The notes under the pieces were generated by a model. It ran no database searches. It was not told the DNA's origin and was given only the letters and a program-made list of their open reading frames with translations. A DNA stretch of 64,000 nucleotides from an uncultured SAR86 cluster bacterium (GTDB lineage Bacteria > Pseudomonadota > Gammaproteobacteria > Magnimaribacterales > D2472), in contig CACMVA010000002.1 in NCBI GenBank assembly GCA_902617045.1, positions 164,014-228,013 of the forward strand. Direction: 5' to 3'. The first letter of the stretch is position 1, and every line of letters begins with the position of its first letter. Positions 1 through 64,000 of this stretch are shown here, in pieces. The translations under genes were made by a program, and so were the position numbers.

Positions 1-108
1 TTTTAAAAAATCATATTTTTTCTCTGGGAAGTAACCATCTGGTCCTCCTATAATTGAGCAAGATGCTACAAAAAAAACTATTGTTAATAAAGTTATTAAA
101 TGCTTCAT
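1..108 (-). CDS. bamC: BamC (NlpB) lipoprotein, N-terminal 36 codons only
   Basis: Only the first 36 codons are in the window; the gene runs off the left edge. The start ATG (complement 106-108) is followed by a hydrophobic signal and a lipobox ending V-A-S-C, with Cys17 as the lipidated residue. The next stretch, Gly-Gly-Pro-Asp-Gly-Tyr-Phe-Pro, resembles the start of mature BamC, the lipoprotein partner of the BamABCDE outer-membrane protein assembly machine. The start overlaps the dapA stop by 4 bp (ATGA). A dapA-bamC pair is the usual arrangement in gammaproteobacteria, which supports the call. Most of the protein is unseen, so the name rests on the lipobox, this short motif and synteny. 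Confidence 0.75.
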   Translation of the reverse strand, partial: MKHLITLLTIVFFVASCSIIGGPDGYFPEKKYDFLK

Positions 109-992
109 AATAATTGTAATTTTAACATCTCATTAATTACTTTTTCATGATATTTCTTATCAAGTTCAATTAATGGAAGTCTTATTGAGTTTTTTATTAG
201 TCCCATCTTATACATCATCCACTTCACAGGAATTGGGTTTGATTCAACAAATAGTAATTTATATAAATGTTTATACTGCTTGTTTAGGTCAATTGCGCGA
301 TTTTTATCATCAGCGTAATGCATACAAATTTTAGATATTGCTTTTGGAATTACATTTGCAGCAACTGAAATTACCCCGCTTCCACCAATAGATAATAAGT
401 CTATAAATGTTTCATCATCTCCTGAGAAAACTAAAAAATCTTTATTTAAGTCAGAAATATTTTTTAATTTTTTCATTCTCTCTTTTGTATTAACTGACTC
501 CTTTATTCCAATAATATTTTCATGTCTTGAAAGTATTTCAACAGTATCAGGTCTTAAGTCACAAGAAGTTCTTGAGGGAACGTTATATAAAATTTGTTTA
601 ATGTCACAAGAATCGGCTATCTTTAAATAATGTTCTAATAATCCTTTCTGACTAGGCTTATTATAATAAGGAGTTACTAGAAGAGAATAATCTGCTCCAA
701 TTTTGTATGATTCAGAAGTTGTTTTAATAGCTTGTGCTGTCGAATTAGAGCCAGATCCAGCAATTATGGGAATTCTTCCATCAGCATATTTAACTACACT
801 TTTAATTACCTCAAGATGTTCATCAATTTCTAAAGTAGCTGATTCTCCGGAAGTTCCAACTGCAACAATTCCACTGGTGCCCTCTTTTACGTGCCAATCA
901 ACTAATTTTTTTATAGCATTGAAATCAACTGAACCATCTTCATTCATTGGAGTCACTAAAGCTACAATACTTCCACTTAACACTTGCATCAT
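105..992 (-). CDS. dapA: 4-hydroxy-tetrahydrodipicolinate synthase
   Basis: Condenses pyruvate with aspartate semialdehyde, the first committed step of lysine and meso-diaminopimelate synthesis in the cytoplasm. The 295-residue length is normal. The fold markers are present: the GTSGE loop at residues 46-50, Tyr136 in LYNVPSRT, Arg141 that binds the substrate carboxylate, and the Schiff-base Lys164 in GIKES. These correspond to E. coli Tyr133, Arg138 and Lys161. Two Met codons open the frame and either could be used. It supplies diaminopimelate to the MurE encoded further right. It is divergent from bcp and translationally coupled to bamC. Confidence 0.97.
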   Translation of the reverse strand: MMQVLSGSIVALVTPMNEDGSVDFNAIKKLVDWHVKEGTSGIVAVGTSGESATLEIDEHLEVIKSVVKYADGRIPIIAGSGSNSTAQAIKTTSESYKIGADYSLLVTPYYNKPSQKGLLEHYLKIADSCDIKQILYNVPSRTSCDLRPDTVEILSRHENIIGIKESVNTKERMKKLKNISDLNKDFLVFSGDDETFIDLLSIGGSGVISVAANVIPKAISKICMHYADDKNRAIDLNKQYKHLYKLLFVESNPIPVKWMMYKMGLIKNSIRLPLIELDKKYHEKVINEMLKLQLL

Positions 993-1053
993 TCCAAAAA
1001 TTAGTAAAAATATGACTATACACTATTTTAAAAATTAATTTATAAGGAAAATT

Positions 1054-1521
1054 ATGGGTAAGATATTAGAAGGGAAAAAATGTCCTAGTTTCAGTGGCGA
1101 ATGCACGAGCAACAAAACTTTATGTGAAAAAGATTTTATTGGTAAAAATCTTGTTATCTATTTTTACCCCAAAGATAGTACACCTGGCTGCACAACTGAA
1201 GGTCAAGATTTTAGGGATAAATATAAACTTTTCAAAAATCTCAATACAGAAATTATAGGAGTATCTAGAGATTCAATTAAGTCTCATGAAAATTTCAAAG
1301 ATAAGCAATCTTTTCCATTTGAACTTCTCTCAGATCCTGACGAAAAAATGTGCAAAGCATTTGATGTTATTAAAATAAAATCGATGTATGGCAAAGAATA
1401 TCTTGGAATTGATCGTTCAACTTTCTTGATTTCCTCAGATGGAAAAGTGGTTAAAGAATGGAGATCAGTAAAAGTAAAAGGACACGTTAATGAAGTCTTA
1501 AGCGAAGTAGAAAAACTTTAA
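1054..1521 (+). CDS. bcp: Thiol peroxidase of the Bcp/PrxQ family
   Basis: Reduces hydrogen peroxide and organic peroxides at a peroxidatic cysteine. The 155-residue protein has the AhpC/TSA thioredoxin fold with the motif YPKDSTPGCTTE, so Cys46 is peroxidatic. E. coli Bcp has its resolving cysteine five residues later; here that position (51) is Gln, so resolution must use another cysteine (Cys10, 17, 24 or the later MCKAF Cys) or an external thiol. A ribosome site, AAGGA, lies about 6 bases before the ATG. The dapA/bcp divergent arrangement is common in gammaproteobacteria. Confidence 0.93.
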   Translation: MGKILEGKKCPSFSGECTSNKTLCEKDFIGKNLVIYFYPKDSTPGCTTEGQDFRDKYKLFKNLNTEIIGVSRDSIKSHENFKDKQSFPFELLSDPDEKMCKAFDVIKIKSMYGKEYLGIDRSTFLISSDGKVVKEWRSVKVKGHVNEVLSEVEKL

Positions 1522-1542
1522 GACTCTAATAGCTTGATATTT

Positions 1543-2592
1543 TTAAGATAATCCTGGCCATGCATTCCAAACAGCTTTTATAAATGTTGCCAATGGTATT
1601 GAGAAGAATACTCCCCAAAAACCAAAAATACTTCCAAATATAAATACAGCAAGAATAATAACGATTGGATGTAATTTAACTGCTTCAGAAAAAATAATTG
1701 GCACTAAAAGGTTACCATCAAGAAATTGAAGCAATAGATATAGTCCGATTAATAGATAAAATTGAGTGCCAAGACCAAACTGCAATAATCCAATAATCAC
1801 AATTGGAATAGTTATTGAAAATGCCCCTACATATGGTATTAGTACTGATAATCCAACAAGAACGGCTAATAAAGCTCCATAATTAAGACCGAATGAAGCA
1901 AAAAGTATTGCAGCAGCAATACCCACAATAAATATTTCAAGGACCTTTCCTCTTACATAATTACTAAGCTGAACATCCATTTCAGACCAAACTTGTGAGA
2001 GCATTGCCCTGTCACCAGGAATAATCCTGAGACAGCCCTCAATAATGTTTTTTCTATCAAATAGGAAAAAATAAACAAGTATTGGAAATAAAATAATATA
2101 TAAAAGCAATGTAATAGTACTCTGAATCCCAGAAATAGAAGATTTAACAATGTTTTGTGTTATAGAAGAAAGTTCTGAAGATACTGCTTGGAAAAATACA
2201 GAAATTTGATCAGAATTAACTAAATCTGGAAATGCCGCAGGTATTGTAGACACAAAATTTAAAAATTCATTAAATAATCTTGGTATATCAAGCACAAAGG
2301 ATTGTAATTGAACATATAGTAAAGGAATGAGCCAAGTAAACATGGCTGCTCCGACAATAATAAATACTGAGAATGCGATTATTGTTGAAACAGGTTGAGC
2401 AACTCCATATGTTTCTATCTTTTTTTGAAGACCTAATAGTAAATATGCAACAACAATACTTATAATAAAAGGAGTCAAAACCTCAATAAATAAACTAAAT
2501 AAAATTAAGGTTGATAGAATTATTAAAAAAAATATAACTGTTTCCTCATTACTAAAAATGCGTCTGAATATATTTTTAAAATGTTCAATCAT
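1543..2592 (-). CDS. perM: AI-2E/PerM family permease
   Basis: A 349-residue polytopic inner-membrane protein with about seven or eight hydrophobic segments. The two N-terminal helices, the long extracytoplasmic stretch (about residues 85-150) and the C-terminal hydrophobic repeats with the IPYVGAF segment are typical of the PerM/YdiK/AI-2E family. Substrates of this family are mostly unproven; members have been linked to autoinducer export and cation/proton exchange, so no substrate is assigned. It is divergent from the BepA-like protease, a pairing also seen in other gammaproteobacteria. It faces bcp tail to tail with a 21-bp gap. Confidence 0.88.
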   Translation of the reverse strand: MIEHFKNIFRRIFSNEETVIFFLIILSTLILFSLFIEVLTPFIISIVVAYLLLGLQKKIETYGVAQPVSTIIAFSVFIIVGAAMFTWLIPLLYVQLQSFVLDIPRLFNEFLNFVSTIPAAFPDLVNSDQISVFFQAVSSELSSITQNIVKSSISGIQSTITLLLYIILFPILVYFFLFDRKNIIEGCLRIIPGDRAMLSQVWSEMDVQLSNYVRGKVLEIFIVGIAAAILFASFGLNYGALLAVLVGLSVLIPYVGAFSITIPIVIIGLLQFGLGTQFYLLIGLYLLLQFLDGNLLVPIIFSEAVKLHPIVIILAVFIFGSIFGFWGVFFSIPLATFIKAVWNAWPGLS

Positions 2593-2691
2593 ATAGATTC
2601 AATGGACATTATATATAAGAAATTGCTAAAAAATATTAAACTTTTCTTCTATATACTGTTCTAACTATAAATTTTAGTTATTATTTTTGTA

Positions 2692-4125
2692 ATGAAAATT
2701 GTTGTAACGTACATTTTAACAATATTAATTTCGATAAATCTTGAATCATTAGAAGATATTAATGAAATAAATTTACCCGAACTTGGTGATCGTGTCTCAG
2801 GAGCTGTTTCTTCTGATGAAGAAAAAGCTATTGGTGAAATGTTTCTTCAACAAGTTTACTCAAATGCGCCTTTGATATCAGACCCAATTATTTTTGATTA
2901 TACGGAACATCTAATTTACAGACTTTCAGAATATAGCCAAGTTAAAGATAGGTATTTCAAAATTTTACTAATTGATGACGATTCCCTAAATGCATTTGCC
3001 GCTCCTGGTGGAATAATTGGTGTGAATGGAGGATTATTTTTATATTCAGACAATGAAGGGCAATTTTCATCGGTTCTTGCTCACGAATTGGCTCACCTAA
3101 GTCAAAGGCATTTTGCAAGAAATGTTCTCAAGTCTCAGGACAGTAATCTTGCCTCAGCACTTGTAATGGTCTCTTCAATCGCTATTGCACTAATTAGTAA
3201 TAATCCAAATGCTATGGCGGTGGGTCCAGCAATACTTCAATCTCAGAGCCTTAGATATAGTCGATTATTTGAAAAGGAGGCCGATAGAGTTGGTTTTGCA
3301 AATCTTGTTAAAGCAGGATATCACCCAGAATCAATGGGAGAAATGTTTGAGAATATGAACGAAATAAGAAGGCTTTCTGGTGATCTTCCACCTGAATTTT
3401 TGCTTACTCATCCACTTTCCTCTTCAAGGATAAGTGATGCCTTTAATGCTGCAGAAAATTTACCAAAAGAAGGTACAAAAAAAAATTCACTAGAATTTTC
3501 TTTAATTAAGGTTAGATTAGAAATTTATTATGAGAATATTTCTCAAAATTCTTTAAGAAAATTTAGGGAGCGTGTGAATCAAGATCCTACAGAATCTAAC
3601 TTATATGGTTTAGCACTTGCTCATCAAAAAAATAATAATTATGAGGAGAGTCTTGAGTTAATTAATAAACTAATAACTGTATATCCCAAAAATTTAATCT
3701 TGAACAATACTAAAGTAGATTTTCTTTTTGAATCTGGAAAATATAAAGATGCACTAGTTCATGTAAATAAATTTTTGGAAATATCTCCAAGAAACTATCC
3801 CCTTTCAATATCTAAATCAAAAATATTGTTGTCAATGGAGAGATACTTTGAATCCGAAGAAATAATAAGAGATCAACTTCTAAGAAAAAATAATAATCCT
3901 GACTTGTGGCTTTTGCTCTCTGAAATTCAAAGAAGTAGCAAAAACATTATTGGTTACCATCAAAGTCGAGCCGAATATTTTTTACTTCTAGGGCAAAATG
4001 AAAGAGCGTTGAATCAATTAGAATTTGCGTTAAAGCTAACACAAAATAATTTTCAGGTATCTGAGAGAATAATGACTAAAATAATTGAAATTAAAAAAGA
4101 AATTAACGAATCTAGAGGTCTTTAG
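2692..4125 (+). CDS. bepA: BepA-like M48 metalloprotease with TPR domain
   Basis: Periplasmic zinc protease and chaperone for outer-membrane protein (LptD) assembly. The 477-residue protein starts with a hydrophobic signal (about residues 3-17), has the catalytic HELAH motif at 131-135 and the third zinc ligand Glu196 in FEKEADRVGF. From about residue 270 on it is helical with TPR-like repeats, matching the BepA/YfgC layout. The size is close to E. coli BepA (487). No clear Shine-Dalgarno precedes the ATG. Its last 14 bp overlap the end of the convergent transporter gene. Confidence 0.93.
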   Translation: MKIVVTYILTILISINLESLEDINEINLPELGDRVSGAVSSDEEKAIGEMFLQQVYSNAPLISDPIIFDYTEHLIYRLSEYSQVKDRYFKILLIDDDSLNAFAAPGGIIGVNGGLFLYSDNEGQFSSVLAHELAHLSQRHFARNVLKSQDSNLASALVMVSSIAIALISNNPNAMAVGPAILQSQSLRYSRLFEKEADRVGFANLVKAGYHPESMGEMFENMNEIRRLSGDLPPEFLLTHPLSSSRISDAFNAAENLPKEGTKKNSLEFSLIKVRLEIYYENISQNSLRKFRERVNQDPTESNLYGLALAHQKNNNYEESLELINKLITVYPKNLILNNTKVDFLFESGKYKDALVHVNKFLEISPRNYPLSISKSKILLSMERYFESEEIIRDQLLRKNNNPDLWLLLSEIQRSSKNIIGYHQSRAEYFLLLGQNERALNQLEFALKLTQNNFQVSERIMTKIIEIKKEINESRGL

Positions 4126-5350
4126 TATTAATATTTCTAGATATCCTAATACCTAACATAGAAAGAAAACCTGCTATTGGAATTGCTATTAATGGCAAGC
4201 TATTTGCAGCAATGCTTGTTAATTTTCCAATAGCAATAAAACCACTTCCGGATAAGTCGCCAAACCTTGATATAAAAGTATCAATAAATACTGTTGACTT
4301 ATATCTATCATTTTTTTTGAGGGTACTAAATATAGTTTCTCTAGTTGGCTTGTTTATTCCATATTCAAAAACTCTTAAAAAGACAGTAACAACACCTACT
4401 GAAATTATTGAGGGAATTAGACCATACAGTATGAATGCTATACAGAACAATATTCCATAGCTTAATAAAATATTTTTTATGCCAATTTTTTTAATAATTA
4501 AATTCGTAAAAAAGAGTTGAATGATTAAAGTTAATGGAGATATTACTTGCTCCATTATTGCAAAAAATCGTAATCTTTGTTCTGAGTTTTGTGACCAGTC
4601 TTCAACAATATTTATTGCTGTAATCCATTGAACTGTCATTAAAGCTGTCCAAATCCAAACATAAGAAGCAATATTTCTTACTTCATTAATTTGTAATGAA
4701 TTTTTGATTGCATCAAAGCTACCACCACCTGCATTATCAGTGTCAATAGTTTGATCGTTGTTCGAAATTGAAAGCATATATAAAGCAAGGAGCATGGCTA
4801 AAAAAAGAAATAATGCTGCAGATAAAGAAAATAACTCTAGGCCAAGCTCATCAAAAGATCCTGAAAACCTCTTTGAAATCTCAGAACCAAATATTGCTCC
4901 AAGTGATCCTCCAGCCATTATGACACCATAAAAAGATCTCTTCCTTGAGTCTCTATATAAATTTATGATTACAACCCAAAATAATGAAACTACAAAAAAA
5001 GAATATACATTGCACCAAACATAAAAAATTCTTCCTAACCATATTGAATCGCCAAGACCAAATGTTCTCCAACTCAAAAGAAATAATATTAAATTCAATA
5101 TTAAAAACGAATAGCAATATAGTATTATTTTTTTTAGATTTGATCTTGATGCTATCCAGGAATAAATAGGATTAATTATTAGCATTGCTAATGCGCCTGC
5201 TGCTAAAAGATATGGTAATTCGTCAACATTAGCTACTGCCATTTCATTTCTAACTGGTCTTAGCGTATACCAAGATGAAAGAACTAAAAAAAATAATAAG
5301 GAACCAAAAAAAGAATCCTTTGATATAGAATTCTTAATAGAATTAATCAA
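4112..5350 (-). CDS. Npt1/Npt2-like (ATP/ADP translocase type) MFS membrane protein
   Basis: A 412-residue protein with about 12 hydrophobic segments. The N-terminal YTLRPVRNEM motif, the SLFWVV helix and the AGGSLGAIFG segment (about residues 145-155) resemble the family often annotated as NTP/NDP exchange transporters or unassigned MFS proteins. The classical nucleotide translocases come from intracellular bacteria and plastids; distant homologues in free-living bacteria have no settled substrate, so a nucleotide substrate is not claimed. It lies just downstream of tRNA-Lys on the same strand and converges on bepA with a 14-bp overlap. Confidence 0.65.
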   Translation of the reverse strand: MINSIKNSISKDSFFGSLLFFLVLSSWYTLRPVRNEMAVANVDELPYLLAAGALAMLIINPIYSWIASRSNLKKIILYCYSFLILNLILFLLSWRTFGLGDSIWLGRIFYVWCNVYSFFVVSLFWVVIINLYRDSRKRSFYGVIMAGGSLGAIFGSEISKRFSGSFDELGLELFSLSAALFLFLAMLLALYMLSISNNDQTIDTDNAGGGSFDAIKNSLQINEVRNIASYVWIWTALMTVQWITAINIVEDWSQNSEQRLRFFAIMEQVISPLTLIIQLFFTNLIIKKIGIKNILLSYGILFCIAFILYGLIPSIISVGVVTVFLRVFEYGINKPTRETIFSTLKKNDRYKSTVFIDTFISRFGDLSGSGFIAIGKLTSIAANSLPLIAIPIAGFLSMLGIRISRNINTKDL

Positions 5351-5366
5351 AAAAAATCCCCATAAA

Positions 5367-5442
5367 TGGTGGGTCGCACAGGATTCGAACCTGTGACCAA
5401 TTGGTTAAAAGCCAACTGCTCTACCAGCTGAGCTAGCGACCC
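5367..5442 (-). tRNA. tRNA-Lys (anticodon UUU), CCA encoded
   Basis: A 76-nt cloverleaf reads on the minus strand. The acceptor GGGTCGC pairs with GCGACCC. The D-arm GCTCAGCTGGTAGAGC is normal. The anticodon stem GTTGG/CCAAT encloses the loop CTTTTAA with anticodon TTT. The T-arm contains GGTTCGAATCC, and CCA is genomically encoded at 5367-5369. The sequence is very close to E. coli tRNA-Lys. Both neighbours are core genes and no integrase is near, so this is not an attachment site. Confidence 0.98.
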
Positions 5443-5475
5443 ACAATGATAGTAATACATACTAGAAGATGGTGA

Positions 5476-6132
5476 TTATTCCATATTTTTCAATAACTGC
5501 AAGGCTAAGGAAGAGGCAGTATTATTTGGATACTCTCTTACCACAAAATTATACTTATCTTTTGCACTTTTCATATCGTCAGATTGTAAATAAATATCAC
5601 CAATCTTCTTATGTGATAAAGGAACTCTATAATGATTTGGGTATGAACTTATTAATTCCATAAAAAAGGCCATGGCGTTTTCAAGATCATTTTTAATCAA
5701 ACTAATTTCACCTAACCAAAAATATGACAAAGGTGTTTTTTCTTCATCAGAGAAACTTTCAACAAAATAATTAAATAAATTAAATGATTTATCAAAGTTT
5801 TGATCTTCAAGTGCTTCTATTGCAGCATTATAAATCTGATCCTTACTTTTAGGATCCTCAATACCTGCAAACCTTATATCTGCATTCAAGGTTAAATTCT
5901 CTAAATTTTCTGACTCATTTTCATCAACGTCAGTTGACTCTGCAATAAGCTTTTCAATTAGGTAGTTTTGGGATTCAAGCCTATTTCTTAATTCAGCAAT
6001 TTCTAATTCAAGTTCTTGAATCTTCAAAAACAAGATATCAGTTTTCGCATCATCATTTACGTTAGCAAAAACTAAAATTGGTAAAAATAAAAATACAATT
6101 AAATATTTATAAAAAAGAAATCTAAAACTCAT
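5476..6132 (-). CDS. cpoB: Cell division coordinator CpoB (YbgF)
   Basis: Last gene of the Tol-Pal operon. CpoB is a periplasmic protein that couples outer-membrane constriction to PBP1B activity. The 218-residue product has a signal peptide (about residues 1-23, ending near VFAN), a coiled coil rich in Glu and Leu (about 30-66) that would trimerise it, an acidic linker, and TPR-like repeats in the C-terminal 110 residues (segments with YFWLGE and HKKIGDIYLQ). The start overlaps the pal stop as TAATG, so the two are translationally coupled. Confidence 0.93.
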   Translation of the reverse strand: MSFRFLFYKYLIVFLFLPILVFANVNDDAKTDILFLKIQELELEIAELRNRLESQNYLIEKLIAESTDVDENESENLENLTLNADIRFAGIEDPKSKDQIYNAAIEALEDQNFDKSFNLFNYFVESFSDEEKTPLSYFWLGEISLIKNDLENAMAFFMELISSYPNHYRVPLSHKKIGDIYLQSDDMKSAKDKYNFVVREYPNNTASSLALQLLKNME

Positions 6133-6620
6133 TAATTAATTTCGACTCTTCTGTTCTTAGCATAACTCATTTCATCTTGACCAATTACAGCAGGTCTTTC
6201 TTCACCAAAACTTTTAACGGTAATTCTATTCTTACTTATTCCATTAAGAACAAAATAGTCACTAACTGTCTCAGCTCTTCTTTGTCCCAAAGCAAGGTTA
6301 TATTCTCTTGTTCCTCTCTCGTCAGCGTGACCTGCAAGAGTAATTTGAATTGAAGAATTTTCATTTAATGCATTTACAGCGCTCTTAAGAGTTTGAATTG
6401 ACTTACTTGTTAAAGTAGATTTATCAAATTCAAAATAAATTGTTGCACTTGCAAAAACTGCCTTACTATCGTATCGGATATTATCGTCAGCCGATGATAA
6501 TGCTTGAACCGTTTTTACATCACCAGAATATACTCTTTCTTCAGTAACGTTCATACTTGAGCAAGAAGAAAGAAAAGCAATAGCAATAATAAAATTAAAC
6601 TTATTTTTTAGTATAAACAT
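6132..6620 (-). CDS. pal: Peptidoglycan-associated lipoprotein Pal
   Basis: Outer-membrane lipoprotein that binds peptidoglycan and TolB. The N-terminus has a signal and a lipobox ending L-S-S-C. The OmpA-like domain includes IYFEFDKSTLT, GHADERGTREYN and QRRAETVSDYF, the last carrying the family's peptidoglycan-contact Arg. I place the start at the ATG at 6620 (162 residues) rather than the GTG two codons upstream, because a GGAG ribosome site at 6626-6629 overlaps that GTG and sits 5 bases before the ATG. It follows tolB by about 15 bp. Confidence 0.97.
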   Translation of the reverse strand: MFILKNKFNFIIAIAFLSSCSSMNVTEERVYSGDVKTVQALSSADDNIRYDSKAVFASATIYFEFDKSTLTSKSIQTLKSAVNALNENSSIQITLAGHADERGTREYNLALGQRRAETVSDYFVLNGISKNRITVKSFGEERPAVIGQDEMSYAKNRRVEIN

Positions 6621-6635
6621 ATTCACTCCACATAA

Positions 6636-7892
6636 TTATCTTAAAAAACCTGACCATGCAGGCTCTCTTACAAAACCCATTTTGGCTGGCAATCTAAACT
6701 TGGCACCACTTAAAGTTACTCCAGCTAGCAAGCTCATACCATCGTCTTTAATTGCATAAACTATAACATTTCCATTAGGTGAAATACTAGGAGATTCATC
6801 TAATTGTGCATTAGTTAATGGTCTTATAAAATTCTCGTTAAAGTATTTTATTGCTATTTGGAAATTTTTATTTTCTCTATGAACAAATATAAATCCTTCA
6901 TTATTTGGTAAGTAAGAACCTTTAGCGTTGTAATTTCCATCAAATGTTATTCTTTTGGGTTTTGCATTAAATCGTCTCAAGTCAATTTCATATAATTGAG
7001 GAGATCCTGATCTTCCTGATGTAAACATTATTTTTGATCCCTTTGGAGACCAAGATGATTCAGTATCAATTGAAAAATGATTAGTTAATCTCGTTAAGTT
7101 TCTATTTTTTAAATTAAGTATATAGATTTCTGCATTTCCATCTTGGTACATAGTCAATGAAAGAAATTTGCCATCAGGCGACCAAGAAGGTGAACTAATT
7201 TGAGATGAATTTTCTATTGCGAGTTCTCTTTCGCCAGTTGCTATGTCTTGAATATAGACCTTTGCCATTCCTGTTTCAAATGATACGTATGCTACCTTTT
7301 TTGAATCTGGAGACCATGCTGGAGAAATAATAGGGTCATTACTCTTTAAGAGTATTTGTTCATTGCTTCCATCGGCATCTGCAACCATAAGATTAAAATT
7401 CTTATTCTCAGTTACATAAAGGATTTTTGTTGACGATATCCCCTTCATGCCAGTTATTTCCTCATAAATACCGTCACTCACATAATGGCCTAGCTGTCTA
7501 TTTTTATTTGGTATGCCGTAAACAGTTGAAGTCCTTATTTTTTTACCTTTATTGATATCAAATATGTCATAAACAACAGATATGCTAATACCGTCTTTTA
7601 CAATTTTTCCAATAACTAAATAATCAATATTTAAAATTTTAAAATCATTAAATATAACTTCGGTCTCATTAGTTGGTAAAGAGAGTAAATCTTCGTTTGC
7701 AAATAAATTAAACTCTCCGGACCTCTTTAAATTATTTCTTATAATTTTATCAATGTCGTTTGAAACCTTTTGATCGCCCTCAAATTTTAAAATAGCTACT
7801 CTGTAAGGATCCTCAGTGCCTTGAGTAATTTCTAAAATAAGTTCTGAAGTGAGCGTATTAGAAAATGCTAATATGAATAATATTTTTTTCAT
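6636..7892 (-). CDS. tolB: Tol-Pal system protein TolB
   Basis: Periplasmic beta-propeller protein that shuttles between Pal and TolA. The 418-residue protein has a signal peptide, an N-terminal alpha/beta domain (VAILKFEGD, about residues 33-40) and five or six propeller blades, each carrying an S/PAWSPDSKKVAY-like repeat. The length matches the family (E. coli 430). The start overlaps the tolA stop by 4 bp (ATGA). Confidence 0.97.
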   Translation of the reverse strand: MKKILFILAFSNTLTSELILEITQGTEDPYRVAILKFEGDQKVSNDIDKIIRNNLKRSGEFNLFANEDLLSLPTNETEVIFNDFKILNIDYLVIGKIVKDGISISVVYDIFDINKGKKIRTSTVYGIPNKNRQLGHYVSDGIYEEITGMKGISSTKILYVTENKNFNLMVADADGSNEQILLKSNDPIISPAWSPDSKKVAYVSFETGMAKVYIQDIATGERELAIENSSQISSPSWSPDGKFLSLTMYQDGNAEIYILNLKNRNLTRLTNHFSIDTESSWSPKGSKIMFTSGRSGSPQLYEIDLRRFNAKPKRITFDGNYNAKGSYLPNNEGFIFVHRENKNFQIAIKYFNENFIRPLTNAQLDESPSISPNGNVIVYAIKDDGMSLLAGVTLSGAKFRLPAKMGFVREPAWSGFLR

Positions 7893-8506
7893 GTTGGATT
7901 GAATGTAATCACTACACTTTTAAAATTACTATTGTATAAACTATATGGAATATCCTTAAAGAAACTAAAAGTCTCAGCTCGTTGTACAGCCTTTAAAGCT
8001 GAATTATCAAATCTTAAATTCCCACTGCTTCTAATCAAATTAACATTAACAATTCTCCCATTTTTATTTATTGACAATCTTAGGTCGCAAACCAAGCCGT
8101 CCTGAATATTAATTGGCTTTCGCCAGGCTGACTGTATGCTCTTTATGATAAGAGAGCTGTATAGTTCTACTTGACTATGTTGAGATTCTTTAGATATTAA
8201 TTTATCTTCAGCAATTAAGTCATCAAAGCTAACAGATGGTATGAGAGAATCGAATGAAATAGTTTCATCAGGAATTATCTCATTCATTGAATTATCATTA
8301 ATAATTTCTTTTGGTTCTAATTTTTGATTGATTTGCTTTTTAGCTTCAATCTTTTCTTCAAAAATTAAATTTACCTCAATTGGCTTACTCAATACTGAGG
8401 TTTGTTGAGATTCATAATAAAAAAAACCAAGAAGATATAGAATAATTGATGCATGAATTAAAAAAGATATAAAAGAAGCCTCTAAATATATTTGATTAAT
8501 TTTCAT
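7889..8506 (-). CDS. tolA: Tol-Pal system protein TolA, short form
   Basis: Inner-membrane protein that reaches across the periplasm and transmits energy from TolQR to TolB-Pal. The 205-residue product keeps a membrane anchor (about residues 11-31) and the TolA C-terminal domain (about 115-205, with LRLSINKNGRIVNVNLIRSSG and FDNSALKAVQRA). The long Ala/Lys/Glu helical domain II of E. coli TolA (421 residues) is replaced by about 80 residues of acidic, low-complexity linker. It overlaps tolR by 11 bp and tolB by 4 bp. Identification rests on the C-terminal domain and operon position. Confidence 0.92.
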   Translation of the reverse strand: MKINQIYLEASFISFLIHASIILYLLGFFYYESQQTSVLSKPIEVNLIFEEKIEAKKQINQKLEPKEIINDNSMNEIIPDETISFDSLIPSVSFDDLIAEDKLISKESQHSQVELYSSLIIKSIQSAWRKPINIQDGLVCDLRLSINKNGRIVNVNLIRSSGNLRFDNSALKAVQRAETFSFFKDIPYSLYNSNFKSVVITFNPT

Positions 8507-8918
8507 AGCCGCTTGTTACAATTCCGACTTTAGTAATACCTACGCTTTGAACAGATGCCATGGCTTTTGCTACAAAATCAAATGCAACATTTCTGTCACT
8601 TTGAAAAACTACTTCAATCTCTGGATTTGCTTTAAAGATTACTTCAGACTTTCTCTTTAATTCATTTAAATCAATAGGCAATGACTCCTCTCCGACGTTT
8701 ATGAAATAATTTCCATTTTTATCAATTGATATTACAAGTGGTTCATTTTGAACACTCATTTTAGTTGTATCAGTTTGAGGTAAATCAACCTCCACACCTT
8801 GAATCAACAAAGGTGACAAAACCATAAAAATAATCAACAAAACCAGCATAACATCGATATATGGAACTACATTTATTTCTGCTTTAAGATTTTTCTTTTT
8901 TGCTAATCTATATATCAT
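8496..8918 (-). CDS. tolR: Tol-Pal system protein TolR
   Basis: ExbD/TolR family inner-membrane protein, part of the proton-driven TolQR motor. The 140 residues hold one transmembrane helix (about 20-40) whose NVVPYIDVMLVLLIIFM segment carries the conserved Asp (Asp22) needed for proton use, followed by a periplasmic domain. Length equals the family norm. The start shares one base with the tolQ stop (TAATG), and the end overlaps tolA by 11 bp. Confidence 0.97.
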   Translation of the reverse strand: MIYRLAKKKNLKAEINVVPYIDVMLVLLIIFMVLSPLLIQGVEVDLPQTDTTKMSVQNEPLVISIDKNGNYFINVGEESLPIDLNELKRKSEVIFKANPEIEVVFQSDRNVAFDFVAKAMASVQSVGITKVGIVTSGYEN

Positions 8919-9589
8919 TATTTTTTATCAATTGACTGTTTATAAAAAATACTTGCTAGCTCCTCTGCAAAAATTAATGTACCTTGACTGATAGTTTCTG
9001 ATTCAGAGGTAAATTTATTAAAAGCTACTACTGCTGGTATAGCAGCAAATAGTCCCATGCCAGTTGCAATCAATGCCTCTGAGATTCCTGGTGCTACAGC
9101 ATTTATAGTAGCTTGAGTAGCATCTGAAAGTCCCATAAATGATGTCATTATCCCCCATACCGTCCCAAGCAAGCCTATGTATGGGCTAACAGATCCAACA
9201 TTTGCTAAAAAAGATAAATGCTTGTTCATTTCTTCTTCATCAGAAGCTATAGAAACCCTCATAGAGCGATTAATACTCTCAAGATCTAATTCAGAAATAC
9301 TGTCTCCAACCTTAATTGAATTAAATTCGCTAAAAGAATTTTTAAATAAGTTTCTTGCCCCATATAAATTATCATCTTTCAATACCTCGTTATACAAAGC
9401 GTCTAAATCTTTTCCACTCCAAAAAATTCTTAAAAATTCATCATTGGCGCTTTTTACTTTTCTAAAAAAATTATATCTTTCAACAATTATTATCCAGGAG
9501 AGTATTGAGGCAATAAAAAGAATTAACATTACCATCTTGACTACAATTCCTGCCTCTAAAATAAGATTTAATACTGAAATATCATCCAT
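8918..9589 (-). CDS. tolQ: Tol-Pal system protein TolQ
   Basis: MotA/TolQ/ExbB family channel subunit. The 223-residue protein has an N-terminal helix (about residues 14-36), a cytoplasmic loop, and two C-terminal helices with NVGSVSPYIGLLGTVWGIM (about 127-145) and GISEALIATGMGLFAAIPAVVAFN, which hold the conserved Thr and Pro of the motor pore. It works with TolR to energise TolA. Nine bases separate it from ybgC. Confidence 0.97.
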   Translation of the reverse strand: MDDISVLNLILEAGIVVKMVMLILFIASILSWIIIVERYNFFRKVKSANDEFLRIFWSGKDLDALYNEVLKDDNLYGARNLFKNSFSEFNSIKVGDSISELDLESINRSMRVSIASDEEEMNKHLSFLANVGSVSPYIGLLGTVWGIMTSFMGLSDATQATINAVAPGISEALIATGMGLFAAIPAVVAFNKFTSESETISQGTLIFAEELASIFYKQSIDKK

Positions 9590-9598
9590 AACACTATC

Positions 9599-10009
9599 CT
9601 AGTCAAAAATTAACAATAAATCATCAGGAAACTTTTTTGGTTTCTTCGATGATAGATTTATAAAACAAACCTCTACCTCACCATTAACAAATTCTTCTCC
9701 AGAAATTTTATCAACTACTTTTTGATAAAAAATCATCCTTGCATCAGATTTTTTTTCTACAATTGACTGAACAACTATTTGATTACCAAGCTCAGCAGCT
9801 TTTAAGTAATTAATTTTGATGCTTTTAACTATAAATGCTAGATCTTTTTCTCTTAATTTATTTTGAGAAATATTTGCATAAGATAGAAATTCAGATCTTG
9901 ATCTTTCGAAATACTTTAAGTAATTCGAATGATATACAACTCCTTGAAAATCTGTATCTTCAATATATATTTGAAATTCTATATCTTCACACTTGATAAT
10001 TTTTTTCAT
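9599..10009 (-). CDS. ybgC: YbgC-type acyl-CoA thioesterase
   Basis: Hot-dog-fold thioesterase of the 4-hydroxybenzoyl-CoA class, the regular first gene before tolQ. The motif EDTDFQGVVYHSNYLKYFERSRSE (in shorter form EDTD...GVVYHSNY) carries the catalytic Asp. I choose the ATG at 10009 (136 residues): a strong AGGAGGA site lies 11 bases upstream, and the family N-terminus aligns here. A longer frame would begin ten codons earlier. The gene starts inside the end of the upstream nuclease gene (23-bp overlap). Confidence 0.93.
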   Translation of the reverse strand: MKKIIKCEDIEFQIYIEDTDFQGVVYHSNYLKYFERSRSEFLSYANISQNKLREKDLAFIVKSIKINYLKAAELGNQIVVQSIVEKKSDARMIFYQKVVDKISGEEFVNGEVEVCFINLSSKKPKKFPDDLLLIFD

Positions 10010-10412
10010 GCAGCTCAATGTCCTCCTGAAATAACTCAAGTATTATCTGAATAAAATCTGGCCATAAAAGGTCTACAGTAACAAGATCGTTCTTAATATT
10101 GTGATTTATGGAGTTTGCTAATATTCGAACTTTAATAGGTCTATTGTTAAATTTATATACAAGTGCAGGTCTTAAACCCTCTTGATTCGATGATGCGAGA
10201 ACTTGCTCCCACCAATCAGGTCTAGGTTCTGCACCAGCTCCATATGCCTTACACTCAATACACCATCTTCCAAGCATGAGATCAGGTAACTCCTTAGTCC
10301 GAGTCTGCTCTAAGATTCTTTTGACTGGATTCTTTAAGTTAAGATCATTTATCAATGCATTAGCAATTTGTCGTTCAAATGCAGCACCTTTATTTCTTGA
10401 ATTGATTGACAA
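9987..10412 (-). CDS. Hjc/Hjr-like PD-(D/E)XK nuclease in place of ruvCAB
   Basis: A 141-residue protein with the layout of small Holliday-junction-type PD-(D/E)XK nucleases. It opens with RNKGAAFERQIANAL, giving an N-terminal Glu13, followed by PD at 43-44 and IECK at 52-55, so the putative metal site is Glu13/Asp44/Glu53/Lys55. A DWWEQVL helix and an ALVYKFNNRPIKV strand follow, a pattern I associate with phage-type resolvase-like nucleases. It sits between yebC and ybgC, exactly where Pseudomonas and related genomes carry ruvC-ruvA-ruvB. The fold is well supported by motifs; the junction-resolving role is inference from position. No substrate can be read from sequence, and it could instead be a repair or restriction-like nuclease. 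Confidence 0.75.
   Translation of the reverse strand: MSINSRNKGAAFERQIANALINDLNLKNPVKRILEQTRTKELPDLMLGRWCIECKAYGAGAEPRPDWWEQVLASSNQEGLRPALVYKFNNRPIKVRILANSINHNIKNDLVTVDLLWPDFIQIILELFQEDIELHEKNYQV
10021..10027 (-). promoter_or_regulatory. Strong ribosome binding site for ybgC
   Basis: AGGAGGA on the minus strand, 11 bases before the ATG at 10009 and inside the coding region of the nuclease. It decides the ybgC start against the longer in-frame alternative at 10039, which would place this site inside the coding sequence. Confidence 0.7.
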
Positions 10413-10415
10413 AAT

Positions 10416-11153
10416 TTATTCCTTAATCTCAAAATTTTCCGGGAATTCTGCATTAGTGTGAACTTCTTGGACATCATCAAGATCATCCATAAACTCCATA
10501 ATATTTAAGACTTTTTCAGACATATCTTGATCAAGGTCCACAAGTGTATCAGCTCGCAAGGTTAGTTCGGCATTAATATATTGGATATCATTCTCTTTAA
10601 AGAAATCAATAACCTTATTAAATTGATTTGGATCTGTTGTTACTTCAAAGAAATCATCTTCTTCTGAAAAATCTTGTGCTCCAGATTCAATAACATTCTC
10701 CATAAGAATTTCTTCTGAGTAATCCTTATTTATGTGGATTACTCCAAGTTTTTTAAATAAATATGAAACAGATCCATCAGTTCCAAGATTACCTCCAAAC
10801 TTTGAGAATGCATGCCTAACATCTGAAACAGTCCTATTTCTATTATCTGTCATAGTTTCTACAAGGATAGCAACTCCTCCTGGACCATATCCTTCAAATA
10901 TTATTTCTTCTAATTCTCCAGTTTCTCCTGTCCCCGAACCTTTTTCTATAGCTCTTTTAATAGTGTCTTTAGGCATATTTGCAGCATTTGCCTTTTCAAG
11001 AGCTAGTCTCAATCTTGGATTATCATTTGGATCAGGGCCATCCTTCGCTGCAACAGTAATTTCTCTTATGACCTTGGTCCAAACCTTTCCTCGTGATGCG
11101 TCTTGTCTGGCTTTCCTATGTTTTATGTTTGCCCATTTTGAATGACCAGCCAT
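10416..11153 (-). CDS. yebC: YebC/PmpR family protein (TACO1-like)
   Basis: Cytoplasmic YebC/TACO1 family protein, linked in other species to relief of ribosome stalling at proline runs and to transcriptional control. The 245 residues begin with the signature MAGHSKWANIKHRKARQD and include the family's GYGPGGVAILVE and GGNLGTDGSVSYLF segments. It lies 3 bp after aspS and 3 bp before the nuclease gene, in the standard aspS-yebC order. Confidence 0.97.
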   Translation of the reverse strand: MAGHSKWANIKHRKARQDASRGKVWTKVIREITVAAKDGPDPNDNPRLRLALEKANAANMPKDTIKRAIEKGSGTGETGELEEIIFEGYGPGGVAILVETMTDNRNRTVSDVRHAFSKFGGNLGTDGSVSYLFKKLGVIHINKDYSEEILMENVIESGAQDFSEEDDFFEVTTDPNQFNKVIDFFKENDIQYINAELTLRADTLVDLDQDMSEKVLNIMEFMDDLDDVQEVHTNAEFPENFEIKE

Positions 11154-11156
11154 TAA

Positions 11157-12923
11157 CTATTCTTCCTTATGTGTACTAATTATTTTAAGTTCATCAAGCT
11201 GATCTTTATCAACCTTACTTGGAGCATCCGTTAATAGACATGTCGCGCTTTGAGTTTTAGGGAATGCAATCACATCTCTTATGTTTGTAGTATCTGTTAC
11301 AAGCATGACAATTCTATCTAATCCGAATGCGATTCCACCATGAGGTGGACAACCTGAGGACAAAGCCTTTAGAAGGAAACCAAACTTACTCTCAGCTTCT
11401 TTCTTTGAAATGTTAAGAATTTCAAAAATTGCTTCTTGCATATTTTTATCATAAATTCTTAAAGATCCTCCACCTATTTCATATCCGTTCAAAACAACAT
11501 CATATGCATATGCAAGAACATCGTTTGGATTTTCTAAAAGCTCTTTCTTTGATGCTTTAGGTAAAGTAAATGGATGATGAAGCGGTGTTAGACTTCCCTC
11601 GGCATTTAATTCAAACATTGGAAAATTCACTATCCAACAAGGAGCCCATTTTGAAACATATAAATCTAAATCATGTCCTAATTTTTTAATAAGACTACTC
11701 ATTGATAAGTTAACAACAGATTCACTTCCAGCTCCAAAAAAGATTAAATCATCTGTTTTCACTTCAAGAGTTTTAAAAATATTTTGAATTGTTTTTTTAT
11801 TTAAAAACTTCAGTATGGGAGACTGAATGCCATTCTCAAGATCTTTAACATCATTAATCTTTATGTAAGCAAGCCCTTTTGCACCCAACTTAGATACAAA
11901 TTTTGTATAGTCATCAATTTGACCTCTTGACATTGTATTTCCGTTAGGAACTTTTAAAGCAACCACTCTTGATCCTTCCTTTTTAGCAGGATCAGAGAAT
12001 ACTTTGAATTCCTCATTAATAACAAGATCTGATATTTCTTTGAGCTTTAAAGGAATCCTTAAATCTGGTTTATCACAACCATATTCCTCCATAGCATCAT
12101 GCCAATCAATCACCTCAAATTTACCAAGTTTTTCTCCACAGAATTCTTTAATTACATCTTTAATCATCTTTTCGCTAAGCTTCATGATTTCTTCCTGATT
12201 AATGAAAGATGCCTCAATATCAATTTGAGTAAATTCTGGTTGTCTATCTGCCCTCAAATCCTCATCTCTAAAACATCGGGCAATTTGATAATATTTATCT
12301 AAGCCGCCAATCATCAAGAGTTGTTTGAATAATTGAGGTGATTGAGGTAATGCATAAAAACTACCTGGTTGAACTCTGCTTGGTAAAATATAATCTCTGG
12401 CGCCTTCTGGAGTAGCTTTAGTTAAAATTGGCGTTTCAATCTCATGAAATTCATTTTTATCAAGGTAGTTTCTAATTAAAGAAGTAATTTTTGATCTTTT
12501 AATAATTCGATCATTCATTTCTGGGCGTCTAAGATCAAGCACCCTATTCTTTAATCTTACATCTTCATTAACTTCCTGATATTCGTCTATTGGAAAAACT
12601 GGAGTGTTTGCCTTGCTGAGGATATTGATATTAGCGACCTCTATCTCAATTTCACCAGTTTGCATATTTTTATTTATTGTTCCTTCAAGTCTATTTCTTA
12701 CAACACCTTCTATCTGAACAACAAATTCGTTTCTTATTGATTCTGCTAATTGGAATGATTCTTTATTATCAGGATTTACAACAGCTTGGCATATACCTTT
12801 TATATCCCTCACATCTAAAAAAATTACTCCTCCATGATCTCTTCTTCTATGTATCCATCCACAGATAGTAACCTTCTCTTTGAGATTAGATGATGTAATT
12901 TCACCACAATAATGAGATTTCAT
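11157..12923 (-). CDS. aspS: Aspartyl-tRNA synthetase
   Basis: Class II aminoacyl-tRNA synthetase that charges tRNA with aspartate. The 588-residue bacterial-type enzyme has an N-terminal OB-fold ([19 protein letters not shown]), motif 2 with [18 protein letters not shown], the GAD insertion domain (about residues 300-410), and motif 3 [13 protein letters not shown] near the C-terminus. Length matches E. coli (590). Whether it also charges tRNA-Asn is unknown; the start of gatC at the right edge shows that an amidotransferase is present in the genome. Confidence 0.98.
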
Positions 12924-12936
12924 GATATTTCCCTAT

Positions 12937-13227
12937 TCACTTCTTAATTTTATCTTGTTTAGACCCTTTCTTGGAGTCTGTTTTGGAAGTTTCTTTTGTT
13001 TTGTCATTTTTTGCACCATCACTTGAAGCTATATTCTTTTTTTTGCCTGTTTTAAAGTCTGTTTCATACCACCCACCACCTTTGAGCCTAAAAGAAGGTG
13101 CTGAGATTTGCTTCTTAAGGCCTTTCTTGTTGCATTTTGGGCAAACCTCTTTTGGTTTATCATTAATTTTTTGAATTATCTCAATTTCATGTTCACATTT
13201 AGAACATTTGTAGTCATAAATCGGCAT
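12937..13227 (-). CDS. FmdB-family zinc-ribbon protein
   Basis: A small 96-residue protein that starts MPIYDYKCSKCEHEIE and carries two CxxC pairs (Cys8/11 and Cys29/32) forming a zinc ribbon, then a low-complexity Lys/Ser/Asp tail. It matches the FmdB/CxxC family of putative regulators; the function is not established. An fmdB-aspS pair is common in gammaproteobacteria. It is the first gene of the long leftward operon and lies 31 bp from the divergent proS. Confidence 0.9.
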   Translation of the reverse strand: MPIYDYKCSKCEHEIEIIQKINDKPKEVCPKCNKKGLKKQISAPSFRLKGGGWYETDFKTGKKKNIASSDGAKNDKTKETSKTDSKKGSKQDKIKK

Positions 13228-13258
13228 AAGTCCTCAAAAAAAGATAAAATTATAAACT

Positions 13259-14539
13259 ATGTTATTTTCAAAGCTACTATTACCTACTCTTAAGGATGCT
13301 CCTCAAGAAGCAGAAGTTGTGAGTCACAAATTAATGCTTCGTTCAGGCATGATACGTAAAGTTGCTTCAGGTATCTATACTTGGCTTCCACTAGGCTTAA
13401 AAGTTCTTAAAAAAGTAGAAAAAATTGTAAGAGAAGAAATGGATAATTCTGGTGCTCAAGAGGTGTTTATGCCAATGGTTCAGCCAAGGGAATTATGGGA
13501 AGAAACAAAAAGATGGGAAAAAATGGGTCCTGAATTACTTAGAATCAAAGATAGGCATGATAGAGATTTTTGTTTAGGTCCCACACATGAAGAAGTTATC
13601 ACTGATATTATTAGGGATAATGTCAAAAGCTACCGAGAACTTCCATTAAATATTTATCAGATTCAAACTAAATTTAGAGACGAGGTAAGACCTAGATATG
13701 GAATTATGCGGGGAAGAGAGTTTTTAATGAAAGATTCTTACAGCTTTAATATCGATGAGGAGTCGTTACAGGAAACATATTTAATTATGAGAGAAACTTA
13801 TAAAAAAGTTCTTGAAAGAATAGGACTTGAATACAAAATTTCTGCTGCCGACTCTGGAGCCATTGGTGGAGATAGTTCTGAGGAATTTCATGTGCTTGCT
13901 GAAAATGGTGAAGATACCATTGCCATAAGTGATTCATCTGAGTTTGCAATCAATACTGAGCTTCTTTTAAAAGATGGAGAAGATATAAGCACACTTGAAG
14001 GCAAACCTTCTCCAGATGGCAATGGAACAATTCAAATAAAGAAAGGGATAGAGGTTGGTCATATTTTTAAACTTGGAAAGTTATATGCGGAATCAATGAA
14101 AGCAAGTGTTCTAAATTCTGATGGAAATGCTTCAACATTATTTATGGGTTGTTATGGAATTGGGGTTTCAAGACTTGTTGCAGCAGCAATTGAACAAAAT
14201 CATGATGAAAAAGGTATTGTTTGGCCGCATAGTATTGCACCCTTTGACATAAATATTATTTCTATTGGATATGATAAGAATAAAGATATTGCTAAAGCAT
14301 CAACAGATTTATACAGAGAACTTTCAGAAATGAATTATTCTGTACTGCTAGATGATAGAAAAGATGGATATGGAGTGAAAATAAAAGATTCAGAACTTAT
14401 AGGAATACCTCTAAATATTGTAATAGGTAAAAAATTTACAGAAGATAATGAAGTTGAGCTCATAGGAAGAAATGGTGAAACTTCCACGAACCCCATTACA
14501 GAAATAAAAACTATTTTAGATTTTTTTAAGAATAAATAA
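13259..14539 (+). CDS. proS: Prolyl-tRNA synthetase lacking the editing insertion
   Basis: Class II synthetase that charges tRNA-Pro. The 426 residues hold the catalytic core ([12 protein letters not shown]; motif 2 [40 protein letters not shown]) and the C-terminal anticodon-binding domain ([12 protein letters not shown] onward). E. coli ProRS has 572 residues, with an insertion (INS) between motifs 2 and 3 that hydrolyses Ala-tRNA-Pro. Here that region, about residues 224-260, is only a short linker, as in many alphaproteobacterial ProRS. Post-transfer editing must be absent or done in trans by a ProXp/YbaK-type protein, none of which is visible here. Its last base lies 4 bp from the end of the convergent thiolase gene. 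Confidence 0.96.
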
Positions 14540-14543
14540 TTTC

Positions 14544-15725
14544 TTAGCTAACTCTTTTAATAATAGTTGCATTAGCGGTTCCCCCGCCCTCGCATATTGC
14601 TTGTAATGCGTATTTACCCTTTCTTCTCTCTAACTCATGAAGCATAGTAGTCATTAGCTTTGCCCCTGTTGCGCCAAGAGGATGTCCGAGCGCCATTGCA
14701 CCACCATTAACATTTAATTTGCTTCTATCTGCCTTTAATTCTTCAGCCCATGCAAGAGGTACTGGAGCAAATGCTTCATTGACTTCATATATATCCATAT
14801 CATCAATGCTTAATTTAGCAATGTCTAAAGCCTTATGTGATGCGGGTATTGGTCCAGTCAACATAAATACAGGATCATCTCCAACAACAGAAATAGATAC
14901 TATTTCTGCCCTTGGGTTAGATTTGATCTTTTTTAGTCCTGCGTCATTGCAAATAAGAACAGCTGCAGCTCCATCTGTGATTTGACTGGCATTACCAGCG
15001 GTAATTTTGCCACCTTCAGTTACTGGGTTCAATCCTGCTAATTTATCAAGACTAGCATCAAATCTAATACCTTCATCTGCCATTACTAAATCGTTAATGC
15101 CTTCAGCATTTTTACCTTCGACAGGTAGAATTTCTTTATCAAAATATTTTGATTCTGTTGCTTGAGCTGCCTTTTGATGACTTTCCAAAGCAAATTGATC
15201 TAGATCTTCACGAGAAAGATTCCATTTATCAGCTACTAGTTCTGCGCCTGTAAATTGAGAGAAAAATATATCTGGGTATCTTTCTTTCATTCCTTCAGAA
15301 TCAAACGGTAGCCCGTGTCCTGCATTATATCCATCTGTAACTGCTGCACCGATAGGTACCATAGACATTACTTCAACACCTCCACCAATAACAATATCTT
15401 GAGTACCAGACATTACAGCCTGAATTGCGAAGTGAATTGCTTGTTGAGATGAACCACATTGTCTATCAACAGAAGTTCCAGGAACAGATTCAGGAAAAGA
15501 CGAAGACAAGACTGCATTTCTAGCTACGTTTCCTGATTGTGCCCCAACCTGATCAACACAGCCAAAAATTACATCGTCTACAAGCACAGGATCAATATCT
15601 AATCTCGTTACTAATTCATCTAGAACCTTTGCTCCAAGATCAGCCGGGTGCCATAGACTCAATCTTCCATCTCTTTTACCACCAGCTGTTCTTACTGCTT
15701 CAACAATATATGCTTTCTCTGCCAT
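14544..15725 (-). CDS. Acetyl-CoA C-acetyltransferase (thiolase)
   Basis: A 393-residue thiolase-fold enzyme that joins or splits acyl-CoA and acetyl-CoA. The catalytic residues are Cys90 in DRQCGSSQQ, His348 in ALGHPLGATG and Cys378 in ICEGGGTANA. The set fits a degradative FadA-like or steroid/lipid-type thiolase; sequence alone does not fix the substrate. No other beta-oxidation gene is adjacent. It lies downstream of recA on the same strand, and its ribosome site AGGA is embedded in the recA terminator hairpin. Confidence 0.93.
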   Translation of the reverse strand: MAEKAYIVEAVRTAGGKRDGRLSLWHPADLGAKVLDELVTRLDIDPVLVDDVIFGCVDQVGAQSGNVARNAVLSSSFPESVPGTSVDRQCGSSQQAIHFAIQAVMSGTQDIVIGGGVEVMSMVPIGAAVTDGYNAGHGLPFDSEGMKERYPDIFFSQFTGAELVADKWNLSREDLDQFALESHQKAAQATESKYFDKEILPVEGKNAEGINDLVMADEGIRFDASLDKLAGLNPVTEGGKITAGNASQITDGAAAVLICNDAGLKKIKSNPRAEIVSISVVGDDPVFMLTGPIPASHKALDIAKLSIDDMDIYEVNEAFAPVPLAWAEELKADRSKLNVNGGAMALGHPLGATGAKLMTTMLHELERRKGKYALQAICEGGGTANATIIKRVS

Positions 15726-15758
15726 AAAAAAATCCTACTAAAGTTAATTAATAGGATT
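15726..15758 (-). terminator. Rho-independent terminator of recA overlapping the thiolase RBS
   Basis: On the minus strand AATCCTA (15752-15758) pairs with TAGGATT (15731-15737) across a 14-base loop and is followed by a run of T (15726-15732). It lies between the recA stop and the thiolase start. The 3' arm contains the AGGA that serves as the thiolase ribosome site, 7 bases before its ATG, so folding would both end recA transcription and hide the site. The stem is AT-rich and short, so strength is uncertain. Confidence 0.55.
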
Positions 15759-15773
15759 TATTGTATCAAAAAT

Positions 15774-16781
15774 TTATTTAGATTTACTTGAAATGTAAGA
15801 AGATCTTATTTCTTTTACAAGTTTGTCTCTAACTTTTGCATTTTCTTTTAGGAAAGTACTAGCTTTTACCTTACCTTGTCCAATACTCTCACCATCTAAT
15901 TTATAAAAAGCACCTGATTTATCAACCAAACCAAGTTTGTGACCAAAGTCTAATATTTCACCTTCCTGGTTGATTCCTTGTCCATACATAATCTGGAACT
16001 CTGCTTGTTTAAAAGGAGGAGATACTTTATTTTTGACAACTTTAACTCTTGTTTCGTTACCCATTACTTCGTCTCCCTCTTTTACAGAACCAATTCTTCT
16101 AATATCTAATCTTACTGAAGAATAGAACTTTAAAGCATTACCACCAGTAGTTGTTTCAGGACTGCCAAACATAACACCAATTTTCATTCTTATTTGATTA
16201 ATAAAAACAACAGTGGCGCCAGACCTTTGAATGTTACCTGTAATTTTTCTAAGGGCTTGTGACATTAATCTAGCTTGAAGGCCAACATGATGGTCTCCCA
16301 TCTCTCCTTCAATTTCTGCTCTTGGAACCAATGCGGCAACGGAATCGATAATTACCAAATCTACGCTCTTAGATTTGACTAACATATCTGCAACTTCTAA
16401 TGCCTGTTCTCCAGTATCAGGTTGTGATAATAGCAATTCATCTACATTGACACCTAATTTTTCAGCATATTGTGGGTCTAAAGCATGTTCAGCATCAATA
16501 AAGGCACAAGTTCCTCCTTCTTTTTGACATTGAGCAATTATTTGAAGTGTCAGGGTAGTTTTACCAGAAGACTCAGGTCCATAAATTTCTGTAACTCTCC
16601 CTTTTGGAATTCCTCCTATTCCAAGTGCAATATCAAGACCAAGTGATCCTGTTGAAATTGAGGGGATATCAAGATTTTCTCGATCGCCCATTCTCATTAC
16701 TGTTCCTTTACCAAAATGATCGTCAATACTTGCAATAGTATCTTTTAATGATTTTGAAGTAGTATCTTTCGATTTAGGCAT
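15774..16781 (-). CDS. recA: Recombinase RecA
   Basis: DNA strand-exchange ATPase and LexA co-protease. The 335-residue protein has the Walker A motif GPESSGKTT (residues 68-76), the Walker B strand [12 protein letters not shown], and the L2 region with [14 protein letters not shown]. It is slightly shorter than E. coli RecA (353) at the acidic C-terminus. AAGGAG at 16788-16793 lies 6 bases before the ATG. A near-consensus LexA box sits in its promoter. It is transcribed leftward and ends at a hairpin before the thiolase. Confidence 0.98.
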
Positions 16782-16797
16782 AATTAACTCCTTAATT

Positions 16798-16842
16798 TAC
16801 TGTATATTTATACAGTATATAGTATTTTTCTATTTTTTTAAA
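16798..16842 (-). promoter_or_regulatory. recA promoter with LexA (SOS) box
   Basis: The palindrome CTGTATATTTATACAG with TA flanks occupies 16798-16817 and differs at one base from the 20-bp E. coli LexA consensus. On the minus strand a TATACT -10 (16814-16819) overlaps the box edge and TTTAAA (16837-16842) lies 17 bp upstream as a weak -35, so LexA binding would block the polymerase. This predicts SOS control of recA. The lexA gene is not in the window. Confidence 0.88.
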
Positions 16843-16898
16843 CAGTTTTGTGTAAATTTAAAAATTAGTAAGCTAAAATTCAGTCTTCTCAACTAATT

Positions 16899-17216
16899 AT
16901 GACATACGTAGTAACAGAATCATGCATTAAATGTAAATACACTGATTGTGTTGAAGTATGTCCTGTTGATTGCTTTTACGAAGGTCCAGAATTCCTTGTC
17001 ATACATCCAGATGAATGCATTGACTGTGGTTTATGCGAGCCTGAATGCCCTATTGAAGCTATTTATGCAGATGACGAATTACCGTCAGATCAAATAGAAT
17101 TCATAGAGATCAATCTCAGGCTTTCTGAAGTTTATGAAAATATAACTGAAGCGAAAGAACCATTACCAGAGGCTGAGAAATATAAAGATATTAAAGGTAA
17201 AAAGGAATTTTTATAA
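16899..17216 (+). CDS. fdxA: 7Fe ferredoxin FdxA
   Basis: Small electron carrier with one [3Fe-4S] and one [4Fe-4S] cluster. The 105 residues match the Azotobacter FdI / Pseudomonas FdxA family almost throughout: Cys9, Cys17 and Cys21 in [13 protein letters not shown], and Cys40, 43, 46 and 50 in [11 protein letters not shown]. The C-terminal acidic tail with EPLPEAEKY is also typical. The redox partner is unknown. It is divergent from recA across 117 bp and overlaps the convergent DUF368 gene by 6 bp. Confidence 0.96.
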
Positions 17217-17942
17217 AAGAAAATTAACTATTTCTGCAAGATCCAATAACCCAGCAGAAAAAATTAATCCACCAAAAAATATTAGTATTGATTTTCCATA
17301 TTTCTCATATGCTTTATTAATAATCCTGGGCATAATTATTAAAGCTATTAACATTCCAATAGCAAAAGGAAGTAATACATCAATATTAAGATTCGATATG
17401 CTGCCAATAATATAAGGATAAATACCAACGGCTAACAAAAATGCGCTGCCAGATATTCCTGGAAAAAGTAAAAATGTGCATGCAAAAAAACCAAATATAA
17501 TTAGCGCACCTTCAGAGGGTGTAAATGGACCATCAGGTGGATATGATCCGGTTATGTAAAAGCCACTTAGCAAAAAACCAATAAAAATTGCAAGAAAAAC
17601 ATTTAAGTAAAAAGTTTTGCCTTTATTAATATTTTCTTTCAAGTAAGTATTTATTAACAAAAAAATGCCGTATCCAATCATTATAAAAGCTATAAAAATG
17701 TTAAATGCTTGAGTAAAGTTCGTGTATAAAAAGTTAACAAGAGAAGAAAATAAAAATACACTTAATACCATCCCAACAAATAATGGAATAATTAAATTTA
17801 AATCTCTAAATTTCGTCAAAAAATTTAGAATCTTTTCATAGACTCCAAACATTAATGCTACAGTCGCACCAGATATACCTGGTAACAATTCAGATATGCC
17901 TATGAAGACACCTGCTGTAAAGTATTTAAGTTGATCTTTCAT
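17211..17942 (-). CDS. DUF368 membrane protein
   Basis: A 243-residue inner-membrane protein with seven or eight hydrophobic segments. The two matching segments [25 protein letters not shown] (residues about 15-39) and [23 protein letters not shown] (about 157-179) form the internal repeat characteristic of DUF368 proteins. Members of this family have been tied to polyprenyl-phosphate flipping in some bacteria; I cannot assign that here from sequence alone. The start overlaps the pcm stop by 4 bp (ATGA), so it is coupled to surE-pcm, where related genomes have nlpD and rpoS. Confidence 0.85.
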
Positions 17943-18619
17943 ACATCATTTCCATCTTCTGATTTTCCTGCAAGCATTGGAACAAATGATACATCATCAA
18001 ATTCTTCTTCATTTATTTCATCATTATTGATTTTAGTTATAACATTCAATTTCTGAGAAGCTCCACCAACGGGAATTACAAGCTTTGCATCATTATTTAA
18101 AACAGAAACTAAATCATTAGGATACTCTCTTGGAGCAGCAGCACATAAAATACCATCATATTTTTTTTCTTTTTCCCAGTCTTGATATCCATCACCATGC
18201 CTAAATAACACATTATTAATTTTTAATTGAGATAAATTCTCTTTTGATTTTTGAACAAGTGGTTTTATTCGCTCAATTGCATCAACATTTTCACTAAAAA
18301 AAGATAGTACTGCTGATTGATATCCACAACCTGATCCAAGTTCAAGTAGATTTTCAAATATTTTGCCTCTCGAATTTGTATGAGAAATTAATAATTCAGT
18401 CATTCTTGCAACTATATATGGCTGAGAAATTGTTTGCTTATAACCAATAGTCAATGATCTATTTTCATAGGCTCTCGACCAAAGAGCTTCGTCAAGAAAA
18501 ATATGTCTTGGCACTTGTGAAATCGCATCGAGAACTCTGAAATCTTTTATCCCTAAATCCAGAAGTGTTTCAATCATTTCCTCTCTAACCCTTCTAAAAG
18601 TAAATCCAGAGTTACTCAT
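17939..18619 (-). CDS. pcm: Protein-L-isoaspartate O-methyltransferase
   Basis: Repairs isoaspartyl residues in aged proteins using S-adenosylmethionine. The 226 residues carry the family start VREEMIETLLDLGIKD, the SQPYIVARMTELL segment and the SAM-binding LELGSGCGYQSAVLS loop (about residues 93-107). The usual DGYQDWEKEKKYDGILCAAAP stretch follows in the expected place. It overlaps surE by 8 bp, the classic surE-pcm pair. Confidence 0.95.
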   Translation of the reverse strand: MSNSGFTFRRVREEMIETLLDLGIKDFRVLDAISQVPRHIFLDEALWSRAYENRSLTIGYKQTISQPYIVARMTELLISHTNSRGKIFENLLELGSGCGYQSAVLSFFSENVDAIERIKPLVQKSKENLSQLKINNVLFRHGDGYQDWEKEKKYDGILCAAAPREYPNDLVSVLNNDAKLVIPVGGASQKLNVITKINNDEINEEEFDDVSFVPMLAGKSEDGNDV

Positions 18620-19367
18620 TTATTATTTCAGAAAGATTATCAATAAATTCAGATGAGCCTAGACTATAGTCGAGTACAGATATAGAAACATATCCATCCA
18701 TAACAGCTTCTGCATCAGTAACATAATCACCTTTAATAGGCTCGCCTGATAGGTTATATCGATATCTGTAAGTTTCTTTTGGTAGGGATTTATCTTCTAT
18801 CTTTATAGGTTTGGCTGGAACGTCTCTTTTAGATAATCCTGTTGCCTTAACTCCTTTATATTCATCTTCAGAAATATCTGGAAAGTTTATGTTGATTACT
18901 TTTCCAGAATAAGTTTCACTAAATTTAATAATTTTATTAATTAACTCAAGCGATTTTTTTGTTATAAAGCTTATATCCTTAGCATCATAAGAAGCAACAG
19001 ATATAGCAATTGGTGGATACTTTAAATTCCTTCCTCCAACAGCAGCTCCAACTGTTCCTGAATATAAAACGTCATTACCAATATTGGCTCCATGATTAAT
19101 ACCTGATATAACAATATCAAATTCAAAATCTACTATACTTAATAATCCTAAATATGTGCAATCAGCCGGGGTTCCATCTACTGCATAGATCTTATCATCA
19201 ACTTTCATAACCTCAATCTCACTTAGGTAAGAAATAGCAGCACTCATACCACTGCAATTATTTTTTGGAGCGACTATCCACACATCATGATCTTTTGATA
19301 GTTCGTCATACATGCACTGAATATTATGGGCTTTATATCCATCATCATTTGTAAGCAATATTTTCAT
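18612..19367 (-). CDS. surE: 5'/3'-nucleotidase SurE
   Basis: Stationary-phase survival nucleotidase acting on nucleoside monophosphates and short polyphosphates. The 251-residue protein opens with MKILLTNDDGYKA, so Asp8 and Asp9 are metal ligands, and has SGINHGANIGNDVLYSGTVGAA (the metal/phosphate loop). It starts 4 bp inside the ispDF end (ATGA) and overlaps pcm. In many gammaproteobacteria truD lies between ispF and surE; here it does not. Confidence 0.96.
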   Translation of the reverse strand: MKILLTNDDGYKAHNIQCMYDELSKDHDVWIVAPKNNCSGMSAAISYLSEIEVMKVDDKIYAVDGTPADCTYLGLLSIVDFEFDIVISGINHGANIGNDVLYSGTVGAAVGGRNLKYPPIAISVASYDAKDISFITKKSLELINKIIKFSETYSGKVININFPDISEDEYKGVKATGLSKRDVPAKPIKIEDKSLPKETYRYRYNLSGEPIKGDYVTDAEAVMDGYVSISVLDYSLGSSEFIDNLSEIINE

Positions 19368-20500
19368 GATAGGTCCTTTAAATTTACTATACTTTGAACT
19401 GATATAGCTTCATTATTTCCAATAATTCCAATTTTTTCTGATGTGGTAGCTTTTAAGCCAATTTTTTTCATAGGAACTTTTAATATTGCAGACAAATTTT
19501 CTAAAATTTTTTCTCTGTGCGGATTAATTTTAGGATTTTCACAAATAATTGTTGTATCAATATTATAAATTTCTAAATCCATTTTATTTAATTCATTTAG
19601 GCAGTGTTCAATGATAAGCGTACTATCTAAATTCTTATTTTTATTATCTTGATCTGAAAAAAACATCCCAATGTCACCCAATCCGGCAGCACCCAATATT
19701 GAATCAGCAATTGAATGGAGTAATACGTCTCCATCAGAATGAGCTACAATCTTGTAATTACATGTAATTTTATATCCGCCCAAAATAATCCCATCTCCTG
19801 GTTCATATTTGTGAAGGTCATAACCAATACCACTTCTTGTAAGAAAATTATTGAGAATTTCTATATCAGCTTTCTCTGTTACTTTTATATTCGATCTATC
19901 TCCAAGAATCTTAGATAATTTAAGATTTGAATATTCAATGGCAAATGATTCATCAGGACAATCTAAATTATTATCGATACAGCTTTGTATAGATTTTTTT
20001 AAGTCTTTGAAATTACATATTTGAGGAGTTTGAACTAAATTAAATTTAGACTTATCTAATGTTCTATCGTCTTCCCTAATTGAATCATAAACAGGAGTAT
20101 ATAGATATGAACAACTCGACTTTGAATGAACAATATCTTCAAAAAGTCTTGCAATATCATTTTCGGAAACATTTGGTCGAGCTGCATCATGCGTAATTAC
20201 AAATTCATAATCATCTTCAATCGAGTTAAGAGCATTAAAAATTGATTCTTGTCGAGTCAATCCTCCAATAATATATTCAATTTTTTTGCAATTATAAAAG
20301 TTCTGGCTTTTTATATGCTCATCTCCATCAGAAATTGCGATTACTATCTTAGAAATATATTTTGAATCTATAAAAGGCTTTACAGCATTTTCAATAATAG
20401 ATCTTCCGTTAATTTTGACATACTGCTTGGGCAAATCACCATCAAATCTTTTTCCAATTCCTGCAGCCGCAATTATTGCCAATAAACTATTTTCTTTCAT
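19364..20500 (-). CDS. ispDF: Bifunctional IspD-IspF, MEP isoprenoid pathway
   Basis: A natural fusion of two enzymes of the non-mevalonate pathway. The N-terminal half (about residues 1-222) is 2-C-methyl-D-erythritol 4-phosphate cytidylyltransferase with the CTP-binding AAAGIGKRF and PKQYVKINGRSI motifs. The C-terminal half begins at SGIGYDLHKYEPGD and is 2-C-methyl-D-erythritol 2,4-cyclodiphosphate synthase, with AHSDGDVLLHSIADSILGAAGLGDIG. I prefer the ATG at 20500 (378 residues) over a TTG seven codons earlier, because the TTG adds only a poly-Lys leader. It overlaps the end of ftsB. E. coli and Pseudomonas have two separate genes here. Confidence 0.95.
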   Translation of the reverse strand: MKENSLLAIIAAAGIGKRFDGDLPKQYVKINGRSIIENAVKPFIDSKYISKIVIAISDGDEHIKSQNFYNCKKIEYIIGGLTRQESIFNALNSIEDDYEFVITHDAARPNVSENDIARLFEDIVHSKSSCSYLYTPVYDSIREDDRTLDKSKFNLVQTPQICNFKDLKKSIQSCIDNNLDCPDESFAIEYSNLKLSKILGDRSNIKVTEKADIEILNNFLTRSGIGYDLHKYEPGDGIILGGYKITCNYKIVAHSDGDVLLHSIADSILGAAGLGDIGMFFSDQDNKNKNLDSTLIIEHCLNELNKMDLEIYNIDTTIICENPKINPHREKILENLSAILKVPMKKIGLKATTSEKIGIIGNNEAISVQSIVNLKDLS

Positions 20501-20792
20501 CGTCTTTTTTTTCTTCTTCAAAAGATATAAATTCTTCCTCAGGATAAGTTAAGTTTAGCTTCTCTCTAGCAAAATTCTCCACATGATCATTTGAATTTTG
20601 GGCATTCTTAATCTCAAATTCAAGAATTTCATTTTCTTTTTTAATGGCTTCATTTTTTAATCTTTGTGCAGTATTTTCTATTACAAGAGCATCTCTATTG
20701 GAGTAATTATTCTCACCAAAAAAATTGCTGTTTAATAACAAGATAATTATTAAAACCAACAATAAATAGAATAAATAATTTAGTTTATTCAT
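20487..20792 (-). CDS. ftsB: Cell division protein FtsB
   Basis: Septum-ring bitopic protein that joins FtsL and FtsQ. The 101 residues have one N-terminal transmembrane helix (about residues 5-22), a leucine/glutamate coiled coil (about 38-66) and the DivIC-family end AREKLNLTYPEEEFISF. The tail after residue 85 is acidic and lysine-rich. The position between eno and ispD is the regular place for ftsB. Both ends overlap their neighbours. Confidence 0.9.
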   Translation of the reverse strand: MNKLNYLFYLLLVLIIILLLNSNFFGENNYSNRDALVIENTAQRLKNEAIKKENEILEFEIKNAQNSNDHVENFAREKLNLTYPEEEFISFEEEKKDDERK

Positions 20793-22062
20793 TTAACAAA
20801 ATATCGTTGCTTTTATTTTCAATCCAAAGCAATCTATTATATTTTGCAATTCTGTCAGACCTGCAAGGTGCTCCAGTTTTAATTTGTGATGCTCCTAATC
20901 CAACAGCTAAATCTGAAATAGTTGTATCCTCAGTTTCTCCAGACCTGTGAGATATAATACATTTATAGCCGTTTTCTCTTGCACATTCAATTGTCCCAAT
21001 TGTTTCCGATATAGTCCCAACCTGATTAAATTTAATCAAAATTGAATTAGCGAGTTTGTGATTGATGCCTTCTAAAAAAACTTTTTTATTAGTTACAAAT
21101 AAGTCATCGCCGACAAGCTGACATTTTTCCCCCAATTTATCAGTAACTAGCTTCCAACCCTCTACATCATTTTCATCCATTGCGTCCTCAATAGATGAAA
21201 TTGGGTATTGTGTAATTAGGTTATCAAGATAATTTGTAAATTCTGCATATGTATATTTTTTATTTTCACCTTTTAAAAAATAATTATTACCATCAAAAAA
21301 CTCACTTGCAGCACAATCAAGAGCAATGCTCACATCATCTCCTGGGTTAAGTTTTGATGCTTTAATTGATTCAATGATTAATTCTATTGCTTCTTCATTT
21401 GAGTTTAGATTTGGTGCAAATCCGCCCTCATCACCTACTGCTGTGGAATAATTTTTAGATAATAAAATTTCTTTTAAATTATGATAAATTTCCGTTGACC
21501 ATTTCATTATCTGGGTAAAATCCTTAGCACCACTCGGTACGATCATGAATTCTTGAATATCAACATTATTATCAGCATGCTCTCCTCCGTTCAAAATATT
21601 AAACATTGGCATTGGTATTGAGTATTTATTTGCTTTGCCTGTTATATCTTTGTAGATGCTCGAAAAATGCTCATATAGGTTAACTTTTTTATTTTTAGCT
21701 GCAACATGAGAGCTTGCTAGGGATATAGCCAATATAGCATTTGCACCCATGGATGATTTATCATCTGTACCATCATAATCAATTAATATTCTGTCAATAT
21801 CAATTTGATCTTCAGATTCTTTTCCAATTAATAAAGGACCTAATTTATTATTAATATTTGAAATAGCATTAATAACTCCTTTTCCATGATAATTTGAATC
21901 ACTGTCTCTGAGCTCTAGTGCTTCCTTCGAACCTGTCGATGCTCCACTTGGAACCATTGCTGATGCACATATCCCGTTATCAAGACTTATTTCGCAAGCA
22001 ATTGTAGGAATGCCTCTAGAATCAAAAACTTGAATAGCGTTTACATTCGATATTTTTGACAT
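20785..22062 (-). CDS. eno: Enolase
   Basis: Converts 2-phosphoglycerate to phosphoenolpyruvate in glycolysis. The 425-residue protein has the family's ASTGSKEALELRD loop, the metal ligand region SIALDCAASEFF, EDAMDENDVEGW, the catalytic Lys in LIKFNQVGTISETI, and SHRSGETEDTTISDLAVG. Its product PEP feeds the neighbouring kdsA reaction. It lies 2 bp after kdsA and overlaps ftsB by 8 bp. Confidence 0.98.
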   Translation of the reverse strand: MSKISNVNAIQVFDSRGIPTIACEISLDNGICASAMVPSGASTGSKEALELRDSDSNYHGKGVINAISNINNKLGPLLIGKESEDQIDIDRILIDYDGTDDKSSMGANAILAISLASSHVAAKNKKVNLYEHFSSIYKDITGKANKYSIPMPMFNILNGGEHADNNVDIQEFMIVPSGAKDFTQIMKWSTEIYHNLKEILLSKNYSTAVGDEGGFAPNLNSNEEAIELIIESIKASKLNPGDDVSIALDCAASEFFDGNNYFLKGENKKYTYAEFTNYLDNLITQYPISSIEDAMDENDVEGWKLVTDKLGEKCQLVGDDLFVTNKKVFLEGINHKLANSILIKFNQVGTISETIGTIECARENGYKCIISHRSGETEDTTISDLAVGLGASQIKTGAPCRSDRIAKYNRLLWIENKSNDILLNE

Positions 22063-22064
22063 TG

Positions 22065-22895
22065 TTATTTGATCTCTAAATTATTTTGACCTTTAACAAA
22101 ATCATCCAAATCTTTTATTTGATTTAAAAATTCATCTACATAAGAGAGAGGTAATGCACAAGGTCCGTCACATTTAGCCTCATCAGGGTTTGGATGTGCT
22201 TCAAGAAAAAGTCCAGCTATTGATTGCGACATACCAGCTTTTGCAAGACTTAAAACATATTCTCTTCTACCACCAGTTGAACTTCCTAAGCCTCCTGGTA
22301 ATTGAAGTGAATGTGTTACATCAAAAATTACAGGCTTTGATAATTTTTTTAAAATTTGAAAATTTAAGGTATCAACAACCAAATTGTTATATCCATATGA
22401 GTTACCTCTTTCACATAAAGTAATATTTTTATTTCCAGCAGCTTCACATTTTTCAACGACGTTTGACATCTCTTGAGCTGATAAAAATTGAGGTTTCTTA
22501 AATTGTATTATTGAAGAAGTTTTTGCAGCTGCGCTAACAAGATCAGTTTGTCTTGCAAGGAAAGCAGGTATTTGAATAACCTCACAAATTTCACTTACTG
22601 ATTTTGCTTGATTAGTCTCGTGAATGTCGGTGATTACAGGAATATCATAAGTTTTTGAAATTTCCTCTAATATTTTTAGGCCTTCATCTAAACCGGGCCC
22701 CCTATATGAATTAATAGAGCTTCTGTTAGCTTTATCAAAAGAGCCTTTAAAAATATAATTAATATCATTTTTATCAGTTACATTCTTAAATTTTTCTGCT
22801 ACTTCCATTGCCAAATCTCTTGATTCAAGAACATTCATACCACCCATGAGGGTCATTTTTTTATTATTATCAATTGTAAAGTCTCTTAATTTCAT
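22065..22895 (-). CDS. kdsA: 3-deoxy-D-manno-octulosonate 8-phosphate synthase
   Basis: Joins PEP and arabinose 5-phosphate to make KDO 8-phosphate for lipopolysaccharide. The 276-residue TIM-barrel enzyme shows SINSYRGPGLDEGLKILEEI, VITDIHE, IQIPAFLARQTDLVSAAAKT and FDVTHSLQLPGG. It works with KdsD, whose gene lies at 54424. The pyrG-kdsA-eno order is standard and the spacing to both neighbours is 2 bp. The KDO phosphatase gene kdsC is not seen in the window. Confidence 0.97.
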   Translation of the reverse strand: MKLRDFTIDNNKKMTLMGGMNVLESRDLAMEVAEKFKNVTDKNDINYIFKGSFDKANRSSINSYRGPGLDEGLKILEEISKTYDIPVITDIHETNQAKSVSEICEVIQIPAFLARQTDLVSAAAKTSSIIQFKKPQFLSAQEMSNVVEKCEAAGNKNITLCERGNSYGYNNLVVDTLNFQILKKLSKPVIFDVTHSLQLPGGLGSSTGGRREYVLSLAKAGMSQSIAGLFLEAHPNPDEAKCDGPCALPLSYVDEFLNQIKDLDDFVKGQNNLEIK

Positions 22896-22897
22896 TT

Positions 22898-24535
<1,638 letters not shown>

Positions 24536-24561
24536 TCATGATGGGATATTAGAATAACAGA

Positions 24562-25623
24562 TTAATCTAATGTTTTATATACTTTTTTTACTCGTGATTT
24601 CACACTTGTCATCAGATAATAAGAAATTAGATCATTTGAACTAGCTATATTTGTAATTGGTAACTCTGGTGAAAAAAATTCGCACCAATCGCCAACAGAA
24701 CATTTTTCTATGTTGCTGATATCAATTGTAGTTAAATCCATACTAACTTTTCCAAAAACAGAAGCTATTTCATTATTAATCATTACAGAAGTGCCATCTT
24801 TTATATTTACTGGTAACCCATCTGCATATCCAAGGTAGACTGATGCTATTGTCATATCTTTCTTTGCAACAGCCCTTCCGTCATAGCCAACTTTATCTCC
24901 TTTATTGATATTTCTTATGTTCACAATTGGAGATCTTAATGTCATGGCAGTTTTAAGGTCATGGTTTCCAATGTATCCTCCATAAATTCCAATACCACAC
25001 CTGGCCCAATCATATGTTTTGTTAGGATAGTTCAAAATACATCCCGTGTTAGCAATACTCCTTTCAATTGAATTGTGTAATCTAGAGGAAATATTCTCAA
25101 AAATTTTAAATTGATTTTCATTAGAGGGATTTGATGTATCATTAGACGATGCTAGATGGGACATTAGAGTAAAATTTTTATCATATAAATATTCTTCATA
25201 TATTTTCAAAAATTCATCTATACCAAAACCAAGTCTATTCATGCCTGTATTGAGCTTTAACCATAACCCTTCATAATGATTGCCTTCTTTAAGAATTTGA
25301 AATTGATCTAGATTATGAACAACTAGATCAAATTTATTTTTTATCGAAATATCAAGATCCTCTTTTGAATAAACTCCCTGCATAAGAAGTATTTTTTTAT
25401 TTGAAAGCTCCCTTATTTTCAAAGCTTCATCAATTCTTACAACTCCAAACCCATCTGAGAGATCCTCAATATCTTTAACTATATGTTCAAGGTGATGGCC
25501 ATAAGCATCAGATTTGATAACAGCCATAAATTTAGAGGAATTGTTGAGTTTATTTTTCAATAATGAAATATTTTCTCTAAATATTTTAGGATCGATTATT
25601 AATTCAGAGTTTATTGAGGTCAT
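24562..25623 (-). CDS. alr: Alanine racemase
   Basis: PLP enzyme that supplies D-alanine for peptidoglycan. The 353 residues begin with the barrel strand and the PLP-lysine motif AVIKSDAYGHH (Lys38), and the C-terminal domain has the catalytic Tyr in YLGYADGLPV. The D-alanine made here is joined by DdlB, encoded at 30060. The start overlaps the dnaB stop by 4 bp; dnaB-alr is a conserved pair. Confidence 0.95.
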   Translation of the reverse strand: MTSINSELIIDPKIFRENISLLKNKLNNSSKFMAVIKSDAYGHHLEHIVKDIEDLSDGFGVVRIDEALKIRELSNKKILLMQGVYSKEDLDISIKNKFDLVVHNLDQFQILKEGNHYEGLWLKLNTGMNRLGFGIDEFLKIYEEYLYDKNFTLMSHLASSNDTSNPSNENQFKIFENISSRLHNSIERSIANTGCILNYPNKTYDWARCGIGIYGGYIGNHDLKTAMTLRSPIVNIRNINKGDKVGYDGRAVAKKDMTIASVYLGYADGLPVNIKDGTSVMINNEIASVFGKVSMDLTTIDISNIEKCSVGDWCEFFSPELPITNIASSNDLISYYLMTSVKSRVKKVYKTLD

Positions 25624-26990
25624 TCAAATGATTCGTAAAAACTGTCGCTAGAAAAGTTTTCAAATCTTGTGAATTCTTTTAAGAAAGTTAAATTAACTGT
25701 ACCGATTGGTCCATTTCTTTGTTTGCCAATAATTATTTCCGCTTTATTACCCTGCTCAGAATCCTCATTGTAAACTTCGTCCCTGTATATAAATAAGATT
25801 ACATCTGCATCTTGTTCAATAGCACCTGAATCTCTAAGATCAGCCATTATGGGCCTTTTGTTTGGTCTTTGTTCTACAGCCCTGTTTAATTGAGATAATG
25901 CAATAACTGGGACATTTAGCTCTTTTGCTAGAGATTTTAATGATCTAGAAATTTCAGATATTTGATTAACTCTATTTTCAATTGATAGTGGAAGTTGCAT
26001 TAACTGAAGATAATCTACTACTATCAAAGAAAGGCCATCTTTTTCTGTTCTTGCAAGCCTTCTAGCCTTTGCTCTGAGTTCCATTGGAGATAATATTGAG
26101 CTGTCATCTATCCACAGAGGCATATTTTTTAACTTTTCACTTTGTTGTAAAAGGATTCTTAATTCGTCATCTTTCAACATTCCAGATCTTACATTTTGCT
26201 GATTTAATTTAGTCATCCCAGAAAGTAGTCTTGTAGTAAGAGATTCACCTGGCATCTCTAAACTAAAAATAAGAACAGCTCCATTTGAATCGTCATCTAG
26301 CAGGACATTTTCTGCAATGTTCATTGCAAATGATGTTTTACCCATACTAGGTCTACCAGCAACAACAACAAGATCGCCTTTCTGTAATCCTTGAAGTTTA
26401 TTATCTAAGTCTTTAAAGCCAGTTGATGATCCTATTAAACCGTCAGATTTGTTTGATAATTCATGAAGTCTGTCCATTGTAGATGGAATTAATTCTCTCA
26501 TTGACTGAAGATTTTGATCATTTAGATTTGTTTCATCATTCAAAGCAAAAATCATACTTTCCGCTTTATCTAATAATGATGCTCCATCCTGACCTTGGGG
26601 ATTAGATATAAGTTCACTAATATCAGAATTTGCTTTCATTAGTTTTCTAGTAATTGATCTTTGCCTAATTATTTCTGCATATGCTTCTAGATTTGCAGCA
26701 GATGGAGTTGATGTGGCTAATTCAATTAAATAATCTTTTCCACCAACTTTATTAAGTGAGTTTTTATTATCTAATTTTTCAGATACGGTTAATGGATCGA
26801 GAGGTTTATTCTCTTCAACAAGTTCTGACATTGACTGAAATATGATTTGATGATCTTTGCCATCAAAATCATTTTCTTTTATTACTTGTATCACAGTATC
26901 AAATCTATGAGTTTCCAACATCAAGCCGCCTAAAACAGCTCTTTCTGCTTCTCTTGCTTGTTCGTTTTGATTGATATTTATATCTGACAT
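25620..26990 (-). CDS. dnaB: Replicative DNA helicase DnaB
   Basis: Hexameric helicase that unwinds the replication fork. The 456-residue protein has the N-terminal DnaG-binding domain (EAERAVLGGLML) and a RecA-like C-terminal domain with Walker A AGRPSMGKTSF (about residues 212-222), Walker B SLIVVDYLQLM, and SQLNRAVEQR. Length is typical. No intein or insertion is seen. It follows rplI by 38 bp in the rpsF-rpsR-rplI-dnaB order. Confidence 0.98.
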   Translation of the reverse strand: MSDININQNEQAREAERAVLGGLMLETHRFDTVIQVIKENDFDGKDHQIIFQSMSELVEENKPLDPLTVSEKLDNKNSLNKVGGKDYLIELATSTPSAANLEAYAEIIRQRSITRKLMKANSDISELISNPQGQDGASLLDKAESMIFALNDETNLNDQNLQSMRELIPSTMDRLHELSNKSDGLIGSSTGFKDLDNKLQGLQKGDLVVVAGRPSMGKTSFAMNIAENVLLDDDSNGAVLIFSLEMPGESLTTRLLSGMTKLNQQNVRSGMLKDDELRILLQQSEKLKNMPLWIDDSSILSPMELRAKARRLARTEKDGLSLIVVDYLQLMQLPLSIENRVNQISEISRSLKSLAKELNVPVIALSQLNRAVEQRPNKRPIMADLRDSGAIEQDADVILFIYRDEVYNEDSEQGNKAEIIIGKQRNGPIGTVNLTFLKEFTRFENFSSDSFYESFE

Positions 26991-27028
26991 TGGAATATGA
27001 TTTTTACATCATATTTCAAAATATACAA

Positions 27029-27475
27029 CTACTCTGGAGATACTTTTACTAAAACTTGTATTGAGACCTCTGGATGAACGCTAATCATTATATTGTGTTC
27101 GCCTATTTCTTTTATAGGTCCATCAGGAAGCTGAACTTCACTTTTATCAATTTCAATGTCTTTTGATGTAAATGCCTCAGAGATCTCTCGAGTACCAACA
27201 GATCCATATAAAGCTCCTTCTTCAGTTACAGGTACCAATATTTCACACTCAGAACCTTCAATATCTTTTCCTCTTGATTGAGCTTTTGTAAGAATATCTG
27301 CTGACATTGCAGCTAACTCATCTTTCTTTGCTTCAACTTCAGCAATATTTTTTTCGCTTGCAAAAGCTGCTTTTTTTTGAGGAATTAAAAAGTTCCTTGC
27401 ATACCCACTGTTAACCTCGACCACATCACCGATCTCTCCTAAGCGCTGTATTTTGTCTAATAATATAATTTTCAT
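27029..27475 (-). CDS. rplI: 50S ribosomal protein L9
   Basis: Large-subunit protein with two globular domains joined by a long helix. The 148 residues start MKIILLDKIQRLGEIGDVVEVNSGYARNFLIPQ, the classic L9 N-terminal domain, then the helix and a C-terminal RNA-binding domain. Length is normal (E. coli 149). It lies 2 bp after rpsR and is part of the rpsF operon. Confidence 0.98.
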   Translation of the reverse strand: MKIILLDKIQRLGEIGDVVEVNSGYARNFLIPQKKAAFASEKNIAEVEAKKDELAAMSADILTKAQSRGKDIEGSECEILVPVTEEGALYGSVGTREISEAFTSKDIEIDKSEVQLPDGPIKEIGEHNIMISVHPEVSIQVLVKVSPE

Positions 27476-27477
27476 AA

Positions 27478-27672
27478 TTATTTATGCATGTCAGTATATG
27501 GAATCAAAGCTAAAAACCTAGCAATTTTAATATATCTAGTAAGTTTTCTTTGATTAGATGCAGATACACCTGTTACTCTAGCTGGGATAATTTTACCAGT
27601 CTCTGTTATGAATTGTTTCAGAAGACTTACATTTTTATAATCAAACTTTTTTGGTAATTCATATTTACTCAT
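27478..27672 (-). CDS. rpsR: 30S ribosomal protein S18, short N-terminus
   Basis: Small-subunit protein that pairs with S6. I place the start at the ATG at 27672, giving 64 residues: [18 protein letters not shown] then [40 protein letters not shown], all typical S18. A longer reading from 27714 adds 14 residues that do not resemble S18 and runs back into rpsF. E. coli S18 has 75 residues with an N-terminal RRRKFCRF stretch; that basic, Cys-containing part is missing here. The gene overlaps the end of rpsF by 8 bp. Confidence 0.94.
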
Positions 27673-28153
27673 CTTTGCTATCCTCTTCAATTGAATCAGA
27701 TGAAACATCCTCAATAGATTCTTCCTTTGAAACTACTTCTTCCTCATTCTTCTTTTCATCATCATCTGCAGGTTTTTCTTTAACTTCATTTTTAACATTA
27801 CTCTCTTCATCTTCAGATTCAGACTTCTTATTTCTCGAATCAATTAACAATTGAGAATCTTCTCCGTCATGCTCCTTAACTGAAATAAAGAGGTGCCTAA
27901 TAATAGATTCGTTATATTTAATTTTATTTTCAATATCAATTAAATTTGCTGCGTTACCTTCAATGTTAAAAATTAAATAATGTCCTTTATTGTGATTATT
28001 AATAGAATATGAAAGTTGTCTTCTACCAATATCTTCCATTTTTTTAATGCTAAAGGTATTAGCTTTTAGAAGTTTTTCAAAATCTTTTATAAATGAGTCT
28101 ACCTTAGAGGAAAGGTTGGGATTTAAAATAATTACTGCTTCGTACTTTTTCAT
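27665..28153 (-). CDS. rpsF: 30S ribosomal protein S6 with acidic tail
   Basis: Small-subunit protein that binds S18. Residues 1-95 form the S6 domain ([40 protein letters not shown]). The remaining 65 residues are a low-complexity Glu/Asp/Ser/Lys tail, ending in repeated acidic clusters. E. coli S6 also has a variable acidic tail that is modified with glutamates, but this one is longer. First gene of rpsF-rpsR-rplI-dnaB-alr; it lies 77 bp downstream of the ftsA stop. Confidence 0.96.
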
Positions 28154-28230
28154 ATTTTCCTTATGGTTATAGATTTTTACTTACTGTAAAAACCAAGGAA
28201 TGCGAATTCTAAATGAATTAATTTTTATTA

Positions 28231-29457
28231 TCAATACTCACTTTTAACTATTCTAAGAAGCTTGGAGAAAAACCCTTGATTTTGTTCAGCAAGCATTTCA
28301 TGATTAATCTGCTTATAACCATGTTCTATAAGTCCAATTGAGGTTGAATATATTGGATTTTGAAGTATGGTCTCCATCCCTTTAAACTTAGACGGAATTC
28401 CCATTCTTACTGATGTTTGAAAAATTGATTCAGCTAATTCAACAACTCCCTCCATCTTAGAGGTACCACCAGTAAATACAATTCCAGCAGAAATTTTGTC
28501 TTCAAATCCATTTCTTGAAATTTCAGCTTTAATTAAATCAAATAGTTCAGAATATCGAGGCTGTATTATGTCGGCTAACGAGCTTCTGGATAGTTCTCTT
28601 GGCGGCCTTCCGCCAACACCAAGGACTTCAACAGTTTCGTCATCTTTTGTAAATTCGGTGACTGCGCATCCATGTTTTTGTTTTATGTCTTCTGCTTGAG
28701 GTGTAGGCGTTCTTAAAGCTTGAGCAATATCACTTGTTACTTGATCACCAGCAATTGGAATCACCCCAGTGAATACAATCGAGCCTGTATTAAAAATTGC
28801 AATATCCGTCGTCCCTCCTCCAATATCAACCAAACATACTCCAAGATCCTTTTCATCTTCAGAAAGAATAGAATGTGAGCTAGCTAACTGCTCTAAAACA
28901 AAACCGTCTACACTTAGTCCACAATTTTTTATGCATTTTTCGATGTTTTTAATTGCACTGCTTGCGCATGTTACAAGGTGAACTTTAGCCTCAAGCCTTA
29001 CTCCAGACATTCCAAGAGGATCAAGACTTACTTCTTGATCATCAATTACAAAAGACTGAGGTAAAACATGAAGAACTCTCTGATCTGATGGTATTGAAAC
29101 TGCTTGAGCTGACTCAATGACTCTATCAATATCGAATGCCGACACCTCATTATCTTTGATGCCAACAGCACCTTGTGAATTAAGACTTTTGATGTGATTT
29201 CCAGCAATTCCTACATAGACCGATTTAATTTTTTCCTCAATCATCGATTGAGCTTGTTCTACTGCTTTGCTTATTGCATCGGTGGTAGCATCAATATTTA
29301 CAACTACGCCTTTTTTTAATCCGCTCGATGGATAAGCACCCAATGCAACAATTTCAAGTTTAGCTTCGCTATTATATCTTCCAACAATACAAACAACTTT
29401 TGACGTACCTATATCCAAACCAACTATCAAATTAGAATTTTTATTATTATTTGCCAT
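28231..29457 (-). CDS. ftsA: Cell division protein FtsA
   Basis: Actin-like ATPase that ties FtsZ to the membrane and recruits later divisome proteins. The 408 residues begin with the actin-fold phosphate loop LIVGLDIGTSKVVCIVG (about residues 9-25), have VCLVDIGGGTTDIAIF and GIVFTGGTSKMEG, and end in an amphipathic membrane-targeting helix with GFFSKLLRIVKSEY. It overlaps ftsQ by 11 bp. In most gammaproteobacteria ftsZ follows; here ribosomal gene rpsF follows instead. Confidence 0.97.
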   Translation of the reverse strand: MANNNKNSNLIVGLDIGTSKVVCIVGRYNSEAKLEIVALGAYPSSGLKKGVVVNIDATTDAISKAVEQAQSMIEEKIKSVYVGIAGNHIKSLNSQGAVGIKDNEVSAFDIDRVIESAQAVSIPSDQRVLHVLPQSFVIDDQEVSLDPLGMSGVRLEAKVHLVTCASSAIKNIEKCIKNCGLSVDGFVLEQLASSHSILSEDEKDLGVCLVDIGGGTTDIAIFNTGSIVFTGVIPIAGDQVTSDIAQALRTPTPQAEDIKQKHGCAVTEFTKDDETVEVLGVGGRPPRELSRSSLADIIQPRYSELFDLIKAEISRNGFEDKISAGIVFTGGTSKMEGVVELAESIFQTSVRMGIPSKFKGMETILQNPIYSTSIGLIEHGYKQINHEMLAEQNQGFFSKLLRIVKSEY

Positions 29458-30073
29458 AATTTAATGCAACTCCATCTCTATATCTAATATCTATGATACT
29501 AGGATTTTTTCCATTCTCGAACAAATAATTTGCTGTATATTCAAAATTTTTGAATTTTGTTTCTGTTAAATCGTTACCAAACCTGATTAAAGTTTTTTCT
29601 GTAATAACATCCCAACCATTAACATAACTGTAATTGATTTCATTCAGATTAAAGTTTATGCTTGAAATAGAGTCAATTCTAGAAATTATTTCTAAAATGT
29701 CTTCTTCATTTTTTACAGGTCCCTGCACGATTACCAAATCTCTCTTTGAATTATCAAACTTAAATTTATGTAAATTAATATCATAAAAAAATTGATTGTT
29801 AAGAACAAAAATAGGCTCTCTATTTTTAATACTTATATAAACTTCCTTTTTGAAAGGTTTGAAGACTATTGAGAAATCTTTAATCCAATCTTGTCTTTTG
29901 AGAATTTTCTCAATTTGTTTTTTTGATTTAGAGTTTTTTAGATCACTTATTAATATTTTTTGCGATTCAAATTCAAATCCTGATTCAAAATTAATATTGA
30001 TTTCATATTCTGCAAATAAATTTGTAGGAATTAAGATTACAATTATTAGCAATAGTTTTTTATATAGATGCAT
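29447..30073 (-). CDS. ftsQ: Cell division protein FtsQ, short and divergent
   Basis: Assigned mainly by position between ddlB and ftsA. The 208-residue protein (E. coli FtsQ 276) has one N-terminal hydrophobic segment (about residues 6-20) and a POTRA/FtsQ-like core (ILKRQDWIKDFSIVFKPFKKEVYISIKNREPIFVLN), then the beta domain ending IIDIRYRDGVALNYGK, which matches the C-terminal FtsQ motif. It lacks the N-terminal cytoplasmic tail, and the hydrophobic segment ends in NLFAEYE, so it could be read as a cleavable signal. It overlaps ddlB by 14 bp and ftsA by 11 bp. Confidence 0.85.
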   Translation of the reverse strand: MHLYKKLLLIIVILIPTNLFAEYEININFESGFEFESQKILISDLKNSKSKKQIEKILKRQDWIKDFSIVFKPFKKEVYISIKNREPIFVLNNQFFYDINLHKFKFDNSKRDLVIVQGPVKNEEDILEIISRIDSISSINFNLNEINYSYVNGWDVITEKTLIRFGNDLTETKFKNFEYTANYLFENGKNPSIIDIRYRDGVALNYGK

Positions 30074-30986
30074 CTATGATTTTTTGGACAACCTCATTAT
30101 AAGTTAAGCCTAATAGACTTCCAGACTTTGGAACATTGCTGTGGCTTGTCATTCCAGGAACTGTATTAATTTCTATTACATAAAAATTACCTTTTTTATC
30201 TTGAATCAAATCAACTCTTGCCCATGCTTTGCAATTAAGTGCTTCAAATGCATCTAAAGATACTGATTTAATATCAACTAATTCACTTTGCGTTAATTTT
30301 GCTTCAATATGCAAGGTATCATCTGAAATATACTTTGCATCATAATCATAAAATTCATTTTTTGTAATTATTTCAATAGGCGGGAAGCATTCTTTATCAA
30401 TTACGGTCACCGTTAGCTCTCTTCCATCAATATATTCTTCAAATAAAAAACCTCTTTTACAATTAGTGCATTTTTTATATGCATTTTTAAGGCTTTCTTC
30501 ATCACTTATTTTGAAAATATCAATACTAGAGCCATCTTCCTCAGGTTTTAAAAATAAATAATTAAATGGTCTAAATCGATCAAATGATGATGTATTTAAA
30601 CCTTTATTTGCATCTTCAAGAGAAAACTCAGAAATACTCAGGGAAACAGGAGTATTTATATTATTTTCTTTTAAAATTTCTTTTGTGACTTTTTTGTTCC
30701 ATGTTTTCATGCAAGCTTCAGGGCCTGATCCAGAATATAAAATATTTAAATCATCTAAATCTCTTTGAAGTTTACCGGCTTCGCCTTCAAAACCATGAAG
30801 AGCAATAAATATAAAGTCATAAGCCTTTAATTCATTCAAATTGTTAAGATCTTTAAAATCAATTAGATCTGATTCATAGCCTAAGTCGCAGATTGCATTA
30901 TGAACACCCTTTCCACTTTGAATAGAAACTTCTCTTTCAGAGGAGGAGCCTCCATATAGAACTGCAATTTTATTTATTTTTCCCAT
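30060..30986 (-). CDS. ddlB: D-alanine--D-alanine ligase
   Basis: ATP-grasp enzyme making D-Ala-D-Ala for MurF. The 308 residues have the N-terminal AVLYGGSSSEREVSIQSG motif, the ATP-grasp core FLKPEEDGSSIDIFKI, and the catalytic metal loop with WARVDLIQDKKGNFYVIEINTVPGMT. Length equals the family norm (E. coli DdlB 306). It follows murC with a 13-bp overlap, the usual dcw order. Confidence 0.96.
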   Translation of the reverse strand: MGKINKIAVLYGGSSSEREVSIQSGKGVHNAICDLGYESDLIDFKDLNNLNELKAYDFIFIALHGFEGEAGKLQRDLDDLNILYSGSGPEACMKTWNKKVTKEILKENNINTPVSLSISEFSLEDANKGLNTSSFDRFRPFNYLFLKPEEDGSSIDIFKISDEESLKNAYKKCTNCKRGFLFEEYIDGRELTVTVIDKECFPPIEIITKNEFYDYDAKYISDDTLHIEAKLTQSELVDIKSVSLDAFEALNCKAWARVDLIQDKKGNFYVIEINTVPGMTSHSNVPKSGSLLGLTYNEVVQKIIDASI

Positions 30987-32368
30987 TGATTTTTAATTAT
31001 TTGACAAATATTCGAAACACTACCAGCACCTTGGGTAACTAAAATATCGAAATAATCCTTTTTCTTTTTAATCAAATCTATTACATCATCATGTTTTTTC
31101 AAATAAGTTACATCTTTATGACCATTTTGTTTTAAAGTTTCTACAATTCTCCCTGAGTTTATGCCTTTAATTGGCTTCTCGCTTGCAGAATAAATATCTA
31201 ACATTATTAATGAATCCGTTTGCTTTAATACCTTTATAAAATTATCAAAGAGCTGTGCTGTCCTTGAAAACCTATGTGGTTGAAAAATCATACATACTTT
31301 TTTATTTTTATATTCTTCTTTATACGCCTTTATATTTGATTCAATTTCTAACGGATGATGACCATAATCATCAATTAAGGTTAATGATTTATCATCAATT
31401 TTAATATCATGCTTCTCATATCTTCTTCCAACCCCTGTAAATTGTTTAATGCCATTCCTTATTGAGCTAATTGAAATACCTTCCTCTAACGCAACAGCGA
31501 TTGCAGCTGTTGCATTAAATACATTGTGCTTACCAGGAAGATTAATTTTAAATTTATGAATCTTTTTTGTTTTTTTATCAAAAATTTGAAAATCTTGCTT
31601 ACCATTTTTTGAAATGATTTTGATAATTTTATAATCGCAGTCTTTTGACTCTCCAAACGTAACTTGTGATCTAGATATTCTTTTTGAAATTTTTTTTATG
31701 TTCTTATCATCGCCATTGATTATCAGATATCCATAAAAAGGTACGTTTTCTGAAAATAAAACAAATGAATCTAAAAGATTTTCAAAAATGTTATTAAAAT
31801 GAGCCAGATGATCATCATCTATATTTGTTAAAACAGCGACATCAGGTTGAAGGTGAACAAATGAACCATCACTCTCATCTGCTTCTGCGACAATATATTT
31901 TCCTTTACCTAAATCTGAATTCTCGTCTGTACTTAAAACTTTTCCTCCAACAACATATGTTGGGCTTAAATTTGCAACACTTAGTATTTTTGCAATCATG
32001 CTTGTTGTTGTGGTTTTGCCATGACTCCCAGCAACAGCAATACTTTCATATCCAATCATTATACTACCAAGCATTTCGGCCCTTGGTATTGATGTAATAG
32101 AATCTTTTTTTGCCTGGACTAATTCAGGATTTCTGGAACTAATTGCAGATGATATAACTAACAAATCTGCACCCTTAATATTTATAGATGAATGACCAAT
32201 AAATACCTTTGCACCTTGTTTTTCTAATTTTCTTAATTCATTAGAGTCTGATATGTCAGAACCTGATATTTTATATCCCTTTTTCAGCAATACTTTAGCA
32301 ATGCCTATCATTCCTGCGCCACCAATTCCTACAAAATGGATATGTTTTACTTTTTTAAAAAATTTCAT
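30974..32368 (-). CDS. murC: UDP-N-acetylmuramate--L-alanine ligase
   Basis: Adds L-Ala to UDP-MurNAc, first of the Mur ligases. The 464 residues have the N-terminal nucleotide-fold HFVGIGGAGMIGIAKVL, the P-loop AVAGSHGKTTTTS (about residues 109-121), the metal-binding EADESDGSF and the C-terminal domain with DDYGHHPLEIE. Motifs and length (E. coli 491) are standard. Overlaps murG by 4 bp and ddlB by 13 bp. Confidence 0.97.
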   Translation of the reverse strand: MKFFKKVKHIHFVGIGGAGMIGIAKVLLKKGYKISGSDISDSNELRKLEKQGAKVFIGHSSINIKGADLLVISSAISSRNPELVQAKKDSITSIPRAEMLGSIMIGYESIAVAGSHGKTTTTSMIAKILSVANLSPTYVVGGKVLSTDENSDLGKGKYIVAEADESDGSFVHLQPDVAVLTNIDDDHLAHFNNIFENLLDSFVLFSENVPFYGYLIINGDDKNIKKISKRISRSQVTFGESKDCDYKIIKIISKNGKQDFQIFDKKTKKIHKFKINLPGKHNVFNATAAIAVALEEGISISSIRNGIKQFTGVGRRYEKHDIKIDDKSLTLIDDYGHHPLEIESNIKAYKEEYKNKKVCMIFQPHRFSRTAQLFDNFIKVLKQTDSLIMLDIYSASEKPIKGINSGRIVETLKQNGHKDVTYLKKHDDVIDLIKKKKDYFDILVTQGAGSVSNICQIIKNQWEK

Positions 32369-33411
32369 TTATTGAGATATTCTTCAATGTGTTTCACTAT
32401 TTCATTTGATGCGTTTACATGATTTGTAAGTTCATTTTTATTCCAATTAATATATTTTTTATCTTTAATAATTTCATTTATTTTATCAGTTAGATAACTA
32501 ATATCTTCATCTTCTTCATGCAAAATACCCATACCCATTTCCTCAATTTTTTTTGCATTTTCGTATTGATGATTATCAATAGAATTTGGCAGAGGAATCA
32601 TTAAGGCACCTTTCTTCATTGAAGTTATTTCAGATAAACTAAGTGCTCCTGCTCTTGAGACAACAAAATCTGACCATTTTATCTGTTCTTCAGGATTATT
32701 GAAAAATTCTAAAACCTCTGCTTCAATATTTCTCGATTCATATTCACTTTTTACTTTTTCAAGATTGTCTAAACCACATTGATGTTTTATAAATAAATAT
32801 TCTGATAATGGCTCCAATGCATGAGGCATGTTTAAATTGATATATTTAGATCCTTGGCTTCCACCAGTAATATAAACTTTAATCTTTTCTTCTAATTCTT
32901 CGGTTTTATCTTTACTAAAATCTCTGAAAGTGTCTCTAATTGGATTTCCAGAAAATATAGAATTATTTATATTTAAAATCTCAAATCCTAGAAAATTTAT
33001 CACAGCAAATTTTGAGAGTAACTTATTTGCTGAACCCATTACAGAGTTTTGCTCATGAGTAAAAACTGGAATTCCTTTTATAAAGCATGCTATGCCTGCT
33101 GGAACGCTAATAAAACCGCCAAAGCCAATCATGGCATCTATTCTTTCTTTTTTAATTACCTTTATTAAATAAAATATATTGGTAATGATTTGAAATAACA
33201 CCTTAATTTTTATGAAAACATTTTTTCCTCTAAAGCCATCTATATTAAGTTTATATTGCTTAGAATTTAGGTCCTTATATGCATTTATTTCAATTTTGTT
33301 TCCAGTTCCAATCAATATAATTTTGTGATCATTATTAATAAGTTTTTTGCTGACTGTTGCAGCAGGAAATACATGACCTCCAGTCTTAGCAGCAACAATT
33401 AAGAATTTCAT
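32365..33411 (-). CDS. murG: Lipid II synthase MurG (UDP-GlcNAc transferase)
   Basis: Transfers GlcNAc to lipid I at the cytoplasmic face of the membrane. The 348-residue GT-B fold protein has AAKTGGHVFPAATVS at the N-terminus (the GGH motif), GFGGFISVPAG, THEQNSVMGSANK, YITGGSQGSKYIN and the donor-binding SRAGALSLSEI and PLPNSIDNHQYENA segments. One of a run of abutting genes: no gap to ftsW, 4-bp overlap with murC. Confidence 0.96.
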   Translation of the reverse strand: MKFLIVAAKTGGHVFPAATVSKKLINNDHKIILIGTGNKIEINAYKDLNSKQYKLNIDGFRGKNVFIKIKVLFQIITNIFYLIKVIKKERIDAMIGFGGFISVPAGIACFIKGIPVFTHEQNSVMGSANKLLSKFAVINFLGFEILNINNSIFSGNPIRDTFRDFSKDKTEELEEKIKVYITGGSQGSKYINLNMPHALEPLSEYLFIKHQCGLDNLEKVKSEYESRNIEAEVLEFFNNPEEQIKWSDFVVSRAGALSLSEITSMKKGALMIPLPNSIDNHQYENAKKIEEMGMGILHEEDEDISYLTDKINEIIKDKKYINWNKNELTNHVNASNEIVKHIEEYLNK

Positions 33412-34521
33412 TTAAAGAACTTTGTTTTCATTATTTATTCTCAGGACAATCCCCATTAAAGATAACATTATAATGATACTTGTTCCTCCGTAGCTGATAA
33501 AAGGTAATGTAAGACCCTTAGTAGGCAAAAGACCAATATTTACTGCTATATTAAACAAGGCTTGGATTGATATTAAAAGAAACACCCCAAACACTAAATA
33601 TCCCTGAAATAATCTATCTTTTTTGAAAGAATCAAAAGATATAAAAATCAGTCCAATCAACATAGTTATATATAAAAAAATTAACAACATGCCTCCAATT
33701 ATTCCAAGCTCCTCAACTAAAATTGCAAATATAAAATCTGTATGAGCTTCAGGTAAAAAAAAGCTTTTTTGAAAACTATTTCCTAGGCCTAGACCAAACC
33801 ATCCACCTTGACCAATGCTTATTAAAGAATTGGACAATTGCCATCCTGCGTTTTGCACAACATCTAATGCAAAAGGATCTGTGAATGCCAAAACCCTAGC
33901 TAGTCTCATTGGTGAAGAAGTTATAGCTAAATAACCCAACAACATGATTAATAAAACTAGCAAACAAATTTGATAGAAAGATATGCCTGCATAAAAAAGA
34001 ATACCAACAACTAAAAAGCAAATGATGGCTGTAGAACCAAGATCAGGTTGGCCCATTACTAGTAAAGATATTATGAATAACAGAAATAATGGTTTTAAGA
34101 AACTTCTAAGCGAATTCATTTCTGACATTCTTCTAACGGAGTATCCAGAAATATATAGAATTAAACTAAATTTACAAATCTCGGAGGGTTGGATATTAAT
34201 TGGTCCAATTCTTATCCATCTAATACTCCCATTTACACTTGTACCAACTTCAGGAATAAAAAGAATAATTAAAAGAGTTATGCTCAACAACATAAATATC
34301 CAATCGGACCTTAAAAGAAAATCTGATGGTAATATTAAAAAAAATATCATTGAAAATAGTCCGACTGATATAAATAATGCTTGTCTTTTAGCAAAATGAA
34401 AGGGATCAGAGGTCATATCATCAGCAATGTATATGCTCGATGAAGTTACCATTACCAAACCTATAACAAGCAATAAACCCAATGGCAAAATTACCAAAAT
34501 GTCACTCCTACTAATATTCAT
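33412..34521 (-). CDS. ftsW: Septal peptidoglycan polymerase FtsW
   Basis: SEDS-family glycosyltransferase working with FtsI. The 369 residues have about ten hydrophobic segments and the SEDS signatures IGPINIQPSEICKFSLILY (about residues 105-123), VMGQPDLGSTAIICF, GLGLGNSFQKSFFLPEAHTDFIFAILVEELG and LPTKGLTLPFISYGGTSII. The long extracytoplasmic loop with the catalytic Asp region is present. It abuts murG and murD without spacing. Confidence 0.97.
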   Translation of the reverse strand: MNISRSDILVILPLGLLLVIGLVMVTSSSIYIADDMTSDPFHFAKRQALFISVGLFSMIFFLILPSDFLLRSDWIFMLLSITLLIILFIPEVGTSVNGSIRWIRIGPINIQPSEICKFSLILYISGYSVRRMSEMNSLRSFLKPLFLLFIISLLVMGQPDLGSTAIICFLVVGILFYAGISFYQICLLVLLIMLLGYLAITSSPMRLARVLAFTDPFALDVVQNAGWQLSNSLISIGQGGWFGLGLGNSFQKSFFLPEAHTDFIFAILVEELGIIGGMLLIFLYITMLIGLIFISFDSFKKDRLFQGYLVFGVFLLISIQALFNIAVNIGLLPTKGLTLPFISYGGTSIIIMLSLMGIVLRINNENKVL

Positions 34522-35550
34522 TTATTTATTAAATGCGTGAATGTTAAAGATCTCACCTCTTTCGTTAAAATCTTTGAAGTCATCACCGCTTGGATAACCA
34601 GGAGAAAAAAGTATATTACATCTACTTTTTTTAGTATGAACAAAGTCAAATAATTCTTTAATATTCTTAAATAATTTCTTTTTAGGATGTTCAATACATT
34701 TATTTATTTGATTAGAATGCTTTCCAAAAATATAAACTTCGCTTGGATCTTTAAGATGAATTTCTTTATATTTTTCTTTTTTAGGATTTCCACACACAAT
34801 CAAAATATATTCACTATTGAAGCATTTTTTTGCTTTTTTCATTGCGTATTTCAAAGAATGATAATTCGTTGACTTTGAATCATTAATAATTTTTTCAGAT
34901 ATATGTTCAAATCTATATGGAAGATTTTTTAATTGTATTTTTTTAGCTTCTTTGCCAGTAATCCATTTAAATAGATTATACGGGTCTATCTCAAAAGAAA
35001 TGCTTTCATTAGCTGAGAGAATTTTTTCTTTTGCTAGTTTATAAGATTTAAAATCGCCATGATAATCAAGATGATCTTCTTCAATGTTAAGCAAAATGCC
35101 AAAATCAAGCCGATTTTGATTCATCTTATCTAATTGAAAACTTGATAATTCAATTATTGAGAACTCTTTTCCATTATTGATAAAGTCCAACATTGTATTT
35201 CCAATATTGCCAACTAGATTTGAAGGTTTATATTTATTTAATAATTGATGTAAATGAAATGCTGTCGTGCTTTTCCTGTTAGTTCCGGTAATGCCAATTT
35301 TTACAGATTTGTCTTCATTAAAAAAGATGTCAACATCTGTAAGTGTATTAATATTTTGGCTCTTAATATTCTCAAAAATGTCTTTTGGTACTCCAGGGCT
35401 GCACAAAATTTGATCAAAGTCTTCAAGGTTATAATTTTGATTATGTTCAGTAATATTTGAATCAAAAATATCAAAATCAATTTTTTTATCATTTAAGTAT
35501 CTTTCAAAAGATTTACCTGTATCCCCGTAGCCATATATTAGAGATCTCAC
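34522..35550 (-). CDS. murD: MurD-type ligase, shortened, with altered P-loop
   Basis: UDP-MurNAc-L-Ala:D-glutamate ligase by position (between mraY and ftsW) and motifs. The 342 residues compare with 438 in E. coli. Present are ILCSPGVPKD, NIGNT, IELSSFQLD, NIEEDHLDYHGDFKSY, LPYRFE and INDSKSTNY. Two things are odd. The P-loop reads GTNRKST with Arg92 where the Mur ligase family has Gly. The stretch between the AKEKI helix and LPYRFE is about 36 residues instead of about 100, so much of the central domain (including the usual G-x-HN-x-x-N helix) is missing. The frame is open and overlaps normally with its neighbours, so it is under coding constraint. Activity cannot be taken for granted. Confidence 0.85.
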   Translation of the reverse strand: MRSLIYGYGDTGKSFERYLNDKKIDFDIFDSNITEHNQNYNLEDFDQILCSPGVPKDIFENIKSQNINTLTDVDIFFNEDKSVKIGITGTNRKSTTAFHLHQLLNKYKPSNLVGNIGNTMLDFINNGKEFSIIELSSFQLDKMNQNRLDFGILLNIEEDHLDYHGDFKSYKLAKEKILSANESISFEIDPYNLFKWITGKEAKKIQLKNLPYRFEHISEKIINDSKSTNYHSLKYAMKKAKKCFNSEYILIVCGNPKKEKYKEIHLKDPSEVYIFGKHSNQINKCIEHPKKKLFKNIKELFDFVHTKKSRCNILFSPGYPSGDDFKDFNERGEIFNIHAFNK

Positions 35551-35556
35551 TTAAGC

Positions 35557-36642
35557 TCACCTTAACTTTAATGTTGATAATGCAATTAGAATTAAAACAA
35601 GTGTGATTATCCAAAATCTAACGATAATCTTAGGCTCAGCCCAGCCCTTAAGTTCAAAATGATGATGAATTGGTGCCATTAAAAAAACTCTCTTACCTCT
35701 TGTTTTAAAAGAAATTACTTGAATTGCTACACTTAGAGTCTCCATTACGAATACTCCGGCCATAATTGCAAAAACTAATTCGTGTCTTAAAATAATTGCA
35801 ATTATTCCTAATATAGCTCCGAGACTTAGTGACCCAATATCTCCCATGAATACTTGAGCTGGATATGTGTTATACCATAGAAAACCAATACCTGATCCAA
35901 TTAGTGCCCCACAGAACACTATTAACTCACCAGATAATGGAAGATGCGGAAGATATAAATAATCTGCTATATTTTGATTCCCCATAGCATAAGCAATCAA
36001 GCCAAGTGCTCCTCCAATCAAGACTGAGGGAAGAATTGCAAGACCGTCAAGCCCATCAGTCAAATTGACAGCATTCGAAGAGCCAACTAATACAAACACT
36101 CCAATAAAAATAAAAACAAACGGAGACATGGGGATTATTAAATCTTTAAAAAAAGGAACAATAAAGGACTGTTCAGGAATAATCTCAGCTGAATAATATA
36201 GATATGTTATTGATATAAGAGCAATTATGGATTGAAAAAAAATCTTTTGTTTTGAAGATAGTCCATCGGGGCTTTTATTCTTAATTTTTAAATAATCATC
36301 AAAGAAACCAATTATTGAAAAACCTATGGTTACTCCTAATACAACCCAAATATATCTGTTTCCAAGATCAGCCCATAAAAGAGTTGAAATTATTAAAGAA
36401 GATAATATAAGTAATCCTCCCATTGTGGGCGTACCCGTTTTTTTGTAATGGGATTGTGGTCCATCTTTTCTGACAAACTGCTCAAATTGCATTGATTTGA
36501 GAGAATTAATGATTAATGGGCCCATCAAAATTGAAAGCAAAAGCGCTGTTACCGTTCCGCCAATTGTTCTCACAGTTAAGTATCTTAGAACATCAAAACC
36601 AGGATCAACAGATACTAAAACTGTACCCAAATACTCAAACAT
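35557..36642 (-). CDS. mraY: Phospho-N-acetylmuramoyl-pentapeptide-transferase
   Basis: Membrane enzyme that forms lipid I from undecaprenyl phosphate and UDP-MurNAc-pentapeptide. The 361 residues have ten hydrophobic segments and the motifs [37 protein letters not shown] (with the paired Asp), [13 protein letters not shown] and [13 protein letters not shown]. Length is exactly the family norm. It lies 6 bp before murD and overlaps murF by 8 bp. Confidence 0.98.
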
Positions 36643-37978
36643 CTATAAATCGCTCCATTTTCATACCTCTTGAACCTTTTATTAAGATAACATTTTTTGA
36701 CGTTATATTTTTCCTTAAATAGTTTTTTAACTTAGTCTCATTATTAAAAAAAATCCCATTTTTTCCAAAGCCATCAATTGAATGTCTTGTTAGATTGCCA
36801 AATCCAATCAATTTACTGATTCCCTTAGATTTTGCATATTCCCCAACTTCTTTATGAAGGTTATTTTTATACCTACCCAACTCCAACATGTCTCCTAATA
36901 ATAAGACAGTTTTTTTGTTGTAATTACTTAATAAATCGATAGATTTTTTTGTTGAATCTGGGTTTGCATTATAACTATCATCAATTAAGGTAGATCCTTT
37001 TAGCCATTTATATTTTACCTGCCTTAAATTGTCCAGTTTTGATAAGCTAATTGATTTTGAAAAATCCTTTGGGTTTTGACCCAAACAATAATGCACTGCA
37101 CAAGCTGAAAGAATATTTTTAACATTATGCAATCCTTCCAGTGAAGATGATATTTTTATAGATTTTTCAAGCAGTCTCGAGGCGACTAAAAAACTTAGTC
37201 CATTTTGCTTTATTTTTACGTCAATAGGATAAAAATCAGAATCATTCCTCATACCAAAAGAAATTGTTGTTATGTCTGATCTCATTTTTTTCCATTTATT
37301 AAGATGCTTCTTATTATCATTAGGTACAACTAAAAAGCCATTTTTCTTGATATTTTTAACTATTTCAGACTTTACTTTAAAAACACCATCAATATTCTTT
37401 AGGGACTCTAAATGTGAATTTCCAATATTTGTTATTAGTCCAACATTAGGTCGTAAGATTTTACTTAGATAATCAATGTCATTTAATTTAGAGGCACCGA
37501 TTTCAAAAATTAAATTCTTTGATTTAGAAGAAGCATTCATCAAGCTCAGAGGCATACCGATTTCGTTATTAAAATTTTTTAAAGTTTTTGAGTTATTCTT
37601 TAGGGTTTTACCAATTATATTTGTTGTTGTTGTTTTTCCATTGCTGCCAGTTATCGCAATTACGTTACCACTATAATCTTTGATAATGTTATTAGATATT
37701 GTTTTAAGTGCTTTTATCGAATCATTCACCCATATAATTCTTTTATCTTTATTGTTTTTAAAACGTTTATTATCAGCAATAATGATATTTGAACCTTTTG
37801 AGAGTGCCTCATCAACAAAATCATTTCCATCAAAATTTTTACCTTTTATAGCTATAAATAATGAATTCTTTTTTAACGATCTTGTATCAGTTGAAATTGA
37901 TTTTATTAATGCATTAAATTTTATTTTCTTATTAAGAAATTTTGCTAAATCTGAAGTATTAGTTATAAATTTCATCAA
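36635..37978 (-). CDS. murF: UDP-MurNAc-tripeptide--D-Ala-D-Ala ligase
   Basis: Adds D-Ala-D-Ala to complete the pentapeptide. The 447 residues show the family N-terminal [18 protein letters not shown], the P-loop [15 protein letters not shown] (about residues 111-125), NEIGMPLSL and the C-terminal [16 protein letters not shown]. Two adjacent Met codons open the frame; the second is as likely. The start overlaps murE by up to 20 bp, the largest overlap in this cluster. Confidence 0.96.
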
Positions 37979-39428
37979 CTACCTCGTGGTCACTAAAATG
38001 ATAAATTTTTCCATCAATTTCTTGAGTTTGTTCATGTCCTTTACCAAGAATTAACAAACAACTATTTTTATCCAAAAATTTATTTGCATTGATTATTGCC
38101 TCTTTTCTATCTTCTATGATTGTTATATCACTCTGATTATTTCCTTTCATGACATCTTTTATAATATTTTCAAATTTCTCACTCCTGGAATTATCTGATG
38201 TTAAAAAAATTTTAGACGAATTGTCTAAAGCAATTTGTAACATCTTTGCTCGTTTGGATTTGTCTCTATCGCCTCCAAAACCAAAAACTAAAATCAAATT
38301 ATCGAAATATTTTTTGATTGAACATAATAGCACTTCAAATGAGTGAGAATTATGGGCATAGTCAATGATTATATTTTTAGAAATATTATTAATAACTTCA
38401 GTCCTACCTTTTGGTAACTTAATAAAAGATAGATCATTAACATACTTATCAGAGAATTCATCAAATCCTATTGAACAAATTGCAAATACAAGATTTGTGA
38501 TATTAAACTCTGGGAAAAGAGCGCATTTGAATTTATATTTCTTTTTTTTATGTATTTCTTGTCCGCTTGGTGGATTATTAAGAAATATTTTAAATTCGCA
38601 ATTCTTAAAATTAGCTCTTGTGATCTTATAATAAATATCAGAAAAATTATTTTTACTACTTATAGATGTCAACTTTGTTTCGTTTAAAAAATCATAATCT
38701 TTTACAAAATTATTGGATTCATCAATAATAAGTTTTATTGGAGAATTCATTTTAAAAATACTAAATTTTGAATCTCTATAAGATGAAATATCCTTATGAT
38801 AATCCAAATGATCCTCACCAATATTTAATATTGATGCAGAATTCAGCCATTGAATGCCATCAAGCCTATTTTGATCAAGTGCATGAGATGATACCTCCAG
38901 ACATACACTCATAGAGTCTAAACCGAAATTAAGTGAACTAATTATTTCGTATAATTCAAATATATCTGGAGTCGTTTTATTTGAAAATTTTGTTTGGATT
39001 TTTTCATCATTATGTTTTATGCCAAGGGTACCAACGTATAAAGATTCATAATCCATATTTCGAAGTAATTGATGACAAATGTAGGCAGTTGAAGACTTGC
39101 CATTAGTTCCTGTAAATGCGAAAAAATTATTACTATTGATATCAATTGAATAAAAGGAATCTAAAAATTTAATAATATTTTTTTTAAGATCTTTTGAGTA
39201 AATTATCTTTTCATTATTTTTTATAAACAAAGGGTCGTCGTGAATAACTAACGATGCTCCGTTCTTAATAGCATCTTCAGCATAGTTGCTCCCATGAACT
39301 TTAGTTCCTTGGAATCCAAAAAAAATTGAATCCTTTATTACCCTCTTTGATGAATTGGTTACAGCTTTAATTTTAGTATTTTCAGGAATTTTTATACCTA
39401 ATATTTCTTCATATTCACTCATCTTCAA
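37959..39428 (-). CDS. murE: UDP-MurNAc-dipeptide--meso-diaminopimelate ligase
   Basis: Adds the third residue of the stem peptide. The 489 residues have TNSSKRVIKDSIFFGFQG, the P-loop FTGTNGKSSTAYICHQLL, CLEVSSHALDQNR and DYAHNSHSFEVLL. The amino-acid specificity loop reads DNSR (residues 412-415) where DAP-adding enzymes have DNPR; the Arg that grips the DAP side chain is kept, so DAP is still the best guess. It overlaps ftsI by 14 bp and murF by up to 20 bp. Confidence 0.95.
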   Translation of the reverse strand: MKMSEYEEILGIKIPENTKIKAVTNSSKRVIKDSIFFGFQGTKVHGSNYAEDAIKNGASLVIHDDPLFIKNNEKIIYSKDLKKNIIKFLDSFYSIDINSNNFFAFTGTNGKSSTAYICHQLLRNMDYESLYVGTLGIKHNDEKIQTKFSNKTTPDIFELYEIISSLNFGLDSMSVCLEVSSHALDQNRLDGIQWLNSASILNIGEDHLDYHKDISSYRDSKFSIFKMNSPIKLIIDESNNFVKDYDFLNETKLTSISSKNNFSDIYYKITRANFKNCEFKIFLNNPPSGQEIHKKKKYKFKCALFPEFNITNLVFAICSIGFDEFSDKYVNDLSFIKLPKGRTEVINNISKNIIIDYAHNSHSFEVLLCSIKKYFDNLILVFGFGGDRDKSKRAKMLQIALDNSSKIFLTSDNSRSEKFENIIKDVMKGNNQSDITIIEDRKEAIINANKFLDKNSCLLILGKGHEQTQEIDGKIYHFSDHEVVDEIYN

Positions 39429-41034
39429 AATATCCTAAGTGATTTAGAGAATTTTCTGCAATCTTTGCAAAAGCAGGTGCTGCCACACTGCCACCAGAGT
39501 ATGAATCTAGACTAGGATCATCTATGGAAACAAATATTGTCAGAGAATTTTCGTTTAAAGGTGTTATTCCTATGAATGAAGCTCTATACATATCTTCCGC
39601 ATAACCCGATCCAGATCTTATTTGATGAACAGTTCCAGTCTTACCTCCTTGAGAAAATCCATTAACATTTGCAGATTTTCCTGTACCTTCTTTTGTAACC
39701 ATTTCTAAAGCTTTCAAAATATTTGATGCAGTTGATTCAGAAATAACTCTTCTCGACGAAACGTCTTCATTTTTGAGCAGCTTAAAATCTTTAAAAATCC
39801 CATTATTAGCAAATACTGAATAAGCTGATGCTATTTGAAAAGGACTAATTGTTAAGCCATAACCATAACCTAAACTTGCAAGTTCTTTGTCAACAATTTT
39901 ATCCTTAATGGCCATATAGCCAAATGCTGATGATGGAAAGTTAATTGAAATTGGTTTTGTAAAACCAAAATCATAATAGTTTGATTTTAGATCATCATAT
40001 CCCAGCTCTAAAGCAATTTTAGACGCTCCAATTTGACTAGAATATGTAATTATTTCTGCTGGTGTTAGTTTCTCATATTGCTTTGAATCGACAATAATCT
40101 TGTCATTGAGATACAGTCTTCTTGGTATATCTATATACTCATCGATATTCACAATTTTTTGTTCAAGAGCTTTTGACAAAACTATGGGTTTTAAGACTGA
40201 GCCCAACTCGTATGCATCCACCAAAGCCCTGTTTTTTTGTATCTTTCTTTGAGGGTGATTTGGGTTGTATGATGGAAAGCTTGCCATTGCCAGTATTTCA
40301 CCATCTATATTATTTAAAATTATAGCTGTTCCAGATTTTGCTTTGTTGCTTTTTATGGCCTCAACTAAGAATTTGTATGCATAAAATTGTAAAGTACTAT
40401 CAATAGTTAGATGTATGTCACTTCCTTGTATCGTTCTAGAAACTTCGATAGGTTTTGAAATAATTTCTTGCTTAGCATTCTTAAAGTATTTTTGCCTCCC
40501 CTTTTTACCTGATAAAACCTTGTCATAACTTTTTTCAAGTCCCTCTTGTGCCCCATCTTTACCGTAGAATCCAATTAAAGGTGCAATTTGATCGCCCAGC
40601 GGATAATGTCTACTGTGACGAACCTCCACCTCTATATTTTTAAATCTTGAATTTCTGATTTCTATTAAAGCTTCATTTGAAATGCTTTTCTTTAAAAGCG
40701 TTTTCTTATTGAAAACTTCAATTCCAGGATCAATATCCAAATCAACTTTTTCTGATATATTAAGCAACTGAGATTTTGTAAATCCTTTTAAAGCATAAAG
40801 ATCATAATTAATGACAGATACTGCTAATGGAAAATTGTTTCTGTCGTATATAGTTCCCCTTACTGGCACAACGTCTTTGTATTTAACATACCTCTTGTTA
40901 CCTTCATTCTGAAGGAAACTACTGTCAAAAAATTGTATTGAGAAAATCTTATAGATTATTGCTATCAAGCAAACAAAAATAACAACAGCTATTAATATAA
41001 ATCTCCAATTTAAGTAATTGAGTTTATTATTCAT
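39415..41034 (-). CDS. ftsI: Septal transpeptidase FtsI (PBP3)
   Basis: Class B penicillin-binding protein that cross-links septal wall. The 539 residues contain a cytoplasmic tip, one membrane anchor (about residues 11-31), the pedestal domain (PVRGTIYDRNNFPLA) and the transpeptidase domain. The nucleophile motif SVLK is at 279-282 and KTG at 465-467. The middle SxN motif reads Ser332-Ser333-Gln334, so Asn is replaced by Gln. Length is near E. coli (588). It overlaps ftsL by 8 bp and murE by 14 bp. Confidence 0.96.
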   Translation of the reverse strand: MNNKLNYLNWRFILIAVVIFVCLIAIIYKIFSIQFFDSSFLQNEGNKRYVKYKDVVPVRGTIYDRNNFPLAVSVINYDLYALKGFTKSQLLNISEKVDLDIDPGIEVFNKKTLLKKSISNEALIEIRNSRFKNIEVEVRHSRHYPLGDQIAPLIGFYGKDGAQEGLEKSYDKVLSGKKGRQKYFKNAKQEIISKPIEVSRTIQGSDIHLTIDSTLQFYAYKFLVEAIKSNKAKSGTAIILNNIDGEILAMASFPSYNPNHPQRKIQKNRALVDAYELGSVLKPIVLSKALEQKIVNIDEYIDIPRRLYLNDKIIVDSKQYEKLTPAEIITYSSQIGASKIALELGYDDLKSNYYDFGFTKPISINFPSSAFGYMAIKDKIVDKELASLGYGYGLTISPFQIASAYSVFANNGIFKDFKLLKNEDVSSRRVISESTASNILKALEMVTKEGTGKSANVNGFSQGGKTGTVHQIRSGSGYAEDMYRASFIGITPLNENSLTIFVSIDDPSLDSYSGGSVAAPAFAKIAENSLNHLGYFEDE

Positions 41035-41296
41035 AATTAATTTTTTTAGGTCTCTTTTTTGTCATTCCTAAATCCTCTTTAGCAATTTTTTCAATAATTG
41101 CTGGGGAATTTTCTAAATGGTACTGTGTTGTTAATTTAAGATTGAGATCTTTAATTTTTTCAAGCTCAACTTTTATATTTTCACCATTGTTATAAAGAGT
41201 ACTTATTTCCCATGATAATTTTATTTTTTCAATACTTAGAATAAAGATTAAAACTAATAAAAATAGATATTGAAATATTATTTTCTTTTTAATCAT
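41027..41296 (-). CDS. ftsL: Cell division protein FtsL
   Basis: Small bitopic septal protein of the FtsQLB complex. The 89 residues have a transmembrane helix (about 8-22), a leucine-rich coiled coil and the C-terminal AKEDLGMTKKRPKKINYE, similar to the AREQLGMxxP ending of FtsL proteins. Weak sequence conservation makes the position between rsmH and ftsI an important part of the evidence. Its overlaps are 4 bp with rsmH and 8 bp with ftsI. Confidence 0.9.
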   Translation of the reverse strand: MIKKKIIFQYLFLLVLIFILSIEKIKLSWEISTLYNNGENIKVELEKIKDLNLKLTTQYHLENSPAIIEKIAKEDLGMTKKRPKKINYE

Positions 41297-42186
41297 ATTT
41301 TTTGAAAGACCCTCATTATTGCACTTCTTGATCTTGGGTTAATATTTGTTTCATCTTTAGAAGCCCTGACTTTTTTTGCAATACATCTAAATTTCTTTTC
41401 TTCTTTATTGTTTATAGGAATATCTTTAGGAAAAGATACCAAGGATGGTTTAAAAAAATTTTTTATAATATTATCTTCTAATGAATGAAAGGCTATTGTT
41501 ACTATATAACCACCTAACTTTAAAAGTTTTTCTGCTGCTTTAAGAGATTCAGCAAATTCTTCAAGTTCGTTGTTTATAAAAATACGAAAAGCCTGAAAAG
41601 ATTTCGTTGCTGGATGAATTTTTTTATTTTTTTCAGGATGTATGTCTTTTATAACATTTGAAAGTTGAGTCGTTGTTTTAATCTTATTCTTAATCTTGCT
41701 TTTAACAATTGCATTACTAATTAATTTTGCATGTTTTTCATCACCGTATTTATAAAGAATATCTCTGATTTGTTCCTCTGACGCATTTTCTAACCATACA
41801 GAAAGTGGTATACCTATTTTGTTATTGAAGCGCATATCAAGTGGGCCATCTTTATTAAAGCTAAACCCTCTCTCAGGTTGATCAAGATGAGTCGAGCATG
41901 TGCCAAGATCATAGAGAATTCCGTTTATGCTTTCTTCTTGAAAATATTTCTCAATGTTATTAAATGAATCATTAATAATCTTGAAATTATCATTTTGAAA
42001 TTTCATAGCATATTCACATGCATCAGGATCTTTATCGATGCCTGTTAAAAGTCCATCTTTTGACAATTTCTCTAAAATTAACTTTGAATGCCCACCTCTA
42101 CCAAAGGTACAGTCAATATAATGACCGTTTACGTCATTTATTAAAAAATCAACGGATTCTTCCAGTAAAACTGGAAAATGAAGCAT
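41293..42186 (-). CDS. rsmH: 16S rRNA m4C1402 methyltransferase RsmH (MraW)
   Basis: Methylates N4 of C1402 in 16S rRNA. The 297-residue protein starts HFPVLLEESVDFLI, has the SAM motif YIDCTFGRGGHSKLIL, LGTCSTHLDQPERGFSF and HPATKSFQAFRIFINNELEE, and ends NPRSRSAIMRVF. All are standard. The partner enzyme RsmI, which 2'-O-methylates the same base, is encoded at 44220. It lies 1 bp after ftsZ rather than directly behind mraZ. Confidence 0.97.
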   Translation of the reverse strand: MLHFPVLLEESVDFLINDVNGHYIDCTFGRGGHSKLILEKLSKDGLLTGIDKDPDACEYAMKFQNDNFKIINDSFNNIEKYFQEESINGILYDLGTCSTHLDQPERGFSFNKDGPLDMRFNNKIGIPLSVWLENASEEQIRDILYKYGDEKHAKLISNAIVKSKIKNKIKTTTQLSNVIKDIHPEKNKKIHPATKSFQAFRIFINNELEEFAESLKAAEKLLKLGGYIVTIAFHSLEDNIIKNFFKPSLVSFPKDIPINNKEEKKFRCIAKKVRASKDETNINPRSRSAIMRVFQKI

Positions 42187-42187
42187 T

Positions 42188-43300
42188 TTAATCTACTTGT
42201 TTTCTCATAAAAGTCGGCACATCAAGGAAATCAATTTCCTCTGCAGACGACGTGCCAACTTTTTGACTGGTTTTATCTTTATCCAAACCAACAGGATTTA
42301 ATTTCATTGATGGTTCGTTATCAATCACAAGAGATGGCGCTCTTTGGTCCACTCCTGTTGCAACGATTGTTACTTTAATTTCATCTTTATAACTTTTGTC
42401 AAAAACAAGACCATAAATAATATTTGCATCCTCACTAACAATCTCATCAATAATATCTGCTACCTCAGCTTGATCCCTAAGAGTAGGCTCTTTACCTGTG
42501 ATATTCACCAAAACACCTCTAGCATTTTTAAGATTAATATCATCTAACAATTCACTTTTAACAGCCATTGTTGCTGCAGCTTCAGCTCTATTCTTCCCAC
42601 TTGCAATACCTGTACCCATCATGGCAATGCCTTTTTCTGACATAACGGCTTTTACATCAGCAAAGTCAACATTTACATGACCTCTTTGCATAATAATGTC
42701 TGAAATTCCTTGAACAGCGCCCTTTAAAACATCATCAGATTTAGCAAAAGCATCTTGCATGGAAGTATCCAATCCTAATATTTCAAAAAGTTTCTCATTT
42801 GGGATAGTTACAAGGCTATCTACCTCTTCAACTAATGACGCAAGGCCTTTTTCGGCGGCTCCCATTCTCTTTTTTCCTTCAAATTTAAAGGGTTTTGTTA
42901 CTACAGCAACAGTTAGTGCTCCTAATTCTTTTGCGATTGATGCAATTACAGGCGCAGCTCCAGTACCTGTTCCTCCTCCCATTCCAGCAGTAATGAAAAC
43001 CATATCTGCACCGGATAATAGTTCTTCTATTGCCATTCTGTCACTTTCAGCAGCTCTTCTACCAATATCAGGATCGGCTCCAGCACCCAATCCTTTAGTC
43101 AAGCCATTGCCTAGTTTTATTGTAGTTGCGCTTTTTACAGATTTTAAAGCTTGAGTGTCAGTATTTGCACAAATAAAGTCTACGCCTTTGATATCATGAT
43201 TAATCATATGAAGTATTGCATTTCCTCCACCGCCGCCAACTCCAACAACTTTTATTTTTGCGTTTTCTTGTTTTGTTTCAACTACCTCAAAATTCATCAT
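42188..43300 (-). CDS. ftsZ: Cell division GTPase FtsZ, at an unusual locus
   Basis: Tubulin-like GTPase that forms the Z ring. The 370 residues have the tubulin signature GGGTGTG (108-114), the T7 loop NVDFADVKAVM (about 206-216) with the catalytic Asp pair, a short linker and the C-terminal peptide IDFLDVPTFMRKQVD that binds FtsA. An AGGGGAG site lies in the 8-bp gap after mraZ and favours the second Met (43297) as start. The position between mraZ and rsmH is unusual: in most Gram-negative dcw clusters ftsZ is the last gene, after ftsA. Confidence 0.98.
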   Translation of the reverse strand: MMNFEVVETKQENAKIKVVGVGGGGGNAILHMINHDIKGVDFICANTDTQALKSVKSATTIKLGNGLTKGLGAGADPDIGRRAAESDRMAIEELLSGADMVFITAGMGGGTGTGAAPVIASIAKELGALTVAVVTKPFKFEGKKRMGAAEKGLASLVEEVDSLVTIPNEKLFEILGLDTSMQDAFAKSDDVLKGAVQGISDIIMQRGHVNVDFADVKAVMSEKGIAMMGTGIASGKNRAEAAATMAVKSELLDDINLKNARGVLVNITGKEPTLRDQAEVADIIDEIVSEDANIIYGLVFDKSYKDEIKVTIVATGVDQRAPSLVIDNEPSMKLNPVGLDKDKTSQKVGTSSAEEIDFLDVPTFMRKQVD

Positions 43301-43308
43301 ACTCCCCT

Positions 43309-43776
43309 TTAAAATGACATTTCTTTAATACTTTCAGGTAGCACAACATCCAAAATCTCTGTTGAAAGAGACCCTCCTGTTTGTCGCATTTCCCAATTTT
43401 CAATATTCCAAATTTCAAATTTGTTACCCATTCCAACTAATGCAACTTGTTTCTGTTCATTTATTTCAGCATAACTTTGCAAATCTGAGGGGATTCTAAC
43501 TAGCATTCTGCCCTCGATATCAATATCTGTTTGATAAGCATTACCAAGTATTGTCCATTGTAAATTTCTAACGATAGGATCTAAGCCCTGAAGTGATTGA
43601 AGTTTTGTTGAAATCCTTTGCCATTCTGAGTGATGATAAAGTTTCAAAGATGGATATTGAGGATCTTTTGTTATTACAATTTCGTTATGATTTTGTGTTT
43701 TAAAGTCAATTCTATACCTAGCAGGAATAGCTATTCTGCCCTTACTATCAATAGATGGCGTATTAAATCCAAACAT
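43309..43776 (-). CDS. mraZ: Division/cell wall cluster regulator MraZ
   Basis: AbrB-like DNA-binding protein that represses its own dcw operon. The 155 residues from the ATG at 43776 begin MFGFNTPSIDSKGRIAIPARYR, the first of two MraZ half-domains; the second contains DIDIEGRMLVRIPSDLQSYA. The frame is open 20 codons further upstream (to 43836), but that stretch translates the operator repeats and does not resemble MraZ. A promoter -10 lies only 6 bases before the ATG, so the message may be leaderless. No clear Shine-Dalgarno is seen. Confidence 0.95.
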   Translation of the reverse strand: MFGFNTPSIDSKGRIAIPARYRIDFKTQNHNEIVITKDPQYPSLKLYHHSEWQRISTKLQSLQGLDPIVRNLQWTILGNAYQTDIDIEGRMLVRIPSDLQSYAEINEQKQVALVGMGNKFEIWNIENWEMRQTGGSLSTEILDVVLPESIKEMSF

Positions 43777-43782
43777 TCTCAA

Positions 43783-43811
43783 AATATAAAGACTTTTTAC
43801 ACACTTTGCAA
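43783..43811 (-). promoter_or_regulatory. Probable mraZ/dcw promoter
   Basis: On the minus strand TTGCAA (43806-43811) and TATATT (43783-43788) are separated by exactly 17 bp, a good sigma-70 pair. Start of transcription would fall at or next to the mraZ ATG at 43776. The -35 element lies inside the MraZ repeat array, so repressor binding would compete with polymerase. Confidence 0.6.
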
Positions 43812-43837
43812 CACTTTTGCACACTTTTTCACACATT
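43791..43837 (-). promoter_or_regulatory. MraZ operator: 10-bp-spaced AAAGTGT boxes
   Basis: Three perfect AAAGTGT heptamers (complement of 43801-43807, 43811-43817, 43821-43827) sit exactly 10 bp apart, one helical turn. A degenerate unit lies on each side (43791-43797 and 43831-43837). MraZ proteins bind short tandem boxes with about 10-bp spacing ahead of mraZ: TGGG-type in E. coli and AAAGTG-type in mollicutes. The array lies directly upstream of mraZ and covers the -35, so it is the likely MraZ binding site. Confidence 0.75.
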
Positions 43838-43870
43838 TATTTGAGGCAAAAAATGTACAAAAATAAAGTT

Positions 43871-44199
43871 GAGTTGGTTTATAAGCCGGATTCTGTTGAA
43901 GATGATCATCTATCTCGATATTATGTTGCCATAATACTCTAGCAACCTACCCAAATCCAAAGCGAGCAACTTTATTGGATTTCTATTTGGTTTTGCTTCA
44001 GGCTGGGGTTTGCAATGCCTTAAATGTTACCACTTAAGCGGTAAGCTCTTACCTTACCTTTTCACCCTTACCAATAAATGGCGGTATATTTTCTGTTGCA
44101 CTTTCCGTAAGCTCACGCCTCCCAGGTGTTACCTGGCGCCCTGCTCTTTGAAGTCCGGACTTTCCTCTAAATAAATTTAGCGATCATCCAACCAACTCA
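43871..44199 (-). ncRNA. rnpB: RNase P RNA, bacterial type A
   Basis: Catalytic RNA of tRNA 5' processing, about 329 nt. Landmarks on the minus strand are the P1 helix (GAGTTGGTT near the 5' end pairing with AACCAACTC at the 3' end), GAGGAAAGTCCGGACT (P4 5' strand), GGGCGCCAGGTAACACCTGG-like P7-P8 region, GGTAAGGGTGAAAAGGTAAGGTAAGAGC in shorter parts (GGGTGAAA, GTAAGAGC), and ACAGAATCCGGCTTAT at the 3' end, which forms P4. It lies between rsmI and mraZ, as in Pseudomonas. No strong terminator hairpin follows, only T-rich sequence, so reading on into mraZ is possible. Confidence 0.97.
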
Positions 44200-44205
44200 C
44201 AAGCC

Positions 44206-44234
44206 ATTATAAGCATTTTTTATTTTTCTATAAG
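44206..44234 (-). promoter_or_regulatory. Probable rnpB promoter
   Basis: A perfect TATAAT -10 lies at the complement of 44206-44211, with CTTATA (44229-44234) 17 bp upstream as a weak -35 inside the 3' end of rsmI. The predicted start, seven bases downstream, is 44199, the first base of the P1 helix. The match of promoter and RNA end supports both calls. Confidence 0.6.
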
Positions 44235-45032
44235 CTTTTTATAGATATCTCTTTTATTTTTCCCAGTTAACATAGAGATTAACTTGGCCGAATCAGAGGC
44301 TGATAGCTTTGATAAAAATTCCTTTCTAATTTGCATATTAATATTTAGATCAACTTTATTATTTGCTCCCTCAATTACTAAAACTAACTCTCCTTTGAGA
44401 TTAATTTGATCATTCTCAATATCTTTTATGATTTCAGAAATTTTTCCTCTAAAAACATCTTCATAAATTTTAGTCATTTCTTTGCACAAAGAAATTTTTC
44501 TATTTTTACCTACAAATTTTTGTAAGTTATTAAGAGTTTTTTTAATTCTCTTTGGTGATTCATATACAATTGATGTTTTTACATCATTAGATAAAGTTTC
44601 AAAAAGTCTATTTTGGTCACCAGCTTTTCTTGGAATAAATCCGTAAAAAGAGAATCTATCAGGTGAAAGACCAGACATTACTAAAGAGCTAATAACTGAA
44701 GAAGGACCTGGGATTAAAGTATATTTAATATTTTCCTTCAAACATATTTGTATTAGCTTATATCCAGGATCTGATACAACTGGAGTTCCTGCATCTGAAA
44801 CTATTGAGACAATTTTTCCTTCTTTTAAATTTTCAATTATTTCTAGTGAAGCTTTATGTTCATTGTGCTCATGAAAACTTTTTGATTTGACTTTTAAATT
44901 TATGAACTTTAGTAGTTTTTTTGTATTTCTTGTATCTTCTGCATACAAATAATCAGACGATCTTATAACATCTATGGCCCTAAGTGATATATCATTTAAA
45001 TTACCAATTGGAGTAGAAATAAAATATAACAT
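44220..45032 (-). CDS. rsmI: 16S rRNA 2'-O-ribose C1402 methyltransferase RsmI
   Basis: Methylates the ribose of C1402 in 16S rRNA, the same base that RsmH modifies. The 270 residues start MLYFISTPIGNLNDISLRAIDVI, with AEDTRNTKKLL and VSDAGTPVVSDPGYKLI, SGLSPDRFSFYGFIPRK and the family C-terminal helix. It is divergent from lpoA with only 17 bp between start codons and carries the rnpB promoter in its 3' end. Confidence 0.97.
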   Translation of the reverse strand: MLYFISTPIGNLNDISLRAIDVIRSSDYLYAEDTRNTKKLLKFINLKVKSKSFHEHNEHKASLEIIENLKEGKIVSIVSDAGTPVVSDPGYKLIQICLKENIKYTLIPGPSSVISSLVMSGLSPDRFSFYGFIPRKAGDQNRLFETLSNDVKTSIVYESPKRIKKTLNNLQKFVGKNRKISLCKEMTKIYEDVFRGKISEIIKDIENDQINLKGELVLVIEGANNKVDLNINMQIRKEFLSKLSASDSAKLISMLTGKNKRDIYKKLIEK

Positions 45033-45049
45033 TTTAAGATAATAAATTT

Positions 45050-45976
45050 ATGAAATTTAGCTTAACATTAATTTTAACTTGTTTAATTGTTTTTATTTCA
45101 TCTTGCTCAATCTCACCAAGACAAGATTTTGTTAAACCTGATATAAATTTAAAAATTGAAACAAGTAATAAAAATAAAGAAATAATTATTCAATCGTTAT
45201 TAAGGGATGAAAATATATTTTCAATAGACTTTAATGATGAAGATTCATATTTTCTTGAAGATAATATACTCACTTCAAATCTAAAGTATTTTTGTAAAAG
45301 TCTTATCGAGGAAGAAAGAGAAGTTCTAGAAGAAAAAATTTTTAAAAATAAAAAGGAAGTAAGCAAAAAAGTTATCGTTATTTATTCTAAAAATTATATG
45401 GACATTGCTTCAATGTTAAGAAATAAATATCCTGAAGAAGAATATTTCATGATCAAGTCTGGAGATTTTGATTCACAAATAAAAGAAATTCTTAATGTTA
45501 ACTTAAGCACAAAAAATTATAACGATTTAGCTAAATTTGATAAGGATATAGACATATCACATACTCCAAGAATAAGGAATGATATTGCAAGTATTTACTA
45601 TATTACTAATTATGATATTGGAAAAACAATCGTACCTATATTTAGAAGTTATGCTCTTTATATAAAAACATTTTCATCTAGTGAAATATTTCATGATGCA
45701 AATGATATAAAAAAATTAGTAGATTTTGAAAATACATATATTCCAATTACAAATAAGATGATTGAAAATATTAAAAAAAAACAAGATCCCTTAATTAAAA
45801 ATGAGATTGAGAATACTTTGATTAGAGACTTTCTAATTATTGAGAAAATCTACCAAAATAACTTATTTCGAGAAAATCTATTGCCAGATTCAGGAAATAT
45901 AAAGGTAAAAAGAAATGGTTGTATTAATCGTAGTTTGAACTTGTGGAAAGTTTCAACAGCAACTTTTACTAATTAG
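45050..45976 (+). CDS. LpoA-like outer-membrane lipoprotein, much reduced
   Basis: Lipoprotein with a signal peptide and a lipobox ending I-S-S-C (Cys19). The 308 residues compare with 678 in E. coli LpoA, the activator of PBP1A. The segment RIRNDIASIYYITNYDIGKTIVPIFRSY (core RNDIASIYYITN) resembles the LpoA C-terminal periplasmic-binding-fold motif, and divergence from rsmI is the standard yraL-yraM arrangement. The N-terminal TPR half seems to be missing. The remainder is charged and Lys/Ile-rich with little similarity I can recognise, so the PBP activator role is inferred from position. It overlaps the convergent sspA by 8 bp. Confidence 0.7.
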   Translation: MKFSLTLILTCLIVFISSCSISPRQDFVKPDINLKIETSNKNKEIIIQSLLRDENIFSIDFNDEDSYFLEDNILTSNLKYFCKSLIEEEREVLEEKIFKNKKEVSKKVIVIYSKNYMDIASMLRNKYPEEEYFMIKSGDFDSQIKEILNVNLSTKNYNDLAKFDKDIDISHTPRIRNDIASIYYITNYDIGKTIVPIFRSYALYIKTFSSSEIFHDANDIKKLVDFENTYIPITNKMIENIKKKQDPLIKNEIENTLIRDFLIIEKIYQNNLFRENLLPDSGNIKVKRNGCINRSLNLWKVSTATFTN

Positions 45977-46586
45977 ATTGAAGATCTCTTTCAATAGATG
46001 AAAGACTATCTAAAAACCCAGATCTTTCAAAAACAGAATTCTGATAATCAATTAGAGGTTTTAAATGTCTATTTACAGGCAGCTTTATTCCTACTGATGC
46101 AAGCCTCCACAGTATTGGTGCGAAACAACAATCCACAAGGGTAAACTCATCATTCATAAAGAATTTGAACTCTTTAAATGTTGGTGCAATTGATGAAATC
46201 TCATGCAAAAGTTCCTCTCTAATTTTCATCATTTCTTTTTCAGATCTTTCACCTTGAATGAGTATATCTAAAAGCGGGCACCATTCTCTATCTATTCTTA
46301 GCATTAATGTTCTGCAATTTGCTCTTGCCACTGGATAAACTGGAAGAAGAGGAGGATGAGGAAATCTTTCATCTAAGTACTCCATCATTACAGATGGGTC
46401 ATGAATAGCTAAATCTCTATCAACTAGAATTGGAAGTTTATGATAGGGGCTGATTGAGAGTATTTCATCTGATGTTTCTTCTGGTTTGGCTTCACTAATT
46501 TCAGCTGAAATATCCTTCTCAGCAAGGACAATTCTGACTCTTTGGCTGTAGTGATCATCTCTGTCAGAATATAAAATCATTTTCAA
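45969..46586 (-). CDS. sspA: Stringent starvation protein A
   Basis: Glutathione-transferase-fold protein that binds RNA polymerase and alters promoter choice in starvation. The 205 residues begin MILYSDRDDHYSQRVRIVLAEKDI (split: MILYSDRDDHYS, QRVRIVLAEK), with LPILVDRDLAIHDPSVMMEYLDERFPHPPLLP, the typical SspA thioredoxin half, and a helical C-terminal half. In E. coli and Pseudomonas sspB follows; here the next gene is the convergent lpoA and no sspB is seen. It lies 19 bp after petC. Confidence 0.94.
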   Translation of the reverse strand: MKMILYSDRDDHYSQRVRIVLAEKDISAEISEAKPEETSDEILSISPYHKLPILVDRDLAIHDPSVMMEYLDERFPHPPLLPVYPVARANCRTLMLRIDREWCPLLDILIQGERSEKEMMKIREELLHEISSIAPTFKEFKFFMNDEFTLVDCCFAPILWRLASVGIKLPVNRHLKPLIDYQNSVFERSGFLDSLSSIERDLQSN

Positions 46587-46605
46587 TCCCCTTTTTACTT
46601 ATAAA

Positions 46606-47433
46606 TTACTTATTATAGTCTTTATGATACTCTCTATACAGCAATGAGGATAATGCTGTAAAAATTAAGAAATAAAAAACAACATACCAACCAATCCTTT
46701 CTCTCGTAGCTTTACTTGGCTCACCTACGTAAACTAAAAAGTTTGTTAGATCATATATTAATGTATCGAATTCTTCTCTTGATAAGATTCCTGTTCCATC
46801 CTGAACTTCAAGAAATCCACATTTTTCTTTAAAAATTGTATTTCCAAAATCATCCCTTTTTTCTCCTCCATTTCTTGCAAGCACAGGAACATCTTTGCAA
46901 ACTAATCTCTGATTTCCTTGAAGTGACATCAAAACATTTGGCATTGCAGTTCCTGGATAAACTAAATTATTTACACCATATTGTTTAGAGGAATCCTCAT
47001 AATAGGCTCTTAAGTATGAGTAAATCCAATCATCACCTTTATATCTAGAAACTAAAGTAAGGTCTGGAGGTTCCACTCCAAACCAATTTGCAGAGTCTTC
47101 AGGCATAGCGCCAACCATTAAATCACCAGGCTTAATAGATTTATCAAAAACAAGATTCTCAAAAAAGATGTCTTCTGGTATTTGTAAGTCTTTAGCTACT
47201 CTTCCCCATCTTGAATATTTAAGAGAATGGCATCCATAGCAATAGTTGATATAAGTTGAAGCCCCTCTTTGAAGAGATTCGATATCATTGAGTGAGTATT
47301 GAAATTTGTCGCACTCTCCGTAATCCTTGCAAGGACCCCCCTCAGCTGCATAAATTTCATTTAAATAAAATAATAAAATAAATAGAACTATGCCTTTTGA
47401 AAAAATTTGAAAGTAGTTAGCCAAAGAAATCAT
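46606..47433 (-). CDS. petC: Cytochrome c1 of the bc1 complex
   Basis: Haem c subunit of ubiquinol-cytochrome c reductase, facing the periplasm. The 275 residues have a signal peptide (about 1-29), the haem attachment motif CYGCH at 65-69, the axial Met region PGTAMPNVLM, and a C-terminal membrane anchor (WYVVFYFLIFTALSSLLY). It overlaps petB by 4 bp. Together the three genes give the whole catalytic core of complex III, so the organism respires through a bc1 complex and a c-type terminal oxidase. Confidence 0.97.
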   Translation of the reverse strand: MISLANYFQIFSKGIVLFILLFYLNEIYAAEGGPCKDYGECDKFQYSLNDIESLQRGASTYINYCYGCHSLKYSRWGRVAKDLQIPEDIFFENLVFDKSIKPGDLMVGAMPEDSANWFGVEPPDLTLVSRYKGDDWIYSYLRAYYEDSSKQYGVNNLVYPGTAMPNVLMSLQGNQRLVCKDVPVLARNGGEKRDDFGNTIFKEKCGFLEVQDGTGILSREEFDTLIYDLTNFLVYVGEPSKATRERIGWYVVFYFLIFTALSSLLYREYHKDYNK

Positions 47434-48647
47434 AATCTTTCAGGGACTTCCTGAGTGGTTTCGTACTTTGTGTATATTGGCATTAACAAGAAATAAGCAA
47501 AATAAATTATTGTACAAATAACACTCATTGTCTTTCTTACTTCCGTTACTCCAACAGTTCCTAAATATCCAAGCGTTAAGAAGCTAACTCCGAACATAGT
47601 GATAGCGATCTTACTATAAATTCCTTTATACCTAATTGACGCAACTTTGCTTCTATCTAGCCACGGAACTATAAAGAAAATTGCCACTGCAGAAGCCATA
47701 ACAATCAAACCACCAAGTGGATCTGGAATTGCTCTTAGCATTGTATAAAAAGGAGCGTAATACCAAACTGGTGCAATATGATCTGGAGTTACTAGCGGAT
47801 TAGCTTCTTGAAAATTAGCCATTTCAATAAAATAACCGCCTCCTTCAGGAAAAAAGAACATTATTATTGAAAATACTGTCATGAAAACACCAATTGCTAC
47901 TAAAGCATTCAATACCTTGTATGGAAAAAATGGCACACTATCAAGGGGTACACCATCTTCATCAAGATGTTCTTCAATATCAACTCCTTCTGGATTACCC
48001 GCGCCGACCTCATGAAGAGCAACTAAATGAAGAAAAACTAGCGCAATCAAAACCAAAGGAAGTGCTACCACATGTAAAGCAAAAAATCTTGAAACTGTTA
48101 TGCCAGAAATGTAATAGTCTCCTCTTACCCATAATTCAAGTGATTCTCCAATATATGGAATTGCTCCGAATAGTGAAATAATGACTTGGGCTCCCCAATA
48201 TGACATCTGACCATATGGAAGCACATAACCAAGAAAGCCTTCCGCCATCATAGCAAGATAAATTGTGCACCCAAAAATCCAAACTAACTCTTTGGGTTTT
48301 TGATATGATCCATACAAAAGCCCTCTAAACATATGAAGATAAACTACTGCAAAAAATAATGATGCACCTGTAGTGTGCATGTATCTAATAATCCATCCAT
48401 AATCAACGTCTCTCATAATATATTCAATTGAAGAAAAGGCTTGCTCCTCAGTGTTGGAGTAAGGCATTATCAACCATATCCCAGTAACAACCTGAATAAT
48501 AAGAGTAACCGCAGCCAATGCGCCAAATAAATACCAAAAGTTTACCTTTGAAGGAACCGGATGTTTTGAAAGATGTCTCTCAAAAGTATTAACTATTGGA
48601 AGTCTTGTATTTATCCATGTAAATAATTTTCCAGCTATTTCAGTCAT
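47430..48647 (-). CDS. petB: Cytochrome b of the bc1 complex
   Basis: Membrane core of complex III with two b haems. I choose the ATG at 48647 (405 residues): AAGGAG lies 7 bases upstream and the sequence then begins MTEIAGKLFTWINTRLP. Eight or more helices are visible. Haem ligands lie in MHTTGASLFF and LHMFRGLLYGSY on one side and LHVVALPLVL and LHLVALHEVG on the other; the Qo-site PEWY-type motif reads PVWYYAPFY. The alternative start eight codons earlier would run back into petA. Confidence 0.97.
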   Translation of the reverse strand: MTEIAGKLFTWINTRLPIVNTFERHLSKHPVPSKVNFWYLFGALAAVTLIIQVVTGIWLIMPYSNTEEQAFSSIEYIMRDVDYGWIIRYMHTTGASLFFAVVYLHMFRGLLYGSYQKPKELVWIFGCTIYLAMMAEGFLGYVLPYGQMSYWGAQVIISLFGAIPYIGESLELWVRGDYYISGITVSRFFALHVVALPLVLIALVFLHLVALHEVGAGNPEGVDIEEHLDEDGVPLDSVPFFPYKVLNALVAIGVFMTVFSIIMFFFPEGGGYFIEMANFQEANPLVTPDHIAPVWYYAPFYTMLRAIPDPLGGLIVMASAVAIFFIVPWLDRSKVASIRYKGIYSKIAITMFGVSFLTLGYLGTVGVTEVRKTMSVICTIIYFAYFLLMPIYTKYETTQEVPERL

Positions 48648-48648
48648 T

Positions 48649-49230
48649 TTATAACTCCTTATCCTCTCCAATTGTTAATATACTTCCATCGAACATATGA
48701 GGTGGTACTATAAGATTTGTTGGTGCAGGAACTCCTTTAAAAACTCTTCCAACAATATCAAACATTGAACCATGGCAAGGACAAAAAAATCCTCCATTCC
48801 ACGTAGCATCCCATGGCTTAGGTTCAATTTCTGGGAAATACTTTGGTGCGCAACCTAGGTGAGTACATACACCTGAAAATACTGAATATTCTGGACTTTT
48901 AGATCTAGATGGATTGAGACCTCTGTAGGGTTCTTCAATCTTATCACTATTTGGATCTGCTAATTTTGGTAAAGCCAAATCTAAGCTAGCGATACTTTCT
49001 TCAGTGTGTCGAACAATAAAAACAGGTTGTTTTCTCCATGAAACTTGTATTTGTTGTCCGTATTGCATCTTAGAAACATCCAATTTAACTGCGGCACCTG
49101 CAGCTTTTGCCTTTGCACTTGGGTTCCATGCAGCAATAAATGGAGTTGCAGCAAATGGTAAACCTGACAAACCAACTGCACTTGTTAGGCCAATTAATAC
49201 TTTCCTTCTAGTTTTATCTTTATCTTGCAT
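48649..49230 (-). CDS. petA: Rieske iron-sulfur subunit of the bc1 complex
   Basis: Carries the [2Fe-2S] Rieske cluster. The 193 residues begin with a twin-arginine signal (RRKVLIGLTSAVGLSG, about residues 8-23) that also anchors the protein. The cluster ligands are in CTHLGC and CPCHGS, and the proline loop GVPAPTNL follows. Length and layout match proteobacterial PetA. It is the first gene of petABC, 100 bp downstream of rpsI, with its own probable promoter. Confidence 0.98.
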   Translation of the reverse strand: MQDKDKTRRKVLIGLTSAVGLSGLPFAATPFIAAWNPSAKAKAAGAAVKLDVSKMQYGQQIQVSWRKQPVFIVRHTEESIASLDLALPKLADPNSDKIEEPYRGLNPSRSKSPEYSVFSGVCTHLGCAPKYFPEIEPKPWDATWNGGFFCPCHGSMFDIVGRVFKGVPAPTNLIVPPHMFDGSILTIGEDKEL

Positions 49231-49262
49231 TAAGGGTGTGTGCTACTCAAATAACAGCAAAA

Positions 49263-49271
49263 ATTATACCA
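49263..49271 (-). promoter_or_regulatory. Probable extended -10 promoter for petABC
   Basis: On the minus strand TGGTATAAT combines a perfect -10 (complement of 49263-49268) with the TG of an extended -10. No good -35 lies at 17 bp, which is usual for extended -10 promoters. It lies 33 bases before the petA start in the only sizeable gap between rpsI and petA. Confidence 0.45.
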
Positions 49272-49330
49272 TAAATATGTAATATAAAATCTGCTTATAA
49301 TTAAAAATAAGTATGGCTATAAAGCTATAT

Positions 49331-49723
49331 TTATCTCTTAGAAAATTGCTTACTTTTTCTAGCTTTTACTAGTCCAGGTTTCTTTCTTTCAACTCTTCTT
49401 GGATCTCTTGTAAGCAAACCTGCTTTTTTAAGTTGTGGTCTTAATTCTTCATCAAAAGATGTAAGAGCTCTTGATATTCCATGTCTAATTGCACCAGCTT
49501 GTCCAAAACTTCCTCCACCCTTTACTTTGATATTGATGTCTAATTTTTCAGATAAATCAAGAAGTTCAAGTGGCTGCATTACCAACATCTGAGCAACTTT
49601 TCTACCAAAATACTCTTCAAGCTTTCTGTCATTTACAGATATATCGCCTTTTCCTTTTTTTAAATAAACTCTTGCTGAGGAAGTTTTTCTTCTTCCCGTT
49701 GCATAAAAAATTTCAGCGCTCAT
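49331..49723 (-). CDS. rpsI: 30S ribosomal protein S9
   Basis: Small-subunit protein whose C-terminal tail reaches the P-site tRNA. The 130 residues match S9 throughout: [62 protein letters not shown] and the ending SKQFSKR. The start codon overlaps the rplM stop by one base (TAATG), the universal rplM-rpsI pair. Confidence 0.99.
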
Positions 49724-50154
49724 TAGCTAGGATTCCACTCAGTTGGTTGTTGAGATTCGTGATCATGATTTGGGCCTTGAAAAACTTTTAGTTTCTTAAT
49801 TATAGATTTCCCAAGTTTATTTTTAGGAAGCATTCCTTTAACAGCTTCTTCAATAACTCTTTCAGGGTTTTTTTCATTAAGTTCCTTAAAAGTTTGTGAT
49901 TTTAAGCCACCAGGATATAAGGAATGGCGATAGTACATTTTGTTATTAAATTTAGAGCCGGTAACTTTGATTTTTTCAGCATTAATAACAATAACATAGT
50001 CACCGCCGTCAGTGTGTGGAGTGAATGTTGGTTTATCTTTGCCTCTAATTTTATCAGCAATTTTAGTAGCAACTCGACCTAATACCCTATCGGTTGCGTC
50101 AACAACAAACCAGCTTCTTTGTACTTCTTCCTTTTTTAAAGAGTATGTTTTCAT
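49723..50154 (-). CDS. rplM: 50S ribosomal protein L13
   Basis: Early-assembling large-subunit protein. I use the ATG at 50154 (143 residues), giving [27 protein letters not shown] as in E. coli (MKTF...W.VVDA); an ATG two codons earlier is also possible. [38 protein letters not shown] and [14 protein letters not shown] are standard. The 74-bp gap to zapE upstream would hold the promoter and any leader control; I see no clear structure in it. Confidence 0.98.
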
Positions 50155-50228
50155 AATCATTTAATTTGAGTAGCGAATATTAATGTTTAGAGCTAAATAT
50201 AGCAATATTTATGTTAATTTTTATTAAA

Positions 50229-51278
50229 CTAATTATTAGTTAAATATTCTTGTGTTCTCATTTCAGATAGTCTACTTTTGCATCTAACCCAAAGATTCTC
50301 AATCTTTGTGCCTGTATAAATACTTTCAATAGTAATGTCATTAAAGAAAAACTTAATTTTGGTTTTATTTGTGTATGTTATATCTATAAATGATATAAAT
50401 CTTCTTACAATATCAATCGTATCATCGTTATTTTTTTTAAAATTACTTACGAATATCCAATCGAATTTATTTGAAATGTAAGTATAATCCTTGGATCCTG
50501 TAGCTTCCCTAAAAAAGTCGTTGAATTCAATCCAAAGAATATTATTGGAAACAAGTTTACAGGTAAATTTTCTATCATTAATTGATATTTGATCTGATTT
50601 TTGTTGATCTAAACCAAAATTATCTATTATGAACTTAAATATTTCATCATCTGGAATAATTTTATTACTATCATGCTCATCAAATTTGATTATGTTTCTT
50701 GTTCTGTAATCTATGTCTCCGTCAAGTTTATGAATATTTACATTTTTTAAAAATATCTTTAAAGAGACTAAAAATTTTTGTCTTTGAAGTCCATCAAGAT
50801 ACAAATCATTAGGATGTGCATTGGAAGTCAATATTATTTTTGTTCCATGTCCTGAAATTAGTTTCAACAGGTCTCCTATTATCATTGCATCAGCAACATC
50901 TTCAACCTGAAATTCATCTATAAATATTATGCTAGTGTCTTTAGTTAAAGTTTTAGCTATTTTTGATAGCGGATTTTTTACTCCAAAATTTTTATTTAGT
51001 TGGTCATGTATATAGCTCATCAAATCTATGTAATGAAAGCTTTTTATGTCATCTCTTTTTAGTTCTCTAAGATATGTTTTTGTTATTAGGGTCTTCCCTC
51101 TTCCAACATCACCCCAAATATATGTTCCTAGTAAGTTATCTTTGAAGAAGACTTTTTTAAATGAAAATTTCTTTGAAATGTTCATCTTGCAAAGCTTTTC
51201 AATTAGATTTATTTGAGACAAATCTGGGTTGGCTCCTTGGTTTTTAAGAGTATCGATGATATTTTTAACGTTAGACAT
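50229..51278 (-). CDS. zapE: Cell division AFG1-like ATPase ZapE
   Basis: AFG1-family P-loop ATPase that associates with the Z ring in E. coli. The 349 residues have Walker A WGDVGRGKT (55-63), Walker B IIFIDEFQVEDVADAMI, and LTSNAHPNDLYLDGLQRQKFL, the family's sensor region. The C-terminal half is divergent. Length is near E. coli (375). Its start codon is one base away from the divergent degS ATG. zapE next to rplM-rpsI is the usual neighbourhood. Confidence 0.93.
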   Translation of the reverse strand: MSNVKNIIDTLKNQGANPDLSQINLIEKLCKMNISKKFSFKKVFFKDNLLGTYIWGDVGRGKTLITKTYLRELKRDDIKSFHYIDLMSYIHDQLNKNFGVKNPLSKIAKTLTKDTSIIFIDEFQVEDVADAMIIGDLLKLISGHGTKIILTSNAHPNDLYLDGLQRQKFLVSLKIFLKNVNIHKLDGDIDYRTRNIIKFDEHDSNKIIPDDEIFKFIIDNFGLDQQKSDQISINDRKFTCKLVSNNILWIEFNDFFREATGSKDYTYISNKFDWIFVSNFKKNNDDTIDIVRRFISFIDITYTNKTKIKFFFNDITIESIYTGTKIENLWVRCKSRLSEMRTQEYLTNN

Positions 51279-51279
51279 T

Positions 51280-52266
51280 ATGAAATCTTTTCAAATTAAT
51301 CTTCTAAATTATCTTTTGGTAATTATTATTACATTTGCAGGCACATGGTACTTTATATCTAATGATAAAAACAAATTGGTTTCAGCATCAGAGAAATCAA
51401 TACCCTCAGTTGTAACAGTTATATCAAATCAAAATAAGACTTTTTCTAATAATAGAAATGGCATTGGATCTGGAGTAATTTTTTCTGAAGATGGTTATGT
51501 TGTTACAAACTTACATATTATTTCAGGAGATGAAATATATATTAAGCTTCAGGATGGCAATAACTATCCTGCAAGCATAATTGGTGTTGATCAAAATACT
51601 GACATAGCAGTTCTTAAAATAATACCGGATGAAAAACTAAAACCCATAAATTTTGCAGATTCTGATGAATTAAAAATAGGTGACGATGTTCTTGCAATTG
51701 GTAATCCATATGGAATTGGAATTTCAGTCTCTAATGGAATTATTAGTGCGACCGGGAGAGATTATGGAAATCCTTATTTACAATTAATCCAAACAGATGC
51801 TGCAATAAATCCAGGAAATTCTGGCGGAGCATTAATAAATGCAAATGGTAATTTGGTTGGTATTAACTCTAAAATTTTTTCAAGAACTGGAGCATATCAA
51901 GGTATCGGGTTTGCAATACCATCAAACCTGGTTGTTCAAATTGCAACTCAGCTAATTAGATTTGGTGAGCTTCAAAGTCTTTGGATAGGCAATTTTAGAG
52001 TCACAAAAATTAGGATAAATAAAGGTGGTTTTATCAGTAGTGGATTGAGAATTATTGAAATGCAAAATAAAGGTCCTTTGTTTGAAAAAGGTGTAAGAAT
52101 AAATGATGTAATACTCAGCATAAATGGTGAAACAGCAAGTTGGAGTAATCTAACGAGTTCTTTAAAATTTGCCACACTTGGTGAAAATTTAAGCATGGAA
52201 ATCTTAAATCAAAAAAATGAAATAGTATCTATAGATTTTGACTCTTACAAAGAAAAATCTAACTAG
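51280..52266 (+). CDS. degS: DegS/AlgW-like periplasmic serine protease
   Basis: Membrane-anchored HtrA-family protease that senses misfolded porins and starts the sigma-E response in relatives. From the ATG at 51280 the protein has 328 residues with one N-terminal anchor (about 9-26). The catalytic triad is His79 (TNLH), Asp108 (NTDIAVLKI) and Ser181 (GNSGGAL). A single PDZ domain follows (about 220-315), which separates DegS from two-PDZ DegP. An in-frame start 17 codons earlier would lie inside zapE and add no anchor. The partners RseA/RpoE are not in the window. It overlaps the convergent murA by 8 bp. Confidence 0.93.
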   Translation: MKSFQINLLNYLLVIIITFAGTWYFISNDKNKLVSASEKSIPSVVTVISNQNKTFSNNRNGIGSGVIFSEDGYVVTNLHIISGDEIYIKLQDGNNYPASIIGVDQNTDIAVLKIIPDEKLKPINFADSDELKIGDDVLAIGNPYGIGISVSNGIISATGRDYGNPYLQLIQTDAAINPGNSGGALINANGNLVGINSKIFSRTGAYQGIGFAIPSNLVVQIATQLIRFGELQSLWIGNFRVTKIRINKGGFISSGLRIIEMQNKGPLFEKGVRINDVILSINGETASWSNLTSSLKFATLGENLSMEILNQKNEIVSIDFDSYKEKSN

Positions 52267-53518
52267 GAAGTCTTACTATATTTGCACCTAAATAATTTAA
52301 TTTTTCCTCGATTCTCTCATATCCACGATCTATATGATAAATTCTATCGACGACTGTCTCACCTTTAGCACATAGCCCAGCAAGTATTAAGCTTGCAGAT
52401 GCTCTTAAGTCTGTTGCCATAACTTCAGCACCATATAATGACTTCACTCCTTTAATTATTGCATGATTACCATTAACCGAAATATCACATCCCATTCTGT
52501 TTAGTTCAAGAATATGCATAAATCTATTTTCAAAAATAGTCTCATAAATATTAGCAGTACCGCTTGAAATTGCATTTATAACAGAAAATTGAGCTTGCAT
52601 ATCTGTTGGAAATTCAGGAAATGGTGCTGTTGTGATATCTACTGGATCAGGAATATCATCTGTCATGCTAAATGAAATGGAATCTTCATCATAGTCAACT
52701 TTTGCACCAGTATTAATTAATTTATCAATAACTTTCATAAGCCTATTTGGGTTAATACCTTCAATTTTTATGTCTCCTTTAGTTACTGCTGCAGCTGCAA
52801 GATAAGTTCCAGCTTCTATTCTGTCAGCAGGTATTTCAAAAGAGGTTCCAATTAGTTTTTCGACGCCTTGGATAGTGATCTTATCTGATCCTGCTCCATT
52901 AATTTTTGCTCCCATCGAATTTAACATATCTGCTAAATCAATAATCTCGGGTTCTCTGGCAACATTTGATAAAGTTGTTTTACCCTTTGCAAGAGTTGCA
53001 GCCATCATTAAATTTTCAGTGCCTGTAACAGTAATTCCATCGAATCTAATATCCGCACCTTTTAAATTTTTTGCAGATGCTTCAATGTAACCATTTTTTA
53101 AGACTATCTCAGCTCCCATTTGCTTAAGAGAATCAAGATGATAATTTACAGGTCGTGACCCAATAGCACAGCCTCCAGGAAGTGCTATTCTTGCTTTACC
53201 ATATTTAGCAAGTAAAGGACCTAAAACCAATATTGAAGCTCTCATTGTTTTTACTAGTTCATACCTTGCTTCAATGTCTTTAAGATTATTAGATTGTATT
53301 GTGAAATTCATATCTTCATCCAATAAAATATCAGCACCCATTGAACCCAAAAGCTCAAACATTGTAGTTATGTCTTGAAGATATGGAAGATTTTTTAAAG
53401 TAACCTTTTCATTAGACAAAATTGTTGACGCTATCATCGGCAAGGCAGCATTTTTTGCTCCTGAGCATGCAATTGTACCAGAGAGTGTACTTCCTCCTTT
53501 GATTAATAACTTCTCCAT
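52259..53518 (-). CDS. murA: UDP-N-acetylglucosamine 1-carboxyvinyltransferase
   Basis: First committed step of peptidoglycan synthesis; transfers enolpyruvate from PEP to UDP-GlcNAc. The 419 residues begin EKLLIKGGSTLSGTIACSGAKNAALP, with Lys22 and Asn23 of the active site, and have the fosfomycin-target Cys117 in LPGGCAIGSRPV. RIEAGTYLAAAAVT and TDLRASASLILAGL are typical. Length equals E. coli MurA. It follows ibaG by 1 bp. Confidence 0.98.
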   Translation of the reverse strand: MEKLLIKGGSTLSGTIACSGAKNAALPMIASTILSNEKVTLKNLPYLQDITTMFELLGSMGADILLDEDMNFTIQSNNLKDIEARYELVKTMRASILVLGPLLAKYGKARIALPGGCAIGSRPVNYHLDSLKQMGAEIVLKNGYIEASAKNLKGADIRFDGITVTGTENLMMAATLAKGKTTLSNVAREPEIIDLADMLNSMGAKINGAGSDKITIQGVEKLIGTSFEIPADRIEAGTYLAAAAVTKGDIKIEGINPNRLMKVIDKLINTGAKVDYDEDSISFSMTDDIPDPVDITTAPFPEFPTDMQAQFSVINAISSGTANIYETIFENRFMHILELNRMGCDISVNGNHAIIKGVKSLYGAEVMATDLRASASLILAGLCAKGETVVDRIYHIDRGYERIEEKLNYLGANIVRLPS

Positions 53519-53519
53519 T

Positions 53520-53735
53520 TTAGAAAGTCTTCGTCTCTAAACTTAAAGCATGTAATTCGCCTGATTGGAATTTATCTTCCAAAAGCCTCATAACTGTTTT
53601 GTGTTGATCTATAAGTGACATACCTGAAAAAATGCTAGAGGTAACAACTAACCTTAAATTACATGAATCTCCTTCAAAGCTACACTTTGCATCATCAATG
53701 TTGGTAGTAATAATATTCTGAATTATGTCTTCCAT
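53520..53735 (-). CDS. ibaG: BolA-family protein IbaG (YrbA)
   Basis: Small BolA-like protein, a partner of monothiol glutaredoxins in iron-sulfur trafficking in relatives. From the ATG at 53735 it has 71 residues, with VVTSSIFSGMSLIDQHKTVMRLL and GELHALSLET, the class II BolA pattern. A longer reading from 53762 would extend into mlaC. The mlaC-ibaG-murA order is the one found in Pseudomonas and E. coli, which distinguishes ibaG from bolA. Confidence 0.88.
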   Translation of the reverse strand: MEDIIQNIITTNIDDAKCSFEGDSCNLRLVVTSSIFSGMSLIDQHKTVMRLLEDKFQSGELHALSLETKTF

Positions 53736-53736
53736 A

Positions 53737-54378
53737 TTATGAAATACCTGCATCGCCAGCATCGGAGACCCAATTTCTTAACGTTAATTCAATACTCTCA
53801 TTATGAGAAATAGCAAGTGCTTGAAATTGATTTCTAAAAGTAAGGCCAAGATTTACACCATTTATAATAATATTTACAATTTTCCATCCATTATCAGTTT
53901 TTCTAAGCTTATATGATATTGGATATTTACTAGTACCTGTATTTAAGATTTGTTTTACCTCAATATTTTTTTCAAAACTTTCAAATTTTTTTGATAAAGA
54001 TTCATCTTTTGGCACTTCAGTTGAAATAGTTGAATCTCCCCATTGAGCAAGTGTTTCTGCATATGTATCTAAAAGAGAATCTTTGAATATTTCAATAAAT
54101 TCAACTCTTTGCTCTTTTGTTGCAAGAAGATAGTATTTTTTTCCCATTACACTTGCGGAGACCCTTCTAAAATCAATCATAGGCTCAAAAATTTCTTTGA
54201 TCTTGTTTTCGTAAGCTTCTCTGTCTGATTCAAATAGATTTGAGTTTGATGTAAGTACTTCAACCATATCTTGCGCATTGGAATCTATAAAAATATATGG
54301 ATTATCTACAGCGTAAATTTTATTTATGTTTAAAAATAATAAAAAAAGAAATAAATATTTTTTGAGTGTATGCAACAT
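53737..54378 (-). CDS. mlaC: MlaC-like periplasmic phospholipid-binding protein
   Basis: Soluble carrier that moves phospholipids between the outer membrane and the inner-membrane MlaFEDB transporter. The 213 residues have a signal peptide (about 1-23) and the MlaC/Ttg2D fold, with FEPMIDFRRVSASVMGKKYY, EFIEIFKDSLLDTYAETL and the final NGVNLGLTFRNQFQALA segment. Upstream, where mlaD, mlaE and mlaF normally lie, the divergent kdsD follows after 45 bp. So mlaC stands alone here, and mlaB, which usually separates it from ibaG, is missing too. Confidence 0.92.
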   Translation of the reverse strand: MLHTLKKYLFLFLLFLNINKIYAVDNPYIFIDSNAQDMVEVLTSNSNLFESDREAYENKIKEIFEPMIDFRRVSASVMGKKYYLLATKEQRVEFIEIFKDSLLDTYAETLAQWGDSTISTEVPKDESLSKKFESFEKNIEVKQILNTGTSKYPISYKLRKTDNGWKIVNIIINGVNLGLTFRNQFQALAISHNESIELTLRNWVSDAGDAGIS

Positions 54379-54423
54379 TAGACTATTATAACATTAGGGA
54401 TTAAATAAATTTTCAAGTTTGAT

Positions 54424-55389
54424 ATGAAAAAATATAACTATATAGCATCAGCAAAAAGAACCTTAAAAATTGAATCAGATTCGATTAAATCAATATCTAA
54501 TCAGTTAGATAATTCATTTGAAGAACTTTGCGATAAAGTAATAAATTCTAACGGTAAATTTATCATTATGGGCGTTGGTAAGTCAGGTCACATTGCTCAA
54601 AAAATTTCTGCAACTTTATCCAGCACCGGTACTCCATCCATATTTATTCATCCAACTGAGGCTGCTCATGGAGATATGGGATTAATAAACAAAAAAGATA
54701 TTGTTATGTTGATTTCCAATTCAGGTGAAACAGACGAGATTATAAATATACTATCTTCATTAAAAAGACATGCAAAAGAAATAGTTTCACTAACTAGTAA
54801 TAATAAATCAGCGATAGCAAGGTTTGCTGATATAAAAATTCAAATTAAGTCAAAAAAAGAAGCCTGTCCTCTTGATTTGGCGCCAACATCTTCCACTACA
54901 AATGCATTAGCTTTTGGAGATGCTTTGGCAATAGCTCTTCTAGAAGCAAAAGGTTTTACAAAAAAAGACTTCGCATCATCTCATCCTGCAGGAAAGTTAG
55001 GAAAAAAACTTATTACACAAGTTCAAGATCTTATGCACAAAGGTAACAAAGTTCCAAAAGTTAATCTAAATACTATTCTTGACAAAGCATTAATTGAAAT
55101 AACGAAAAAAAATCTTGGCATTACTTTGGTTACTAATAAATCAAAAATAGTTGGAATTTTTACTGACGGTGACTTAAGAAGATGTATTAATAAAAAAATA
55201 GATATTCAAAAAACAAAAATTAAAGACGTTATGACAAAAACTTTTAAGACAATCGATTCAAATGCGCTAGCTGTAGACGCTGCAAAAATAATGGAAGAGA
55301 ATAAAATTTTTACTTTAGTTGTTCTTGAAAAAAATAAATATATTGGAGTTTTATCAATGCATGATTTAATTGAAGCAAGGATACTGTAG
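54424..55389 (+). CDS. kdsD: Arabinose-5-phosphate isomerase KdsD
   Basis: Interconverts ribulose 5-phosphate and arabinose 5-phosphate for KDO synthesis by KdsA. The 321 residues have a SIS sugar isomerase domain (GVGKSGHIAQKISATLSSTGTPSIF, HPTEAAHGDMG, LISNSGETDEI; about 35-170) and a C-terminal pair of CBS domains (about 205-320). Length is normal. It starts a rightward operon with lptA, lptB and rpoN. The phosphatase gene kdsC, usually next, is missing. Confidence 0.97.
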   Translation: MKKYNYIASAKRTLKIESDSIKSISNQLDNSFEELCDKVINSNGKFIIMGVGKSGHIAQKISATLSSTGTPSIFIHPTEAAHGDMGLINKKDIVMLISNSGETDEIINILSSLKRHAKEIVSLTSNNKSAIARFADIKIQIKSKKEACPLDLAPTSSTTNALAFGDALAIALLEAKGFTKKDFASSHPAGKLGKKLITQVQDLMHKGNKVPKVNLNTILDKALIEITKKNLGITLVTNKSKIVGIFTDGDLRRCINKKIDIQKTKIKDVMTKTFKTIDSNALAVDAAKIMEENKIFTLVVLEKNKYIGVLSMHDLIEARIL

Positions 55390-55806
55390 TTGAAAAATAA
55401 ACACCTAATTATAATTTCATTATTTTTACTTACGCTTGATCTAAGTTCAAAGAATCTCGTAAATCATGTAAAAATTGAATCTGATAAAGTTGAGTTTATA
55501 AACAATTTAGACAAAGTAAGCTTTTTCTCTAACGTAAATATAAATTCTAGTTATGTCGAAATTTCTGCTAACTCAGCAGTTTTTGATCAAAAAGAAGAAG
55601 TAATTTCAATATCTGGTAACCCAAGTTCAATAAAATCGAACAAAGAAAAAACCTTTTTTAATGGAGAAGCAGAAACGATACTTTTTTTTAGTGATGAAAA
55701 AGTACACCTAATTGGAAATGCCTTAATTAAATTTGATAATTTTTCTATCAACTCAAATTTAATCATCTTTAATCCAAAAACTGGCAAGATAACTTCGGAT
55801 AATTAA
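55390..55806 (+). CDS. lptA: LptA-like lipopolysaccharide transport protein (TTG start)
   Basis: Periplasmic bridge protein that carries LPS to the outer membrane. The 138 residues have a signal peptide (about 1-18) and an OstA/LptA beta-jellyroll pattern (VKIESDKVEFINNLDKVSFFSNVNI; ISANSAVFDQKEEVISISGNPSSI; HLIGNALIKF). The start is a TTG directly after the kdsD stop, with AAGGA 8 bases upstream. It is shorter than E. coli LptA (185). The usual neighbour lptC is not present, so this single gene could in principle be an LptA- or LptC-type protein; the fold and place before lptB favour LptA. Confidence 0.8.
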   Translation: MKNKHLIIISLFLLTLDLSSKNLVNHVKIESDKVEFINNLDKVSFFSNVNINSSYVEISANSAVFDQKEEVISISGNPSSIKSNKEKTFFNGEAETILFFSDEKVHLIGNALIKFDNFSINSNLIIFNPKTGKITSDN

Positions 55807-55808
55807 AA

Positions 55809-56522
55809 ATGTTAGAAATAATTAATGTATTCAAATCGATTAAAGAAAAAAAAATTATTTCAGATATATCTTTTAATGTAAATTATGGAGAAATTTTCGG
55901 TTTATTGGGGCCTAATGGTGCAGGTAAAACCACAACCTTTTACATAATTGCTGGCCTAATAAATGCTGATAATGGAAAAGTACTTCTTGAAAAAGAAGAT
56001 ATAACAACAATGCCAATGCATATGAGATCAAATCTTGGTTTAAAGTATTTACCTCAAGAACCCTCTATATTTCTTAACCTTACTGTTAAAGAAAACTTAT
56101 ATGGACTTGCCGAACTTTCATTTAAAAGCATGAGAGACATTAAAAAATTTATAGACACATCAATTGAGGAATTTGATCTATCAGATATCTTAAATTTAAA
56201 AGGTAGGCAGTTGTCTGGCGGTCAAAGAAGAAAAGTCGAAATTGCAAGAACTCTCGCGTCTAAACCTAAAATTATCTTGTTGGATGAGCCATTTGCAGGC
56301 ATTGATCCAATAGCAATAGAAGATATTAAAAGTGTCCTTGCAAAGTTATCAAAAAAGAATATTGGAATTTTAATTACAGATCATAATGTTAGAGAAACTC
56401 TAGAAATATGTAATCAAGCTGCGATTATTAATAATGGTGAACTAATTGCAGAAGGTGATACAAAAAGTTTGATTAATAATGATTTAGTTAAAAAAGTCTA
56501 TCTTGGAGACATGTATACATAA
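55809..56522 (+). CDS. lptB: LPS export ABC transporter ATPase LptB
   Basis: Cytoplasmic ATPase that powers LPS extraction by LptFG. The 237 residues have Walker A GPNGAGKT (34-41), the Q-loop YLPQEPSIF, signature LSGGQRRKVEIAR and Walker B IILLDEPFAGID; the full LptB-type FAGIDP motif and GILITDHNVRETL switch region are present. Length is typical (E. coli 241). Abuts rpoN without a gap. Confidence 0.98.
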   Translation: MLEIINVFKSIKEKKIISDISFNVNYGEIFGLLGPNGAGKTTTFYIIAGLINADNGKVLLEKEDITTMPMHMRSNLGLKYLPQEPSIFLNLTVKENLYGLAELSFKSMRDIKKFIDTSIEEFDLSDILNLKGRQLSGGQRRKVEIARTLASKPKIILLDEPFAGIDPIAIEDIKSVLAKLSKKNIGILITDHNVRETLEICNQAAIINNGELIAEGDTKSLINNDLVKKVYLGDMYT

Positions 56523-57794
56523 ATGAGTATTATTCTTTCAAAAAACTTAAAACAAAAGCAAAGTGTAAAACTTACACCATCCTTAAAAAAATCAATAGAT
56601 TTGCTTCAACTTTCAAGATTTGAATTAATTAAAAAAATTGATAAAGAAATAATAGAAAACCCATTTTTAGAAAAAAATGATGGCAATAATGACTATGAAG
56701 ATTTTAATCATTCTGATTTCAGCTTTGATATAGAGTCCAAGTTAAATTTAAGAGAATCTTTAATTGCTCAATTAGATGATTTCCATTTAAATGAAAAAGA
56801 AATCAAAATTGCAAAATTAATTATTGGATGCATTGATGAATCTGGTGAACTTTCTGAAAGTACAGAGCAGATTGAGGAGATATCTAATTTTATTTATTCA
56901 GAAGAAGAGATCGAAAATATTCTTTTAAATACAATTCATAGATTAAATCCCAGTGGAATTGGTTATAGAAATCATAAAGAATGTATAAAAATTCAAATTG
57001 ACAATAAAAAAAATATCTCTAAAACCAAGAGAGCTTTAATTGAAGATATACTTCTTAATGATAAGCTTGATAACCTTCCTGAAATAAAAAAGATTGCTTA
57101 TCAAAATGGTTACACAGATAAAGAATTTAAATCAGCTTTAAATGAGATAAAGAATTGTGATTTGAGTCCTGGCTTAAACTTTGAGAAAACTGAGTTTATT
57201 GAAGCTGACTTAAAGGTGTCCTTTGTAGATAAAAATTTTAAAGTTGTATTTAATGATAATAATTTTCCCCTTATAAAATTAGACAACGACCTAATTAGCG
57301 ATGTAAAAAAAGAATTAAAGAAAAAGAAAAATGAAGAAATATTGCAAAAAATTAATGATGCCAAATGGCTTTTAACATCTGTAAAAAAAAGAAATGATAC
57401 AGTAAAAAATGTTGGTGAATATATCTGTACGAAACAAATTGCATTTTTTGAAGATAATCCACTTAAACTGAATACTCTTAGCAATAAAGAGATTGCAGAT
57501 GAGATTGGGGTTCATCCCTCAACTGTGTCAAGGATTTTAAGGAACAAGTATATTGATACCCCTAAAGGAGTAATGCCACTCAAATCTTTATTATTATCTT
57601 CAGTTTCTAAAACCAGAGACATTTCTGCAATTCAACTTATGAAGCTAATAAAAGACATTGTTAATTCTGAAAACAAGCCAAAAAGTGATAAAAAAATTGC
57701 AATAGAGCTCAATAAGAGAGGTTTTAGTTTGGCTAGGAGAACAATTACAAAGTATAGAAAAAAAAATAATATTCCATCATCTAGATATAGATAA
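56523..57794 (+). CDS. rpoN: RNA polymerase sigma-54 factor RpoN
   Basis: Alternative sigma factor for -24/-12 promoters, used only with AAA+ activator proteins. The 423 residues have the Gln/Leu-rich region I (LKQKQSVKLTPSLKKSIDLLQLSRFELI, core KLTPSLKKSIDLLQLS), a core-binding domain, the HTH EIGVHPSTVSRILRNKYIDTPKG and the RpoN box ARRTITKYR at 404-412. It is about 50 residues shorter than E. coli RpoN (477), mainly in the acidic region II. lptB-rpoN is a conserved pair. The usual downstream hpf, ptsN and rapZ are missing and mgtE follows after 24 bp. Confidence 0.97.
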   Translation: MSIILSKNLKQKQSVKLTPSLKKSIDLLQLSRFELIKKIDKEIIENPFLEKNDGNNDYEDFNHSDFSFDIESKLNLRESLIAQLDDFHLNEKEIKIAKLIIGCIDESGELSESTEQIEEISNFIYSEEEIENILLNTIHRLNPSGIGYRNHKECIKIQIDNKKNISKTKRALIEDILLNDKLDNLPEIKKIAYQNGYTDKEFKSALNEIKNCDLSPGLNFEKTEFIEADLKVSFVDKNFKVVFNDNNFPLIKLDNDLISDVKKELKKKKNEEILQKINDAKWLLTSVKKRNDTVKNVGEYICTKQIAFFEDNPLKLNTLSNKEIADEIGVHPSTVSRILRNKYIDTPKGVMPLKSLLLSSVSKTRDISAIQLMKLIKDIVNSENKPKSDKKIAIELNKRGFSLARRTITKYRKKNNIPSSRYR

Positions 57795-57818
57795 TTTTTT
57801 TCAGGTTAGAATTAATGA

Positions 57819-59159
57819 ATGAGTGAAAGTAATATTAATGATAATCTCAAGACAATATTAGATGATGCGTCTAATCTGTCTTTAAATCAGATTAGAAGGC
57901 TTTTAAGCAAAATGACTGCACCTGAAATTGCTCATGCTCTTGAATCTTCACCCCCTAAACAAAGAAACCTTTTATTTTCATTATTAAAAACAGAAGAAGA
58001 AGGCGACGTTCTCTCTGAATTAGGTGAAGAAATTCAACAAGATTTGGTTTCAAATATATCTAATGAGGAATTAATTGAAGCAGTTAAAGAGCTTGAGTTA
58101 GACGAGATTGTAGATATCTTACAAAATCTCCCAGAAGAAAGAATGAACAAGATCTTATCAAATATGTCTTTGGTAGATAGAAAAAGAATCGAAATTGGTC
58201 TTACATTTCCAGATAATACTGCTGGGGGATTGCTAAATACAGATGTAATAAGTGTTAGGCCAAACAACTCAATTAATGAAGTAATAAGTTACTTAAGGGA
58301 TCAAGTAGATCTTCCTGAAAATACTGACAAGATATTTGTAGTCAATAACGAAAATGAGTATTTAGGCGAACTTTTCATAAGCAAAATAATAACCTCCAAG
58401 CCTACGATGCTTGTAAGAGAAATAATGGAGACAGAGTTTCCTCCAATAGATGCAGGTCTTGATGATAAAGAGGTTGCAACTTTATTTGAAAGAAACGATT
58501 TGATTTCTTCACCAGTGATAGATAAGGATGATAAGTTAATTGGTAGAATAACTATTGATGATGTTGTTGATGTGATAAGAGAAGATGCTGATCAAAATCT
58601 ATTAGGCATGGCGGGTGTTGCTGAAGATACTTTTGCTCCTCCAGGGAGAGCAGCAAAAAGTAGAGTATTTTGGTTAAGCATGAATTTGGTTACAGCTTTC
58701 ATTGCTGCGAGCACAATAAATTTATTTCAAGACGTAATTGATAAAATAGTTTATCTAGCAGTTCTAATGCCTATAGTTGCAAGCATGGGAGGTGTTGCAG
58801 CCACTCAAACACTGACAATTGTATTAAGAGGCTTAACTTTGGAGCAAATAAACACATCAAATATTCGCTGGCTTTTCAAAAGAGAGCTGTCAGTATCAAT
58901 ATTAAATGGAATAGTTTTATCAATTTTAGTTGGATTTGTTACCTTTAGTTGGTTCAAAGATATTACTATAGCTATTTTAATATCTTGTGCGTTGGTAATT
59001 AATCTCATTAGTTCGGTTATTGCTGGAATTCTAGTTCCTCTCATTTTACGAAAATTAAATCAAGATCCTGCAATTGGAGGAAGCGTCGTAGTAACTACGG
59101 TAACTGACGTTGTTGGATTTTTGTCATTTTTAGGTTTGGCAACTATTTACTTAATTTAG
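57819..59159 (+). CDS. mgtE: Magnesium transporter MgtE
   Basis: Magnesium channel gated by cytoplasmic magnesium. The 446 residues contain an N-terminal MgtE helical domain (about 10-130), a pair of CBS domains (about 135-255) and five transmembrane helices from about 285, with the pore motif PIVASMGGVAATQTLTI and the last helices GSVVVTTVTDVVGFLSFLGLA. Length is normal. It ends within the convergent yhdP gene (9-bp overlap). Confidence 0.95.
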   Translation: MSESNINDNLKTILDDASNLSLNQIRRLLSKMTAPEIAHALESSPPKQRNLLFSLLKTEEEGDVLSELGEEIQQDLVSNISNEELIEAVKELELDEIVDILQNLPEERMNKILSNMSLVDRKRIEIGLTFPDNTAGGLLNTDVISVRPNNSINEVISYLRDQVDLPENTDKIFVVNNENEYLGELFISKIITSKPTMLVREIMETEFPPIDAGLDDKEVATLFERNDLISSPVIDKDDKLIGRITIDDVVDVIREDADQNLLGMAGVAEDTFAPPGRAAKSRVFWLSMNLVTAFIAASTINLFQDVIDKIVYLAVLMPIVASMGGVAATQTLTIVLRGLTLEQINTSNIRWLFKRELSVSILNGIVLSILVGFVTFSWFKDITIAILISCALVINLISSVIAGILVPLILRKLNQDPAIGGSVVVTTVTDVVGFLSFLGLATIYLI

Positions 59160-61499
59160 TCTAATGATTTTTGGATCATCTATCGATCCAGTGATATTAA
59201 ATTTGAAAGTTGAAGCATCATCAACTCTCTCATCAATAATATTTTCTAAAACAAAGCCTCCAGCAAGAGCAGGGATACCTCCAAAGACCGCAGCATACCA
59301 TGGAATATTTTCAGATACTTTCAATCTCATATCTAAGTTTAAATCTAGCTGATCTATGAGACCTTTATCATTCTTTAAAATCTCGCCAGTCCAAGACATT
59401 TTTGCTTCAGCTGTCTCTAATTTAATTGGATTAGTTAACAAAGCTCTATTTTGTCCTATATAAAAGTCTCCCTCTGCCCTACTAATAATTAATTTTGAAG
59501 AAATAAAACTTGTCTCATCGCTAAGATTGGATACCAATGCATTTAAATTAAATACCTTTAGAGCATTAAACAATGCTGAGTCTGGAAGAGATGTATTAGA
59601 TTCAAGATCTTTTATCTTAAATTTTATTCTTCCTTCCAAATTTTTTAATTGAGAAGCACTTACCCATTGAACATTTAAATCCGAAAAAAGGTACTCAAAA
59701 TCGTAGTTAATTAATTTTCCAAGTAAATCTTTTTGATTATCAAACTCAAATGAACCTCTAATTTTATATAAGTCATCTTGATTGTTATAGCTTATGTATG
59801 CTTTTTCGTTTTTAGAAGATGGTCCAATATTAAAGTTCTTACTTGAGATTTTTATATTATCAATAGTTGTTATTGTCTTATTTTTTAAAAAGTAAAAATC
59901 AATGTTTTGAAATACATCGTCAAAGGTCTGGATATTTTTTCCAATAAATCTAAGATTTACATCATTAAGTTTAAAAGAATCACTTGAGTCAAAAATATTT
60001 ACTCCTTTAAATTCAAATTTAGTATCAAAAACATCAATTCTTGTAAATCCTGAGGAATCAATTCTTAGTGTGCCATTTAGATTGTTGCCATAAAAAAATG
60101 ATTCAGTTACATCGCTACTAAAATTAATTTCAAAAATTTGATCAAAATAAATGTTATTAAAAAAATCTAGCTTTTTAATTTTAAGTTTTATCAATTTAAG
60201 ATTTGAATCATCATTTAATTGATTCTCTATTACTAAATTTCCAATCTTAAGGTCATCTAATTCAAGAAATATATAAAATCCATCAATGAAATTTAATTTT
60301 TTTATATCTTCATCAAATGATGATCCAAGTACAAAAAATCCATTATTATCTTCAATAAAGGCACTGAACTTATTATTCTCGATCTTATATGTTGGTTGTG
60401 ATAAATCAGATATTAAAATCTTTGTTTTTAAATTATCAGAAGGTCTTTTATTTAATTCATCAATATTAGATGAAAAAGTTGTGTTGCTTAAATTACTAAT
60501 TAACTCAAGAGAGGCATTCTTATCAATTGATAATTTTGCTGTAAATATTTCAGTGCCACTTAGTTTTAAATAATCTCCAAAATTTACAAGATCATCCATT
60601 TTTATTGAAATATCTGATCTCAGCGTTAATTTATTATTAAAAGCTGAGATGGATCCTTTTATAATTTGATCAGGAATTTTTGCAGAAAATTTTCCACTTA
60701 ACTTTTGATCTGTGTTTGTATATATAACAGCATCAATTTTCTTAACTTCATATTTTGTTCCTGTAACAATGTATGAATCATTCAACATGAACTTGTTAAG
60801 AGCTGAAATTTGATTTCTCTTGGAGTCGAAGTATCCTTTGCTATAGACTTCAAGATTAATTTTTTTATCAAAAAATTCACTCAAGTTTACTAAATTCTCA
60901 TCCTCAATTATTTTTTCGTCCAATTCAAGAAAAGTGGAATATAAATATTTATTTGAATCATTTTTTTTATATATTTTTAGATCATTAAAAGGAATATTAT
61001 TTATCTCTCCAACTTTATTTGATATAGATAAATTACCCTCTTTGCTTAAAATTTGAGTTTCGTTAGAGGAAAAAGTGAATTGTTTAGATGATATGTAAAT
61101 GTTATTAATTTTTAATTTGTATGTTTCATAATTGCCCTGAGAATCAGATTCATTTTGAAAATCTATGTTAATTAAAGATAGTGTACTCAAATTTATATGT
61201 CCATCTAGAATAGATTTTATTATTTTTAATCCTATCTTGAGTTCGTCAGCTTTAAAAATTTCATTATCGTTAATGTCTCTCATGAAAAAATCATTTAAAA
61301 CAACTATAGGTGATAAAAAATTTGTATCAGATTTAGCTTTTTTAAATTCTATTGAATAATCTTCATTTAATAACTTATTAGTGAGGAAAATTATGCTTTC
61401 TGGTTTGGTTATTACAAGAAGGTAGATTGTACCTATTAATATAAAAATAAAAGTTATTAATATTACAAAGGATTTTATGAAACTATTAAGAACTGACAT
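59151..61499 (-). CDS. yhdP: YhdP-like AsmA-family envelope protein, reduced
   Basis: Large periplasm-spanning protein of the AsmA group; in E. coli YhdP helps carry phospholipids to the outer membrane. The 782 residues (E. coli 1266) have an N-terminal transmembrane helix (about 10-31), a long stretch of alternating beta strands, and a C-terminal section with AEGDFYIGQNRALL, a SENIPWYAAVFGGIPALAGGFVLENII helix (core PALAGGFVLE) and STFKFNITGSIDDPKI, which match the YhdP C-terminus. Location after mreBCD also matches YhdP. maf and rng, usual neighbours, are missing. Identification of family is good; the shorter middle means fewer beta repeats. Confidence 0.85.
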   Translation of the reverse strand: MSVLNSFIKSFVILITFIFILIGTIYLLVITKPESIIFLTNKLLNEDYSIEFKKAKSDTNFLSPIVVLNDFFMRDINDNEIFKADELKIGLKIIKSILDGHINLSTLSLINIDFQNESDSQGNYETYKLKINNIYISSKQFTFSSNETQILSKEGNLSISNKVGEINNIPFNDLKIYKKNDSNKYLYSTFLELDEKIIEDENLVNLSEFFDKKINLEVYSKGYFDSKRNQISALNKFMLNDSYIVTGTKYEVKKIDAVIYTNTDQKLSGKFSAKIPDQIIKGSISAFNNKLTLRSDISIKMDDLVNFGDYLKLSGTEIFTAKLSIDKNASLELISNLSNTTFSSNIDELNKRPSDNLKTKILISDLSQPTYKIENNKFSAFIEDNNGFFVLGSSFDEDIKKLNFIDGFYIFLELDDLKIGNLVIENQLNDDSNLKLIKLKIKKLDFFNNIYFDQIFEINFSSDVTESFFYGNNLNGTLRIDSSGFTRIDVFDTKFEFKGVNIFDSSDSFKLNDVNLRFIGKNIQTFDDVFQNIDFYFLKNKTITTIDNIKISSKNFNIGPSSKNEKAYISYNNQDDLYKIRGSFEFDNQKDLLGKLINYDFEYLFSDLNVQWVSASQLKNLEGRIKFKIKDLESNTSLPDSALFNALKVFNLNALVSNLSDETSFISSKLIISRAEGDFYIGQNRALLTNPIKLETAEAKMSWTGEILKNDKGLIDQLDLNLDMRLKVSENIPWYAAVFGGIPALAGGFVLENIIDERVDDASTFKFNITGSIDDPKIIRLN

Positions 61500-61500
61500 T

Positions 61501-61974
61501 TCAAAGTTTGATGCTTAACTTTTTTGGAAAGTATGATGCAACTAAAGCAACAAAAAAACAAAATATTATGTTCGCAAATAAGCTTAGTAAGAGAGTTTTA
61601 TATGAGAAATCATATAAATTGATAATTAGCTGGCTAAATCCAACATATGTCGAAGCAGATAATCCAAAAAATAAACATATTTGCAGATAACTAAATAACT
61701 TAAATGAATTAGCATTTTGATTTATAAGGTATGTTGTTAAACAAAAAATAATTGTATTTAAACCAAAATAAGAATCTGAAATCAAATCAACAAACAAACC
61801 AAAAGAAAAAGCCTCTAACGGGCTTATATTTTTATCTGATTTATATACGTAAAAGGAAAATGCCAAAAAAGTTAAAGGAATAATTATGAATATTTTTGAA
61901 AATAAAAAGGCAATATTTTGATCAATAAAATTAATAAAGACGATTAAAAATAATCTTTTTAATAAACTTTTCAT
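61501..61974 (-). CDS. mreD: Rod shape-determining protein MreD
   Basis: Inner-membrane protein of the elongasome. The 157 residues have five or six hydrophobic segments and the MreD-like segment PLEAFSFGLFVDLISDSYFGLNTIIFCLTTYLI (core FGLFVDLISDSYFG). Sequence similarity is weak as is normal for MreD, so the place after mreC matters. The start shares one base with the mreC stop, and yhdP begins 1 bp after its end. Confidence 0.9.
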   Translation of the reverse strand: MKSLLKRLFLIVFINFIDQNIAFLFSKIFIIIPLTFLAFSFYVYKSDKNISPLEAFSFGLFVDLISDSYFGLNTIIFCLTTYLINQNANSFKLFSYLQICLFFGLSASTYVGFSQLIINLYDFSYKTLLLSLFANIIFCFFVALVASYFPKKLSIKL

Positions 61975-62810
61975 CAGTACTTTAACACTCCAAACATATT
62001 TCCATTAAGAGGATTGGCTAGTAATTTAATTTTGATTTTGGTTTGTGTTGAATCAATGTTTTCAATTGAGCTGACATATCCAACTTCAATATCCTTTGGA
62101 TAAATGCCACCAAGGCCAGATGTATAAAAAATTTGGTTTTTTTTAATCTCTTCGGTCCATACAAGAGGATTATAAGAACAAATAATATATTCAGATCTAC
62201 CACTTCCTTTTGCATTACAAAAGAATTCACTTGAATTCAATTTTATTGGTAAAGAATGAGAAATATCTGTCAGAAGTAGCACTTCATAAAATTTGTTTTC
62301 ATCAATAATTTGTCCTACTAACCCTTCGGTATTAAAAACAATACTTTCAACATATAAATTATCAGAATTCTGTTTAATCTCTATAAACATTCTGTGTTTA
62401 TCACAGCATTTATACATATTAGGATCAATACTTCTTAGATATGCAATATCGTATTCAAATTTATAATTATTCTCATTGTGTGTTTTTTTAATAATTTCTT
62501 GGTCTTTAAAAAAAATGTTTTCTTTAGAAACTAAATAATTATTTAAATAGCTTATCTCTAAGGCCTCCTTTAAATCTTTATTTTCTTCAACTAACTTAAT
62601 TTTTGACTTTGAAAGATTGACTATTGATTTAAGAGGTTCTATTGAAATTTCTTTAGCAATATAAAAAGACGAAATTTTGAATGATTTAAATCCATTTTTG
62701 ATACTTTGAAAATTATTTGAAGTTATATCAATATATAAAAATAATGAGCCTAATATAATAAAAAAAATAAAGCTTAACTTTTGACCAGGAGTTGGGGCTG
62801 CCCTAGCCAT
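61974..62810 (-). CDS. mreC: Rod shape-determining protein MreC
   Basis: Bitopic elongasome protein linking MreB to periplasmic wall synthases. The 278 residues have a transmembrane helix (about 10-28), a short coiled coil (about 68-100) and the beta-rich MreC domain with GLVGQIIDENKFYEVLLLTDISHSLPIKL and the GLGGIYPKDIEVGYVSSIE segment. Length is somewhat short (E. coli 367, with a longer C-terminal tail). It lies 5 bp after mreB. Confidence 0.94.
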   Translation of the reverse strand: MARAAPTPGQKLSFIFFIILGSLFLYIDITSNNFQSIKNGFKSFKISSFYIAKEISIEPLKSIVNLSKSKIKLVEENKDLKEALEISYLNNYLVSKENIFFKDQEIIKKTHNENNYKFEYDIAYLRSIDPNMYKCCDKHRMFIEIKQNSDNLYVESIVFNTEGLVGQIIDENKFYEVLLLTDISHSLPIKLNSSEFFCNAKGSGRSEYIICSYNPLVWTEEIKKNQIFYTSGLGGIYPKDIEVGYVSSIENIDSTQTKIKIKLLANPLNGNMFGVLKY

Positions 62811-62815
62811 TCGAC

Positions 62816-63865
62816 TTACTCAGATGATAAAAGGTCAATATTATATTTATCCATTATCTCTAATGCTTGGCCGCCTCCTCTAGCAACACAAGTTAATGGA
62901 TCTTCAGCAACAATTACAGGAATGCCCGTAGAATTTGATATTAATTTATCAAGATCTCTAAGTAATGCTCCGCCACCAGTTAACACTATTCCTCTTTCAG
63001 CGATGTCAGCAGCAAGTTCGGGCGGTGATAACTCTAATGCATTTCTAATGGCTCTTACTATGCCATATAAGGGATCCTTCATTGCTTCAAAAATTTGTTC
63101 GCTATTAATATTAAAAGTCTCAGGGATACCTTCAGCTAGATTTCTTCCCGTGATAGACATTTCTAATTTTTCTGATTCATCAGTAGCACAACCGATTGTA
63201 TATTTTATTTTTTCTGCAGTTGAATCCCCTATAACGCAACCATAATTTCTTCTTATCCATGAAGTAATAGATTCATCCATTTTATCTCCGCCAATTTTTA
63301 CGGATTCAGAGTAGACAACACCATTTAAAGATAAAATTGCTATCTCTGAAGTTCCTCCTCCAATATCAACAACCATATTTCCTGAAGCCTCTTCAACAGG
63401 AAGTCCTGCTCCAATTGCAGCAGCCATAGGTTCCTCAATGAGTTTCACATCCCTTGCTCCTGCTCCAAGAACTGATTCTCTTATAGCTCTTCTTTCAACC
63501 TGAGTTGATCTACATGGCACACATACAAGCACTCTTGGGCTTGGTTTTATAAATAATTTTTCATGAACTTTTGCTATAAAGTGTTGTAACATTTTTTCAG
63601 TTACTTGGAAATCAGCAATAACACCCTCTGATAAGGGCCTAATTGCTTTAATATTTCCAGGAGTTCTTCCAAGCATCTTTTTTGCTTCAGTGCCAACTGC
63701 AACTACAGTTTTTTGTCCTCTACTTTCTCGAATAGCAACCACAGATGGCTCATTAAGAACTATTCCAACATCTTTGGTATAAATTAATGTGTTTGCAGTA
63801 CCTAAATCTATAGATAAATCATTAGAGAAGTATCCTCCAACCATTTTGAATAAGTTAAATTTCAC
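62816..63865 (-). CDS. mreB: Rod shape-determining actin homologue MreB
   Basis: Bacterial actin that organises lateral wall synthesis. The 349 residues have [15 protein letters not shown] (phosphate 1), [21 protein letters not shown] (phosphate 2), and [19 protein letters not shown] (adenosine). The start is a GTG at 63863-63865 preceded by AGAGGA at 5 bases; an ATG seven codons later is the alternative. It leads mreBCD-yhdP and is divergent from gatC. Confidence 0.97.
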
Positions 63866-63929
63866 AAGCTATCCTCTAATAAAACAATTTAAATAATTTG
63901 CGAGTTAGGTTAATATCCCCCCACTAAAC

Positions 63930-63935
63930 TATAAT
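63930..63935 (+). promoter_or_regulatory. Possible -10 element for gatC
   Basis: A perfect TATAAT on the plus strand lies 12 bases before the gatC ATG. No good -35 sits at 16-18 bp. If used, the transcript would begin within a few bases of the start codon, giving a nearly leaderless message; no Shine-Dalgarno is seen. Confidence 0.35.
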
Positions 63936-63947
63936 AATATCCTATAT

Positions 63948-64000
63948 ATGGACAAGAAAACAGTAACAACTATATCTTACTTATCAAGACTAAAAATCGA
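63948..64000 (+). CDS. gatC: Asp/Glu-tRNA amidotransferase subunit C, first 17 codons
   Basis: The open frame begins MDKKTVTTISYLSRLKI and runs off the right edge. The pattern of a short helix followed by I-x-x-L-S-R-L-K-I matches the GatC start (V-x-x-I-A-x-L-A-R-L-x-I). Divergence from mreB is the standard arrangement for gatCAB in Pseudomonas and relatives. Only 53 bases are present, so synteny carries much of the weight. Confidence 0.72.
   Translation, partial: MDKKTVTTISYLSRLKI

Follow-up and report, generated by a model that had tools for sequence, protein, structure and literature searches.

Background

In the Firmicutes, RuvC is known to be replaced by RecU, a PD-(D/E)XK resolvase unrelated to it (PMC1193525). 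RecU is partnered by RuvAB, and its gene rarely adjoins ruvAB. Among the RecA-containing genomes in a survey of 117 species, just two had no RuvAB, and both of these have RecG (PMC1193525). Other PD-(D/E)XK resolvases are the archaeal Hjc and Hje enzymes (structures 1gef, 2wcw, 2eo0 and 1ob8), which are 123 to 147 amino acids long, are unrelated to RuvC, and carry K-G..E-R, Arg, Asp and E-x-K elements. In Pyrococcus furiosus Hjc, Glu9, Arg10, Arg25, Asp33, Glu46 and Lys48 are reported to be important (PMC10140301). A distant Hjc-like bacterial protein has been reported to bind DNA without cutting it, and sequences related to that protein have no equivalents of Glu9, Arg10 and Arg25 (PMC10140301). 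Among phages, Hjc_15-6 of Thermus phage Tth15-6 is an Hjc-type enzyme that cuts X-shaped DNA, and no replacement of a host enzyme by it has been reported (PMC8805305). Phage nucleases also form the family PF24608 (PDDEXK_15)/PHROG 244; our literature search found no biochemical data on any PF24608 member.

Here we analyse a gene in a 64,000-nucleotide stretch of DNA (the window) from a SAR86 draft assembly of 1.16 Mb in 21 contigs. A preliminary description of the window placed a 141-residue PD-(D/E)XK protein between yebC and ybgC, with Glu13, Pro43-Asp44, Glu53-x-Lys55 and an RNKG..FER helix, and the gene and all of these residues lie exactly there (Table 1). The protein resembles the archaeal enzymes in predicted fold, size and motifs, but it is only ~15-25% identical to them, has no sequence-level match to their family, is encoded in a bacterial chromosome, and has conserved WWxQV and PALxYKF segments of its own. 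It carries E-PD-ECK where Hjc_15-6 has E-SD-EVK, although that enzyme of a thermophilic phage is outside the 50 best structural matches. The PF24608/PHROG 244 phage nucleases share a significant family match and the same motifs with it, and phage members are up to 57-64% identical; unlike these, the SAR86 genes have become a fixed part of the host chromosome, where they stand at the place of ruvCAB. With RuvC-RuvA-RuvB the SAR86 nuclease has in common its position in the gene cluster and the step proposed for it, whereas the fold is unrelated and the motor subunits are absent. The preliminary description had likened its residue layout both to Hjc/Hjr and to RecU. The first likeness holds and extends to the phage relatives, but kinship with RecU is rejected: there is no detectable profile similarity (0.2% in hhalign), and the RuvAB partners are missing.

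Table 1. Features of the window at and around the nuclease gene
Feature	Positions	Strand	Basis
tolR	8496..8918	-	position and homology
tolQ	8918..9589	-	position and homology
ybgC-type 4HBT thioesterase, downstream flank; stands after ruvB in other Gammaproteobacteria	9599..10009	-	family match, locus comparison
Hjc-like PD-(D/E)XK nuclease gene, 141 amino acids; proposed ruvCAB stand-in	9987..10412	-	ORF, family matches, structure, profile alignment, conservation
Glu53-Cys54-Lys55 codons; equivalent to P. furiosus Hjc Glu46-x-Lys48	10248..10256	-	sequence and alignment
Pro43-Asp44 codons; Asp44 equivalent to P. furiosus Hjc Asp33	10281..10286	-	sequence and alignment
Glu13-Arg14 codons in K-G-x-x-F-E-R helix; equivalent to P. 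furiosus Hjc Glu9-Arg10	10371..10376	-	sequence and Hjc alignment
yebC (TACO1/YebC), upstream flank; stands before ruvC in other Gammaproteobacteria	10416..11153	-	family match, locus comparison
aspS, first gene of the conserved cluster	11157..12923	-	ORFs, locus comparison
recA, ~5 kb upstream of the nuclease gene; strand exchange retained	15774..16781	-	profile search

A conserved nuclease gene at the ruvCAB site

RuvC was found in 343 of 369 sampled Gammaproteobacteria and is absent from the four SAR86 genomes of that sample. We compared 12 RuvC loci from other gammaproteobacterial families. ruvC-ruvA-ruvB lies between the aspS/yebC side and the ybgC/tolQ side in nine of them, and six of these nine have the complete row yebC-ruvC-ruvA-ruvB-ybgC-tolQ, an arrangement that the preliminary description gave for Pseudomonas-type genomes and that is thereby confirmed in other Gammaproteobacteria. 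In SAR86 the nuclease gene alone occupies the interval from yebC to ybgC or tolQ. Its reading frame begins with TTG 3 nucleotides past the yebC stop codon and overlaps the start of ybgC by ~23 nucleotides.

Of 40 relatives, 36 have a detected homologue, among them every one of the 18 with a completeness of at least 90%; the homologues span all eight genera and four families searched. Wherever the contig reaches, the order aspS-yebC-nuclease-ybgC-tolQ-tolR is kept (30 and a further 84 SAR86 loci), with the exception of the most divergent and most reduced SAR86 family (f4), whose genomes are ~1 Mb. There, ybgC is absent between the nuclease gene and tolQ (loci L252-L256, L202); four of five loci read aspS-yebC-nuclease-tolQ-tolR, and in the fifth, aspS-yebC-nuclease, no tolQ was detected downstream. 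In checked members of all four SAR86 families, recA and the nuclease gene are ~4-6 kb apart.

The window's nuclease shares ~56-63% identity with its counterparts in families f2 and f3; its conservation equals that of yebC and aspS and exceeds that of tolQ or ybgC. Where dS is not fully saturated, the only comparisons used, dN/dS within SAR86 is ~0.03-0.06, and purifying selection on the nuclease is as strong as on aspS. The protein matches PF24608 at 40 bits (cut-off 27) and PHROG 244 with E=2e-13 in a profile search. These family matches, its presence in relatives, the fixed synteny and the low dN/dS together show that the gene is not a chance reading frame.

Predicted fold and active site

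An AF2 model of the nuclease (pLDDT 87.6, pTM 0.84) was compared with the PDB using Foldseek. Archaeal Holliday resolvases account for 16 of the 18 best matches, with probabilities up to 1.0, and two chains of a single restriction endonuclease make up the rest. Archaeoglobus Hjc is the top match (E=1.5e-3, probability 1.0, TM ~0.5), and the first-ranked structures are 2wcw, 2wiw, 2wcz, 2eo0 and 1gef. Because the E-values against Hjc are modest, we take the structural match to indicate an enzyme class, not a close homologue. Predicted structures of phage proteins match at 1e-11, and several of the lower-ranking ones carry the name Holliday resolvase.

A profile built from SAR86 and phage sequences reached 96.5% in hhalign against the four solved Hjc/Hje sequences, whereas among 30 column-shuffled Hjc controls the best reached 28% and the next 1%. 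The SAR86-only profile reaches only 67% against Hjc because it is shallow. In the alignment, Glu13-Arg14, the invariant Arg32, Asp44 and Glu53-x-Lys55 lie opposite P. furiosus Hjc Glu9-Arg10, Arg25, Asp33 and Glu46-x-Lys48. The last four of these Hjc positions correspond to the E-PD-EVK motif of the phage Hjc_15-6 study (PMC8805305). All six functional positions (E-R-R-D-ExK) are present in 108 of 108 complete SAR86 sequences. Thus, of what would define an Hjc, the fold (as predicted) and the six positions are found, but a sequence-level family match is not: sequence and profile searches of the PDB with the nuclease returned only noise and no Hjc chain.

Other assignments were also considered. 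A Pfam scan of the nuclease up to E=1 lists PF24608 alone, so membership in VRR-NUC is not met, and a search of NCBIfam gave no match. Neither the nuclease nor the window's genome matches the RuvC family (PF02075). The nuclease does not match the RusA family (PF05866) either, and for this reason the PHROG 244 label "RusA-like Holliday junction resolvase" is unfit as a statement about a predicted PD-(D/E)XK, Hjc-like fold. Of Hjc, RecU and VRR-NUC, the three that the preliminary description had proposed for comparison, only the first is borne out. The description held that a confident match to a non-resolvase nuclease family would speak against it; the best matches are instead junction resolvases.

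Recombination proteins absent from and retained in SAR86

Absence was assessed by family searches with cut-offs. The set comprised 81 genomes from the order, of which 38 have a completeness of at least 90% and several consist of one contig. RuvA, RuvB, RuvC and RusA each exceed the cut-off in none of the 81. The RuvB and RuvA matches below the cut-off that we inspected are ClpX, DnaX, RecR and UvrC, not Ruv proteins. RadA/Sms likewise exceeds its cut-off in none of 61 SAR86 genomes; weaker matches have the lengths and profile positions of Lon (~800 amino acids), RecA (at the recA coordinates) and a DnaB-sized protein (~470 amino acids). Full-length RecG was not found in the window's genus or in three genera of the same family (g9-g11; 15 genomes in all), where most residual matches correspond to Mfd in length and profile range. 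It is present at ~590-700 bits in most SAR86 genera, namely g12-g14 and those of three other families. RecA is above the cut-off in 60 of 61 genomes (>500 bits), and in the remaining genome recA is split across two contigs.

The possible loss of the RuvAB motor, raised in the preliminary description, is therefore borne out for the whole order. Intact ruvCAB elsewhere, which would have contradicted it, was found neither in the window's genome nor in the 80 others. Of the further genes it had named, rusA is also absent order-wide, whereas the absence of recG is confined to the window's genus and three sister genera. A 2024 study reports that, of 280 gammaproteobacterial marker genes, 28 are missing from the closed genome of the first SAR86 isolate (HIMB1674, CP151794), several of them for recombination or repair, and that 27 of these 28 are absent across 732 SAR86 genomes (PMC11582366).

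Proposed function and alternatives

We consider it likely that a phage-derived, Hjc-like resolvase displaced ruvCAB in an ancestor of SAR86, although junction cleavage is inferred and has not been shown. The earlier suggestion that a phage-type nuclease replaced RuvC is in this respect supported by the shared site, the absence of Ruv proteins and the structural matches, but not yet by any four-way junction cut. The nuclease would be a small Holliday-junction resolvase that requires metal and has a fold like that of Hjc. In the common ancestor of the Magnimaribacterales, a gene carried by a phage and belonging to PF24608/PHROG 244 would have taken over the site of ruvC-ruvA-ruvB between yebC and ybgC, with loss of the ruv genes, and would since have been inherited vertically and kept as a housekeeping gene. 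In the cell, RecA would make joint molecules, and a dimer of the nuclease may bind the four-way junction and nick two opposed strands by means of Glu13, Asp44, Glu53 and Lys55. Such cutting would proceed without a RuvAB motor, as in stand-alone phage and archaeal resolvases. Dimerization, symmetric cutting, independence of a motor and the role in the cell are all inferences. For the window's genus and related SAR86 genera we hold, with less assurance, that junctions are probably processed by this one stand-alone nuclease, with RecA kept and no known branch-migration motor (RuvAB, RecG and RadA being absent).

The main rival reading has the nuclease cut some other branched or linear DNA. It might be a structure-specific or general PD-(D/E)XK enzyme that acts on flaps, mismatches or forks or in DNA degradation and came to lie between yebC and ybgC, with junctions removed through replication run-off, RecQ-topoisomerase dissolution or YqgF. 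PD-(D/E)XK enzymes serve many functions, no substrate is given in the Pfam name of PF24608, and the lack of RadA in the whole order and of RecG in part of it implies that SAR86 bacteria may do little junction processing. We nevertheless regard such another substrate as unlikely, since junction resolvases make up nearly all of the top structural matches, RecA is retained, the sequence is as constrained as those of yebC and aspS, and the gene is kept at the ruvCAB site in four families, even without ybgC. It is position, fold and retention together that favour a junction resolvase.

It is also conceivable that RuvABC is present but overlooked, through assembly gaps or extreme divergence, and that the nuclease is additional to it. 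The window's assembly is indeed a draft in many contigs, and SAR86 is described as fast-evolving in the isolate study (PMC11582366). However, none of the three Ruv families passes its cut-off in any genome of the order, single-contig genomes included, and the high bit scores at which RecA and, in other genera, RecG are still recognized indicate that core recombination proteins are not being masked by divergence. The recombination and repair markers reported missing from the closed isolate genome also count against an oversight, which we judge very improbable. Even harder to credit is that the gene is a recent remnant of a prophage or phage island without a role in the host. Its closest relatives outside SAR86 are phage genes, and two phage groups are nested in the SAR86 part of the tree described below, but no other phage genes lie nearby, and a remnant is contradicted by the identical intergenic location in all four families of the order and by purifying selection that has left the active site invariant.

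Because of the RecU precedent, the kind of replacement preferred here, an unrelated PD-(D/E)XK resolvase in place of RuvC, is not in itself new. In the literature on SAR86 with ruvC, ruvA and recG, we found no earlier description of a free-living order in which a phage-type Hjc-like enzyme has replaced the whole ruvCAB unit and from which RadA, and in some genera RecG, is also gone. Few components of bacterial recombination are as conserved as RuvAB, yet here it is absent from an entire order abundant in the surface ocean. If our reading for the window's genus and related genera is true, a motor-free, stand-alone nuclease constitutes a minimal junction-processing pathway that has not been described in a free-living bacterium, and SAR86 makes it testable whether branch migration is dispensable in such a cell. 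The finding also bears on assessments of genome completeness and of the capacity for recombination in SAR86, and suggests a function for a large family of phage nucleases.

Kinship with phage nucleases

At least 576 relatives of the nuclease were detected in viral contigs. We also looked beyond SAR86 for copies fixed in the chromosome; of 397 other Pseudomonadota genomes, only 7 contained a relative. The neighbours of non-SAR86 relatives that we inspected are phage genes for terminase, SSB, helicase or RecT-like proteins. Such surroundings would be in keeping with a resolvase that removes DNA branches ahead of packaging, although this is an inference.

In a phylogenetic tree, the SAR86 sequences group together, two clusters from phages are nested among them, and the whole group falls within a wider set of phage sequences. 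Most simply, the ancestor of SAR86 would have received the gene once from a phage, and phages would later have acquired it twice. The tree rests on 142 columns and does not fix the direction of transfer, which is inferred and not proven. The marine phages that carry the nested copies are possibly phages of SAR86. Their SAR86-type nuclease genes lie beside virion structural genes (contig L119, 4977-5417; contig L127, 4995-5414). Contig L127 also encodes a CHASE2-nucleotide cyclase (426-2207) and a curlin-repeat protein (23-433), which are unusual cargo for a phage.
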